Assembly: GCA_013420905.1 (NCBI GenBank)
Contig: JAAXNY010000006.1
Location: forward strand, 2,294,001 to 2,358,000
Source: Collybia mongolica
Lineage: Eukaryota; Basidiomycota; Agaricomycetes; Agaricales; Clitocybaceae
Direction of reading: 5' to 3'
Length of the DNA: 64,000 bases
Of this stretch, positions 1-64,000 are shown piece after piece. The first letter of the stretch is position 1, and every line of letters starts with the position of its first letter. The position numbers were made by a program, and so were the translations under genes. The notes beneath the pieces were generated by a model. The model saw nothing but the letters and a program-made list of their open reading frames with translations, did not search any database and was not told the origin of the DNA.

Positions 1-285
1 CAAGGAGCGTGACTATACTTTTGACAGAGTCCAATTGGATCGGTCCGGTTCAGAGTCAAGCTCTAGTGAGAACACTGAGGAGGGGATAGCGCCGGTGCTA
101 CCACAAACTACTACGTCACACCGGAAGTTGCATAGGTGATAAAGCAGTATGGAAACAGAAGCAGTAAAGACAGTATAAGCAACTAAGCTAAGTAGTAAGG
201 ACAGTGTTAAGCCAAGTAAAGACAGTAATACAAAGGAGCGTGGGGAGGGACACCATAACTCAAGAGGAAGTTAATTGGACTGTCC

Positions 286-1668
286 TCAAGCAGATATGAA
301 GTCGTCTTCAACCTCGGGCAAGGGCACGTCAGCCGGAGCTACCTCCTCCTTATCATTGTCATCCTGGTCATGGACTTCCGTAGCGCTTGCAGTGGCAGCC
401 TCGTCAGAGCCCCCCTCCAGAGCAGCCTCGTTCATTAGACCGTTGAGGCGAGTAACCTCGTCCATAGTGGCATCACGACGCTTCAATAAGAAGGACACTG
501 TATGACTGATCTCCTCCAACTCAGCGCGGTAGTTTAAGAGCATCCTACCGAGGGCTTGCTTGGTGTGCGACATGGGATCGCCCGCGTCTGCAATCAAGCG
601 CGCCCGCGCTAAGACTACATCGTGCTCCTTGGAGGGACGGAAGTCAATAAAGACACGAGTATCTGATGCACAGTTGGTATAAATTTAGAACCATCTATTA
701 TTAGAAAACGTACCCTCAGCAGATGCCTTTGGATCTTCATCCGGGGTGTCCTGCCTCGTACGCTTTTTGGGACGAAGAGTGCTGCCGCGATTGAGCTCGG
801 AACGCTTACCGTCCTGTAGGAATAAGAAACAAAGTAATAGACAGAGCAAAAACAAGAATGGGTACCTTGATGGCAGCCTTTTCAGCCTTAGTCCTTTTGA
901 CACGGGGAACCTTAATGTTCTCCTTCTCCTTGCGGCTACGGGTGATTGGTCCTTCACTAAGGAGACGACTAGTCACTGATCCAGAGACAGCAGCACTAGC
1001 CGTAGCGCCGGAATCAATGACCATATTCTTGAGTAAAGAAGAGACGCCATTGAGTATGTCGCGCACTGACAGCGCGGTAGCTAAAAAGGAACATACCGAG
1101 TCAGTACCAGACATTTCAATGTCACCGTCATATTCACCGCCAGCAATGACCTCGCCTGGAATAGTGGTACCATCCGCTTCACCACCAGTAGCAGGGACCT
1201 AGTACCAGAAAACCATGGTTTAAAGAGCAGTACAGTACGAGATGAGGTAAAAAGCACGCACCGCGGTTTGAGACAGGTGCTCAGTGCGGACCTTTTCATG
1301 GTGACGGTGAATAGCGGCAGTCAGAGTCACAATGTTATGGTAAACAGGCTCTTGAAGTAACTCGGGGTATACATGTTGTAGTCCCTGGAAGGCCTTACGG
1401 ACGCCAAAGATAACATTCTGCCAGGACCGCTCCGTCAAAACCAATTTGGACTCAGTCAGGAGTAGCTGTAAATTGTAAAAGTTGGTTACAAAAACAACGT
1501 TTTAAAAAGTGTAATTGGTAAAAAGTGTACCGCGGTTTCGCCTAACTTCCGGACGCTGACCCTTTGTTCAACAAGGGTGTCCATCGATAAACGAGCTTGA
1601 AAGGTGTGCCACTGAGCTTGGACCATCTTGAAGTTCTCGATGTCTTGATAGTTGGGGGGGCTAGTCAT
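286..1668 (-). CDS. Unknown 383-aa protein, five exons, intact
   Basis: The function is not recognised. Reading the minus strand with GT-AG introns gives five exons: 1668-1531, 1465-1262, 1198-866, 813-714 and 662-286. Together they make 1152 nt, exactly 384 codons ending in TGA. The start is the ATG at 1668, which opens MTSPPNYQDIENF; an upstream ATG in the same frame (1755) would add a hydrophobic leader and is less likely. The product is hydrophilic and helix-rich. A basic stretch around residues 205-250 is rich in Lys and Arg (RSRKEKENIK, KKRTRQ) and could be a nuclear signal. The C-terminus is acidic (DDNDKEEV). A possible 70-nt intron just after codon TCG at 1097 was not used, because the frame reads through with sensible residues. 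The gene has the same orientation, intron style and acidic tail as the gene at 2364-4318, so the two may be a functional pair or part of one repeated family. Exon structure confidence is fair; function is unknown. Confidence 0.6.
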
Positions 1669-2363
1669 AATGATGCAGAGGAAATTGATTCTTCGAACCA
1701 GAACGTTGTAAAGAGAGTATAATAGAGTCGGGCGATGTCTTGGGACAAAAAGCACAGCCAGTGCCCTTTTTATACCTCTACGACTAGAGAAGCGCTACCC
1801 AGTCTCTCATTCGTTGCGCGCGTTCTATCCCCAGAAAAATCTATACATTTCAACTGAACAGGTCCGAGACGCGTGCCTAATTGAAATGCTGGGCCCAATT
1901 GAAAAAGGAGCTCCGTAAAAATTCATGTGGAGCACGGCAGTGTCCGCATGACAACTGGGACAGTTGTTGTCAGTGTTGAGGGGGAGAGGGGTATAAGCAA
2001 AATCGATTTGGAAAAACCTACCAAGGTTACAAGGATTGAAATAGATTGTCTATAAAAAGTCAGTGATCGCGCCACGGTCTTAATGATCGAGAGAATTGCA
2101 CCAGAATTAAACTGTACTATTTATAACTTAAGTAGCCGGTGCAAGGGCGGAAGCTTTCTTATGAAGACAATAGAACAACGGGTAAACCAATTGTATTGTT
2201 TATAGTCCAGGGGACTGTATGTAGAAACATGTGTTGGACTTCAATTAATAAAATTGAAGCCCAACGAAAGGCGGGGGAATAAGTAGTATGTAAGGGCACA
2301 GGGGCCCGGGAAAACACAAGTAGATAAAAAAAAAAAACATAGGGGGGGGGGGGCACGGCGCGG
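1669..2363. other. Intergenic region with homopolymer tracts
   Basis: This stretch holds the upstream region of the 286-1668 gene and the downstream region of the 2364-4318 gene. I see no convincing coding exon in it. A run of about 12 A (2329-2340) and a run of about 12 G (2342-2353) lie 10 bp beyond the stop codon of the 2364-4318 gene, so its 3' UTR would begin with a long C tract on the sense strand. Confidence 0.5.
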
Positions 2364-4318
2364 CTACTCCTCCTCGCTGTCAGGCACGGACGAAGAGGAA
2401 CTTGACGACGAAGAACCGTCATCAACCTCTGCTTCTTCCTCCAAGGGTGGCCAAGGGAGGTTCTGGAAATCCGCGTAGAAGAGGAGAGTGCTCTCCGTGG
2501 CTGGCGTAGTCAGCAAGAGGTGTTGAAGGCCCTCCAGGCCTTCCTCCTCGTACAACTTACCAATGGTGCCAACTATGCGCGCCAACAAGGAGTTGCGCAT
2601 TTCAAGCGCGCGGTTAGCGGCCTGAATGACCTCCGCGGCAAGAGAGTCCGCGTCGCCTAGCTGAGCATAGGCTTCAGCAACCGCTAGTAGAATAAGTAAA
2701 ATCATTAGTAAACGAAAAGACAGAAAGAAAATGGCTTACTAGAAATGCCCGCACCAAGCATCGGCCCCAGATCCTCACGAAGCCTAGCGCGCTTCTGGGG
2801 AGTGAGACTGAAGCTGCACTTCCCCTTCTTGGCGGTGGCGCATTCAACGCACGGTTTGCCCCAACCGTTGGAGGAGCACTCGATGTCGCCGCGGGTGGCG
2901 CACATTGTGCAAGGATAGCCCACCTAGTAAGAATGATCAGTAACAAAAAATAAAAGAGTAATGAACATACGGTAGAGCGCCAAGGCGCAAGGTCAGCCAG
3001 CAGGGAGGTAATAGGGGACTGTAGCGGCGTCAGCTCCCGGTTGGGAACCAGCGCGTGCTTGCGGCGTGTCGCCTGAACCCTATCCCTAGAACGAGTGGTC
3101 TTACGTGACCGGCGAGGAGAAGGGGCCGCGGGAGGTAACAACTCCGCGAACCCCTCTTGAGCCAACTGGCGCGCGATCTCTTCATCAAAGAGCCGGAGCT
3201 CGGGGACCTCAACCTTTACCGGCGGCTGCCCAGAGGACTAAGGAGATAAAAATGAGTAAAAGTAAATGAGTTCAAAAGAGAAAAGAGACATACGGGACCT
3301 GCTGCCGAGGGACGCAGCGCGGCATCACTGCCAGCCCCCTGGGCGCGCGACATGTCGGACTAGAATTTTGAAAGCAAGTCAGGAATAATGTGAAACCCGT
3401 GAAGTAAAGGATGGTATATACCTGGGGAACCGCGCGGCCTTTGCCCTTGGACCCTTCGTTACGCTTCCGCTTGAGGGGCTATTGAAATAAGTCAACCACA
3501 GAAGAAAAGTAATAAAAAGCAGTATTAGACGAACCGCTGGTACCAAGACCGGGGAGTGCGCCGGCAAGGGCGCGGCGGACCAACTGTCCCGGTACTGATG
3601 GTAACGGCGCGGTGCGCCAACCATGCGAGGAGGGACGAGGAAAGTATCCTGAAAGATACTTTCACCGTTGTCGCGCTCGAAGCGCGACCCCACCTGGTCC
3701 AGGACTTGCTCCACAGTGGGAGCCTGGCCCTAAAGTAAAAGGTAGTCAGCTTGACAAGGGCAGGCAGAGTAAAGAAGTAAACAAGTCACTTACCAGAAGA
3801 ATGGAATTGTGGCCCAGGTCAGTCGATATGACCGTGCGCCAGGAAGACCACGAAGCCTCGCGCGCGTCGACAGGGATGCGCATCACTTGAAGGTGAAGTG
3901 TGCACAGGAGGAGAATAGCCGGATATGGCAGCGAAAAACGCGCGCCACGGACCACGCCAGTGATGGCATCCTGAGACCAGTAAATAAGTAAAAAGTTTTA
4001 ATAAGTAAAGGATGGGCGTACGATAAGCATGGAGCAGTGATCGACGAAGTCAATCAACTCGTCGAGGTCAAGGGGGCCCTGATGGTCCATACGGGGCGCG
4101 AGCTCCTCGGCCATAATAATCCACCCTTGCTCCATGGCGACGAAGACATCGCCCTCGGCATCTTCAAGGAGGTCGGAAAACGAGGGGACCGGCTGGTCCA
4201 CATAGACCATAGTGGGGGAACGGCCCTCAGTCGGTAAAATCGCGGCGGAGAGCGAGAGGGACAGCGCGGAAGGCGAGCGCAGGGCACGAGCCATGGCAGA
4301 GGAGGAAGTAGAAGACAT
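2364..4318 (-). CDS. Unknown 520-aa protein with Cys-cluster, eight exons
   Basis: No named function is recognised. Eight minus-strand exons (4318-4022, 3970-3794, 3729-3535, 3478-3422, 3359-3294, 3237-2971, 2923-2740, 2683-2364) join through 47-64 nt GT-AG introns into 1563 nt, a complete 521-codon frame. The start at 4318 begins MSSTSSSAMARAL. Residues about 1-260 form a mostly ordered region without recognised motifs. A basic linker follows (PLKRKRNEGSKGKG and RRSRKTTRSRDRV). The Cys-cluster lies at about residues 357-390, with spacing C-X2-C-X7-C-X8-C-X2-C-X7-C (CTMCATRGDIEC, then CVECATAKKGKC). The tail is a Ser run flanked by Glu and Asp. The spacing resembles, but does not match, the fungal Zn2Cys6 binuclear cluster, so DNA or RNA binding is an inference. 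Six of the seven introns are in phase 0. A transposon-associated origin is possible, because the flanks are repeat-rich. Confidence 0.62.
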
Positions 4319-4766
4319 TTGGTTTAGAAAAGTTGGAGTGTTTGAGCGATGCGAATAGCAAAGAAATTTAGAAATGGGCTATAAAGTCCAAATTGTCTAA
4401 AACTTAGCAAGGGCGCGAGCTTTTAAAACGCACAACCCTGCATTGCGAAGTTCTAAAGGACAAGCAGGAGTACCGATCTCTTGCTGAAGTGTCAGAAACA
4501 TAACGAGAGAAAGGTTCAGATGACTGAAATATCTGTAAAGCGATGTCCGAATGTCAAGTATTCTCTCAGGAGCCGTATATAACTGTCACGATCCTGATGG
4601 GAAGTAAACCTCTGGGCTCGATCCCAACCTCGCGCGCCTACCTGTCTAAAAGCGGAACCGTTGTAACCTTGTACTGAAAGATTAGACGCGTGCAGACCCG
4701 AAGTATTGGACCAACATGCCGGCAAAGAGAGACTGAGGACAGTCTACATTTGTGGTATGGGGGAGA
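4319..4766. other. Upstream region of the Cys-cluster gene
   Basis: No coding exon is supported here. It contains the presumed promoter of the minus-strand gene starting at 4318. A TATA-like sequence (TTTATAG on the minus strand) lies near 4381-4387. The far end abuts the inverted repeat that starts at 4767. Confidence 0.4.
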
Positions 4767-5277
4767 TGATAGGGCCCGAAATTGTTTGCACTTATAAAGT
4801 CGACAAGTAAGGCTATTAGTATCATTTCTAATAACCAAGTAAACGGTAATAAAGGATTAGAGTCAAGCTCCAAGACGGCTAATCAGAGTGAACTAGTCTA
4901 ATGGATAATACACTATCAGTACAGAGGACTATGAGTACGGTCTATTATTAGTCCTATTCACCATGCCCGGTTACAACCTTGGTGTCTTAGTTCATAAGTA
5001 ACCGTTGTAGTATGATATCATTAGTCTGGGGATCATCATTAATAGGAGAAGTAATTATAAATTCGGGACTTGCACAACCCGATCCTAGTCAGGGGTACTT
5101 GGTGTTAACTACCGGAAGCAGCGGGACCCTGTGAAAAGCAACCGGGACAATCAGGAGGAGTAAATGACAGTGCCGCGCTGTTTTAAATAACGGAGCGCGC
5201 GGTCGCGACTTGATAAGAGTTTAGCCAGCTCTTTCAATATTTGATAAGTAACCAGTAAACGGCATAATTGGCACGCA
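4767..5277 (-). repeat. Left arm of a 0.5-kb inverted repeat (CACTA 5' region)
   Basis: Read on the minus strand, this arm matches 5984-6492 on the plus strand over about 510 bp, with scattered substitutions. Shared landmarks include TGTTTGCACTTATAAAG, the series around GGTGTTAACTACC, and TTAGCCAGCTCTTTCAATAT near the inner end. The arm covers the 5' flank and the first codons of the transposase reading frame seen at 6434. It diverges right after the residues ANNFGPYH, so the second element is only a fragment. Many differences are CG in this arm against TG or CA in the right arm. Confidence 0.8.
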
Positions 5278-5983
5278 TGGCGCGCGCGCCAAGTTGTAGA
5301 GGACGCATCAGCATTGAATACAGATCCTTGGCACGCAGGAGCACGGTTCCATGTAAAATTTACAATTCCGTATGATATTTAGTTTGTACACTATAAATAG
5401 ACTGTAGATAAGTAGCGCTAAGGCAAGGAATCTTGCCCCCACTTCGCGCGACTATAGAGTATACAAATCACATTTGTTAAAACACTATTGCGTGCCCGAA
5501 TTAAGGATCAGATTGCTTCAATGTGTCTTGATTGGAATTGATTGAAGAACCACAGAATTAAAGAAACTTAGTTCACTTGGAACTTAGTACCGTATTGTCC
5601 GTTGGAATTACTAGGCACTTGGCCTTAGTGCACTTGGCACTGTATTGTTTGATAAGTTGCTTGGACTTATAGATCCGCTTGGGATCATTAATAATTGAAC
5701 ATACACTTGGTACTCAGTCTATTGGACCGAGAGATATTATAAATATACCTAACAGGTTTTTGAACCTGTGTTGAAGCTTTTTGTCTAAATCAAACCCGTT
5801 GAGAGATCATTGGAAAGGGCTTTGGCTAGTACTATTCAAAGCTTAGTGCTTCTAAGCACTTGAACCCGAACTCAAAACAGGCGATTCCTACTGTTCGTGT
5901 GTTGATTGTTAAGTTTGGTGTGTGTGTGTAAGGGATTACATTTCATAGCATCAGTGCACTTATAGCCCAGGAGCCCCCTTTCA
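5278..5983. other. Spacer between the inverted arms
   Basis: About 700 bp of non-coding sequence separate the arms. It includes a GCGCGCGC-type palindrome near 5281-5290 and an AT-rich stretch. No ORF or recognisable gene was found. It may be the ends of two head-to-head elements or the filler of a foldback structure. Confidence 0.4.
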
Positions 5984-6492
5984 GCGTGCCAATTATGTCA
6001 TTACTGGTTACTTATCAAATATTGAAAGAGCTGGCTAAACTCTTATCAAGTCCCAACCGCGCACTTGGTTATTTAAAACAGCATGGCACTGTCATTTACT
6101 TCTCCTGATCATCCCAGTTGTTATTCATGGTGTCCTGTCTCTTCTGGTAGTTAACACCAAGTGCCCCTGACTAGGATCAGGTTGTGCAAGTCCTGAATTT
6201 ACAATTACTTCCCCTATTAATGATGATCCCCAGACTAATGATATCATACTACAACGGTTACTTATGAATTAAGATACTGAGGTTGTAACTGGGCATGGTG
6301 AATAGGACTAATAATAGGCCATACTCATAGTCCTCTGTACTGATAGTGTATTATCCATTTGACTAGTTCACTCTGATTAGCTGTCTCGGAGCTTGACTCT
6401 AATCCTTCATTACTGTTTACTTGGTTATTAGAAATGATACTAATAGCCTTACTTTTTGACTTTATAAGTGCAAACAATTTCAGGCCCTATCA
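5984..6492 (+). repeat. Right arm of the 0.5-kb inverted repeat
   Basis: This is the inverted counterpart of 4767-5277. It runs directly into the CACTA transposase relic, so it represents that element's own 5' region and first codons. It is more CpG-poor than the left arm. Confidence 0.8.
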
Positions 6493-8643
6493 CCAGGAGA
6501 CCTTCATCAAAATTGGCAATGAAGAGCTCCCAAAGTGGTTTTTTTCAGATCCTCGCAATATCGCACTTGGGTTATCTACTGACAGCTTTGGTCCTTTCAA
6601 GTGCCATACCAAGACTGCATGGCCATTAATATTGTTTATTATAACCTCCCTCCTGAAGAGCGGTTTCTCAAAGCAAATGTCATTCCACTTGGGACAATCC
6701 CTGGGCCAAAGAAACCTGATGATATGGATTCAATTCATTCTTGTGGCCCCCCATCCAGGAACTATTGCAGCTCGAGATGGGTGTGTCTGCCTTTGATGCA
6801 CTCACCAACTCTGTTTTCCTCCTACATGCGTACCTCATCGTGGTTTTTGGTGATATACCCGCAATCTCAATGGTCATGTGCATGAAAGGCCATAATGCAA
6901 TTTCACCATGTCAGATGTGCACAATCAAAGGAGTCCACATCCCATCCTCACGGTTAACAATGCACTATGCTCCATTGTGCTGTGATGGCTTCCCAGGGCC
7001 ACAAGACAAATATGACCCAGCTGAACTTCCTCTACAAGATCATGTACAATTCATGGAACAGGCAAAGGAAGTCCAATACGCTGCAAGTGACGCACATTCT
7101 GGACGTCTCGCAACCAAGTATGGCATCAAAGGTATACCACTGCTCAGTACTCTGAGCTTGCTCTCTTTCCCCGGTTCATTCCCTTATGATTTCATGCATC
7201 TTATCTGGTCTAACCTCATTCCGAATCTGATTCGCCTTTGAACTGGGAAGTTCAAGGACCTTCCCCACAATGGTGAAGGCTATGTGTTGTTGCCAACAGT
7301 ATGGGAGGCTATTGGAGAGGCTACTGAAAATGCAGGAGGGACAATCCCAGCATCATTTGGATCTAGGGTTCCAAATATTGCATCTGAGAGGGCACAGATG
7401 ATTGCTGAAACACATTCAATCTAGACATTGTATATTGCACCCACCCTCCTTAAAGGACGGTTTCTACATACTCAATACTATAAACACTTTATTAAATTAG
7501 TTCACCTATTAACAATTTGCTTAGAATTTGAAATCACCTGCGAACAAGTCAATGAACTCGAGAGAGGTTTCCAGAGTTGGGTTGAGGAGTACAAACAGTA
7601 AGTCATTCTCATTGCTGACAAGATGCTGTCTGATGAAACTACAGGCTATACTACCAATATGATCCACAGTGGGTAGCTATGTGTCCCCTCACCATTCATG
7701 CGCTCTTGCACATTGCACCAACAATCAGGTATATGGGTCTGTTGTGGGCCTACTGGGCATTTCCAACAGAGCGCTACTGCGGCGACATACTCCATCACAT
7801 CAAAAGTTGACAATTCCCCTATGCAAATATCAACAAGTATGTTACCTCCTGTGCACAGCTGAAGCACATAACCCTCCTCTATGACCTGCATGAGAAAATT
7901 TGTGTGACTCCCCCCCCCTCTCATGCCCAGGATATCAAGTTACCCACATGCAAGCCTCTGATTTTGTTCATGCGCTTGCTTGCTCATCATATTTTTTAGA
8001 CCTGTCACATTGCCTTACTCCACCCAAGGGACCTCTAGAAGCACTCTCTGGTCCCCATTGGACAATGCTAACTGCAACTTTGGCCACTCGCTTCAATCAG
8101 CCTGTATCAGTCATTCAGAAGCTTATACCCTGGAACACTAAATTCGCCCAATATGGCTGAGTGTGTCACCTGGAGGGTGGCGATACCATGCACCCACACA
8201 ACCTTGTTCCACTTAGAACCAACAGCCGAGATATGTCATTCATTCGGGTGAGCCATCTTGGGATTAATTGCTCCTTGTACACCAATTCACATGAGCCTCA
8301 GTATCAACTCGATGTTGACAAATTTGCTCATCACAGGCGTTGCACACCAGAGTTTGAGCTGCATGATTTCTTTGGTCAAATTCTCTGCTTCCTCATCATA
8401 GAAATCCCTGCATCTCCTGAACATGATATCCAAGCTGATTCACTCATCTACGCAATCATCAAACAAGTCAAAATCTCAGATGCAGCAACCAACCAATGTA
8501 AGATGAACTACTACAGGGAGATGGGGTCAACAGAATTTGTCAATCTTGATCAAGTGCAATGTGTAGTCAGGCGCATTATGGACTGTGGCAGGTGGTCAAT
8601 TATTGACCGAAGTAAATCATTGGTACCAGTACATATTTCATAA
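6434..8643 (+). pseudogene. CACTA (Tnp2-like) transposase relic
   Basis: A DDE transposase of the CACTA/CMC group, which cuts and pastes its element using short terminal repeats. Fragments in changing frames keep the family order: GDIPAISMVMCMKGHNA with a Cys-rich CQMC motif (6850-6940), YGIKGIPLLSTLSLLSFP and the FPYDFMHLIW signature (about 7110-7215), IPASFGSRVPNIASERA (about 7340-7395), a CPLTIHALLHIA-like segment after translation of 7675-7735, and a C-terminal part up to 8643. Breaks include a stop at 7239-7241 where Trp is expected (TGG to TGA), a TAG near 7422 also at an expected Trp, further stops and several frameshifts, so it is inactive. The family name comes from recalled similarity to agaricomycete proteins annotated Tnp2; I could not search. 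Confidence 0.75.
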
Positions 8644-9849
8644 ATAATACAAACTCTCCTTCCATTACAAGAGTATCATGAGTATCCCTCCTCTAAGTGT
8701 GGCTAGGGGCCTGGGAGTACCTGTCATGGTTGCCGGGTTTCCCTTTGGGAAGGTAGCTCACCCCCTTTTTTTTTTAGTGTGGTATTATAGTCCCCTGGGG
8801 CTGGGCCCTATTGGGGACATTACATTTCTATGTAGGTAGATACTTGAGGCCCAAAGCCTCAGGCGCCCCGCTTGTCCCCGCCATGCACCGTAGATGGCCC
8901 ACTCCCAGTGGCATCCCCCTATCAGCCCGGCATGGAAACACCATTTCGGTGGGCAGCTTGCTCTGCAGTCGCCTCCTGTACCCCTCTCTGGCTTCTCCTC
9001 CTCCCTTCATGGTCTTGAGTTCACTCTAAGGTATTGACCGCAACTGCCCTTGGGGCTGCGATGCAGTAGCTCATCCCCTTACTAGTACAATACAGGCTGC
9101 AGCCTGCTCTCCTTGGGTGGTGAGTCACTCTGAGGGATTTGATCCCCTAGTGCCCAATCGGGTGTGCGATTTTGGCCCATACAAGCTCAAGGCCACCACA
9201 CCATGGGAACTCTTTCTTGGAGCATCCATATGCCTTAAATAATGGCTTATGATTGTATCCAGTTCTTGATCCCGAGTAGTCCACTGCATCTGTATTATGT
9301 ACAGTGGTATACAAAACCTTAAGGGAAAAAAAAAAGGAAAGCCTGGGTGGTTTGAATCCAGTTCAGAATTATCCACTTAAAAGTGGGAAAACACTTCTCC
9401 CATTCTTTGGATGCATGAAAATCCCCCCACTCTAAAGCATTTCCTTGAAGGATGAAAGTCAACTTAGGCTGAGATTATCCCTTAGGGTTGGGAAAATCAA
9501 ACCCCCATTTCAGTCCTTAAATTCCAGAAAATCACACACAGGAACACCTTATCTTTTGGATGAAGTTCATACCCTTCTACTGGATCAAAAACATCCCACA
9601 TATTTCATCCTTTTGTGAGATTAAATTCCATCTAATTAATAGATAAAAATGTCAACATATATTACAAATGAAATACACCCCCTGGATGGCTGAAAAGTAA
9701 GGTATGAAATTTCATCCAAAATTCATCTGGCCTTAATCCACCCATTTAAAGTAGGAAATTAGGGTTTCCACAGTTAAATGTTTGAAAACCCCCCCCCTTC
9801 TGGGTGCACAGTGTTGTTGTACCCATGAAACTAAAGCACTGAATAAATT
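8644..9849. other. 3' flank of the CACTA relic, no gene seen
   Basis: The first 450 bp are GC-richer with C runs and probably belong to the 3' untranslated and subterminal part of the CACTA element. From about 9370 on the sequence is AT-rich with loosely repeated phrases such as GGGAAAAC and CCACCCATTTAAAG. No protein-coding segment is supported. Confidence 0.4.
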
Positions 9850-10291
9850 TTGAATATCCTATAAGTAAAATTTGAAGTACACATGATGTATAAGCACCAG
9901 ATATATGCAAGGTATATTCTGCAGTACCTTTACAGAATATACATTGGCTGTACACCTATTCGGTTCACACTTGGCTCACTATGCCAAGACAAACCATTCA
10001 ACAATGCCAAGATGAGCCACCTGACACATGCAGCACAGGTAAGGTGTGTTGAGTATCCATCAAATATCCCTCCTCAAATGCACTGCACATGTCAGGCAGC
10101 TCATCTTCACATAGTGAGCCAAGTGTGGACTGAATGGGCATACAGCCAATATATATTTATCAGTTATCCTATATATCATACATGTGGTATGATTGAACAT
10201 ATATCCTGTAAAGGTACTGCAGAATATACCTTGCATATGTCTGGTGTTTATACATCACATGTACTTCAAATTTTACTTAAAGGATATTCAA
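9850..10291. repeat. Foldback (long hairpin) element, 442 bp
   Basis: Two imperfect inverted arms, roughly 9850-10036 and 10083-10291, pair across a short central loop. Matching landmarks are GAATATCC..AAGTAAAATTTGAAGTACA on the left and its complement on the right, GCAAGGTATATTCTGCAGTA, and CACTTGGCTCACTATG. It has no coding capacity. It resembles a foldback-type miniature element; no clear target duplication was identified. Confidence 0.7.
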
Positions 10292-10674
10292 AGGTACATT
10301 TATTGTATATTCAGAACTGAAACAAGCCATTATCCCCAGTGAGGCAACACTAAGTACTATGAAATCTGCTGATGTGACGCCAGTGACGAAATTAAGCAAT
10401 GCACATCACACTCATTCGCTAAAATCGAGCCCATTGTCTCGGCCAACGCTCGCCACCTTCTCATCCGTTAAAAAAAATTGAGGAAGGGCAATTTATCCGT
10501 AAGAGCCAGTTCTATATACTAATAACCCCTGAGTCTCACTTTTCTGTTCCGTAGCGTTACGTGGGAGAGAGTTAAAAATCGGCCAACTGATAGTGAAATG
10601 CAGCAAGTACATAAGATTTTCGGCAATGTCCGACTTTGCGGTTTCAGATTTTAAAGTCATGCAAGGTTACATTA
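10292..10674. other. Unassigned sequence upstream of the TIR element and MYG1
   Basis: No ORF or repeat is recognised. Its composition is more balanced than the flanking repeats. It is probably the original distal promoter region of MYG1, now pushed away by the 10675-11298 insertion. Confidence 0.35.
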
Positions 10675-11298
10675 GGGTCGTACAAAGTTGAACACAGATT
10701 CGCAGACGCAGACGCTTTCCCGCATATGCACCGTTATGTAAGGTGAAAGTTTATACTCCGCTCCGTCACGCTGTAGAGTCAGGAATCAGGATTCAAGTCA
10801 GTATAATATGATTATCCCTCCAATCTCTACTTGCAAGGATATCACCCGAGCCTACCTTACTATGATGATCACACGAAATATTTTTTTGTCATTCTATGAG
10901 AACCTGAACACCTAAAAAGACTTTATAGATTGTAAACAAGTATGACTATGATTTGTAGGAATAAATTCAGCGCGGATTTGAACTTCGGAGCCTTTGAATA
11001 GATTCTGGGGTGAAGAATCTCGTCCATTCGAAGGTGATGGGTATTAATTGGCGTGTCCCAGAGTCAAGTTGGGAACAAATTTTGTGTATAAAGAGTTAAA
11101 TGTATACGTAAGAACCGTGTGGAATAACCGCGACGGCGGTGGGGGGTGTCGCTGGGTAAACTTTCGATGTGCTCGCGGCTCGCTATCCTAAAAGTCACAC
11201 TGTGTCACAAAACGGACTTCGAAAAATTCTTACATAATCCGGTGCATATGCGGGAAAGCGTCTGCGTCTGCGAATCTGCGTTCAACTTTGTACGACCC
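10675..11298. mobile_element. Non-autonomous TIR element (MITE-like), TA target duplication
   Basis: The element is bounded by about 60-bp terminal inverted repeats. The left end begins GGGTCGTACAAAGTTGAAC and the right end is its reverse complement, with a single difference over the first ~55 bp (GAACAC versus GAACGC). It is flanked by TA at 10673-10674 and at 11299-11300, as expected for Tc1/mariner-type insertion. The interior (about 500 bp) has no ORF of note, so it needs a transposase from elsewhere. Its TIRs do not match those of the Tc1 element at 61116-62723. It ends 58 bp upstream of the MYG1 start codon. Confidence 0.8.
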
Positions 11299-11356
11299 TA
11301 TTCGCTTCCTCCGACATTATAATCGGATATTACCATCTTTATCCAGCCACGCAGCA

Positions 11357-12765
11357 ATGTCAAGCTCTACTTCTGAGACGCTGATTGTAAAAAGACAGGA
11401 AACAGAGCAGGTTAGATCTAGCTTCAGGGTTTTACTACAGCGTTGAGCTTCATAATTCAGGTTATTGGCACCCATAATGGAACCTTTCACTGTGATGAAG
11501 CCCTTGCAATATTTCTGCTCCGTCAAACAGCCATGTTTCGTGACGCAGGCGAGTTTGTTATTCGCCTCAAGTGATCATCCGACGAATTGAGATTTATCTT
11601 AGAAGTAAAACGCACTCGCGATCCAGCTGTTTTGGACACATGCGACATAGTTGTGGATGTCGGTGCAGTTTATGACGTGACCAAGAACAGATTCGACCAC
11701 CATCAGCGCGGCTTCACACACGTTTTCGGTCATGGATTCGAAACTAAGTTATCTTCTGCAGGTTTGGTCTACAAGTAATAGTTCGGTCCTTCCTCCCAAC
11801 CGCGCCCGACCTCATAGTTTCAATCCAGGCATTTTGGTCAAGAAGTTATTGCGAATATAATGCAAATTCCTTTGAAGGATCCCAAAATTGAGACACTTTG
11901 GTTAAAAATGTACAAGGTTCATTTAATCCCTGTCCACGCATAACTTCAGTCATAAGTTTAATCCCTCTGTGCAGGAGTTCATCGAAGCTATTGACGGCAT
12001 CGACAATGGAATCTCACAATATTCAGCTGATATCAAACCAAGATACAGAAGCCGTACTGACCTCTCAAGTCGAGTTGGGAATCTCAATCCTGCATGGAAC
12101 CAGTCAGCGGATCCCAAGACGTCAGACGTAAGTGCTGTTCGCTAGCCAACTTCACACACCAACGTACCAGATCGCAGTTGCTTTTCGCGAAGGCTTCTAG
12201 TCTAACAGGCGAAGAGTTCCTGGGTAGATTGAACTACTACACCAAAGCCTGGTTGCCAGCTCGAGACACATTGGTCGCTTCCTTCGCCAAAAGCAAACAA
12301 GCCATCGATTCGAGCGGTAAAATTGTCCTTTTCGAACAATTTCTCCCTTGGAAAGTCGGTAAATTGCTTGTTATCCCGGTATAAAACTAATATCAAGCTG
12401 TCAATACAGGAACATCTCTTTGAACTTGAAGCAGACTCATCGTTTCCGGAAATAGCTCCCGAACAGGTGGTATATGTCGTCTACCCAGACGAAATAGCGG
12501 GTAATTGGCGCGTTCAGGCAGTCCCAGCGTCTCCTGAAAGTTTTGAGAGTCGCAAAGCACTACCCGAGGCTTGGCGAGGGCTCCGGGACGAAGAATTATC
12601 AACGGTGTCAGGTATTCCTGGTGGTATATTCGTTCACGCGTCTGGGTTCATTGGGGGTTCGTATTTTGATTCGTGCTTGGTGATAAGGACTAACGTCGCG
12701 CACTTGCAGGCAACGAAACTATGGAGGGGGCGCTGCAGATTGCCAGAACTGCTCTTGCGATGTAG
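11357..12765 (+). CDS. MYG1: MYG1-like 3'-5' RNA exonuclease (UPF0160), intact, eight exons
   Basis: MYG1 is a conserved DHH-related metal-dependent nuclease that processes RNA in the nucleolus and mitochondria in animals and yeast. Exons 11357-11410, 11461-11548, 11603-11774, 11829-11916, 11975-12127, 12178-12354, 12410-12656 and 12710-12765 sum to 1035 nt, giving 344 aa, the usual family length. Family motifs appear in order: [15 protein letters not shown] (about residues 19-34), [72 protein letters not shown] and a closing [17 protein letters not shown]. The second intron starts GCGAGT and ends TTAG, a GC-AG intron required to restore the conserved frame; intron six has the weak donor GTCGGT. 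The start ATG at 11357 gives an 18-residue leader before the first conserved block. The TIR element ends 58 bp upstream and may have replaced the promoter. Confidence 0.92.
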
Positions 12766-12983
12766 TTGGTATCTGTTTGGCGTCTTAAAGCCTCGCACAT
12801 GTCAGATTATCCCAACAACCAATCCTACTATTCTCGTCAACATCGATCATGACAAGGCATCGGAACTTAATAAAAAACTCTGGTCTACACTCATCTTAGA
12901 AAACGAAATATATCAGCGCGTGACACGTGTTTATCCATGTAATAATATGTCAAAGAATAGTCGCCCTCACCCGAAACATGTGT

Positions 12984-14050
12984 ATGTCAAACATGCCGCC
13001 CCAAGCGAACTATCTTTCGCTTAACCTTTCCAAACTTCAATGGCACGTTATTGCGCCAATCATGATCCTCTATGCCTATCTCTACTTCAACCCAGCATAA
13101 CTGATACAGTCACGAAGCCGGGTGACTTCAGCAACGTGAATTATGCATGTTCCGTTGCACTTTACAGCATGGCTGAGTGAAGTCCCTTGATCACCCATTG
13201 TCCTTTCGCGATTCACGCTACCGTCTGGGCCTTCTGGTGGCAGTCGTCAGCATGTCCTTGCGCTCTCCCCATCCTACCACTAGTCCCACTTGCGAAGCCC
13301 TCGACTTACCACTTTGGAAGCATAACAACGACTGTCGAATGAACCCCAACTCCTCAAATGGAGACCCCCTGCGAAAGGGATCTTTCGTGGAAGCCCATTA
13401 TCATCCATTTCTGTTCGCTATGATGACCTTCTCAGCGATGGCTGAACTTGGCCTTACTGCGTTCCTCATTAGCGCTGGAAATGAGAATCGGACATGGCCA
13501 AGTGGACGATACCACTCTCTGTACGTTGAAAGCTCATACGGATTTGGTGGTATCAACGAAGTGACCCATCTCCTCGCTTTACAGTTTGATTTTTTTCCTG
13601 TTTAACGCAGTGTGGACAACTATGTTCTCCACGTCGTACATGATATGGACTGTTGATGGAGCCAGCTATTTTTTGGCTAGTATTGCTAGCTCAGTCATCT
13701 GGCTTGTTGTCACATGCGTTTTATGGGTGTGTAGTTTTCAAGAAGTCAATTAAAACGAGACAAACGTCTGGATAACAGGGAACAGCTGCAGGTGTCATGC
13801 ATAATACAAGATCCGGCGGAAACTGTGCAGGTAGGGCCACTATATCAAGGTCTGTAGAGAATCTGCTCCAGGCTGCTCTAGATTCTGTGGCAGTATGCTA
13901 AATTTTTTGGTTAGGTGCCGGCAGTCCTTGACTGTTGAAGCATTAGGGTGGACAGAGTTTGGCCTCTGTGTTTTGACAATGGTGGCTACTTGTTTATGGG
14001 TCCGCACGACCAGAAGACGATATGTAGACGATTCTCGCAGATCCGTCTAG
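12984..14050 (+). pseudogene. Four-TM fungal membrane protein gene, disrupted
   Basis: The reading frame pieces fit a fungal four-helix membrane protein of unknown function. N-terminal exon 12984-about 13100 gives LSKLQWHVIAPIMILYAYLY (TM1). The frame then shifts to DTVTKPGDFSNVNYACSVA, meets a TGA at about 13178, and shifts again before residues leading to SFVEAHYHPFLFAMM and AELGLTAFLISAGNENRTW (TM3). Clean introns follow at 13521-13584, 13727-13778 and 13850-13914. The last exons give FFLFNAVWTTMF, SVIWLVVTCVLWGTAAG, SRCRQSLTVEALGWTEFG and a basic tail ending at the TAG at 14048-14050. Two frameshifts and one stop are confined to 13095-13260, while the rest is well kept, so inactivation looks recent, or the stretch hides introns or sequencing errors. 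It starts 218 bp after the MYG1 stop. Confidence 0.6.
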
Positions 14051-14621
14051 TGGTGGTATTTACATGATGTTATATATATATGTAAGAGCCATAAGGCATG
14101 GTCCTCTGATTATCGGATAAGGAGTTGGACCTGGCAAGTGATAATTGATGAATCAATATATTTATAATAGTCTCAGGCCATTCACCAGCCCATAGTATTT
14201 ACAAAGTACACATCCCTTGCCCTTAAAGGGAGGTACAAGAAGCATAACCCACCCTCTAGTTGGTACATTGTAGGTAACTATGTCTGTCCTGATGATTTGG
14301 TCCTGGGAGAGGTTATGAGTCCTATTTATAGGATGAGCTTTTTTTGGAGACCAGGACTCATGTAAACAAACAGCTACTATGAGAGTACTACATCTCAGCA
14401 TCTCAGATGTTTGTGTAAGGATGACTCTACATATGTCATGCCATGCGAACCCAAGGTCAGCCAATGCATGGTCTAGCAGGGGAAATCCGAGAGTGGCAAG
14501 GCATAGTGTGGCTCAGTGGCAGTGTTTGTTGACTAACAAGTGGAAGGGGAGGAGGTTTGCTAATGTCTTCAGTGTCAGTGGGTGTTGTTTGCATGGCACC
14601 TGTGATCATGATAGCTGCATG

Positions 14622-17297
14622 TCATTGGATTCCTGCAAGCTTGTTGATGATAGCTCGTCCACTCTTTTGAGCATCTGGTTTGTTGGGGGAGATGCGGTTG
14701 TGTGGGGTGAGGAAGATGTCGGCACCATACAGCATATGTGGTACAGCAATTGAGAGGTACAGTTGGTGCATGTACTGTGCTGATGCACCTCGGGAGGCCT
14801 TTGCTAGGCACCCAAACTGGACAATCCAGTCCTGTCCTCTTGCAAGTGCTGATGCACACTGGGCTTTCCAGTTAAGTGTGTTGTCAATCATAACCCCCAA
14901 AAATTTCACAGCTGGCTTTGATTCTATGTGGTGGCCATTGAGGATTAATGTAGTTCGTGGCATGGGGACAGTCTTTCAGTGAATGAAAGTGTGTGGGATG
15001 CACTGGCATGTGGCATCAACCAGTTGGAACTTGTCGAGCCTGAATTCACAGTTGTGGTTGATTGCCCACTTGAAGATCCCTCCAAGCCATGTCATGATGG
15101 CTCTGAATGCTGTGTGTGTTTCCTTGAAATCCCGTCCTACAACTATCACAGCAGCATCATCAACAAATAAGAGTATCCATTCACCAAGGCATAGCACGGG
15201 TATATCCAGCAAATCAGTGTTGTATATGAGGTAGCATATGCCTGAGAAGGGGTCACCTTGGTTGAGGCCATTGTTAATATTAAATCTAGCTGAGCAGTGG
15301 TCGTCAAATAGCAGTGTTGTTTGTTGGCTTCCCAAGCGATGTTCCATCCATTCCATGTATTGTTTGGGTATGCCTCGAAGCCTCATGTTATGAATGAGAT
15401 GGTCAATTGCCACACTTGGGAATGCACCTTTGACATCAAGGAAGAGGACTGATGCTACCCATTGCTTTCGCCATGCATCTTTGATGATCTTAACAAGAAG
15501 GTGTATGGAGTCAGTGGTGGTTCTCCCAGGTCGTGCCCCAAAATGGTTGGCAGGAAGTATGTTCAACTTTTCACACATCACCGTTACATCCTCTGTGTGG
15601 CAGCAGTTGAGCAGGCGTGCCCTGCCACATGATAGGACAATTGGGCACCATGCTGATGGAGCAGAGTAGTCCGGACGTCCAGGCTTCTTCAGCACAAGGG
15701 TTTCCATGAGTGCCCAGTCATCAGGGTAGTGTTTCAAGTTGTGTGTAGCACGGTATGATGAACCAAGATGTGGGACAAGCAGTTCCCATGCATGTCTAAA
15801 TGCACAATTGGGTACTGTACCAGAGCAGGTGGCTTTGTATGGCTTCATCTTTCTGATACCTCAGTGGATCTGCTCGTCTGTGATGTTCCAAAAGTCCCAT
15901 TTGGGTGGTGGATATTCAGGATTGGGTGGGACTGATGATTCTGCAAGTCGCAGTGGGAAGAAGGTTTCGAAGAAGAGCTTTCCCTTGCTCTTGTTATCTA
16001 CTGCTTCACACACTACCTGTTTTGTGACAGGATCTTTCACCTGGAGTGTGGGTACTCTGGTCCTTCCGCCATCTGTATCAGGTCCAGTGACCAACCAACT
16101 TGCTGACCAAATGCTCGACTCATCCAGTCCCTCTAGCCATGCTGCCCAGTGCTCAATCTTTGCAGTTTGGATCATTTCTGAGTAGTCATTACGCTGATGC
16201 CAATATTGCTCATGGATGGGGTGTTCTGTGTTTGGGCAGTAGCACTTGGATTTTGATGCAAGTTTTTTTGTAGCTTTCTTGGCAGCTGCAAGGTCTGAAG
16301 ATCACCAACGCTTTGTAAATGGACTGGGCTTTATGAGGGGTACATGTGTATCAATGGCATTTTGGATTGCTTCATTGAGAGCCATGTGATGCTCCTCGAA
16401 AGATTCACATGTCTGGAGCTCCTCTGGCTCTGGAAGTTTGTCGATGTTCTCCTTCAAGAGTTTCATGAACTCAGGCCATTTAGTCATGCAGAAGTTGCGT
16501 CATGGTGCAAATTCCATAACGGGTGGGCCAATGTCTAGAGTTGTCATGATGGGATAGTGGTTGGTTTTTTGTGGATGGGTGTCACCAGTATTGCATTGAA
16601 TTATATTGTCAAGAATGTCCTCTGAGCAGAATACATTATCCACCCATGTGTGGTTCCCTGTACCAAATGCCTTCAGGGTAGGGATCCCTGGGGGGAGTGC
16701 CATTTTCATGCTGTGCCTCCCAATCAGGTCCAGCAGTGGTTGGGTGAGGTCAAGGTTTCTTCAGGTGAAGAGGTGCTCATTGCGTGGCTCATCCCAGAGT
16801 GGGTGGTGGCAGTTGAAGTCACCCATCCACATGTTGTGTAGTGGTGCCTGGGGGTGGATGCAGTTTTGTGGGTTACCCAGGAAGCTTGATAGGTGCGTGA
16901 GGCTGTTGTTGTGGTTACAGTCATTGTAGATGTTGAATAATCGGAGGGTCCCAAAGTCCCCCACCAATTGGATTCCTGTCACATCAGGTGACACAAACGG
17001 TATGTGGATCCACAAGTCTGACTTGAGGTGTGTGCTGACAAGGATGATGGAGCAGGTGGCTTTGTAGTCAGCATTGTGGGTCTCTGGGTATATGACACTC
17101 CAGTAAGGGTTTGCTCATGTTTTTCCTTTGAAGTTGATGTACAGCTCTTGTATGAGACATATGTCATAATCTGTTTTTAATGATATGAGAAGGTCAGATT
17201 GGCCTTTGAGAGATTTATTGATATTTTGTTGCCATATTTGAAGGTTTGCCGTTGGTGTTGTTTCAGGTTGTTTATCTGGCATATCAGGTATCAGCAC
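14622..17297 (-). pseudogene. LINE ORF2: endonuclease-reverse transcriptase with seven TGA stops
   Basis: One uninterrupted frame of about 892 codons is broken only by TGA at 17115, 16761, 16500, 16302, 15861, 14976 and 14622 (lowest base of each codon). There is no frameshift, TAA or TAG in it. The N-terminal APE-like endonuclease shows QQNINKS, LIQELY, MGDFNCHHPLWDE and TWVDNVF. The RT part shows ETLVLKKPGRPDYSAPSAWCP, NHFGARPGRTTTDSI, LFLDVKGAFPSVAIDHL, NNGLNQGDPFSGICYL and the catalytic FVDDAAV near 15150, which is intact. A segment with LNGHHIESKPAVKFLGVMID follows. Residues at the stops fit Arg in context, so CGA to TGA is inferred. The ORF no longer encodes a full protein. Confidence 0.85.
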
Positions 17298-17334
17298 AGG
17301 TTGTGGGTGATTTAGGGAATTCTAGTGGGGTGTA

Positions 17335-19180
17335 TCAATTACTTGGCTCTACCTCTTGCTCACCTTCTTTATTGATCAGTGGTGGTCCCTCTGTTGCTGG
17401 CAAATTTCCCCATGTTCCATCTGCTTTGACTGGTACAAAGTACTTTTTGATGGGTGGCTGCACCACTGCTGCAGGCCACCCATTGTCTGGTACACAATTA
17501 GCCTGGAACCTTGTATTTCCTGTTTCCTTCACCTTCCCACCCCCTGTCCTTCCCCACAGTCCTCCCCAATTACCTCCTCCCTGCCGCTCATTCACTCCAC
17601 CCCCATTTCCACCTCCACCCTCTCCTCTCTGGCCTCCTGCTAATCTTCCTGGCCCTTTCCTTTGCTTCCCATGCTGCACTTGCGACCACCCCCCCTGCCA
17701 ATTTCCTCCTTGTCCCTGCCACATCACATCTTGATCATTTGTGTATAGGTCAGATTGGCCAACGAGCTCCCATGTTTTTGGATCATTTGTGGGGAAATAC
17801 TTGTATTTGGTATCTGGGATGCGGTCATGTAGATGTTTTAGTTGTGTCAGGAAGTATGGGCACTGCCTATCAGCAGCACCATGGCCTGTAGCCCCATTGC
17901 AATTTGAGCACTTAAACTGCTGCCAGTCCTTCAGACCACAGGTTTCAGTTCTATGCATCCCTGTGCAGTTTGCACACACATCATGTATTGATTTACACTG
18001 TGCCGCAATGTGGTTGGTCCCCATCATCTGGCACTTCAAACATTGCTTGTGTTCAGGAAGAAGCTTGCGTGTGAGCATGAGTTTTCCATCCACATATAAC
18101 CCATGTTGAATTGCATGATTTGCAGTCTCACGTGCACCATAACCTACAATCGCATGGGCCACTTTTTGGGCTGTATCACACTTGTGGGGAGCTTTGATAT
18201 ACTTTGCATATACCATTGCTCCAATGGGGAGACCACTATTGTGCTCTACCACATCTCTTGCTCCTTGGACATCTGGGTCAAACAACACCGGAACAAATTC
18301 TGCCACTGTGTATCGTAACTGGGAACGAACAGTGGACGTACCTCCAAAGTGTTCCATGAAGCTTGCCATCACTGCTTTATCCTGTATCCATTCCGTGGAC
18401 AACTCTGAGCTGAGCTGGTACTGAATAACTCCTGTGCATAGCTTCTTTGCACTGACAAAAGCAGTTCCTTCCAGTGCATTAGTTGCCCCAAGCCCCATGA
18501 GGTCAAGTGCAATTTGGGCCTTCGCTACCAGTTCTTTCTCAGTGAGGTCCTTGAGGCCATTGTCGTCCATTCCTGGGTTGGTCCGTACATATATCTGTTG
18601 GGATTTGGTGTTTCCTTGCATGACCACTGCCGCATGCCATGGGGGAATTGTGTTATTTGGTGGTGTAGGTGTCGGTGTTGGTTGCTGGTCTTGGTGGCCG
18701 GTCAGTGAGCTTGGAGCTGACTTGTGTAACTTTTTCTGATAGGTCTCCTAGGTCTTCACATATGCTGTCAATGATGATGAGGTTCTTTGCTGCTGCATCC
18801 TTGATTCTGTCTGTCACACAGCTCATGTCCTCTGTCACATCTTGGATTTCCTTGAATGAAACTTTCAGTTTGGCCATCACTGCGGAAGTGATGGCTTCCA
18901 CAGCAAGGTCTGCAGTCATTTCCTCAAGAAGAAAGGATATTGTGCAAATGCCATCTGCCAATCTTCTGGCCGGCTTGGGTACAGATTGTGCAAGCTGGAG
19001 GAGAATGAGGGCCAAGAGGGCTGGGGTGACAGGCACACCAGGTATCAAGTATTGTCCTGCTTCAAGCACCATCTTTGCATCTTTCGTGTTTCTCACATCT
19101 GTATTTGCTCCAACTGCATCCTTTAATTCAGCTTTCAATGCCATTGTTGGCCCAGATACCAACGTGGTGCAACACGCCAT
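17335..19180 (-). pseudogene. LINE ORF1: gag-like zinc-knuckle protein, frameshifted
   Basis: The C-terminal part (18627-17335, 430 codons) carries three Cys-rich knuckles: CLKCQMMGTNHIAAQC, CANCTGMHRTETC and CSNCNGATGHGAADRQC (about nt 18040-17860). A Gly-, Gln- and Trp-rich basic tail follows. The N-terminal part (19180-18653, 175 codons) lies in another frame and has a coiled-coil-like segment (IDSICEDLGDLSEKVTQVSS). The two join with a frame change in a Pro/Thr-rich linker near 18660. ORF1 proteins of LINEs coat the RNA and assist reverse transcription. The stop at 17335 lies just upstream of ORF2. Confidence 0.75.
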
Positions 19181-19321
19181 AGTTTGGCTGTTTGTCGCAT
19201 TTTTACCTCAGTTGAGAGGAGTAGTCATTTTTGGTCTTGTTGGGACAGTTTCTTATATGGCTCAGATCATATTATATATTGATATTGAATATCATACATT
19301 GATAGTAAATATATAATTAAT

Positions 19322-19594
19322 ATGGGCGGGGGCCCCTGCTGCCCCCATTGTCCTCATCAGCCCCTGTGGCATTGTCAGTGGCCTGGGTTTCAATGGCGGT
19401 GGCACTGGCCACTTTTCTTGTTGTTGTCCCTGTTGTGGACATCGTCCTTTGTCATTGTTGTTGTCCTTGTGGTGCTTGTTGTCTTTTTCCTGGCTGTAGT
19501 TGTTGTCATCATTGCACCATTGTTGGTGCTGCTGCTGTTGCCATTGTTGCTGCAGGCCTCATCCACACTGTTGCTGCTGCTGCTGTTGCTGTCT

Positions 19595-19628
<34 letters not shown>

Positions 19629-20236
19629 CTTCCAGGTGCACCAGGGCACCCTGGGTGTTGGTGGCCATGTCCTTCTTGCCTCAGGTTCCTGAAGTGGGAG
19701 GGGACACATTGCGTGGTGAGCATGTAGATGAGTGGCATGTGGGACTCACCTCCCTTTGCCCCTTGGGGTGCCCTTTCCTTGTCATCCCCTCATTCCGCGT
19801 CCGTTTCTAGCCTTTGCCCCACACCATCTCATGCATTGTCATGTTGACGTTGGTTGGCGTTTGGTGCATTGGCATTGGCTGTCTGTCTTGCCCAACAGTT
19901 ATGAATGCCAAACATATTTATGTAATGTTTGTGCATGTACATGTTTGAACCTAGTTGGTTGCAAGTTTTTCAGTGCCATTATGTTATGTTATTAATAACA
20001 AATAGTATATATAGTTTGATTCAATAAAAATTATATTAGTAATCTGATTAGTAATTGACTGGCTGCGCAGATTCTGCAAGCTGTCTGTCTGTGCTTGTCC
20101 ATGTGTCTGTGTAAAATTATGTGGATTGATGTAGACTTGGCATGGACATGGATTGTTGTCTGGCTGATGGTCCTGCCAAATGAGTCCATGTGGAGTCCAT
20201 GTGTCCGCACAGGTTATGTGGCTTAGTGTAAAGACC
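19322..20236. other. Low-complexity and TE-derived sequence, no gene
   Basis: GC-rich at first, then rich in TTG and CTG triplets, then AT-rich near 19990-20050. The poly-Asn reading on the minus strand is a by-product of the triplet run. The phrase CATGGACATGG/GTCCATGTG recurs around 20100-20215. Nothing codes convincingly. Confidence 0.4.
19595..19628. repeat. (TTG)n microsatellite
   Basis: About eleven perfect TTG units, next to looser CTG and TTG triplets from 19530 on. Confidence 0.9.
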
Positions 20237-20250
20237 TCACATCAGGTGAG

Positions 20251-20450
20251 GATACAATAACATGCATATCAAAGATGGCAGCAAGTGGAAGGCAGCATTC
20301 TGGACAAATTGCAGCCTGTTTGAACTGCTTGTGATGTTCTTTGGCCTGACAAACAGCCCAGTGACATTCCAGACAATAATGAATGAGATCTTCCATGATC
20401 TGATCATGGAGGGTGTTGTCTGCAAATATGTGTCACCCAACTTGTTGTAG
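20251..20450 (+). pseudogene. Gypsy reverse transcriptase fragment
   Basis: A single 60-residue piece of a Ty3/gypsy RT: IKDGSKWKAAFWTNCSLFE, LVMFFGLTNSPVTFQTIMNE, IFHDLIMEGVV. These blocks correspond to the RT palm region just before the catalytic YxDD, which is not present; the frame ends at KYVSPNLL. It has no relation in sequence to the larger gypsy relic at 28.7-31.7 kb. It is an isolated scrap of a degraded retrotransposon. Confidence 0.75.
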
Positions 20451-20538
20451 AGCAATGACAATACCTAATGTGCTGGGAAGTTGCTAAAAGAAAGAGAGAG
20501 CTACTGTCCCCATGTGTCCTCTAGGTTAGTATGGTTTA

Positions 20539-22216
20539 TGAGTCCTTATGTTTACATAAGTAACTCATTCATCATCCTGGGTTTGTGGGGAAAATTCAGT
20601 GTACCCAACAAGATCCAGTGTTGTTTTTCCCATGGTTAGTAAGTTCGAAGTGTTCCGAGATTTCATTAGAACATGATCAGTAAACATTTTGAAGTACATC
20701 AGTAAAACTTTGTAGTTGTGGAAACATTTTTCTAACTGTGGGAATCAAAACTAGCCAACATGCGGATTTCAAGCAAAAAAGGCAACTGCTAACATACAAA
20801 ACATTGCATATCTCCACAATGACAAGGCCTATGGATGCAATTTAAATTGCTACTACTAGATATGGTGAGGGGCTACCCAATGTAGATATTTATATGTATT
20901 TGTATTTGTTTGTACACCTTCAAACATCATGATCAAAAACAGCTCTCTCACTACAAGCATGTTACAAATGAATCTCAAGTTTGTATACGAGTTTGCCACA
21001 CAGCTTGCCAAACAAACAATACCATCAAAGTTCCCACACTATAAATCATTGCATATCTCAACAACAACAAGGCCTATGGATGTAATTTAAATTGCTAGTG
21101 TTAGATATAGTGAAGTAGTACCTCATGTATATGTTTGTAAGTGCTTGTATTTGTTTTTATTTTTCTAAACCTCATCAAGAACAAATTTCTTGCTACATAT
21201 TGTAAATGAATACTGTCTGTATATCATTTCACCACACATCTGGCCAAACAAACAATAATATTAAAGAAATTTCCTACAATATAGATGATACTTGTCTCAG
21301 CAAATACAAAGCTAATGGACATGCTACTACTAGACATTGTAAAGGATTACATTATATGTATGTTTATAAGTATTTGTAGTGGTTTGTACCCTTCCGAATC
21401 ACATTATTAACAACAACTTTTTGACTACATATTACAAATGAATATCATCTGTATATTGCTTTGCCAACATCTGGCCAAACAAACAATATTAATGAAATTC
21501 CCACAATGTAGATAATGCATATCTCAGCAAATACAAGGCTAACAGACACAATTGAAATTGCTACTGCTCCTAGACCTATGGAGGAGGTACACCAGGAAAT
21601 GTATATTTATATTTGTTTGTACCTTTCCAATATAATCTCTTGTTATATCTATTTTAATATCACATTTATATATCACATGGCCAAAAGCATAGCCAAACAA
21701 GTCAATGTGGATGCTCCTAGAATCTATAATACTCAATATCTTGACAATGGCTAGCTATATGAGCATGGTTGAACATAGTATGTGATAAAACAACAAAAAA
21801 AACTTAACAGGCATATGTACATTTGTTTGAACTTTGTCTTTGATGATGATATTTCTATTTTTAGCATATCTGATAAGTTCTTGATTAGGATGCAAGGCTA
21901 GAAATAAATTGTTAAATGTTGAAAAGTTGATATACATTTCAATACTGTGGGAACTTGTTTCTATTATAGGCATTTGGATCAATATTACTTCCTTAGTGAT
22001 TTAACTATTTGGTATATTCTTTATTTATTAATTGTTTTAAAATTTAAACAATTAGTTTAAGTTTCACAATTGGGTAGTCCAATCTATAAATAGGTACATT
22101 GGATAAATACTGTAGGTGTACCAGAAGTCTATATCAGCCTACTAGAGCTGTGCAAATAGTACAGGAGTAAAATATCAGTAAGAAGTAAACTAATATTTGT
22201 AAAATGAATAAGAACA
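20539..22216 (+). repeat. Large repeat family, copy C (partial, plus orientation)
   Basis: This copy begins at TGAGTCCTTATGTTTACATA, preceded by TA, and matches the first part of copy B (48892-51700). It contains four to five diverged tandem units of roughly 200-240 bp, each carrying a phrase like CTGGCCAAACAAACAAT, then CCCACAATATAGATGAT, then GCATATCTCAGCAA. It lacks the 194-bp hairpin segment present in A' and B (B 49150-49343). Similarity ends at 22216. Compared with B it has TG or CA at many CG sites. The small ORFs inside are shadows of the repeat. Confidence 0.85.
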
Positions 22217-23756
22217 CACTATGGAACCCTTAAGGTGGGAAATTCCACCTCATTTTCTATAACTTAAGTAGCTGGAAGTAATACAAATAGTGTAGAATTT
22301 CCATCATCTGGTTCCCCCTGAAATGAGATTATTTTCATCAGGATTTAATATAAAAATCAATCACTAAATAGGGGGGAGAAAGGAGGTTGTTCCCCTTCAT
22401 AAGGTATGAATAAGATGGATGAAAACCTCACAAAATATGTCCCACTTCATACCCCTGTGATTTATTCTGCATGATGTTTTTCATATGTTTAATGGCAAAA
22501 ATAGCAACAGTCTCCTTGGTGTGAATTTCATGAAGTTCCCAGAGGCCTCCTGAGAGCAACAAAAAGTAAAGGTAAATCTTTAATGTAATGGATGAATTTT
22601 GTACTGGGTTCATACTGCATTGTAGTCATCCCTTTTACTGAGATTGAATTCATCTGTGATCCAGATATTTTCCATCAACCATTCATTCAATCAGTATAGT
22701 AATTTTGTCATTCATTTTCAGACCTCTATAGCTAGTAATGAAATTTCATCTGTTGCAAGCTTGAAATGCACCTATCTCTCAATGGAAAATTACCCCACAT
22801 AATGCTGAAAAGCATCCAGTTTGATATGTAAAAATTCATATATTATAGTACTAGTATTGGAGAGCTGTATTTATGCAGCATCCCCTCAACAGCCTAAAGC
22901 TAAGACCCCCACATTTCAGCAAGGATACAACCATACATTCCACACACCTAAACCAAGCAAGGATACAACATTATGGTCTGTGCACCTAAAACAAGCAAGG
23001 ATATGCTCTTATGTTCCACATACCTAAAGTGTTATGGCTGTTTAGGCCTTATCCACTAAGTCAATCTGGTTTGTTGTTCATTCATTCTAAGATTGTTGAC
23101 TCTGTAAGTCCAATGTCTACTGACTCCCTCTCTAGGGCTAAGTCAGATCATCCATTCAATGATACACTACTCCCTTTGTAAGGTGAGTAGGATTGAGTTT
23201 GAATTGAGGAGTCAAGGTAGATGAATAAGGTGAATTCAGCTAGGTCAAGCTAAAGAAGCCAACTACACTAGAATGCCCCTATATATATGTACAAGTCTGA
23301 TAAGCATAGATAAGTGTGGTTTATGTGATTGGTGATATAGATAAAGAGGATTAGTAAGTATGAGAAATAGAATGCATATATGGAGTCTAAAGATAAGAGT
23401 TGGCCAATGTTGGTAAGCATGCATAATCAATAGTATGTAAAGAGAAAAGAAAAAAGAATGAGTAGAACACATGAATAGGGAATTTGTAACATAAAGCTGA
23501 GACCTGCATTTCAGCAAGAATACAACTTTATGTTCCACACACCTAAAGCTGAGTCCCCTACAGTTCAGCAAGAATATGACCTTATGTTCCATGCACCTAA
23601 AATGAGCAAGAATGATTTTACATTCCACACATCTAAAGCTAACTTTGATGTGTCTTCATTCACCCCCATTATTCTCTTTGCATCCAAAACTAAAAGTATT
23701 TTGTACTTTGTACTACCTTCATCTGATTATTTTTCTACCAGTTCTTGTGAAGGATC
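22217..23756. other. AT-rich region with short degenerate tandem repeats
   Basis: No gene is seen. Two stretches (about 22910-23030 and 23500-23640) repeat a unit of about 40 bp containing GCAAGGATACAAC and TATGTTCCACACACCTAAA. The same unit in both suggests one array broken by intervening sequence. Confidence 0.5.
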
Positions 23757-24738
23757 TCACTCCATGGTGTTTTCCAATCCATCCCAGTCAAATTCCCCTT
23801 CCTCTTCATTCTTGTCCTCTGTCCTTGTCCTTGTCCTCTCTGCCCTTGTCCTCTCTGTCCTTGTCCTCTCTGTCCTTGTCCTTGTCCTTGTCCTTTCTGT
23901 CCTCATCCTCAGAATGCTCATTCTTGGTGTTATCCTTGTCTTCACTATCTTCATTATTGCTCCCAGTTTGCATGTTGTCAAAGCCAGTGATTGTTTGTAG
24001 GTAACCATGTTTACATACATAGGCATGCTTGTTCTTCAAGTTTGATTTGATGAACTCCTTGATTGCCTAGCCATGGGGATATAATTTGAAGTAGTTGTGG
24101 TGCTCCCAGGCCTGTGAGGTGCCATTAGTATGAAGAAATTGAAGGGGTAAGGTCTTACCACTGAAATAATGCAAGTAATAACAGGCTTGGGCTGGCAGTG
24201 CCATACAATAGAGCAGTCGAGCCCTGCCATATTGATTAAGTTCCAGACACAGCACTATTTATTGTCAGGACATTGATTATAATAAGGCATTATAACTTAT
24301 AACTTACACAGAGTGTCTTGTACAATTCCCTGTCATCCTCTAGGCTCATCTCGCATTGCAAGTTGAACCCATGTCTGGTGGAGCCACGTAGTGGCTATGG
24401 TATTGTCTTCTCTGATTCATCCTTTGCAGCTACAGCTTTGCACAAGGCATGGTTTTTGGCTGAAAATGTTAAAGTATAAAATAAAGAATAAGAAACAATG
24501 ACAATACCTTTCAATTTCTTTAACTTCACCTCAAGAGCATTTGTTTGTGTCTCTAATTCAAGTAAAATGCAATAAGTGATAGTGTCCTGATGATTAAGGA
24601 ATGGTTTCCTGTCATTGTGTTCTTTTTTGAGGATATCAAAGGTGATTTGGCCTTGCTGCTTTGCTTTGATGTCTTGGACACCATGGTTTTGGATACTGTG
24701 GTTTTGGAAACTTTGGTTTTTGCCATTGAAAAGAACAT
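23757..24738 (-). pseudogene. Repeat-associated agaricomycete gene relic
   Basis: Minus-strand pieces resemble a small repeated protein family of mushroom genomes that I recall but cannot name. A Ser/Lys-rich N-terminus (SKTSKQSSKAKSPLISSKK, 24670-24610) is followed by AKNHALCKAVAAKDESE (24459-24409), then FNLQCEMSLEDDRELYKTLC after a TAG at 24391-24393, then AGLDCSIVWHCQPKP and, in another frame, KNKHAYVCKHGYLQTITG (about 24040-23980). It ends in an Asp/Lys/Arg repeat from a GTCCTTGTCCTCTCT-type minisatellite (23818-23905). Stops and frame changes show it is dead. The family assignment is tentative; the adjacent ED/KD repeats are low complexity. Confidence 0.4.
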
Positions 24739-24907
24739 ACTGGAAGCAAGAATAATGAGTTGTATTTTTAAAGACTCAATAGAGGTTAAGATCTGTCAGT
24801 GGGGCTTTTGACACAGGAATGGACCACCAGCCAATTTTACTACCATAAGTGCCAGAATTTTTCTTTCTGACCATGGACTTGAGGTAGAGGGCCATTACTG
24901 GCAGATA

Positions 24908-27900
24908 CAAGTCCTTATGTTTTTTTTTTGATTAACTTTTCCTCATATTTCTAGAACCAGGTTGTTGCAATAGAACTAGCTATCCAGAATCTCTTCAACT
25001 TTATATTACTTTTTTTTGTTGATAAGTTTGGTTCTGGAACACTTGTCAGGCATTATCCTAGAATTAGATTGTAGGGTACAGGGAGTAGCTTGACATCATG
25101 GAAGGCCTGATGGATACACAACATGAAGATGTAATATGACCACACATTTGAGCTTGCCAAATACTTGTTGCACTTCTGTAAGGGGTCATGTTACCAAGAG
25201 GCTCAGACAGGGAGCAGTATACACAGTATGAATAACCATGCAGGGAAGGGATGAGCATAGAGCACTAGAGGCTTGACTATGAGTAGAGAATGCAGCCCAA
25301 GTCTATTGCAAAGGTGCCCTTCCATGGAGAGGAAGGGGCACCTTATATACAGTACATTGTACCTATGTCTCAAATAACAACAGAATCTGATATCAGTAAC
25401 TCTACTAATGCAACAATACATCTGTGATATGTTAGTCCAGAGTAAACTACTATCTGTCAAGGGGTTAAAGCAGTGTGTGTCAGAATAATAGGTATAACAG
25501 TGAGGCTATGCAAGCTGTGCAATAGTGATTCTGATGGCTAGGTGTGGACAAACAAGTGATCCCCTTACAACTTCACCCATATCCATGGTGTATGATATAA
25601 GCAACTGCATATTAATTGCCAATAGAAGTTGGTGTTTATAGATCCTATACAAATATCCACCAATAAAAGGTAACAATATATATCTAGGCATTTTCCTTAA
25701 AAACAAGTCAGCTGGTAAAGTGGGGACTCAGACTCTCAGAGATGGACTATGTGAAAAAATTAACAAACTTGAAAATGTAGATCCATATTTGTATATTCCA
25801 AATGTACAACCAACTCAGTAGCTTCTCTGGAGACTTTACACTGAGCCACATGAGCCACACAGACCACACAGACAAATGCAGGTGTCTGCAGACTGACTCA
25901 GACCCTGTTTGGCAGGGAGCCCTGCTTAATTGACAGTCTGCATCTGAGCCAAGTCAAAGCTAAGTCCATAAATCAATGCTGTTACTTGGATGCTCAGACC
26001 CAGTTTGGAACAACTCCTCATGAAGTCCATGCAGACTGTCCAGATTGCTTACTTAATCATAGTTACCATTGCTTATTTGATGCACAAAAATGCAATATTT
26101 TGGAGAGTCAAATACAAGACCTCAAGGTTACATGTCATATGCATAAAGCATGCAGATTAACCATTTGGTAAGTCCAAGGTGCTTGTTTTTATAATGACCC
26201 CTGCTGCCTACTCTTGGCCATTACTGGCAATGGCTGAATATTGTTGATAGGTACTACATCACCTGTCAGCCTTGTTGTCAACCTCCACCACTACATTCCC
26301 AGCTGCCCCACCCATCACCTCCCTGCCATATGATTGTGCATAATACTGCCAAGTACAATGCCAGGTCCCACTGCCATGGATACCACCACCCTCTCTCATA
26401 CCCACCCCTCTCAGTGAAAATAACAACTGCAAAATCACAACAATAAGAGCTGCAGCAAGAACTACAGAGGCACCTGCCACATTACCAGTGACTGCCTGCC
26501 CACATCTGCTAGTGAACAGCTAGCATGGTGGACATGGATGGTGCAGTGGTGTATTCCATATGGTAGAACCATCACCTGGTGGCTGGGTGTGCACCCCTGG
26601 ATGTGCTGTCTAGACCAAGTAGTGCCAATCACCCCTGTGCCCAAACCAGATGTGTGTAAGGTGAGTGCATATGTGCCTCACATCTAGTTGCTCAGATATA
26701 CCTTGTTCTATTGTATATGCACCTATATGCTGCTGTATACCTTGAGACTACCTTGGTGTAATTCTATCTACCTTGTGATATGTTCTTATTCCTTTTACAA
26801 ATATTAGTTTACTTCTTACTAATACTTTACCCCTGTACTATTTGCACAGCTCTAGTAGGCTGATATAGACTTCTGGTACACCCACAGTATTTATCCAATG
26901 TACCTATTTATAGATTGGACTACCCAATTGTGAAACTTAAACTAATTGTTTAAATTTTAAGACAATTAATAAACAAAGAATATACCAAATAGTTAAATCA
27001 CTAAGGAAGTAATATTGATCCAAATGCCTATAATAGAAACAAGTTCCCACAGTATTGAAATGTATATCAACTTTTTAACATTTAACAATTTATTTCTAGC
27101 CTTGCATCCTAATCAAGAACTTATCAGATATGCTAAAAATAGAAATATCATCATCAAAGACAAAGTTCAAACAAATGTACATATGCCTGTTAAGTGTTTT
27201 TTGTTGTATTATCACATACTATATTTAACCATGCTCATATAGCTAGCCATTGTCAAGATATTGAGCATTATAGATTCCAGGAGCATCCACATTGACTTGT
27301 TTGGCTATGCTTATGGCCAAGTCATGTATAAATGTGATATTGAAATAGATATAACAAGAGATTATAATCAAATTTGGAAAGGTACAAACAAATATAAATA
27401 TACATTTCCTGGTGTACCTCCTCCATAGGTCTAGGAGTAGTAGCAATTTCAATTGTGTCTGTTAGCCTTGTATTTTCTGAAATATGCATCATCTATATTG
27501 TGGGAACTTCACTAATATTGTTTGTTTGGCCAGACATTGGCAAAGTAATATACAGATGATATTCATTTGTAATATGTAGTAAAAAGGTTGTTGTTGATAA
27601 TGAGATTTGGAAGGGTACAAACAACTACAAACACATATAAATAAATACATCATGTATTCCTTTACAATGTCTAGTAGTAGCATGTCCATCAGCTTTGTAT
27701 TTGCTGAGATAAGTATCATCTATATTGTGGGAAATTTCTTTAGTATTATTGTTTGTTTGGCCAGATGTGTGGTGAAATGATATACAGACAGTATTCATTT
27801 ACAATATGTAGCAAGAAATTTGTTCTTGATGAGGTTTAGAAAAATAAAAACAAATACAAGCACTTACAAACATATACATGAGGTACTACTTCACTATATC

Positions 27901-28660
27901 TAACACTAGCAATTTAAATTACATCCATAGGCCTTGTTGTTGTTGAGATATGCAATGATTTATAGTGTGGGAACTTTGATGGTATTGTTTGTTTGGCAAG
28001 CTGTGTGGCAAACTCGTACACAAACTTGAGATTCATTTGTAACATGCTTGTAGTGAGAGAGCTGCTTTTGATCATGATGTTTGAAGGTGTACAAACAAAT
28101 ACAAATACATATAAATATTGACATTGGGTAGCCCCTCACCATATCTAGTAGTAGCAATTTAAATTGCATCCATAGGCCTTGTCATTGTGGAGATATGCAA
28201 TGTTTTGTATTGTGGGAAAAGTTTGACCCAAAGCGGAACAAGCCTCTCGTAATCGTGCTTACGTTTGTCAACTACACTGTTAGAGCTAACAGCGTAGTTG
28301 ACAAACGTAAGCATGATTATGCAGTGGACAGTTATTAATTAATTCTTGAGATATCCTAAGAAAAAGACTAATTAACTCGAATTTATATTATTAAATGCAG
28401 CCCATGTTAGCAGTTGCCTTTTTTGCTCGAACTCCGCGTGTCGGCTAATTTTGATTCCCACAGTTAGAAAAATATTTCCACGACTACAAAGTCTTACTGA
28501 TGTACTTCAAAATGTTTACTGATCATGTTCTAATGAAATCTCGGAACACTTCAAACTTACTAACCGTGGGAAAAACAACACTGGATCTTGTTGGGTACAC
28601 TGAATTTTCCCCGCAAACCCAGGATGATGAACGAGTTACTTATGTAAACATAAGGACTCG
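24908..28660 (-). repeat. Large repeat family, copy A' (3.75 kb, minus orientation)
   Basis: The reverse complement of this block matches copy B (48892-53564) from end to end. The ends read CAAGTCCTTATG at 24908 and AAACATAAGGACTCG at 28646-28660, each flanked by TA. The part 24908-26790 is nearly identical to B: translated shadow ORFs of 60-85 residues are identical over their whole length. The part 26790-28650 holds the diverged tandem units. No transposase or other enzyme is encoded. Homology with the B flank extends about 35 bp beyond 24908 (GAGGTAGAGGGCCATTACTG), so the left border is uncertain. B carries a 0.9-kb insertion absent here. Confidence 0.85.
28251..28318. repeat. 33-bp-arm perfect-type hairpin in copy A'
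   Basis: Left arm 28251-28283 (starts AATCGTGCTTACGTTTGTC) pairs with right arm 28286-28318 over 33 positions with a 2-nt loop. There are only two mismatches, both of the kind a C-to-T change at CG would leave. The same hairpin is in copy B at 49233-49300. It could extrude as a cruciform or fold in RNA. Confidence 0.9.
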
Positions 28661-28661
28661 T

Positions 28662-31600
28662 AATGGGGTAGGAATGGAGGAATCATTATTAGATGGGGAT
28701 CCCAAATAGTATCAATGGCTAAAAAAACGGCTTTAGACTTGGACATTTCATGGGATCCAGACGTTGTCATACACATGCAGAGTGCTAATAAACAAGTAGA
28801 GAAAACAGCAGGACTAGTGCGCAATGTCCCTTTCTTGTTTAATGGCATGGTCATTTACCTCCAAGTACATATCATAAATTTACCTGCATACAAAGTATTA
28901 CTAGGGAGACTGTTTGATATGCTCACGGAAAGTCAGATCAAAAATGCTAGAGATGGGGGACAAGTAGTCACTATCACAGACCCTAACATGGGACGAAGGT
29001 GTACTATCCCTACCCATGCAAAAGAATCACCACCTAAGCTTTTGAAAAGACAACTGGAACAGGATTTTCAGCCTTCAATGAATTAATCCAAAGTGATCAA
29101 GGAGAGATAGCCATAGAAATTGCTGAAGATGAGAATGGAAACTTTATTATAACGGGTTATAGACACCCTACTGATAAGTGGAATTTTGGTCACAAAGAAC
29201 TTAGAGATGTCTTTTTGTCTAGAAGTGATGTAAACATGAATAGTGCAGTACCTGAACACGAATTACTAGCCATGTACTTGGCTTCAGTAGATAAGTGCAA
29301 TGGATCAGTAATAAACTATGAGTAGAACAGAAGGGACCAGACAAGTACACCCCCTATAGCTATGACATACACTCAAGAACAGCCCATGCTTGATAAGACT
29401 TTAAGTAAATTAAAGCAGTGGCAAATTGGAACTAACGAGTGTGGTCTTGGAACAGTAGCAGGTAATAAGTGTAATATTGAGTCCTTGGATCAGCTAGTAG
29501 GAAAGAAGTATAAACCAGTACATTTGAAAATAAAACCAACACTGGCAGATCTGCCTGATAAATTTAGAATTATCAGAGATATAAAGGGTGACCCTTTAGC
29601 GGCTCTACCAGTTCTAACACCTAACCCACCTCCATTTAAACCAACTGGAAGGTATACTGAGGAAAGGTGCACGGACTTCCAAAGAGTACACAAAGAAGAG
29701 AACTTTTTAAAACCTAAAGAGATGGATATAATCCACAACTTTATGTGTGAATGTAACAATGGTTTTGCATGGCATGATAGTGAGCGCAATAGCTTTAAGA
29801 AGGAATATTTTCCTCCCATCAAAATACCAGTAGTCCCACATACACCATGGACAGAAAGGAATATTAGAATCCCACCAGGAATCTATGAAGATGTTTGTAA
29901 AATCATTAAAACTAAAATTGATGCAGGGGTCTATGAAAGGTCCAATTCATCATATAGGTCTAGATGGTTTACCATATTAAAGAAAGGTCCAGGAAAGAAA
30001 CTTAGAATTGTACATAGTCTAGAGCCGCTAAATGCAGTTACAATAGCACACTCAGGTTTACCACCCACTACTGAAGAACTAGCAGAGCATTTTGCAGGGC
30101 ACGCTTGTGGCGGAACGATGGATCTGTATGTAGGATATGATGAGAGGCCTTTAGCAGAAACGTCACACAATCTAATGATGTTCCAAACACTGTTTGGTGC
30201 ACTGAGACTAGTAACACTCCCTATGGGATGGATGAATTCTGTTCCAATATTTCATGATAATGTTACATACATTCTACAAGATGGGGTACCACATGTCACA
30301 TGATGTACCTGTGCGCGGTCCAGCAATGCACTACAAACTACCAGATGGGACAGAAGAAGAGCTACCTGGTGCTCCAGGTGTTAGACACTTCTTCTGGGAA
30401 CATATGCAAAATGTAAATTGTGTTGTACAGAGAATCAAGTATTCTGGGGGAACCTTTTCAGGATATAAGTCTATGTTATGTGCAAGTGAAATTCTAGTAG
30501 TAGGACATAGATGTACCTATGAAGGATGAAAACCTACTACTGATAGGATTGGTGTAGTTGAAAGATGGGGACCATGCAAAGATGTCAGTGAGGTACATGC
30601 TTATATGGGAACTATTGGTGTATGCAGGAATTTTATTAAAGACTTTGCCTGTATAGGCCAACCTATTCAAAAGCTAACTAGAAGTAGTGAACTTTGGAGA
30701 TGGGAGCCAGAGCAAGACAAAGTGCAACAGCTATTATTAGATGCACTTAAAAATAGTCCCATGCTCTGTCCAATTAATTACACCTGGAATACACCTGTGG
30801 TATTGTCAGTAGATATGTCATGGAAAACCATAGGCTACTATATCTATCAGGAAGACCCTGATATACCTGGGAGAAAGCACTATGCTAGATTTGACTTGAT
30901 AACTCTGAATGAGTGCGAAGCGCACTTCTCACAACCTAAATGAGAACTATTTGGATTAATGAGAGTTCTAATGGCATGTTATTATTGGTTTATTGGAGTA
31001 TGGAATTTGGTAGTAGAAACAGATGCAAAGTACATTAAAGGGATGTTATCAAACCCAAGTCTAGGACATAATGCAATGGTAAATAGATGGATTGATAGGA
31101 TACTTATGTTCCACTTTACTTTGGTTCATAAAGCTGGTAAAGGCTTTGGCCCAGATGGTCTGTCAAGACAAGATGCACAGCTAGGAGATCTTGTCTACCT
31201 GGACCCAGACAATGGTTACGATGAACCCTCAGGTCCTTTAAGGTTTATCAACCCAACTGAGGGATTGGATGACCCTTTTGAATTGTCAGACTTTAAGGAA
31301 GAGATTGACACATGTGGCAGATATTTAATCCAACTCACCAAGGAAATCTCTGATTTTGAAGTTGAAGTAAACAATGCTTGGGCTGGTGAAGCAGCGTTTA
31401 TTGGGGAAATCAAGCAGCACTTAGGTTTAGGATGGTTTGGTATTCAAAGAGAAGCTTATCTAAAGCAACTTGTAAATACTACTGTCATACCTGATGAAAA
31501 GTTTAAATATGACCCTAATGTGAGGAAAGTATACAATGAGTCTAAACGGACACCTACAGCACAAGAACAGGATAAAAACCTACCTCTAATAAAGGAGTGG

Positions 31601-31708
31601 TTAAAAAGACCACAAAAGAAACCAAGAGGAATGACAGGCCGCATCCTTTTGTATTTGGGTGTAGTGGTTAAGCAAGTACAAATAAATCGTCAAAAATGTT
31701 GGTGGTGA
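28662..31708 (+). pseudogene. Ty3/gypsy retrotransposon relic (protease-RT-RNase H)
   Basis: A plus-strand gypsy pol fragment. The protease region has LDG at 28689-28697, then a one-base loss that breaks the expected LDGGS motif, then SMAKKTALDLDISWDPDVVI and LLGRLFDMLTESQIKNARD. The RT starts in the 29362-30303 frame: YERSNSSYRSRWFTILKKG, MDLYVGYDERPLAETSH, FGALRLVTLPMGWMNSVPIF. At about 30300 the frame jumps straight to DVPVRGPAMHYKLPDG, so the segment that should hold the catalytic YIDD is deleted. RNase H follows: VLSVDMSWKTIGYY and NLVVETDAKYIKGML. In-frame TGA stops lie at 30527 and 30941, where Arg is expected. The integrase is missing. The 5' end is cut by repeat copy A'. It cannot encode active enzymes. 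Confidence 0.88.
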
Positions 31709-32377
31709 TGCTCCCTAAGGATCTGCGTGAAGCAGAGTACAAGAGTTGTGGTGTCCTTGTGTGGCCTGGTAGTTGATAAGGTGGATGTGAACAGATTAGT
31801 GAAGCCCCCAGTAGAGGCAAGATGAGATGACCCTGCAGATAGTCAGGATCAGCTCTGATAAGTTAGAAATTTGGATATGGTGTAAAAGGATAGTGGCCCA
31901 GGCCGAAAGAATGGTCTGATGAAAGGCAATCTTGGTTAGGGATGAGGCATTAGGTAGTTTAGGGACAACCTAGTGCAGGAGGGACAAATTCCCATGGTCA
32001 GATGGTGGTGGTAAAAGATCAAGAAGTGTCAAAATTTAAATTGATTACAGCCAATCATGTGAACAAGGATTAGAGTCTAGTACATAGCCTAAGGCCAGTC
32101 TATAGACTGTCCATGAGTAGTCTGGTATATAGTCCAAGCCCAGTGTCTAGTAGACTACTAGATAGTAGAATTATAGTCTATTAGTAGTCTAGTATATACA
32201 GTAGTCTAAGAACAATCCATAGACTGTCTAGTAGAGACAGTAAAATTGTAATCTATTACTAGCATATAGTTTAAGACCAGTCTACTAGAGAATACATATA
32301 CTTGTGGGAGACTGTAAAATACAGCCCCAAATGAGCTTTCCAATAGCCATAGGATAGAGTTTCTCTATTTTGGGATG
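31709..32377. other. Region with degenerate AGTCTAGTA-type repeats
   Basis: No coding sequence is supported after the gypsy relic. From about 32070 to 32310 the sequence consists of many loose copies and inversions of TAGTCTAGTA / TAGACTGTC / CTACTAG, so it can fold into several small hairpins. Its origin is unknown. Confidence 0.5.
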
Positions 32378-34240
32378 TTACCAATCATTCTTGGGAAGTT
32401 TGATCAATTTGATGCCATGATTGAGAGGTATTGCAACTGGTTTTGTGTTCTTGAAACCCATCTCCTTGATAATTTTCTCAAGGTATGACTGTTGTGATAA
32501 TTTAATAGATCCATCAGTGTGTCTTTTTGCTGAAATGCCAACAATTTGGCTAGCTTCTCCTAGGTCGGAAATTTCATAGTGTGTTTTGAATTTGGCTTTG
32601 AATTTTTTGATGGTTACAAGGATTACACCCAAAATAGACATGACATCCACATGTACTCTGACAATTACCAGATTATTCCCAGATCCTCAGATATAGAGAT
32701 CCTCAGATATAGACACATTGATTGGCTATCATTTTTCAGAACTTCATTTAAAAAATGCAGAATTAAGGAGTTTGTTCCATCCTTGTCTAGATTGTTTAAG
32801 TCCATAAATAGTTTTCAATAATTTCCAGATGCATGATGTGTCATCTTCAAAGCCTGGGGGTTGCATTAAATAAATTTCTTCTTTGAGAATAGTGTTTAGA
32901 TAAGCATCTTTAATGTTAATGGTGTAGAAATGTAAATTATAGGCAGTGGCAATGGCTACCATGAAGTGGAGGGTGTCCATCCATATGACTGGAGTATAGG
33001 TTTCTGAATAATCTATGCTGGGTCTCTGTGAGCATCCCTTGGCAAGGAGTCTAGACTTAGCCTTGTGAAATTTTCCATCTCCATTTGTTTTGGCTTTCCA
33101 TACCCATTTGGAATGATGGCATCATGATCTTTAGGTAATTCAGCCAATTTGTATGTGCCAAGCTCTTTCAACTGTTGGATTTTTTCCTCCATAGATTTCT
33201 TCCATAGAGTAATTTGTAATGCTTCTTTGACTTCAGTAGGTTCATAAACTGAATTGCTGGCAAAGGCAAAATCAGGAAAAATCAAATGTAGGAGTTTCTT
33301 CTCCTTTGTCAATAATTTTGGTGATGTAGCTAGAGTTGGGTGCTTTGTAATGTTCTTCTTTCGGGCCTCAGGATGTGGGATTATGTAATAACTGATAATT
33401 TGGTTGAGTGGTTGATGCAATTCAGGTTGAAGGGTCTTGAATAGAAGTTTTTGATTGTGATTGTGGCTGTGCTGATTTTTTGATCATCTGAATTGTAGAA
33501 GGTGTAGGGACCATCTCTGGAATTTGAGCCATAGTTTACTTGTTTGTTGCAGTCTCCCCCTCAAGCTGCAATGGCAAAATATATTTAATTGTTTCTGGGT
33601 TTTTATTATCCAAAAATTCAACATTTTGGGAAGTTTGAGTTTGTCTTGCACCAGGATTAAAATAACAGTAGGCACAGGACTGATCTGAAAAGCCAGTGAA
33701 AATGAATTCATGTGATTTTGACTCAAGTTTGCTGAGGTTTTTGCCTTGGCTCTTCTTTTTCCATTTCAGCCTCCATTTTTGATCAGATGATCCCCCTTTC
33801 TGATTGCATTCATAGCATGTTACATTTGGATTGTATTTTGCTACCAGGGCCATGTCCCCCTGTTGCTAAAATTTGATCTGTCAATCTTTCTCCAAAATTC
33901 TGGCAATTAACTTGTGGCTTTCCTTGAGAGTGGCAGATCCAACCAAGGAAATAAAAGGGTCCCACATGTCAGGTAGGGATGTCAGCAATGCTATGCCAAA
34001 ATCTTCATTATTGATTTTTGAGCCCAAGCTGGCCAGTTCTTTGATGTAGCCACACAGGGTCTGAATGTGTTCACTATGTAAACTAGCAGTCCTTCCCCTA
34101 CATAGAGCCATATGGTGGATAGAGCTTTCCTGTCCTTTGTATGCCATTCTTCCATATTTCCTTCATCAGTTGGGCTTCTGGCGAGCACTTGAGTGAGAGA
34201 AGCTTGAGTATGAGATAGTTTACTTGAGGGGAATACCACC
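32378..34240 (-). pseudogene. Ty1/copia retrotransposon relic
   Basis: The minus strand carries scraps of a copia polyprotein in order. The gag part (34239-33881) gives SEHIQTLCGYIKELASLGS and ALLTSLPDMWDPFISLV, typical of the UBN2 gag domain. A zinc knuckle piece follows (YECNQKGG, 33830-33780). The RT N-terminus is EPTEVKEALQITLWKKSMEE (33240-33180). The RT core is NIKDAYLNTILKEEIYLMQP and IWKLLKTIYGLKQSRQGWNK (32910-32750). A late RT segment is ISDLGEASQIVGISAKR (32560-32510). Frameshifts occur between all parts and the integrase is absent. No LTRs were recognised. A long-dead fragment. Confidence 0.8.
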
Positions 34241-34644
34241 AGAGAAACAGGAATATCCTGAATAAGTGATATTATGAACCCACCTGGCTTAGGTTGGGTT
34301 GCAGGTCGTGATAAGAAACTACGCGGGTTTTCTCAGCCATCAACCGGAGAATTCGCATGTGAGGAAAACACTGTTTACAGGTTTTTTTATTGACGGCTGC
34401 CTCGTGCATGTACGGGACAATGATGCATAGGCTGTCCGAGTTTTGACCGTTGTACTGGAGGGGTTTTAGATAATGAAGATTGCCAAGATGGGCCGGGAAG
34501 CACCCGAGTCTTCAAATGCTATCTGATCTGAAATTTCTTTTCCTTTCGAGAAAATGCACATAGAAAAATATATGGCTACTGGGATTGATATTTAGCAGTG
34601 GTACAAGAAGCCAAAAATAATCGGGTTTAGTTGAAACTGTGACT
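34241..34644. other. 3' flank of the SRA-YDG gene
   Basis: No coding exon. On the minus strand an AATAAA signal lies near 34397-34392, about 250 nt after the SRA-YDG stop codon, and may serve its polyadenylation. Confidence 0.45.
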
Positions 34645-36174
34645 CTACGACTCAGAAGGTAGTAAATTGTCTTTCTTATCTTTTTCAACTGAATCGGCAA
34701 GTTCCAATGTATGACTTTCGTCATGCTCTCCCCTTATGGGTAAGGCAGGCTGCCCTGGAATGCGCTGCAGCATTCAAACATCAGAGTTATGGGTGGATGT
34801 TTTGAGGCAAGGACTCACTTTGAAAGCAAATTTACAGACAAGATATTTACTGTTCAGGCCTTTCTCCATCCAAGCCTAATTCATTATGAACGACCAACGT
34901 AATCTCGTGAAACTGATGCAATACCTTTTCGACTGTATAAAGCCCGTCATATCGGTACCTTATTTAAGAGTAAGCCCTGTAGTACCACTTGGTTGGGACC
35001 ACTACCTACCCCTCAGTTGGAGCATACTTCGCCTTTGACTTGAAGCCACGAATCACTCTTACAGGTTTCTTGGTTTCAGTAGATTGCTATTAGGCTTGAT
35101 GAGAAGGGCCCTTAGTTGTAGAATAGGGCGATGACAAACCTTTAGAGCTTTGTTGAACTAGGGGTCAACACCAGTAAGAAATGGAGGTTATATAGAATTT
35201 GAGTTCGTGCTCAACTGGATTTTCGAAAGTTTGATCCGAACTCTGAGGGGCTGTACGGAGCTAGGGATAATGTCTTCATGAGTTTCAATTCTCGAACGAA
35301 CTCAGTAGGGCCTTGCATTTTTTGGAGCTTCCTTTGTCCCCTTTAGATCCCTACCACCTAAAGAAAGAGATTCTTGAAACGTTTGCACCTGGGAACAATA
35401 AATACCAACCTGAACCAGTATATGTGCTAGAATGTAGAGTTTGTAAGAAGTTGCTAAGGTCAATTGAAAGCTCACAAAGCATAACCAAGGTCAACATCAT
35501 CTTCATAGCCGCCACTGAGCGCGACACTGTAGGCGCCTTGAGGACCACAAGATATGCCCGCGACCCATGGTCTTCAGGCAAATCAGAATTTAGACGTGTT
35601 TGAATGTTCATGGAATGCACACACGCATGAACAGAATCGCTGCTGCACCCCTCCCTGCTTTCCCACCAAGTTCCAACGTGCACCCCAGGTATTGACCCAT
35701 ATGTTTTGCTGGATACTTCAGCCAGTTGTCAGGTATGTACACAGAGTGACTCACGGATCATACTTCCTTGTACCACCTTCACGACCAAGAGGACCCTCTG
35801 TTTCAGTCGATTTCACGCCCCTTGAGTATGATATTCGAAGAAAATCTTTCCGCTGTTGCTCCGCCGTGTAGTCAACTGTTTTACCCGCGTTACGTGAGCT
35901 CCGGCGAATACTGGCATCTGTTACAAGCGGAGTATTTGAACGATTAGTTTTGGCAGGCGGCTCTTCATTGGGTTCAATGTTGGCTTTTCTCTTTTTGGAC
36001 GGTCGTTTTGCTTTTTGTATCTTTTCTTTCGGTTCAAATAACGGGGTATCTAGCCCAATCGTCTTTAAAAGCGCCGCGTTCTGGCGTGACATTAGGACAT
36101 GAAAAACCGAAGAAATTTGGGTATACCTTGGCTATATTTTCAAGGCGCCGTACTTCATAAAGTGATAAACTCAT
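34645..36174 (-). CDS. SRA-YDG domain protein (methyl-CpG reader type), intact, 12 exons
   Basis: SRA-YDG domains (UHRF1 in animals, SUVH in plants) flip out 5-methylcytosine and recognise hemimethylated or methylated DNA. Minus-strand exons are 36174-36127, 36080-35755, 35708-35625, 35571-35476, 35426-35410, 35357-35317, 35260-35216, 35157-35140, 35086-35010, 34958-34925, 34875-34819 and 34764-34645. They total 963 nt, encoding 320 aa. The N-terminus MSLSLYEVRRLENIAK leads into a basic linker (KRPSKKRKA) with no second domain. The SRA fills about residues 122-290: TYGSIPGVHVGTWWESREGC, HAPWVAGI, GAYSVALSGGYEDDVD, FTYTGSGGRDLKGTK, TAPQSSDQTFEN, KKPVRVIRGFK, GYRYDGLYTVEK (the YDG motif) and KFAFKRIPGQP. 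No RING, PHD or SET domain is present. Introns are 46-58 nt; two exons are only 17 and 18 nt, and intron six (35261-35316) is GC-AG. The regular frame over 11 introns argues for a live gene. Confidence 0.92.
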
Positions 36175-36453
36175 ATCCGAGGCTGCGTGAGTGAATGGTA
36201 TGGATGTTGAGAAGGTTCGAGCCCAAACGGCAAATAGATGGGTAGCGTACCCACACTCGAGTTTTGTACGAGTTAGTTGAATTGGTATTGTTTGAACAAA
36301 CACATGACTTAGACATGATCGCGATGGTCACGATCAAGTGGCGTGATTTTGTATCAAGCATCTCAAAAGTATTATGTAAGTAGATTGAATAAAAAACGAT
36401 TAATATTCCTGGGTATGCTCCAAATCCAAATCGCAGACATATTTATAGTGCAA

Positions 36454-37635
36454 TCATTTGATGTTCTTGAGCTGAGACAACGTCAGTTGACACCAGGCGG
36501 AAGGAAAGAAAAACCTTACACGCTGAGTGTTCATGTGGATTTTTTGCTCAACCCGCACGGTTTTCCCTTCAATTGTGTCTATGCGGCGATTTTGGTTGTC
36601 GAGTTCCTGACCCATAGCCATACCAAGAGCTTTGAGTCTCTTACTCACAGCTCCGATCTCATCTAAATTGTCATCCAATTCGTCTTCAACTTCATCATCT
36701 GATGCGGTGGCCTCAAACTGGTATCGCTTTCGCTGCTCCTTTCTGGCACCCAACTGTTCTGTGTTTCTGAAGCGGTCCTGGGGACCTCCCATGAGATCTT
36801 CATCATCTCCACGTCCATACGTGGCCGCCTTGCCTAGACGATTCTGCGATTCCCTGATATCCACCATCGTCTTCTCTCTTTCTGTGCGTTCCTCTTCATA
36901 TCGGGCCTGTATTTTGGCTTCCTGTGCAGCACGTTTGGCATCTTTGTTGAACGTGATCACGGGACGAAAGATAGAGCGGTTGAGTTGCTTAAGTTCATTC
37001 GTATTGTCATCGGCGCGAGCTGAATGTCCCTTGGCAATATCCAGGTGACGCTCGGTGTTTGCAAGTTTCTCTGATGAATACTTTAATCACAATTGGACGT
37101 ACGATGTATGTCAATTACCCGATTGATCTCCAAGCCTTGTTAAAGTTTGACGAGCGGTTTCTTCCGCTTCCCGAGCCAAACGAAGGGCGTTTCTTGTTGA
37201 ATTAACGCTTTCCTGTTTTATAAAGCGAGTTTGCGTTTTGATCCCTTCGACATCTTCGTCATTCTCCTCGCCAGGAGGGGGTTCTCGACTGGGTTGGGGC
37301 CCATCAAAAAATCTGCCAGAGCCAGACTTCTCTGGGTTGTATCCAGAGAACAACTCATTGCGATCCTTGTCAAGTTCAGCGCCACCTCGAGAATAGACAT
37401 CCCCCACTCCGTTACTTCTACTATACTTATCCACAGGGGCTGAGTAATCTTCGGGAAGGGGGTATGAACCAGACCTGCTACTGGGAGTGTTGTATGGGTC
37501 ACCATCTCGGCTAGCGACGTATGTACTGGCGCTTGAGCGATACGAAGGACGGGGAGAAGTACTGTTGCTAGATGGTTTGATATCGGATGATACGGGGGGT
37601 ATCAAGTTTTGTTCTTTACGTTTGAAGAGAGGCAT
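36454..37635 (-). CDS. SEC9: SEC9-type t-SNARE (SNAP-25 family), intact, three exons
   Basis: SEC9 is the plasma-membrane Qbc-SNARE that joins Sso and Snc proteins to drive fusion of secretory vesicles. Exons 37635-37119, 37070-36520 and 36471-36454 make 1086 nt and 361 aa. The N-terminal third is disordered and Ser/Pro-rich. The first SNARE helix (about residues 135-200) contains QTRFIKQESVNSTRNALRLA and LGDQSEKLANTERHLDIAKG, with the central Gln in GDQSEKL. A linker with RSIFRPVITFNKDAKR follows, a signature of fungal SEC9. The second SNARE helix (about 315-361) has NLDEIGAVSKRLKALGMAM and QELDNQNRRIDTIEGK and ends LKNIK. There is no transmembrane segment, as usual in this family. The final exon is only 18 nt. 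An upstream in-frame ATG at 37770 is less likely, because the family start MPLFKRKE is at 37635. Confidence 0.95.
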
Positions 37636-37864
37636 GGTATGGCTTGAAGTTGGTGAGTAAAAGTAGGGCAAGAATGGGGTGTCAATAATGGAAGCAAAGC
37701 GAGTCGTTTCATGTTGGTTGTTGTGCAGGCACGTGGTCTCAACCACGCCACAACACAGCCCCTGGCACACTCAAACAACGGCTGGATCCTAGTCGAAATC
37801 CAGTCATATGTTACATATATTTCATGTATGTTCGAGCGTAGGATATATTAAGAAGCGCGGCAGT

Positions 37865-40291
37865 CTATAGTCTCGGTGACCGCACAGTCTTAGGACCTTG
37901 CCTCACTAACAAATTCTTCGCTTTCCCTACTACCGTAACACCCTTTCCATTCTTTACAACACTTACAAGGGCGGTTTGCTTCTGTCTTTTTACTCCACCA
38001 ACACTATTTACCTTGGCGTACTTATCGACGCTGCGATCCAAAGCATCCCGGGACTTTTTCATTGCCTTCCGAGTTTTTGCTCGAAGAATCCGTTTTTCGC
38101 TTGGATTCAGTTCGCTCCGTGCGCGAAGGTCACCTGATATAGGTGCAAAGATTTCCTCAGGTGCGAACATATCAGTAACTGATTTGGTGGTAGGAAGTGC
38201 AGACTCTAGGATAGCGGTTGAAACGTTAGAAATTGTCGAAATCGTGACTTTTGTCTACAACGCGAAGTTAGTGAGATAAATCAGAACAGTGAGTCGAACA
38301 TACTTGTTTTGGCATGAAGTGGGAGTTGCATAATGCATCCAATTTACCGCATATGCTTTCCCATAGATGTTCTATTTCGGCATGTTCTTTGTGCAATTTT
38401 CCATCACGATCCTCACCCATGGTGATTCCTCCTTGACTCGCGGTGAACTCGTTTTCGTATATCTGAGCCAAGGATTGTGTAGACTTCTTATCTGTCAACT
38501 CGAAAAATCGGGAGGGTAGGAAAGCCTTGTCTTCTATATGCCGAATGCGAACCACGTCGTCAAAACGGTCGTCGATTATTCTGGCCTTGATACGTTCTTC
38601 CAAAATTTGCACAGTTTCTTCCGTTATTACGGGAACAGCCTTCATTACCCGCTCGAACTCGAGATCCTCTTCTAGTAGGGAGTTTTGAGGTCGCGTCCTT
38701 GAGTCAGCTTCTCCCATAAGGACCCAATTCTTAGGGCCGACATTCGCTGATTCCAGTTCTGTAATTTGTTCTTGAAGTGCTGCCAGTCGCTTCTCGTGTG
38801 TTGATAAATCTGAATGGTAGGTCAGTATGTCGCTGAATTTTTGGAAGACTCAACCTACCTTGGGGAAGGTCGGCTTCCTCTTCTTCAAATAAGTCCCCTT
38901 TAAGCCGCTCCATTACCTGTCTTACTTGTTCATTCTCGTCAATGTCGACCATTCCATCCCAGTCACTGTCGGTAAGGTCCCCTGTGGACATATCAGGCTT
39001 TGCATCGGTAGAATCATCGATACCACCATCTTCGTTAAAACTAATATCTTCTTTGATATCCTCATCTGCCGCGGAGAAAGGAAGGTTTCTTCCACTGGGC
39101 CGAATCTCCTTGACTCTGACTTCGCCATGAAAACGGACCCTGCCAGGAGTTGCTGCTGAGGGGGAGATTTTGGATGTTTTTTTTAGATTTGAGTTGGATA
39201 CCAAAGACGGAGGTTCAAAAAAATCGCGATAAAGAGCTTCTGCATGAGTATTCAGTTTCGTACAGCACTTTGACAAATTCATATTTATTACCGCCCGGAT
39301 CGCCTTCCTCAATGCTTTCGCCTTGAATGGGTGCAAAAAGATCAACAGACATGTCATCATCATCATCAGATTCCTCGGGTCCACCCAATCGGCCCCTTGA
39401 CGACGATGTTGCCTCTGCTCGTTCCGTCTCCGTGTTAAATGAAACCAAGTCAAAAAAGCCATCGTCGAGGCTATTCGCCTTGGGTTTCTTCCCCCAAAAA
39501 TCTATGATAGTCTTCCCCGAGTTTGTAGTACTCTCGCCTTCCTCCTCGTCGTCGTTAGAGGAAGAAGAGGATGAATCTTGAAGGTTCACCATCCCCTCCT
39601 CTAATTCGTCGGAAACATCTCCACCAGATTGGTCTTGTTCCATCTCGTCGAAGGATGAGTAGTCATAGATCTCTTCTTCGCCCTGACCCTGGTCCAACAT
39701 GTCTTCGAGGTCAGTGAGGTCAGTCTCATCCCCTTTGTTCAGCCCTTCAAGTTCAGCCGCCAGGCGCGCACCCCGTAATGCCACGCTTCCAACACCATCC
39801 TCTTCTCCTTCACCCACCCCAACCTCCAGCGCGAGATCTAGAATATCACATATATTGTTTGTTCTCAAGTCCAACTGGGCCCAAACCTGATCCTCCGTCA
39901 TTCCTTCAACAAAGAGACAGGAGAGTGGTGTGATTTTAAACGTCGTTACCGGCTTGACGGGAGGAATTGCACTTCTACGATTTTCTTTCGTTCGTACCCG
40001 TGAACGCGTTTGGGGAGCATGAGAAGGCTCCAGGGAGGATATAAGATCATTTATATGAGACTTCGAAGTAAGTTCAGACTGTATTGCTTTAGATAAATAT
40101 GATGATGAGGATATTGCCAGTAGTTTCAAGGAGAAAGAAATCGTACATAAATCGAAGACAATCTTGGCTGCCTTTAATGCAGTCGCCGAAATATCTTGCC
40201 TACCAGAAACAAAAGATTCTGGATGTCGTTCTATGAATTGAGAGAGTCCGTAAAGCTCAACAGAGAATTGGCGATTGTTTTGCTCGTCCAT
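37865..40291 (-). CDS. MPP10: MPP10, U3 snoRNP / SSU processome component, intact
   Basis: MPP10 acts with IMP3 and IMP4 in the nucleolar small-subunit processome for 18S rRNA maturation. Exons 40291-39292, 39239-38859, 38809-38304 and 38254-37865 give 2277 nt and 758 aa. The middle is strongly acidic, with Asp, Glu and Ser runs (about residues 195-330), as expected for the family. Conserved pieces include DDGFFDLVSFN, ALYRDFFEPP, SDWDGMVDIDENEQ, NWVLMGEADSRTRPQNSLLE, VITEETVQILEERIKARI, DRFDDVVR and APEEIFAP. The C-terminus is basic (ILRAKTRKAMKKS, KRQKQ). The introns are 49-52 nt with canonical ends. The first ATG gives MDEQNNRQFSVELYG. It is 229 bp from SEC9, same strand, in the only clearly gene-dense part of the window. 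Confidence 0.95.
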
Positions 40292-40929
40292 ATTTTGAGT
40301 CCTTCGCCAAATCGCGACAGAAGTGACTGACCAAATTTCTTTCAGACATCAAGAAAACGTGGAGGCGCCCGATTTGGGCAGGCGGAGTTGACGAGTTCCC
40401 CACGCTCCTGGGTGACTTCCTGTCAGCTGGGGCTTAAAACTAATTATAATTCCCTGCATCAATACGAGTTTACAGAGTATTTTACATACTATATACCATG
40501 CTTCCCCTGTGTCCAGACGGCTACTATTGCTTGTATAAGTGTGGGGGTACAGATACACCCACAGGACCTAAAATGCAAATGCACAGGCCAGATCCCACAT
40601 ACAAATTGAAGATATATCATATTATGATCAGGCCTTATTGATATGAAGAAAAAAGCAAAAATGTAGCTAGACACTTGAGGCCAGCAGAATATGTGACAGA
40701 ATCCTCCAACAGCCCCCAAACTGTTGTATAATCTTGTTTGTCAGAAATTTATTTTGACCCTTGTAAGGCATGCTAATTATAATCGGATCATGATTGCCTT
40801 ACAAGCACGGGATGTTGGTTGCAAGCACATCATTTTGCTTGTTGTCTGATCGTGAGAACACAGATATCACTGCCTTGATGGGGGGATTAATACCACAAGA
40901 ACTGCTCAACAACTTCATCCCACTTTGCC
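40292..40929. other. Intergenic: MPP10 upstream region and 5' flank of the Plavaka element
   Basis: GC content falls sharply after about 40430, marking the passage from host promoter to transposon. A small palindrome, TGTGGG..CCCACA, lies at 40540-40563 and could be near the Plavaka element's end. No exon is seen. Confidence 0.4.
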
Positions 40930-43874
40930 ATGTCACGCTCCACTGGACCACAAGAACTCTGTCAATACTGTGGTGCTTCATATTCACGAAGGGGACTTGG
41001 GAACCATAAAAAGGCCTGCAAAAAGCGAAGGGAATTAGAGGCTGAGGTGCAGGGAGATCAAGATGCTCAGACAGATCTGCAGGCAGTGGAGGAGAATGAG
41101 ATTTGTATGTGGCCTTAGTGGTCAATTTGACTAATATTAATCATATATAAACCCCTCATAATCTCCAGTACATACTCAAGATGAAAACAATAATCTGTTG
41201 GTACAACTTGAAAATCAAATGTGTATGTAACAATTTGTGTGCTTTTATGTATTTGGAACCTGATGGAGTCATGAACTAGCACATGTGGGGGAAGATTTCT
41301 ATATCATGGGTCATAACCTCAATATTGTAGATCCTGATCCTGATCAACCAGGTGATTAATATTTTAATTTCAGGCAAAATTCCAAATTTACTACAGCCTT
41401 GCCAGAGTTATCCAATGAAACACCTCAAGAAGATGATATACAAGTCAAATATCACCCCCACAGTGGCCAGGCCCCACAGGTGTACCACTTTGATGAATAT
41501 GGTAAAGATAATATTGCCTTTAGCAATCTGGCACCATTTGACCAGGAACCATGGAGGCCATTTCATTCCCATCTTGAATTTGAGATTGCCAAACTAGCTT
41601 TAGAGGCAGCCTTGAATAAGGAACAAACCAATAAACTTATTTCTTTAGTTCACCGAGCTTCAGGTGGCAAAGAGACATTTACTTTGTCTAGTCACTCAGA
41701 ACTTAGGAATACTTGGGAGGCTGCAGCATTATCTTTGACAAATGTGAGTATTATTTTACCTGTTATGCAGGTATTGTTTGAAACACAGTTTTTAGTTTGA
41801 AAAATTAGATGTTATAGTGCCATTCAAGGATGAAGACCATACATTTGAAGTTTGGCATCGTTCAATATTTCAGTGGACACTTGACCATCTTCAGGACCCT
41901 TGTCTTGTACAACATTTTGTCTGGAATGCTCAAAAGTTATACAAGTATAAGAAATCCAGTGAGAAATGGGAGCAATTTATTCATGAACCATATACAGCAA
42001 ATAGGTGGTGGAAAATTCAGGTACGGCCCCAATATTCTGATTTTGGACTTGATCTTGATTAATATATTGATAGTCAAAACTTCCCCAGGATGCAATGCCT
42101 GTCTTTTATATTTTATATGCAGATAAAACCAAGCTTTCCTCATTTGGAACACAAAAAGGATATCCAGTAATTGCTCGTATTGCAAAACTTCCCATAAATA
42201 TTCGGAATGGAACTGGAATTGGTGGTGGTAGAGTAGTAGGGTGGTTACCAATTGTGGGTGTATTATTGAATGGTCTATAACTCATAGTAAATGATTCTAA
42301 CTATATTTAGGTTGCAGAAGATGCTGGTGAGAAAAGCAAGAAGAAGTATGTGGACTTCAAAAAAGTTGTTTGGCACAAGGCATTCCAGTTGTTGCTGGAA
42401 ACTATTGCAGAGTATGCATCACATGGCTATCATTTTAAATGTGCTGATGGTATAATACGTCAGCTATTTTTTATGATTCTCATTCTATCAGCTGATTATG
42501 AAGAACAGTAAGTTTTTTTTACAATATTATTCTTTTAAACAATAATTATAACCTATTTACAGATGTATCATGGCTCTCACTTGTGGTACAAAGAGTGATT
42601 ATCCCTGCCCTATTTGCTTGGTTGAACAAAAGGACCTTTCAAAACCCTATATTTGCTATGATGTCCGAACTCAGGAGCTGATGAAAACAGCTTATGAAAA
42701 TGCAGTTAGTGCATCTACTCAAGCTGAGGGTGAGAGAATTGTGAAAGCAGTTGGGTTACGTAAAGTCTATGTTAGTAAATTTATATGCTTCTCAAACTTG
42801 GTATATTGACTTGATATATAGAATGCATTTTGGGATGTTCCCCACTCAGATCCATATGCAACCCTTTCATGGGATTGTTTACATGCATACCATTTGGGGC
42901 TATTTTCTGTTCATCTCTGGGGTGAAGTTTTGGATTTACTTAAAATCATGGGAAAAAGTGCATCAAAACAAGTTGATACACAGTATGCTGAATTTTTTTC
43001 TGGATTTCTACTTGGTATTGACAGCTTATTTTAAAGGTTTGATTTACTACCATGCTGGTGTAACCTCAATCACTTTTCAGCAGTTACAACAATTTCATTT
43101 TCAGATGGCTCAAAGTATGAGGACATTTCAAAGGTTTTTAATTTAATACTTTGTTGTATATATAAATGCTTATATAAATACTGTAGATGGCTCTTTTTGC
43201 TCTACACAATGTACTTACCAACCCACAAGGATATCTTCTACTCCAATGTTTACAAAGTTATCTGGAACTGGATATGTATACCTCACTTGAGGTTCATACA
43301 GAGCAAACCATCAAAGATGGAAGAGAGGAATTGAAACATTTTTCAGAACTCATTAATGTGTGTATTATTCTATCTAATTCTCCTTATTAGCTTATATAGC
43401 TATATATTTAGGAATATGGAATCAAATACTCTGAGAAATCCTGGAACTTTCCAAAGAACCACACACATGGCCATGTTTTCAATGATATTGAAGAACAGGG
43501 GGCTACTCGAAACTTCAATACCAAGTTCAATGAAAAAATGCATGGGCCATTCAAAACATCCTACAAGCTCAGAACAAACTTTAAGAAAGTTGAGGGACAG
43601 GTCTGAATATACTGTCTTCTCTGTTTTGGCTTATCTTGCTGATATTATAAGGTAGATTCTCTGGGCAGAACACTGTCTCTTGGTTGCTGCCTATATTTGT
43701 TCTCAGCTAAATGATCTTGATTCCTACAATAATGAGGATGAAACCTCCCCAACCAATGACTCCTCAGAAACATCTATCATACATGTGACTCTTGGTGCTT
43801 CAAAGAAATTATGCTCATTTGAGTGTCTGGAAGCTCAAATTTCTCATGATTCAGCCTTTACTGATTTTTGAAAG
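40930..43874 (+). pseudogene. Plavaka-type transposase gene, 5' part (split by insertion)
   Basis: Plavaka is an EnSpm/CACTA-related DDE transposase family abundant in Agaricomycetes. The N-terminal zinc finger is CQYCGASYSRRGLGNHKKAC (40960-41020). After short introns come FDQEPWRPFHSHLEFEIAKL (about 41540), CLVQHFVWNAQKLYKYK (41905), LYADKTKLSSFGTQKGYPV and NGTGIGGGRVVGWLPIV (42115-42255), then ILILSADYEEQ, CPICLVEQKDLSKPY (42605), a block near 42830-43010, LELDMYTSLEVHTEQTI (43260) and, near 43420-43600, WNFPKNHTHGHVFNDIEEQG and NEKMHGPFKTSYKLRTNFKK. Introns of about 50-90 nt fit between blocks. No stop seems to disrupt the blocks themselves, but the gene is cut at 43875 by another transposon; its C-terminal exon resumes at 47812. 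Confidence 0.8.
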
Positions 43875-46800
43875 TGGGGGTGGGCAATCCCTGTTACTTT
43901 TTGGAAGCGTGACGTCACTGCCTGTGACCAAAAACATCACAAATCTTGGTACACTCTGTTTCCTCACCTGTTTCCCCCACTTCTGGGCCACTATAGCCTT
44001 TATTCTTTTCCCAAAATAAATGTAATGTATATATGCTATGAATACAGTTAAATAAATCTCACATAACCCTCAATTTTCTGAGAAATCTTCCCAAGCGCTC
44101 TCCCCTCCTTCTACTGGATCTGTTTCATTGATAGCCATGTCTTCAGCCTCCTTTCTTTCACTGTAGGGCACCCAGTTCTTGCTGGTGAACAGGTCTACAG
44201 CCTTCTCAAGTGCTTTTTTCATACTATCAGCTTTTGTGTTGCTTGGTAGGGTTTTGATATTTGTAGCCCCAGCAGCTTTGAAAGCCTTAAACTGAGCTTG
44301 TAATGCCTTTCCTTTTAGCTTTCCAACCTGTTCTCTATCCAAAATAAGCTCAGTCCTTGATATTCCTTCATCCCTATCCTTTTTTCTTTCCTCTCTTTTT
44401 TGAGCAGCAGTCTCTTTCTGGGCTATCTTTTCTTCATTATGTTGAATGATTTCCAATTGCCTCTTTTGATCTTCACCCTTCATATTTCTTGCTTCTGTGT
44501 GAAGGAATTTATAGTCCTCAGGTGTATTGAGCTTGGCTTTCATAAAAGCATCTGTGTTGTTGTGGTGGTACATGACCTGGGCATTATACTGAAGGACTGT
44601 GAGTTGTGGTTGCTGTTGCATAAGCACCCTGAATGATCCCAGAGCTCCTTCATTGACATCATTAGTAGCTGGCATCCATGCCAACTCCTTTTCACCCATA
44701 GTTGCCTCATCAATCAAACCTCCTGGGGTGAATTCAGATGTAAAATGTTTCCATGTTATTAAAGCACCTTTGTGAAATTGGATGAGCAGTGGCTGAAGAT
44801 ATGGCATGGTGGATTTCATTCTCTGTATCTTTTCAAAAACAGCTGGATTTTCCCACATTTCCCCATTCAAGGTTCCCATTTCATAGGATGCATTGTCACC
44901 AATAAGAAAGTTGGGATCATTGATAATCCTTTTTATGTGGCTCTGTACACTCTCATGTAGTGGGCCCAACATCATCATATTCTCTGCAGAGCAAACTGCC
45001 TTCATATATGGGTGGCTAGTTGATTGACCATATAATGCCATAACAGCCAACTCAGTCAATGTAGCTTGACAATGGAGTGCTTCCCACATATTTTTCTCCA
45101 TATGGCTAAATTTTCTGTTGGTTTTACATTGGCGAGAGAATTCAAGGTATTCAAGAAATTTGTCAAGATATAAAAGCAGTATTCCAGCAGCTAAACAGTA
45201 GGTTCCAAATCAGTTGTTTGATGTATCAGGAAATGTAAAATTTGTGCCAACATGTGCTCTCCACCAAAAGCGGAACAGGTTCTGGTGTCCTTTCTTGTCA
45301 TCTTTATGGTTTAAAATTGCACCAGTAACTTGTACAGCCTTTATGGCACCTGAAACAGTTTTTTCAAATGCTCTTTCCTGGGCTGGAGTCATAATACCAT
45401 CTCCAGGAATTATATCTTTAAGTGTTGCTGCATTATCTCTATTGGCAAGTTTCACTGGCCCTTCAATACCATTTTCAGCCCACCAAGATGACATTGCTGC
45501 ATAGCCTCCTCGTATAGAATTCAAATCCTTGTGGCAACCACAACCAGCCCAGATGAAAAGAGTTAGAGCATGCTGCTCATTGTCAGACAACATTTCATAA
45601 GCTTTCTTTGCCAAGTTGTTTCATAAAGGCTTCTATCATCTTTGCTCTTCTTTGGGCCTGTTCTTCCTCAGTAAGAGTATCCCATTTTTTCTTCCCACCA
45701 GCTTCAGAAATCATGATCTTGTTGGCTGCCATGAAATCTAAAAGTAGTTCTTGATTGGAACTATCCAGCACAAGACCTTCACCTAGTGTCTGGAAGACTG
45801 CATCTTTTTTCATATCCTCCAGAATCTCAGCATCCTTTTTTTCTTTGGCACAGTGATCAGAAAGCAAGCCAAGTAGTTTGATCAGGATTTCCACTAGACG
45901 TAGTATATTTCCACCACGCTTTCCAAATGGGGATCGGTTAAATATGTCTATAGCAGTTCCAAGCAATTTTTTCCAATCTTTGATTGACTCTTCACTAGAG
46001 TTGTCAAGGGAAGACATGATACCAAAAAAGCATGTTCTTTTCTGTTTGTCTTGGTTATCAGAGCTATAGTCCTCAGCAGTCAGATTCACATGGCGAGAAT
46101 TATAGTTAATATTCTGGTGTCCTGTTCCATCTGCACTGAAGGTCATGGCTATATGTTCTATTTAGAAAATCTAAGTGTTTGTGAGGAATCAGTTCAACTC
46201 ACCATCTGTTTCCATCATCTCATATCCTAGCTGTATCTGTGCTGCAATATATCCCTCAACAAGAATCCATGAGACTGTTTGCCGGCTGATACCTCCAGTT
46301 GTTTTTATACCAGCACAGTGCAGAACAGCATGAATGACTTCACCAACACTGTCCTTTGAGCAGCCAGCTTTAACAAGAAGTCGGATCAAGTTTCGAGCCT
46401 GTTCAGTATATACACCTTTGTGCAGTAGACTGAAAGTTGATTTTTCCTTCAAAGATTTCTTGTTTGATTCAACTTGTTTTTTGAGTTTCTGAAGTTTTGA
46501 ACAACATTTCTTGAATCCTTGTTGCACCATAGTGATTTTGTTCTGGTATCGTTGTTGTTCAGATGCTGAACGTTCCAACAAAGAAGACAGTTTCCGCTGC
46601 AACTTGATATTTTCTTTCTCAAGTTTCATAAAAGATTCTACAGCAGAGAGTGCATTTGATATGAGAACTGCCTTTTCCTGTGTGCTCTGGGCAGTTGATT
46701 CATACTGTGTATTCAACTGCTGCTGAAGTGAGGCTTTCTTAACCTCAGTATGCTTTTGTGTTTGTCTCTCAGTACATAGAGCTTTATACCACTTATCAGC

Positions 46801-47811
46801 CTTTTTTTCAGCACCAAGGAGCTTCTGAGAGGTCTCAGCCAGTTTCTTATTGGTTGTTGCAAGAGCAGTAGTAAGATGCCTCAGTTTCTCTGATTCTTCA
46901 GCCAGCTCTGTCTCTAGCTTTGCATTATACTTTTCAGCCTGTTGGAGGGCTTCCACTACCAGATGATGCTCATGATACTCATGAGCCTTTAATCTTGCAT
47001 GAGTAGCCCTCTCTAGCATTGCCTGAGCTTGCTTCTTGGCTTTTGGCATATTCTGATCAATATGTAACTATAGCTAATGATGATGTCACTGTCACTAGAT
47101 ACTATAGCCTATATAACTCATACTTACCTGAGGATAGGCTCACCAGGAAGGTAGGGCAAGCAGAGTAGAAGGTGGGGGTTTAAGAGTGGATGAGTTTGTA
47201 CCATGAGGCATTGGTGAGGCATCCTAAGGCTGTAATCACACTCTGTGACACCATGTGAACCAGTGAAACCAGAGGTAAAACTTGTATCCTAATCTCCTCC
47301 TTCAATTCTCAACCAATTGCTTTGGTCCAAGGGGCAAAATAGCACGAATTTTTGAGCTCTACAAACCCATTAAGAGATATGTTAAATATTCCCCCTCCTT
47401 CACCCAGGACTTCCTATTTTAACACTAAAAATAGGCTTTCTTACATGAACAAGATAAAAATTTTAAATCCCTTCTAATGAGTTTGTAGAGCTCAAAAAAT
47501 AGTGCCATTTTACCCCTTGGATCAAAGCAATTGGATGAGAATTGAAGGAGGAGATTGAGATACAAGTTTTGCCCTATATGAATGGTGCTATTTGGCAGGC
47601 AAGTGATTGGTTCTCATAGTTCCACACTCCTCCAGGGAAAATCTATTACATCAGGATGTTAAGACAGTACTATAAGCTATATTTACACTGAAATTTCTAT
47701 CATCTGGAAGTGGTGCCACTCACAAACACAATGTATCAAGGTTTGGTGTCATAGTGTGATTATCTTGTGTCTGTGATGCGCATCACACTTACCGGGAATT
47801 GCCCACCCCCA
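43875..47811 (-). mobile_element. Nested DNA transposon with hAT-like ends, inserted in the Plavaka gene
   Basis: The left end reads TGGGGGTGGGCAATCCC (43875) and the right end GGGAATTGCCCACCCCCA (to 47811), an inverted pair. The host sequence TTGAAAG(T) occurs on both sides (43868-43875 and 47812-47819). This gives a 7-bp target duplication if the terminal T/A belongs to the element, or 8 bp if not. Interior to each end is a palindrome: GTGACGTCAC at 43909-43918 and GTGATGCGCATCAC at 47773-47786. The insertion splits the Plavaka coding sequence, whose C-terminal exons resume at once on the right. The element carries one minus-strand gene, 47049-44070, and about 0.76 kb of non-coding sequence at its 5' side, including two loosely inverted stretches around 47330-47580. 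Confidence 0.85.
44070..47049 (-). pseudogene. Roughly 975-aa putative DDE transposase of unnamed family, two lesions
   Basis: Exon one is 47049-46203; after a 54-nt intron (46149-46202), the rest is 46148-44070. Residues 1-230 form a long coiled coil (start MPKAKKQAQAM). Then come VYTEQARNLIRLLVKAGCS and ISRQTVSWILVEGYIAAQIQ. Conserved-looking acidic motifs follow: TFSADGTGHQNINYNSRHVN (about residue 285), FIWAGCGCHKDLNSIRGGY (about 485) and WMPATNDVNEGALGSF (about 780). The C-terminus is a basic coiled coil (QKREERKKDRDEG). Two breaks are seen: one extra A near 45600 shifts the frame in the GKE(A)YEML region, and a TGA at 45210 replaces Arg in SNN-FGTY. I recall similar proteins as unnamed hypotheticals in mushroom genomes. 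The D/D/E reading and the CxCH-like link to hAT are inference. It is not KDZ, Plavaka or Tnp2 by motif. Confidence 0.7.
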
Positions 47812-48395
47812 TTGAAAGTGCCTTGCATCTTATTTTACTTGGTTTTTGAAAAAGACAATCAAGATAAATCCAAGTGATACTATGAGTACTCTAGTTTCTG
47901 CTTTCCAATCTATAAGCTAAAACTCTATTCAAGATCATTGAATGCCAATTTCTCAAGGTTCCATATGAGTCAAAGGTAACATGGAAAACAACAACAGACT
48001 ATCTGCGGTGTAATCCAAAGTTTCACAATCATCCAAGATATGACCATGTCATCATACAAACCCTTCACAGAGATGGCAGGCCTGATTACTTCTTTGCCCA
48101 ATTATGTTATGTTTTCAAATGCACAATTGAGGAAGAGGAATATTCTATGGCACTCATTCATCCATATGATGCACTCACTGGCACCATCAATCAATGGCGG
48201 GACAGGGACCTTGGCTTCTGGAAAGTGCAGGAAAAACCACAGCTATCATCAGAATTCATATCTGTGAACTCTATCATCCGTGGTCTTCCTGTAGCACCAG
48301 ATTTTGGAAATGAAGGCCAACATCTCCTAATGGATTATGTTGACTCAGATATATGGCTAAGGCTCAAGGAAATGAAGAAGATGAGGAGAGAATAA
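47812..48395 (+). pseudogene. Plavaka transposase gene, C-terminal part
   Basis: This continues the gene broken at 43875. Starting at the right-hand target duplication, the frame soon reads LKVPYESKVTWKTTTDYLRC (47960-48015), NPKFHNHPRYDHVIIQTLHR, YFFAQLCYVFKCTIEEEEYS, EFISVNSIIRGLPVAPDFG and LLMDYVDSDIWLRLKEMKK, ending with TAA at 48393-48395. These are the characteristic closing blocks of the family. Together with the 5' part, this shows that the Plavaka gene was largely whole when the nested element landed. Confidence 0.8.
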
Positions 48396-48889
48396 TATAC
48401 AGTCAATATGTATGGACTCAGAATTAACATTGATATTGCATTGCCAGTACTAAAAGTGTTGGGTGTGTGTACACATACAAATCCATCAGGGAAACTACAG
48501 GGGGCCCAAGAACAAAGGGCCTCAAACCTTGCGTTTGCAGCAAATGAGAGGAGCAGCCCCTGAATGTGATGTTTGGGGAGCTTGATTCGAGGTAGGGGTG
48601 TCCAATGAGGGGAGAGCACCCCAAACGCAATGTTCAGGGCCATAGTGTATGGCAGAGGCAGTGGGTGAGAGGAGAGTACCTTAAATGCCATGGCCCTGAA
48701 GTTCAGGGCCTTAGTTCATGGTGGGGGTGGCAGAGGAGAGGTGAGGGCCCCAAACGTGATGTTCAGGGCCTTTGTTTGTGGTGGGTCTGATGAGGCCAGA
48801 GAACCCTGGGAGCAATGTTCAGGGCTGTGGATTGTGGCGAAGGCTGCGGGCAAGAGGAGAGGCCCCAAACGAGAAGTTTGAGGCTTGGT
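48396..48889. repeat. GC-rich degenerate minisatellite, left part
   Basis: From about 48470 the sequence repeats a unit of about 60 bp with phrases GTTCAGGGCC, TTTGTGGTGGG and GAGGGCCCCAAACG, with variable gaps. The same type of array resumes at 53570 on the other side of repeat copy B, so copy B sits inside it. No protein is supported. Confidence 0.65.
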
Positions 48890-49232
48890 TACGAGTCCTT
48901 ATGTTTACATAAGTAACTTGTTCATCATCCTGGGTTTGCGGGGAAAATTCAGCGTACCCAACAAGATCCAGTGTTGTTTTTCCCACGGTTAGTAATTTTG
49001 AAGTGTTCCGAGAATTCATTAGAACATGATCAGTAAACATTTTGAAGTACATCAGTAAGACTTTGTAGTCGTGGAAATATATTTCTAACTGTGGGAATCA
49101 ATATTAGCCGACGCGCGGATTTCGAGCAAAAAAGGCAACTGCTAACATAAGCTGCATTCAATACCATAATTTCGAGTTAACTGGTCTTATGTTGGGATAT
49201 CTCAAGAATTAATTAATAACTGTCCACTGCAT

Positions 49233-49300
49233 AATCATGCTTACGTTTGTCAACTACGCTGTTAGCTCTAACAGCGTAGTTGACAAACGTAAGCACGATT
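49233..49300. repeat. 33-bp-arm hairpin in copy B
   Basis: Arms 49233-49265 and 49268-49300 pair with one mismatch (AATCATGC against GCACGATT) and a 2-nt loop. It is the counterpart of 28251-28318 in copy A'. The mismatch positions differ between the copies and each is a C/T or G/A change. Confidence 0.9.
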
Positions 49301-50519
49301 ACAAGAGGCTTCTTCCGCTTTGGGCCAAACTTTTCCCACACTACAAAACATTGAATATCTCAACAATGACAAGACCTATTGATGCAATTTAAATTGCTAT
49401 CACTAGATATGGTGAAGGGCTACCCAATTGGTATATTTGTATGTATTTGTATTTGTTTGTTCACCTTCAAACATCATGATCAAAAGCAGCTCTCTCACTA
49501 CAAGCATGTTACAAATGAATCTCAAGTTTGTATATGACTTTGCCACAGCTAGCCAAACAAACAATACCATCAAAGTTCCCACAATATAAATCATTGCATA
49601 TCTCAACAACAAGGCCTATGGATATAATTTAAATTGCTAGTGTTAGATATGGTGAAGTAGTACCTCATGTATATGTTTGTAAGTGTTTGTATTTGTTTTT
49701 ATTTTTCTAAACCTCATCAACAACAATTTTCTTGCTACATATTACAAATGAATACTGTCTGTATATCACTTCATCACATCTGGCCAAACAAACAATAATA
49801 TCAAAGAAATTCCCACAATATAGATGATACTTATCTCAGCAAATACAAAGCTGATGGACATGCTACTACTAGACATTGTAAAGGAATACATGATGTATTT
49901 ATTTATATGTGTTTGTAGTTGTTTGTACCCTTCCAAATCTCATTATCAACAACAACCTTTTTACTACATATTACAAATGAATATCATCTGTATATTACTT
50001 TGCCAACATCTGGCCAAACAAACAATATTAATGAAATTCCCACAATATAGATGATGCATATCTCAGCAAATACAAGGCTAACAGAAACAATTGAAATTGC
50101 TACTACTCCTAGACCTATGGAGGAGGTACACCAGGAAATGTATATTTATATTTGTTTGTACCTTTCCAAATTTGATTATAATCTCTTGTTATATCTATTT
50201 TAATATCACATTTATACATGACTTGGCCATAAGCATAGCCAAACAAGTCAATGTGGATGCTCCTGGAATCTATAATGCTCAATATCTTGACAATGGCTAG
50301 CTATATAAGTATGGTTAAATATAGTATGTGATAATACAACAAAAAACACTTAACAGACATATGTACATTTGTTTGAACTTTGTCTTTGATGATGATATTT
50401 CTATTTTTAGCATATCTGATAAGTTTTTGATTAACCCAGGATGCAAGGCTAGAAATAAGATGTTAAATGTTGAATGGTTGGTATACATTTCAATACTATG
50501 GGAACTTGTTTCTATTATT

Positions 50520-51441
50520 ACAAGTTCTTTATCAACCCAGGTTTCAGGCAAAAAATTGATTGATTGATTGATTGATTCATTACGAGTTCTTTATCAACCC
50601 AGTTTTTGGGCAAAAAGTTGATTGATTGATTCATTCATTGATTCATATTTCAACACCGCGGGAAAATATTTCCATAATGGGATTTTTCTTCTCTTATAGC
50701 TTTTTACAGCATTTCTCCACAAATACAAAGTGTTGTGACATAATTTGCATGTATTTGGGATGCTTACATAATGCCTTTGATGATGCCATCAAAATAATGC
50801 ATATCTAATATTTCAGAGTGTTGTGTTTCAAAATTTATTTTGTGTTTTTCTCCATAACCAGTAAAGCTATTAACTTTGTTTTTATATGTTTGGAATGTAC
50901 AAACATGGCTCTACAATTTCCTTGTTGAGCATATTTTTCCCACAGTCCATTTTGAGTGAAATATTAGAAATGTCCAGATTCAGCTAGTTTTGAAGGTCTG
51001 TGTGTTATGTCAGGGGTGAACAAACATCTTATAACAACAATGACCCTTACCAAACATGACCCTTGTGGGAAATTACACTAAACATTGGAATAATCAACAA
51101 CTACTACTATATTTACCTGAAATACAAAGAGGATTGATTTCTCTATTTATTGGCACATGTCACATGATCTATTCCACCATATAAGTATACCAAATACATG
51201 ACAACAATCTGAATGCTTATTAATGTCCATGATCCTGAGAAAAGTTAGTTCTGATGGTTTTTGTGTTTTCTCCATAACCAGGCAAGCTATGGCATTGGAT
51301 TTTGTGCACAGGTATTGCTTGTTTACTTGGTAACATTTTCCCATGGTCACATGACCTCTATAAACTATCATCTACATTGTTTCTACTCATTTACAACTTC
51401 CTGAATGTGGAATACAGTGTGTTGGCCCACTCCACCCAAGT
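50520..51441. repeat. Copy-B-specific 0.92-kb insertion
   Basis: Copies A' and C read straight from TTTCTATTAT to AGGCATTTGG, whereas copy B has 922 bp between them. The insert begins with a near-duplicate of about 62 bp (AGTTCTTTATCAACCCAG, then GGCAAAAA, then GATT repeats) at 50522-50583 and 50584-50645. Later it holds AT-rich sequence without a gene. No clear terminal inverted repeat or target duplication was found. Confidence 0.7.
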
Positions 51442-53566
51442 AGGCATTTGGATCAATATTACTTCCTTAGTGATTTAACTATTTGGTATATTCTTTGTTT
51501 ATTAATTGTCTTAAAATTTAAACAATTAGTTTAAGTTTCACAATTGGGTAGTCCAATCTATAAATAGGTACATTGGATAAATACTGTGGGTGTACCAGAA
51601 GTCTATATCAGCCTACTAGAGCTGTGCAAATAGTACAGGGGTAAAGTATTAGTAAGAAGTAAACTAATATTTGTAAAAGGAATAAGAACATATCACAAGG
51701 TAGATAGAATTACACCAAGGTAGTCTCAAGGTATACAGCAGCATATAGGTGCATATACAATAGAACAAGGTATATCTGAGCAACTAGATGTGAGGCACAT
51801 ATGCACTCACCTTACACACATCTGGTTTGGGCACAGGGGTGATTGGCACTACTTGGTCTAGACAGCACATCCAGGGGTGCACACCCAGCCACCAGGTGAT
51901 GGTTCTACCATATGGAATACACCACTGCACCATCCATGTCCACCATGCTAGCTGTTCACTAGCAGATGTGGGCAGGCAGTCACTGGTAATGTGGCAGGTG
52001 CCTCTGTAGTTCTTGCTGCAGCTCTTATTGTTGTGATTTTGCAGTTGTTATTTTCACTGAGAGGGGTGGGTATGAGAGAGGGTGGTGGTATCCATGGCAG
52101 TGGGACCTGGCATTGTACTTGGCAGTATTATGCACAATCATATGGCAGGGAGGTGATGGGTGGGGCAGCTGGGAATGTAGTGGTGGAGGTTGACAACAAG
52201 GCTGACAGGTGATGTAGTACCTATCAACAATATTCAGCCATTGCCAGTAATGGCCAAGAGTAGGCAGCAGGGGTCATTATAAAAACAAGCACCTTGGACT
52301 TACCAAATGGTTAATCTGCATGCTTTATGCATATGACATGTAACCTTGAGGTCTTGTATTTGACTCTCCAAAATATTGCATTTTTGTGCATCAAATAAGC
52401 AATGGTAACTATGATTAAGTAAGCAATCTGGACAGTCTGCATGGACTTCATGAGGAGTTGTTCCAAACTGGGTCTGAGCATCCAAGTAACAGCATTGATT
52501 TATGGACTTAGCTTTGACTTGGCTCAGATGCAGACTGTCAATTAAGCAGGGCTCCCTGCCAAACAGGGTCTGAGTCAGTCTGCAGACACCTGCATTTGTC
52601 TGTGTGGTCTGTGTGGCTCATGTGGCTCAGTGTAAAGTCTCCAGAGAAGCTACTGAGTTGGTTGTACATTTGGAATATACAAATATGGATCTACATTTTC
52701 AAGTTTGTTAATTTTTTCACATAGTCCATCTCTGAGAGTCTGAGTCCCCACTTTACCAGCTGACTTGTTTTTAAGGAAAATGCCTAGATATATATTGTTA
52801 CCTTTTATTGGTGGATATTTGTATAGGATCTATAAACACCAACTTCTATTGGCAATTAATATGCAGTTGCTTATATCATACACCATGGATATGGGTGAAG
52901 TTGTAAGGGGATCACTTGTTTGTCCACACCTAGCCATCAGAATCACTATTGCACAGCTTGCATAGCCTCACTGTTATACCTATTATTCTGACACACACTG
53001 CTTTAACCCCTTGACAGATAGTAGTTTACTCTGGACTAACATATCACAGATGTATTGTTGCATTAGTAGAGTTACTGATATCAGATTCTGTTGTTATTTG
53101 AGACATAGGTACAATGTACTGTATATAAGGTGCCCCTTCCTCTCCATGGAAGGGCACCTTTGCAATAGACTTGGGCTGCATTCTCTACTCATAGTCAAGC
53201 CTCTAGTGCTCTATGCTCATCCCTTCCCTGCATGGTTATTCATACTGTGTATACTGCTCCCTGTCTGAGCCTCTTGGTAACATGACCCCTTACAGAAGTG
53301 CAACAAGTATTTGGCAAGCTCAAATGTGTGGTCATATTACATCTTCATGTTGTGTATCCATCAGGCCTTCCATGATGTCAAGCTACTCCCTGTACCCTAC
53401 AATCTAATTCTAGGACAATGCCTGACAAGTGTTCCAGAACCAAACTTATCAACAAAAAAAAGTAATATAAAGTTGAAGAGATTCTGGATAGCTAGTTCTA
53501 TTGCAACAACCTGGTTCTAGAAATATAAAGAAAAGTTAATCAAAAAAAAAAACATAAGGACTCGTA

Positions 53567-53860
53567 TCTGCCAGTAATGGCCCTCTACCTCAAGTTTGTG
53601 GCGGGGGCGTCCGATGAGGCCAGAGGGCCCCAGAAGTGATGTGGGGGCTGTGGTTTGTGGTGAAGGCGGGGGTGGGGGCAAGAGGAGGGGGCCCCAAATT
53701 GTTCATGGTTGGAGCAGCAGGAGGTAAGAAAGGGCCCTAAACGTGAGGTTTGTGGCCTTGGTTTGTGGCAGGGGGGTCCAGTGTGAGCAGAGGGCCCTGA
53801 ACATAATGTTTGGGGCCATGGCTCATGGTGGCAGCAGGTGAGAAGAGAGTCTAAGGGTCA
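53567..53860. repeat. GC-rich degenerate minisatellite, right part
   Basis: About 300 bp of the same loosely repeated unit as at 48470-48889 (GTTTGTGGCGGGGGCG, GAGGCCAGAGGGCCCC, AGAGGAGGGGGCCCC). It is non-coding. Confidence 0.6.
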
Positions 53861-54221
53861 ACATCCGACATCAATCAACTCAATCATCAACTGATCGGAG
53901 TGGCATCATTTCGTTGGTAAACAATTAATGTCTGATATTTTGTGCAATGTGTATCATGATGCGGATTGGCAATATAATCAACATGGGCTTGTAAATTTTG
54001 ACTACACTGACTCTTATTTACATGTGAACCTTCAAATCTCAACATTTCTGCTCACCAACACTCTTGGCTGCTTGACACATGCATAACTTGTGTTGTTCTA
54101 TGATTGTAGGAATTATTTTCATGCCCGACAACTGATTCACTAAAAAGCCTGTGCTCCCAACAGTGCAATCTGTCACTCAGTCCACTTTTGAGCGGTTTTA
54201 GACCTCACCATCAGATTTCCC
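53861..54221. other. Upstream region of the DUF6698-like gene
   Basis: Non-coding and AT-rich. It presumably holds the promoter of the gene starting at 54222. No clear TATA box or repeat was recognised. Confidence 0.35.
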
Positions 54222-55866
54222 ATGATGTCTGACTATGATTCTGATACTTCTACAAGCAGCTCATGCCCAGGGTCCCCTGCTGATGTCGAAGCAATCTGTC
54301 AATCGCTCAAAAAGGTATGTCAGATTCTTTTGTTCACCCTAACATTTACCTGAATAATGCATTTGGTAATTAGGCCCTCAAAGTTTCCCAACTTTGTGAG
54401 GCTGACACAGCCCTTGCACTTGCCAAGGCCCAGCATGAGATTGCCAAGCAATCACTATCAACAAAAACTGCATCTGCATCACATCAAAAATCCCAAACCC
54501 CCAGCAACAGCAGCCCTGCATTGGGGATCATTTCCAAACCTTCGTCAAATTCAGCAAGTACATCCCCCCCAAATACCAGACCTGACAAAAAGGAGATTGA
54601 GAAGGAGATCAGAAAGACCAGGGAGCTTTACGGTCTTTTCTGCAATATGTTTTTTGATGACCAGTCATTGTTCTTGGAGCCACACCCAACCCAGTCAATC
54701 AATATTGAGAGTGATAAGTCCCTGGCTGCTATTAGGCTGGCCCTTGTTGCTGAAATTCATGACGCTATCCCTATGCATGTATTCCAGGAATTAAAGCAGA
54801 ATAGAAAGCTAGCTACAGTGGTAAGTTCTAAATTATATAGTTCTAATTCATATCATATTAACAATCCACTCCTTTTAATAGTTTATCCAAAGCATCAATA
54901 GTGGCTGCTCAAATTCAATGAACAGACTTTGTACCTCATCATCAATATTCTTTCCTGACATCCCAAACACTGCCACTCTCCTTCAAGCATCATATGATTG
55001 CACTAAAGTCCCTGAGTTTCAAGGGCTCTTGAAGTTCTCGGGATCAGATCATTATTCAAAGCTCCCACCCCTCATCTACCCTGATGGAAAAAAGAACCCA
55101 AAGAAAGCCTTTCAGAACAAGATTCTACCTTTTGTGAGTTCTAGAATAGCCCTTATCATTGTTTGTTGATCATTTATTGTAATCAGATGCTGCGTATCAT
55201 CATCCATGGTCCAACATTGGTTCAATGCGACATCAATGGCCAACTTGCTGCCAAACAACTCACCCAGAAGTCATCAAGCCCATTTTATGGCCTCACGTGC
55301 ATCACTGCAGGGTCAATGTCCTTCACCATTATTATGGTAAGTTCTTTGTTCTAATATCTCCTTTCAAATGTGATTGACATCATTGGTTTTAGGCCAGATG
55401 TATGATCTCGCCTGATCATGAACTTTCCATTTGGGATGCCAAGTCTGGCATCGAGTATGCAAAGGACTTTGCAGCCTGCAAGAGGCTACTTCAGACACAG
55501 ATGGACCACCCCATAATGTGAGGAACATTCACTCTATGGGATCAAATTGTATTTGGCATTGATTCTAAAATTACAATGCATGCTGTTGCTCCTCTCACAC
55601 AAGGCTCTACTGATGAGGAAGATGAACTCATTCAGGGACTCAATGATGTCAAAGAATCAGATGCCGAGGAGGACAACTGCCAACTCTCGGATGTGGCAGC
55701 CCTTAGTCCTGTCATCATTGACATCCCTGCCCCTGTAGACTTAGTAACAGCTGACCCTGACATTGCATCTGAGGTTCCAAAGCACCGTGGAAAGTCAAAA
55801 CCCCCCAATGCAGCCCTGCCTGCCACTGCCAAGATGACCCCTGACAAGTCGATCCCTGGAACTTGA
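54222..55866 (+). pseudogene. DUF6698-like repeat-associated gene, one in-frame TGA
   Basis: Five plus-strand exons (54222-54314, 54374-54820, 54882-55133, 55187-55336, 55393-55866) join in frame to 472 codons, with one internal TGA at 55519-55521. The start MMSDYDSDTSTSSSCPGS opens an acidic Ser-rich N-terminus. A Ser/Pro-rich linker follows, then a helical part (KKEIEKEIRKTRELYGLF). The domain I recall as DUF6698 comes next: FFPDIPNTATLLQASYDCTK, VPEFQGLLKFSG, NKILPFMLRIIIHGP and GLTCITAGSMSFTIIMARCM. After the TGA come GTFTLWDQIVFGIDSKI and an acidic tail. Context predicts Arg at the stop, so CGA to TGA. If the stop is real, the product is 375 residues and loses only the tail. The function is unknown; the family is amplified in agaricomycete genomes. 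Confidence 0.68.
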
Positions 55867-56063
55867 GTGTCTTGGCATTCAAAAAGGGCAGCTGTGCCTA
55901 CCTAGGTGGGATATTACAGGCAAGATTAGTTTCCCCCCCCCCCCCAAGATTTGTATATACATACCAAGCACAATCAATATTTTTTTTTCCATTGTTACTC
56001 TTTCTGTGATTGAGGAACCTAAGTGCACACATCTGAGCAGTGACCTGACTTAAGAGTGCTACC

Positions 56064-56500
56064 TGTTGGAAAAATAGGTATATATAGTGGTCTATATGTA
56101 ATAAACAAATTGACTATATAGTGTAACGGTAATGAAGGTAATAGATAATGGGTAGGTCTTGGCAGAATTTCAATGGCTCTTACAACATTGCGGGTTTGAA
56201 TCCAGGTAATAGCAACAAATTAAACAGTGAACAGCTAACTATAAACAGTGGGAAATAAGATTACTAATCCGACATAAGTCAGATCATTCCTGTTGATGGT
56301 CAAGTCAACTTATAATAACCCTTGCTGAAATTACAATTTATCTCTGACATTTCAAGCAATTATAATTACTCTTATAAGATAAGATTGCAACGTCCCTTAC
56401 AAAGAATCGTCTCGCTTATAACCACTTGTAAGCTACCAATCTGCTTACATACTTATAAGGCTTTGTAAGCCCTTGTGACTCAATCCAGAAATTTCCAACA
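56064..56500. mobile_element. Probable solo LTR (copia type), 437 bp
   Basis: The stretch begins TGTTGGAAA and ends TTTCCAACA, a perfect 9-bp terminal inverted repeat of the TG...CA kind used by copia LTRs. It contains a TATATATAG box at about 56082-56090 and no ORF. The flanking five bases differ (CTACC left, TTGTA right), so the target duplication is lost or the LTR arose by recombination between elements. No internal retrotransposon sequence adjoins it. Confidence 0.55.
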
Positions 56501-56679
56501 TTGTATATCGTAAGGGGAACACCCAATTCTGCACACACAGCTCTGACTTCACACATCAGCACCATCTTTGACATCAGACATTGGCATTGGCACTTGCACT
56601 TGCATATTGGATTCCAGTCAGAGTATAAATATGACGGCTTAGACAGTCAGTATATCCTCCAATGAAATGTTATTTCATG
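56501..56679. other. Target site region of the LINE
   Basis: Short unassigned sequence ending in TATTTCATG (56671-56679), the left copy of the LINE target duplication. It contains the TATAAATA-like box GAGTATAAATATG at 56620-56632 and no gene. Confidence 0.4.
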
Positions 56680-59600
56680 ACTGTTACGATGCCAAATGGC
56701 TAGCAGCCAAGTACACTGCCCAGAAGGTAGGCGACAAGCTCTTACGCTTTGTGCCCTCTGCTGATACCCCCTTCCCTACCATTACAGGAGACAGGCTCTG
56801 AGGACGCAGGGAGGGTACTCGAGCAATTTGACAAAAAGTTACTTGATTAATGTCTAGTACAACTTGTAATGTAAATACACTCAGAACCTACTGCCAAAAT
56901 GTTGGGCGCAAACGATACTGGACAGTTGACCTGTTAGAATGCCACAAGGACGTCACTGACATTCTCTTCCTGCAGGAGCCGCCATGGGCCACTGTATGGT
57001 ATACAGCCTCCCTGACCAAAAAAGACAGGGTCCCCATCAGGGGACCACCCGTCCACCCAGACTGGATTCCCATGTTCCCCAAAGGGTTCGACACTGCCGA
57101 AGATCGGCCACGCATCATGGCCTACGTCAACCGAGCTATCCACTTGGTGAAACCTAAGCTCCAATCAGTCATCGTTAACCACCATGATGTCATGCTCATC
57201 ACTGTACAAGGTCACCTTGGCCCAGTGCATCTGATGAACGTCTACTTGGATATTAATGGATCAGCAATCCGATTCCTCAAGGACCATCTGGATGAATTCC
57301 CCGATGTTAGCTATATGGGGGGTGATTTTAATTGCCCCTCAGCACATTGGGATGTTACCCTCAATCATGAGCACCCCATGGCCAACAGGCTCATGGAGTG
57401 CATGGCTGCCCTCAGCCTTGAGAGGATTGCCCCCCCCTCAGGTCGGGTCATGCATCAGCCGTACAACGCAGCTCTGCACGGCTCGGTCCTTGACCTCGTG
57501 TTTGTCCTGGCATTCCAGGGATACACAGCTGACCTGACGATAGGTGAGAAGGGTGAACCAGATCACTTCCCTCTACTCCTAGACATCCCCCTTAGGGTTG
57601 AATTCCCTGAAGGGAAGATGTCAATTAAAATCAACTCTGAAGAAGAAGCCGCTTTCCTCGCGGAAGTGTGTTTACTTCTCGGGCTCATCCAAATCCCTGA
57701 CATCATGTCAGCGGAACAAACTCAACTAGTTGCTCAGGCAATAGCTAAGGGCTTTGAAACGGTGTGGTCCCATCACACTAAGACTAACCGGGCTTGCGCC
57801 TGGTCTAAGTCTTGGTGGGATTCGGACTGTGCCTGGACGAGGTCTGAGGCCATGAGTTCTGATCTCCCAGAGGACTGGAAGGCCTTCAAGGCCACCACGT
57901 GTAAAGCAAAACGAAAGCACTTCGACGAGCGCATTGACGAAATTGCTAATACTAACCTCAGACCATGGGATCTCATGGACTGGGTGGGCCCACGCAAGAC
58001 ACCCCCAGTCGAGGCCATCTCGTACCAAGGCATGCCATGCAACACCACAGAATTGCTATGGAATGCGCTGCACTCCACCTTCAACTCAGCTGTCGATAGG
58101 CCAATTGACCTTGACAAGCTGGGTAATGCTTGGACCTCACCCACAACTTGGGTGTGGGTCCCCTACTCTGCTGCTGAGCTGTCAGATGCCTTATCAGGCA
58201 CTTTGAATCAATCTGCCCCTGGGCCGGATCACATCTCGTGGCGTCACCTTAAATGGATCACCCAAGATGATTGGTGTGGCAAACTACTTTTGTGGCTTGC
58301 AAACACTTGTCTATTGTCAGGCCATTGGCCTGCCAAGTTTAAAGCATCCATTACGGTGGTCATACCCAAGCCCGGCAAACCATTGTATGACACCCCCAAG
58401 TCGTTTCACCCAATTGTTCTCTTGAACATGCTGGGCAAACTGCTAGAGAAAATGCTGTCCACCAGGATGCAGTTTGAAGCTGTTCATCACGGTGTACTCC
58501 ACCCCAATCAGTTCAGAGGAGTCTGTCAGAACTCCACTGAAGATGCTGGTTGTTTCCTCACACACGTTGTCTGTGCCAGATGGTGTGCCAAACTCAAGAC
58601 TAGCGTTGTTGCCTTCGACCTTGCTCAGTTCTTCCCATCCATAAACCATGAGGTCCTACTACACATCCTCAAGACAGGGATTTGTGCCAGAAGTGGTTGC
58701 ATTCTTCAGGTCATACCTCATCAATTGTCATACTAGATACACGTGGGACGATGAACTGTCCCTGCTCTTCCTGTCCAGCATTGGTCTGGGACAGGGCTCT
58801 GCCATGTCCCCTATCCTCTCTGCTCTATGCCTCGCACCCCTCCTCAAGGAGTTTGAATGGAGGGTTCACATAGCTTTGCTAATTTCCTACGTGGACAATG
58901 GCACCATTATAGTGCAATCAGACACATTTGAACAGAACCTTGTTAAGCTCAAGGGAGCTTACAAAGTTGTATTTGAGCTCACCCAGGCGATGGGTCTGGT
59001 TCTCAAACACAGCAAGTCTGAGGGATTCCACTTCTCTCAAAAACACAGCGATATCAACCCTGACATCGACCTTGGCTACGCCCCATATACTGGGGACACC
59101 CCCCTCTGCCCTGGCACCATTTGGCGCTACCTCGGGTTCTTCTTTGACCGTCCCCTCACATTCAGAGAGCACATCAAGTGATACACAAACAAAGCCCTCA
59201 CCTCTGTGAAGGCTATGCTCTCCCTTGGCAACTCTGTGCGCGGGCTTAGGCCCAAGCACAAGCAAATGCTCTACCAAGCCTGTGTTCTCCCCATTGCTAC
59301 ATATGGGAGCAGGCTCTGGATGTATGAGGGGGCCCGCATGGCAGGCCCTCTCGACAACCTCCGGAAAATGCAAAGGTGTGCTTGCCTTTGGATCACTGGT
59401 GCCTTCAAGACATCCCCAAACAGGGCTGGTGAGACCCTCGCAGGCATCCCCCCTATCCACCTTCATGTTAAGAAGCTGGTGGAAAGGAGTCATGTCCACT
59501 CCTGCACACTTCAGGCCTCGCATGCCTTTCGTTGCCTCATCGACGGGAACCACAAATTCTCTGTCAAGACCCTCAATGCCCGCAACCCAAGCTGTAGGCT

Positions 59601-61057
59601 TGGGAAACTTGTATCGCCTGTTGTAGAGGCCTGGGCTAACCTTGGCCTCTCTTCCCTGGATCTGGACCCCGTCCACCCACTCAACCAACTGGGCATGCGC
59701 CCCAGGGACCTGTTCCCCGATCACATAGTCTATGATATTGTCACCCCCCCACCTAAGGGCAGTGATCACCATGAGGATTTCATGAAAGACCGCATCACTT
59801 CACTGAAGAGTGCTGTCGATGAGGCCTCTCACTCCCCATGGAGCATCTGCATCATCACTGATGCATCCACTCCCCCTCCTCCCATGCAGTCAGTCGCGGT
59901 CTACCGCGTATGGCATGCCGGGGACCTATATGAGGACTGGTACGCTACTGGCCTCTCTACGTCTGATGACGCCGAGCTGCGAGCAATCACAGAAGGCGTC
60001 TGACAGGCAGCTAACATTGGACTAGAAGACATTCATGATGTCCACATCTTCTCCAACTCCACCAACACCCTTAGGCATTCCCTCGATGCGTCTCACCACT
60101 CAGGTCAGGCGTCCACCCTCAAAGTGTGCGAGGTGCTGCTGCCTTGGCTGCAGCTCCGCGCCATCCACAAGATACACCTCCACCACATTACAAATGGAGT
60201 GGAGATTGAAGACCACCAACTGGCACACATCAGCGCCATCTCGACTCGCGTTGAGGCAGGTGGAGTGCCAGTTATATCTGCTGACTTCACATGATGCAAA
60301 GCAGTCACACACATGCTTGACGGCTGGAAGTCTCTCTTCCAATCCAAGAAGTACATTCGCTCCAATTTCCTGATGCTCTATGCGAAAAAGGACACCCCGC
60401 TCACCCCGACCCATGTAAACAATGGGCCGTGGATGCGCAAGACTGGTCACAGCCATGCTTTGACTGCCTGTGTGGTGCGATGCATCACCGGACACGCTCC
60501 AATTGGGGCATTCTGATCACGATTCTTCAAGGAAGAATCTGTCTCCTGTAGGTGGGTGCTCCCCTGGAAACTGTACAACACGTCCTATACAACTGTCCGC
60601 AACTTGGACGGGAAAACAAGCCTGGCCGTCAGCTGTGCTATGTGTAGCTGGTTGACTTCCTCTCAGAGAACGAAAGCACATTCGCGTTCGACGTTCCCTA
60701 GTCCTAAACAGGCTAGGGGCGGTACTCAGTGTTCTAAGTGACGGCTATAGGGTGCTCCCTGCCCAAACATGCGAACCTGGATAATTGGTGGACTTGAAGC
60801 CACCACCCACTGCAGGGCACTGCAGTGGGGGGCCTACCCCCTGGCGTAGATTGGCCCTTCTGGCCTGTGTACAATGAGCTCCGGCTCCATTTGCTAGCTC
60901 AACCTTGGTCGGGCAAGCATCCCAGCTCCACAGCACTTTGTCCTCTGCCCCCCCTCCCCACTCCCCCAATTACTACTTGTAGTGACCAGCACATGTATTA
61001 GGTATAGTTGGTATATAAAATGTTGACAAAAAAAAAAAAAGAAAGAAAAAAAAAAGA
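56680..61057 (+). mobile_element. LINE (non-LTR), 5'-truncated, with 9-bp target duplication
   Basis: Inserted between direct repeats TATTTCATG at 56671-56679 and 61058-61066. The 5' end is truncated: only about the last 55 codons of ORF1 remain. They end in a TAA (56848-56850) that overlaps the ORF2 ATG (56850-56852) as TAATG. ORF2 covers 56850 to about 60710, followed by a GC-rich 3' UTR and an A-rich tail (61028-61055). A truncated 5' end, an A-rich tail and target duplication are the standard outcome of target-primed reverse transcription. Confidence 0.88.
56850..60710 (+). pseudogene. LINE ORF2: endonuclease-RT-RNase H, decayed
   Basis: The N-terminal APE endonuclease has TYCQNVGR, FLQEPPW, GGDFNCPSAHWD, SVLDLVFVL and EPDHFPLLLDI (about residues 11-250). 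RT blocks include APGPDHISWRHLKW, KFKASITVVIPKPGKP, SFHPIVLLNMLGKLLEKML, VAFDLAQFFPSINHEVL and GQGSAMSPILSALCL. The catalytic box reads SYVDNGTI near 58890, where YVDD is normal, so the second Asp is Asn. The RNase H part has CIITDAS, AELRAI and HIFSNST (Asp to Asn again). Frame changes lie near 58670 and near 60553. TGA stops replace expected Arg at 59179, 60001, 60292 and 60514. A C-terminal CxC-type knuckle is broken by the last frame change. The protein cannot be active. Confidence 0.88.
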
Positions 61058-61115
61058 TATTTCATGTGCAAGGTAAGACAAATTCATGCCTGTCTGAAGT
61101 TGTTGTTATCTTATA

Positions 61116-61327
61116 CAGTGGCTCAAAAAACTGCCCCAATGTTTGTACATTTTTGAAAGATCAATATGGTATGAAGTGCTGACATAAGCAGGGGACCTGG
61201 GGTAATTATGTAAGATACTATGACATCGTGGCTTTCCAATGGACCCTGGATCATGTGATTTGGATCAATATCCATTAAGCTATAAGCCAAACAAAATGGT
61301 TACTTATTGGGGCAGTTTTTTGACCCT
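61116..61327 (+). repeat. Left TIR of the Tc1 element, itself with inverted ends
   Basis: The 18-bp motif TCAAAAAACTGCCCCAAT occurs at 61123-61140 and, inverted, at 61306-61323. The right TIR repeats this at 62516-62533 and 62699-62716. The four motif copies are likely transposase-binding sites, as in IR/DR-type Tc1 elements, but within each arm the two copies here are inverted rather than direct. Confidence 0.85.
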
Positions 61328-61476
61328 TATCTTATTTTCCATTATTCTGGCATTTATGATCCAATGCAAGAACATTATGGACTGTGGGAAGAATAAACAA
61401 TGTCATGTGACTTTATTTGTATCAATTTGACATGTTGGAATTGGTTCAATCATCTTCTTGACCTCTTACCACCATC

Positions 61477-62496
61477 ATGAAAGCCATTTCTACTGCTCAG
61501 CACAATACTGTTGTTTCTCTCCTCAATGAGGGCTATTCTCAGCATCAAATCAAGGAGAAAACTGGTCTAGGGAAGGGTACCATCAGTAGGATCAGCAAAG
61601 ATGTGGATGGAAACAAAGAAAACAACCTTGGTGGCCACCCCTCCAAGCTGTCTGTTCGTGACAAACAGTCAATTATTCGTCAAATCAAGTCAGGGAAGCT
61701 TGATAATGCAGTTCAGGCTACCCAATTCATCAATGGCATCATCCCCAATCCTGTCACACCCCAGACAGTCAGAAATGCACTCAAGGAAAATCAATTTTAT
61801 GCTGCTACAAAGAGGAAAGCTCCTCTTCTCAAACGAGCCCATCGCATCCGGCGTCTCCAGTTTGCAAAATATCATGAAAGCTGGACTGTGGAGGACTGGA
61901 AAAGGGTTCTATGGACAGATGAGACCAAAATCAATAGGATTGGGTCAGATGGAAAGGTTTATGTCTGGAAACAAAGGGGAGAACCACCATCTGATAGAAC
62001 AACATCACCTACTGTCAAACATGGAGGAGGAGGAAACCTCATGGTATGGGGTTGTATGGGGTGGAATGGAGTGGGAAAGCTCATAGAGGTGCAGGGGAAC
62101 ATGGACAAGGTTCAATACTGTGAAATTTTGGAGAGTGGAGTTCAGGAAAGTTTTGAGAAGTTGGAAATGGTGGATGGCGAGCGCTACTTTCAGCAAGATA
62201 ACGACCCCAAACACACATCTGGACTGGCCACACAGTGGTTTGAAGACAACAACATTCAAGTCCTTGGCTGGCCTGCCCAATCCCCTGACATGAATCCAAT
62301 AGAACACCTTTGGGAACATCTCAAGCGCCGTCTTAAAGAATATCCGACACCACCCAAAGGAGTACATGAGTTGTGGGATAGATTGGCTGAAGAGTGGGGT
62401 GAAATTCCACCAGAGGTATGCCAAAACCTGATAGAAAGTATGCCCAGGCAGATACAAGCAGTTATAAAGGCAAAAGGTGGTCATACAAAGTATTAG
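61477..62496 (+). CDS. Tc1-family DD34E transposase, 339 aa, intact
   Basis: A cut-and-paste transposase that inserts at TA. The N-terminal paired-like helix-turn-helix region covers residues 1-110 (LLNEGYSQHQIKEKTGLGKG, TISRISKDV, then a second HTH). The catalytic DDE domain begins near residue 140: VLWTDETKINRIGSDG (first Asp), GGGGNLMVWGCMGW, YFQQDNDPKHTSGLATQWF (second Asp), LGWPAQSPDMNPIEHLWEHL (Glu). Thirty-four residues lie between the second Asp and the Glu, the DD34E spacing of Tc1. The length is normal for the family and no stop or frameshift is present. The ATG at 61477 follows the left TIR by 149 bp, room for a promoter. A 175-codon ORF on the opposite strand (62005-62532) is a shadow. 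Confidence 0.95.
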   Translation: MKAISTAQHNTVVSLLNEGYSQHQIKEKTGLGKGTISRISKDVDGNKENNLGGHPSKLSVRDKQSIIRQIKSGKLDNAVQATQFINGIIPNPVTPQTVRNALKENQFYAATKRKAPLLKRAHRIRRLQFAKYHESWTVEDWKRVLWTDETKINRIGSDGKVYVWKQRGEPPSDRTTSPTVKHGGGGNLMVWGCMGWNGVGKLIEVQGNMDKVQYCEILESGVQESFEKLEMVDGERYFQQDNDPKHTSGLATQWFEDNNIQVLGWPAQSPDMNPIEHLWEHLKRRLKEYPTPPKGVHELWDRLAEEWGEIPPEVCQNLIESMPRQIQAVIKAKGGHTKY

Positions 62497-62511
62497 ATAG
62501 AAAATTAATAG

Positions 62512-62723
62512 AGGGTCAAAAAACTGCCCCAATGAGTAATCATTTTGTTTGGCCTATAGCTTAATGGGTTTTGATCCAAATCACATGATCCAGGGTCCAT
62601 TGGAAAGCCACGATGTCATAGTATCTTACATAATTACCCCAGGTCCCCTGCTTATGTCAGCACTTCATACCATATTGATCTTTCAAAAATGTACAAACAT
62701 TGGGGCAGTTTTTTGAGCCACTG
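62512..62723 (-). repeat. Right TIR of the Tc1 element
   Basis: The reverse complement of 61116-61327, with about five differences clustered near the inner end. It starts 15 bp after the transposase stop codon. Confidence 0.93.
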
Positions 62724-62725
62724 TA

Positions 62726-63345
62726 CAGCTCACTCAGGTCATCTAATAGCAGCCAAAAGCATTGTTTGCTATACTACTAATGTACCCTTAAAGTTTTGTG
62801 TCAATCTGTGGTCTGTGGGTTGAGTTTCAGTAAAGTGAGTTTGTAGACCAGGTATTGAGAAGTGCAAATCTGGTCACAACAATATATTCACCCCACTAAC
62901 TCATTTTCTACCCATAAGAGTTGGTATTTTGAACTAGTTACAACCTAACAGGCCCAAAATGTTATATACAGGTGCTAGAAATGATGTTTAGTCAATAGGA
63001 TATTTTAAAAAGTAAAGTGACCAGTTGGCCAGTGACTAAAGCTAAAAAAAAAGCACTTGAAAACCCTGTGCAGAAAGTTGTTTTCTGAATAAAATATCAA
63101 CTTTTCTTTGGTGGGACTATTTCTAAGCTATAGAGGACACACTCAGACAGCTTATGAGACCTCAACAAGAAAGATATCTTATATGCATATGTGAGGCCCA
63201 AAATATTCAAAAAGCAACTGGTGATATTACAGTTATGGCAGTATATAAAAGCTCAAAACAAAAAAACAAAAAAAAGTTGTTATTCTCCTTTCCCTGACAC
63301 TGAGGAGTACATATATCACCTTCTCTGTCTTTGTCTCACTACTTA
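62726..63345. other. AT-rich sequence without gene
   Basis: No ORF, TIR or repeat shared with the rest of the window was recognised. The A-rich stretch at 63257-63275 is not linked to a LINE. Confidence 0.35.
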
Positions 63346-64000
63346 TGGGGGTGGGCAATGCTTAGTAATTTTGCATACTGATGCAAATAGTCACTGGTAA
63401 TAAACTTAATTGGACCATAAATAGACTAACAAATTCACTGGAGAGAATGGTTTTGCATTTTCCAGCTTTGACGATCACTTTAAACACTCAATTTAAAGAC
63501 AACTAACTCAGAATTTTACTCCCAACAAAATGTTAAGCACAGATTTTTTTTGTAGAGAAGTCATGCCAAGCAGGGCTGTTCTGAGATATTGCTGCAACGG
63601 CCAGAAATTCTGGATTTAACAAATTGTAGTCTTAATGTATAGGAACAAGATTGGCCAATGTCTCAAGACCTAAAAATGAGCCTCTGAGGATATAAAGTTA
63701 AAAGACTATTTGAAAGGGTCTACATTGTTTTTGACTTTAAAAGATAGTGGTTCAATAAAATGTATATCTGTATTCAAAAACATATCCTCCTAGTGTATAT
63801 GGAAAAGTTTCATTCATGGTATGAGAGGCAGCAGTAAGTATCTGCAAAACATATTCCACATCCACCCCTGTGTGCCACAGTGCATGTGCACAATCATCAT
63901 GGCAGTCACATCTAAACCAGCAAATCAGCAGCTCCTGCCATGCCAATGCTTTCCAACTGCCTGAACAGTGGAAATCCTTAATAAATATAAAGCATGTACT
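63346..64000 (+). mobile_element. Left end of a second element related to the 43.9-47.8 kb transposon (cut by window edge)
   Basis: TGGGGGTGGGCAATG at 63346-63360 repeats the terminal 14 bases of the nested transposon. At the same distance inside (63371-63386) lies an inverted pair, TTGCAT-ACTG-ATGCAA, like the palindromes inside both ends of that element. The sequence after it differs, so this is a related rather than identical element, or a non-autonomous derivative. A minus-strand ORF at 63946-63752 (64 codons) is of unknown meaning. The other end lies outside the window. Confidence 0.55.

Follow-up and report, generated by a model that had tools for sequence, protein, structure and literature searches.

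A transposon family with a predicted Hermes-like DDE transposase and 7-bp target-site duplications, nested in a Plavaka element of Collybia mongolica

The window, a stretch of 64,000 nucleotides from the mushroom Collybia mongolica, contains a 3.9-kb DNA transposon that is inserted into a Plavaka element and carries a two-exon transposase gene on the minus strand. Column numbers refer to the protein alignment A1 described below.

41360–43867, plus strand: host Plavaka element left of the insertion, with PF18759 matches; extent approximate
43868–43874, plus strand: left target-site duplication TTGAAAG, from the sequence and from empty sites at paralogous targets
43875–47811, no strand: whole transposon, 3937 bp, from the window sequence
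43875–43888, plus strand: left terminal inverted repeat (TIR) TGGGGGTGGGCAAT, 14 bp, perfect
44070–46148, minus strand: transposase exon 2 with the catalytic core and the C terminus; disrupted in the window copy
44646–44669, minus strand: ATNDVNEG with the catalytic E (column E806, 44/44)
45210–45212, minus strand: in-frame TGA
45519–45545, minus strand: GCGCHKDLN, CxxH motif (columns C505 and H508, 43/43 each)
45595–45620, minus strand: frameshift, somewhere within this stretch
45832–45861, minus strand: SDHCAKEKKD with the second catalytic D (column D400, 44/44)
46117–46137, minus strand: SADGTGH with the first catalytic D (column D309, 42/42)
46149–46202, minus strand: intron, 54 bp, predicted from GT..AG and frame
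46203–47049, minus strand: transposase exon 1, coiled coil and helices just before the catalytic core; splice site predicted
47274–47573, no strand: internal inverted repeat towards the right element end, 117-nt arms, 85% complementary, imperfect
47798–47811, minus strand: right TIR TGGGGGTGGGCAAT, 14 bp, perfect
47812–47818, plus strand: right target-site duplication TTGAAAG, from the sequence
47819–48395, plus strand: host Plavaka element right of the insertion; extent approximate, with an open frame to 48395

When both flanks are joined at a single TTGAAAG, the joined sequence matches seven further loci of the 46-Mb genome along its entire length (500 of 500 bases, 97–98%), and the first 250 bases of the right flank are continuous with the left flank in these seven copies. 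These matches are empty sites at paralogous Plavaka targets, as the initial annotation had proposed to seek, and the 3,937-bp block thus entered as a unit. Pfam bears out that the host is a Plavaka element: seven left-hand exon pieces were scanned, and four of them match PF18759 (E values 2.9e-8, the sole one over the curated cut-off, 1.3e-5, 0.008 and 0.011). The further claim that the insertion lies exactly within coding sequence is unproven, as one of the flank reading frames runs into a TGA at the target itself. The proposed borders and TIRs stand, while the proposed duplication TTGAAAG(T) loses its last base: an eighth base T recurs in only six of the 14 copies whose 7-bp duplication is exact, and the duplication is therefore 7 bp and not 8. 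An inverted self-match equivalent to the internal repeat at 47274–47573 is present in many copies of the element. Elsewhere in the window, inverted arms of 2,111 nt (24920–27030 and 51441–53551) are reported as 100% complementary and form part of a larger repeat set that also includes 20536–22216 and 48889–50518, probably a recent duplication or a mobile element.

The gene had been described as a single reading frame of roughly 975 residues. It is instead divided into two exons, and the copy in the window is dead, owing to the frameshift at 45595–45620 and the in-frame TGA at 45210–45212. The coiled coil noted earlier at the N-terminus falls in exon 1, whose domain layout is taken from the predicted model of a relative, P0123. 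Pfam scans of the window's own gene pieces yield only weak matches below the cut-off, such as ING, KwaB and DUF7693. In a sister copy, L005, the spliced frame is open for 965 residues, with N in place of D in the TND motif.

A genome search with the element returns at least 87 matching pieces, among them truncated copies and five full-length copies including that of the window, the other four being 98–99% identical. Copies of about 1.8 kb keep element bases 1–404 and 2450–3937, and nearly all of exon 2, which encodes the catalytic core (element bases 196–2274), is consequently absent from them. The exact TIR word TGGGGGTGGGCAAT occurs 78 times in the genome (36 + 42), versus once for the reversed control. 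Compared by eye, copies L001–L007 differ at many positions where Arg is replaced by Gln, Trp, Cys, His or stop, a pattern that would be consistent with methylated repeats decaying at CpG sites.

Further copies repeat both the TIRs and the 7-bp duplications, so that the termini first proposed from one insertion now extend to a family. A first set comprised 17 end pairs, 16 with TGGGGGTGGGCAAT (L025 and L027 with a mismatch in one or both TIRs) and one, L043, with the variant TIR TGGGGAGGGGCAAT. Fourteen of these pairs are flanked by a perfect 7-bp duplication; L043 has one mismatch in its 7 bp (CATTTAG vs CGTTTAG), L027 has an extra base beside the duplication and L007 has none. The variant TIR defines a second subfamily; its word occurs 88 times in the genome versus 0 in the control, and the subfamily's protein, as seen in L045, a close copy, shares 39% identity with L005 (760 columns) and 40% with P0123. 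A second set was drawn from this subfamily, with 19 pairs of convergent neighbours under about 2.4 kb, 17 of them 681–736 bp long and 18 similar to the remaining one, L050. Perfect 7-bp duplications flank 15 of the 19, with one mismatch in L051 and L059, an extra base in L066 and none in L055; L064 and L065 look like duplicates of a single locus. Across the left copies of the duplications, T stands at position 2 in 16/17 and 17/19 (33/36 in total) and A at position 6 in 16/17 and 15/19 (31/36), a preference for the 7-bp target nTnnnAn. These counts leave aside loci with one end in hand, including L044, L045 and L049, some further candidate pairs, and L010 and L013, which are halves of one element with TTATCAT on both sides. 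A third family shares the 14-bp TIR TGGGGGTGGGCAAT around an interior that has no blastn match; its members L046 (1,657 bp) and L047 (844 bp) both have perfect 7-bp duplications. L046 starts at window position 63346, runs through 64000 and on to G000:C6:2359002, and is flanked by CTACTTA.

Three protein searches at E 1e-3 or better gave 282, 199 and 561 matches, of which 120 each are listed; the second and third scored only those candidates, roughly 8,000, with the most words in common. Named fungi among the matches listed include Phlegmacium, Coprinopsis, Coprinellus, Amanita, Laccaria, Pholiota, Hypholoma, Galerina, Gymnopilus, Plicaturopsis and Amylostereum. The existence of relatives among hypothetical proteins of mushrooms is thereby confirmed, and homologues are found in a sponge too: uncharacterized proteins of Dysidea avara and their unnamed relatives are homologous over 723 profile columns. 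Two of the relatives, P0185 and P0212, are annotated as “glutamic acid-rich protein” (Laccaria bicolor, Coprinellus micaceus). An IMG/VR scan found no relative.

Alignment A1 comprises 45 proteins from the first two search listings, numbered by P0123. Among the rows with a residue at the position, D309 (42/42), D400 (44/44), C505 and H508 (both 43/43) and E806 (44/44) are invariant, and a CxxH between the second D and the E is found in 43/43 proteins of A1 and in 35/35 of A2, the alignment of sponge-type relatives. Two members of the catalytic triad first suggested, the D of SADGTGH and the E of ATNDVNEG, are retained, and the second D is that of SDHCAKEKKD. GCGCHKDLN was rejected for this role, as it is a CxxH placed after the fifth strand, and the invariant acid D400 directly follows the fourth strand. 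The conserved CxxH is shared with hAT, as first remarked, and with other superfamilies as well. The sponge-type relatives share the catalytic set and the predicted fold of the mushroom family, but have an extra N-terminal region, and many carry a C-terminal Spindlin-like Tudor domain (residues about 933–1003 of P0232). Searched with all 45 A1 members at E 0.03, Pfam returns 12 families, no transposase family among them; the two that recur are coiled coils and the other ten are found in one member each (at a looser threshold, 25 of 51 matches are listed). The matches listed in a PDB sequence search with A1 cover only the N-terminal coiled coil. The identification as a transposase, of the DDE type, is thus carried by the conserved residues and the predicted fold, for a family that has no Pfam name.

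The predicted models have a Hermes-like fold, consisting of a core and an all-helical insertion domain, and Hermes is the best structural match for both models; RAG1 and Transib are not among the best 50 in the VIA-align listing, which does not count against either. The catalytic triad of Hermes is D180, D248 and E572. The mushroom family resembles hAT in its predicted core with helical insertion domain and in the order D, D, CxxH, E. It differs in having a coiled coil and helices where Hermes has a BED finger, about 105 residues between the second D and the CxxH, and no detected dimer-domain sequence. Hermes prefers nTnnnnAn (excerpts of PMC10368747 and PMC2803484), whereas the mushroom family prefers nTnnnAn, with one position less between T and A; its duplication is 7 bp as opposed to the canonical 8 bp of hAT, for which a wider range of 5–8 bp is published (PMC12730594, in part). 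The resemblance to hAT suggested at the outset accordingly holds for target preference and predicted fold, but not for the canonical duplication length or for sequence.

It is unlikely, if well short of implausible, that the family is a very diverged branch within hAT, comparable to the hAT7 families of rust fungi. Those are likewise fungal with 7-bp duplications, and their place in hAT rests on phylogeny and on the similarity of their transposases (Kojima 2025, PMC12730594, in part), a similarity not found for the mushroom family. Such a placement would agree with the Hermes match of both models, the mirrored target preference, the CxxH and the existence of hAT families with 7-bp duplications. 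Against it, hhalign of A1 with a profile built from five hAT pieces of this genome gives a probability of 0.4%, and of A2 0.2%, although that profile finds Hermes at E 3e-15. PF05699, the dimer domain of hAT, is missing from the 12 Pfam families of A1 at E 0.03, and none of its 123 genomic places listed lies within a full-length copy, in line with the earlier remark that no hAT C-terminal block is visible; nor does the N-terminal half of A1 contain a BED-like conserved Cys/His set. As the hAT and KDZ profiles are small (five and three sequences), their negatives are soft, the hAT profile having its positive control. Profile comparison with hAT and KDZ, advised in the initial annotation, thus gave no sequence link to either, and the predicted fold matches Hermes. 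With Hermes-like features and no link to hAT in sequence, the family would work like hAT and, as tested here, is by sequence not a member; it appears to be a lineage of its own, known from Agaricomycetes and from one sponge or more, and separate from hAT as sampled.

Membership of the KDZ (Kyakuja), Dada or P superfamilies is highly improbable, although the duplication length fits both Kyakuja (PMC12730594, in part) and Dada (PMC3706591, in part). Kyakuja, like the mushroom family, is found in Agaricomycetes with 7-bp duplications, but its ends are CA..TG without TIRs (excerpt of PMC12730594), as opposed to TIRs of 14 bp. The KDZ domain PF18758 is not among the Pfam families of the 45 A1 members, and 0 of its 55 genomic places lie in a full-length copy; a three-sequence KDZ profile, a weak test given its size, shows no link either. 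Dada shares the C/DxxH, an overlapping duplication length (6–7 bp) and a distribution over fungi and animals. It differs by its CCCC and CCHC zinc fingers, which the mushroom family lacks, and by a spacing between the second D and the E that is much shorter. Many Dada families insert in small RNA genes (PMC3706591, in part); the window copy, the one insertion whose target is annotated, lies in a Plavaka element. It is barely credible that the gene is cargo between TIRs owned by another transposase, as the third family (L046, L047) with its shared TIR and unrelated interior might suggest, given two subfamilies with proteins 39% identical that each have their own TIR variant and 7-bp duplications, conserved residues that are the DDE set on a predicted transposase fold, and short copies without the catalytic core that fit trans-mobilisation by the family's protein.

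The window element is thus very probably the decayed copy of a cut-and-paste transposon that was active recently, with a Hermes-type DDE enzyme, a 7-bp nTnnnAn target and a lineage of its own, a reading that draws on TIRs, duplications, empty sites, copy families, the conserved triad and the CxxH, all seen in the sequence, and on a predicted fold. Confidence is high in a DDE cut-and-paste transposon whose enzyme is Hermes-like; the odds that the family deserves its own superfamily are about even. Somewhat tentatively, it may represent an undescribed superfamily, sister to hAT in fold, which mushrooms share with early animals (with sponges at the least). Its fungal members would have 14-bp TIRs and 7-bp nTnnnAn targets, and its animal members would have acquired a Spindlin-type Tudor domain that may steer integration to methylated histones. 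It is quite conceivable, if less likely than not, that the biology is right and that the family has been named before, in Repbase, in Dfam or in a paper that is not part of the open literature. Its relatives occur in well-studied genomes (Laccaria, Coprinellus), but the titles and abstracts listed in searches of the open literature, which do not take in Repbase, Dfam or subscription papers, contain no fitting description, and Pfam returned no model for the catalytic core.

By this Hermes-type reading, an intact transposase, some 965 residues long, would bind to the 14-bp TIRs, probably through its N-terminal half of coiled coil and helices, and would assemble as a dimer or multimer. Its RNase-H-like D, D, E site, of the Hermes (hAT) type, would cut out the element by double-strand excision, with chemistry presumably as in hAT, and would insert it where the target is cut at nTnnnAn in a staggered fashion, 7 bp apart, producing the 7-bp duplication. 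The short copies would be mobilised in trans.

Mushroom proteins listed as “hypothetical” or “glutamic acid-rich”, and uncharacterized sponge proteins, are now recognisable as transposases, and from the termini together with the target rule, elements as well as their short derivatives can be annotated. A Hermes fold that goes with a 7-bp stagger and lacks a BED finger can be used to ask what determines the stagger and how the transposase finds the ends, and the Tudor fusions open chromatin-guided DNA transposition to experiment.
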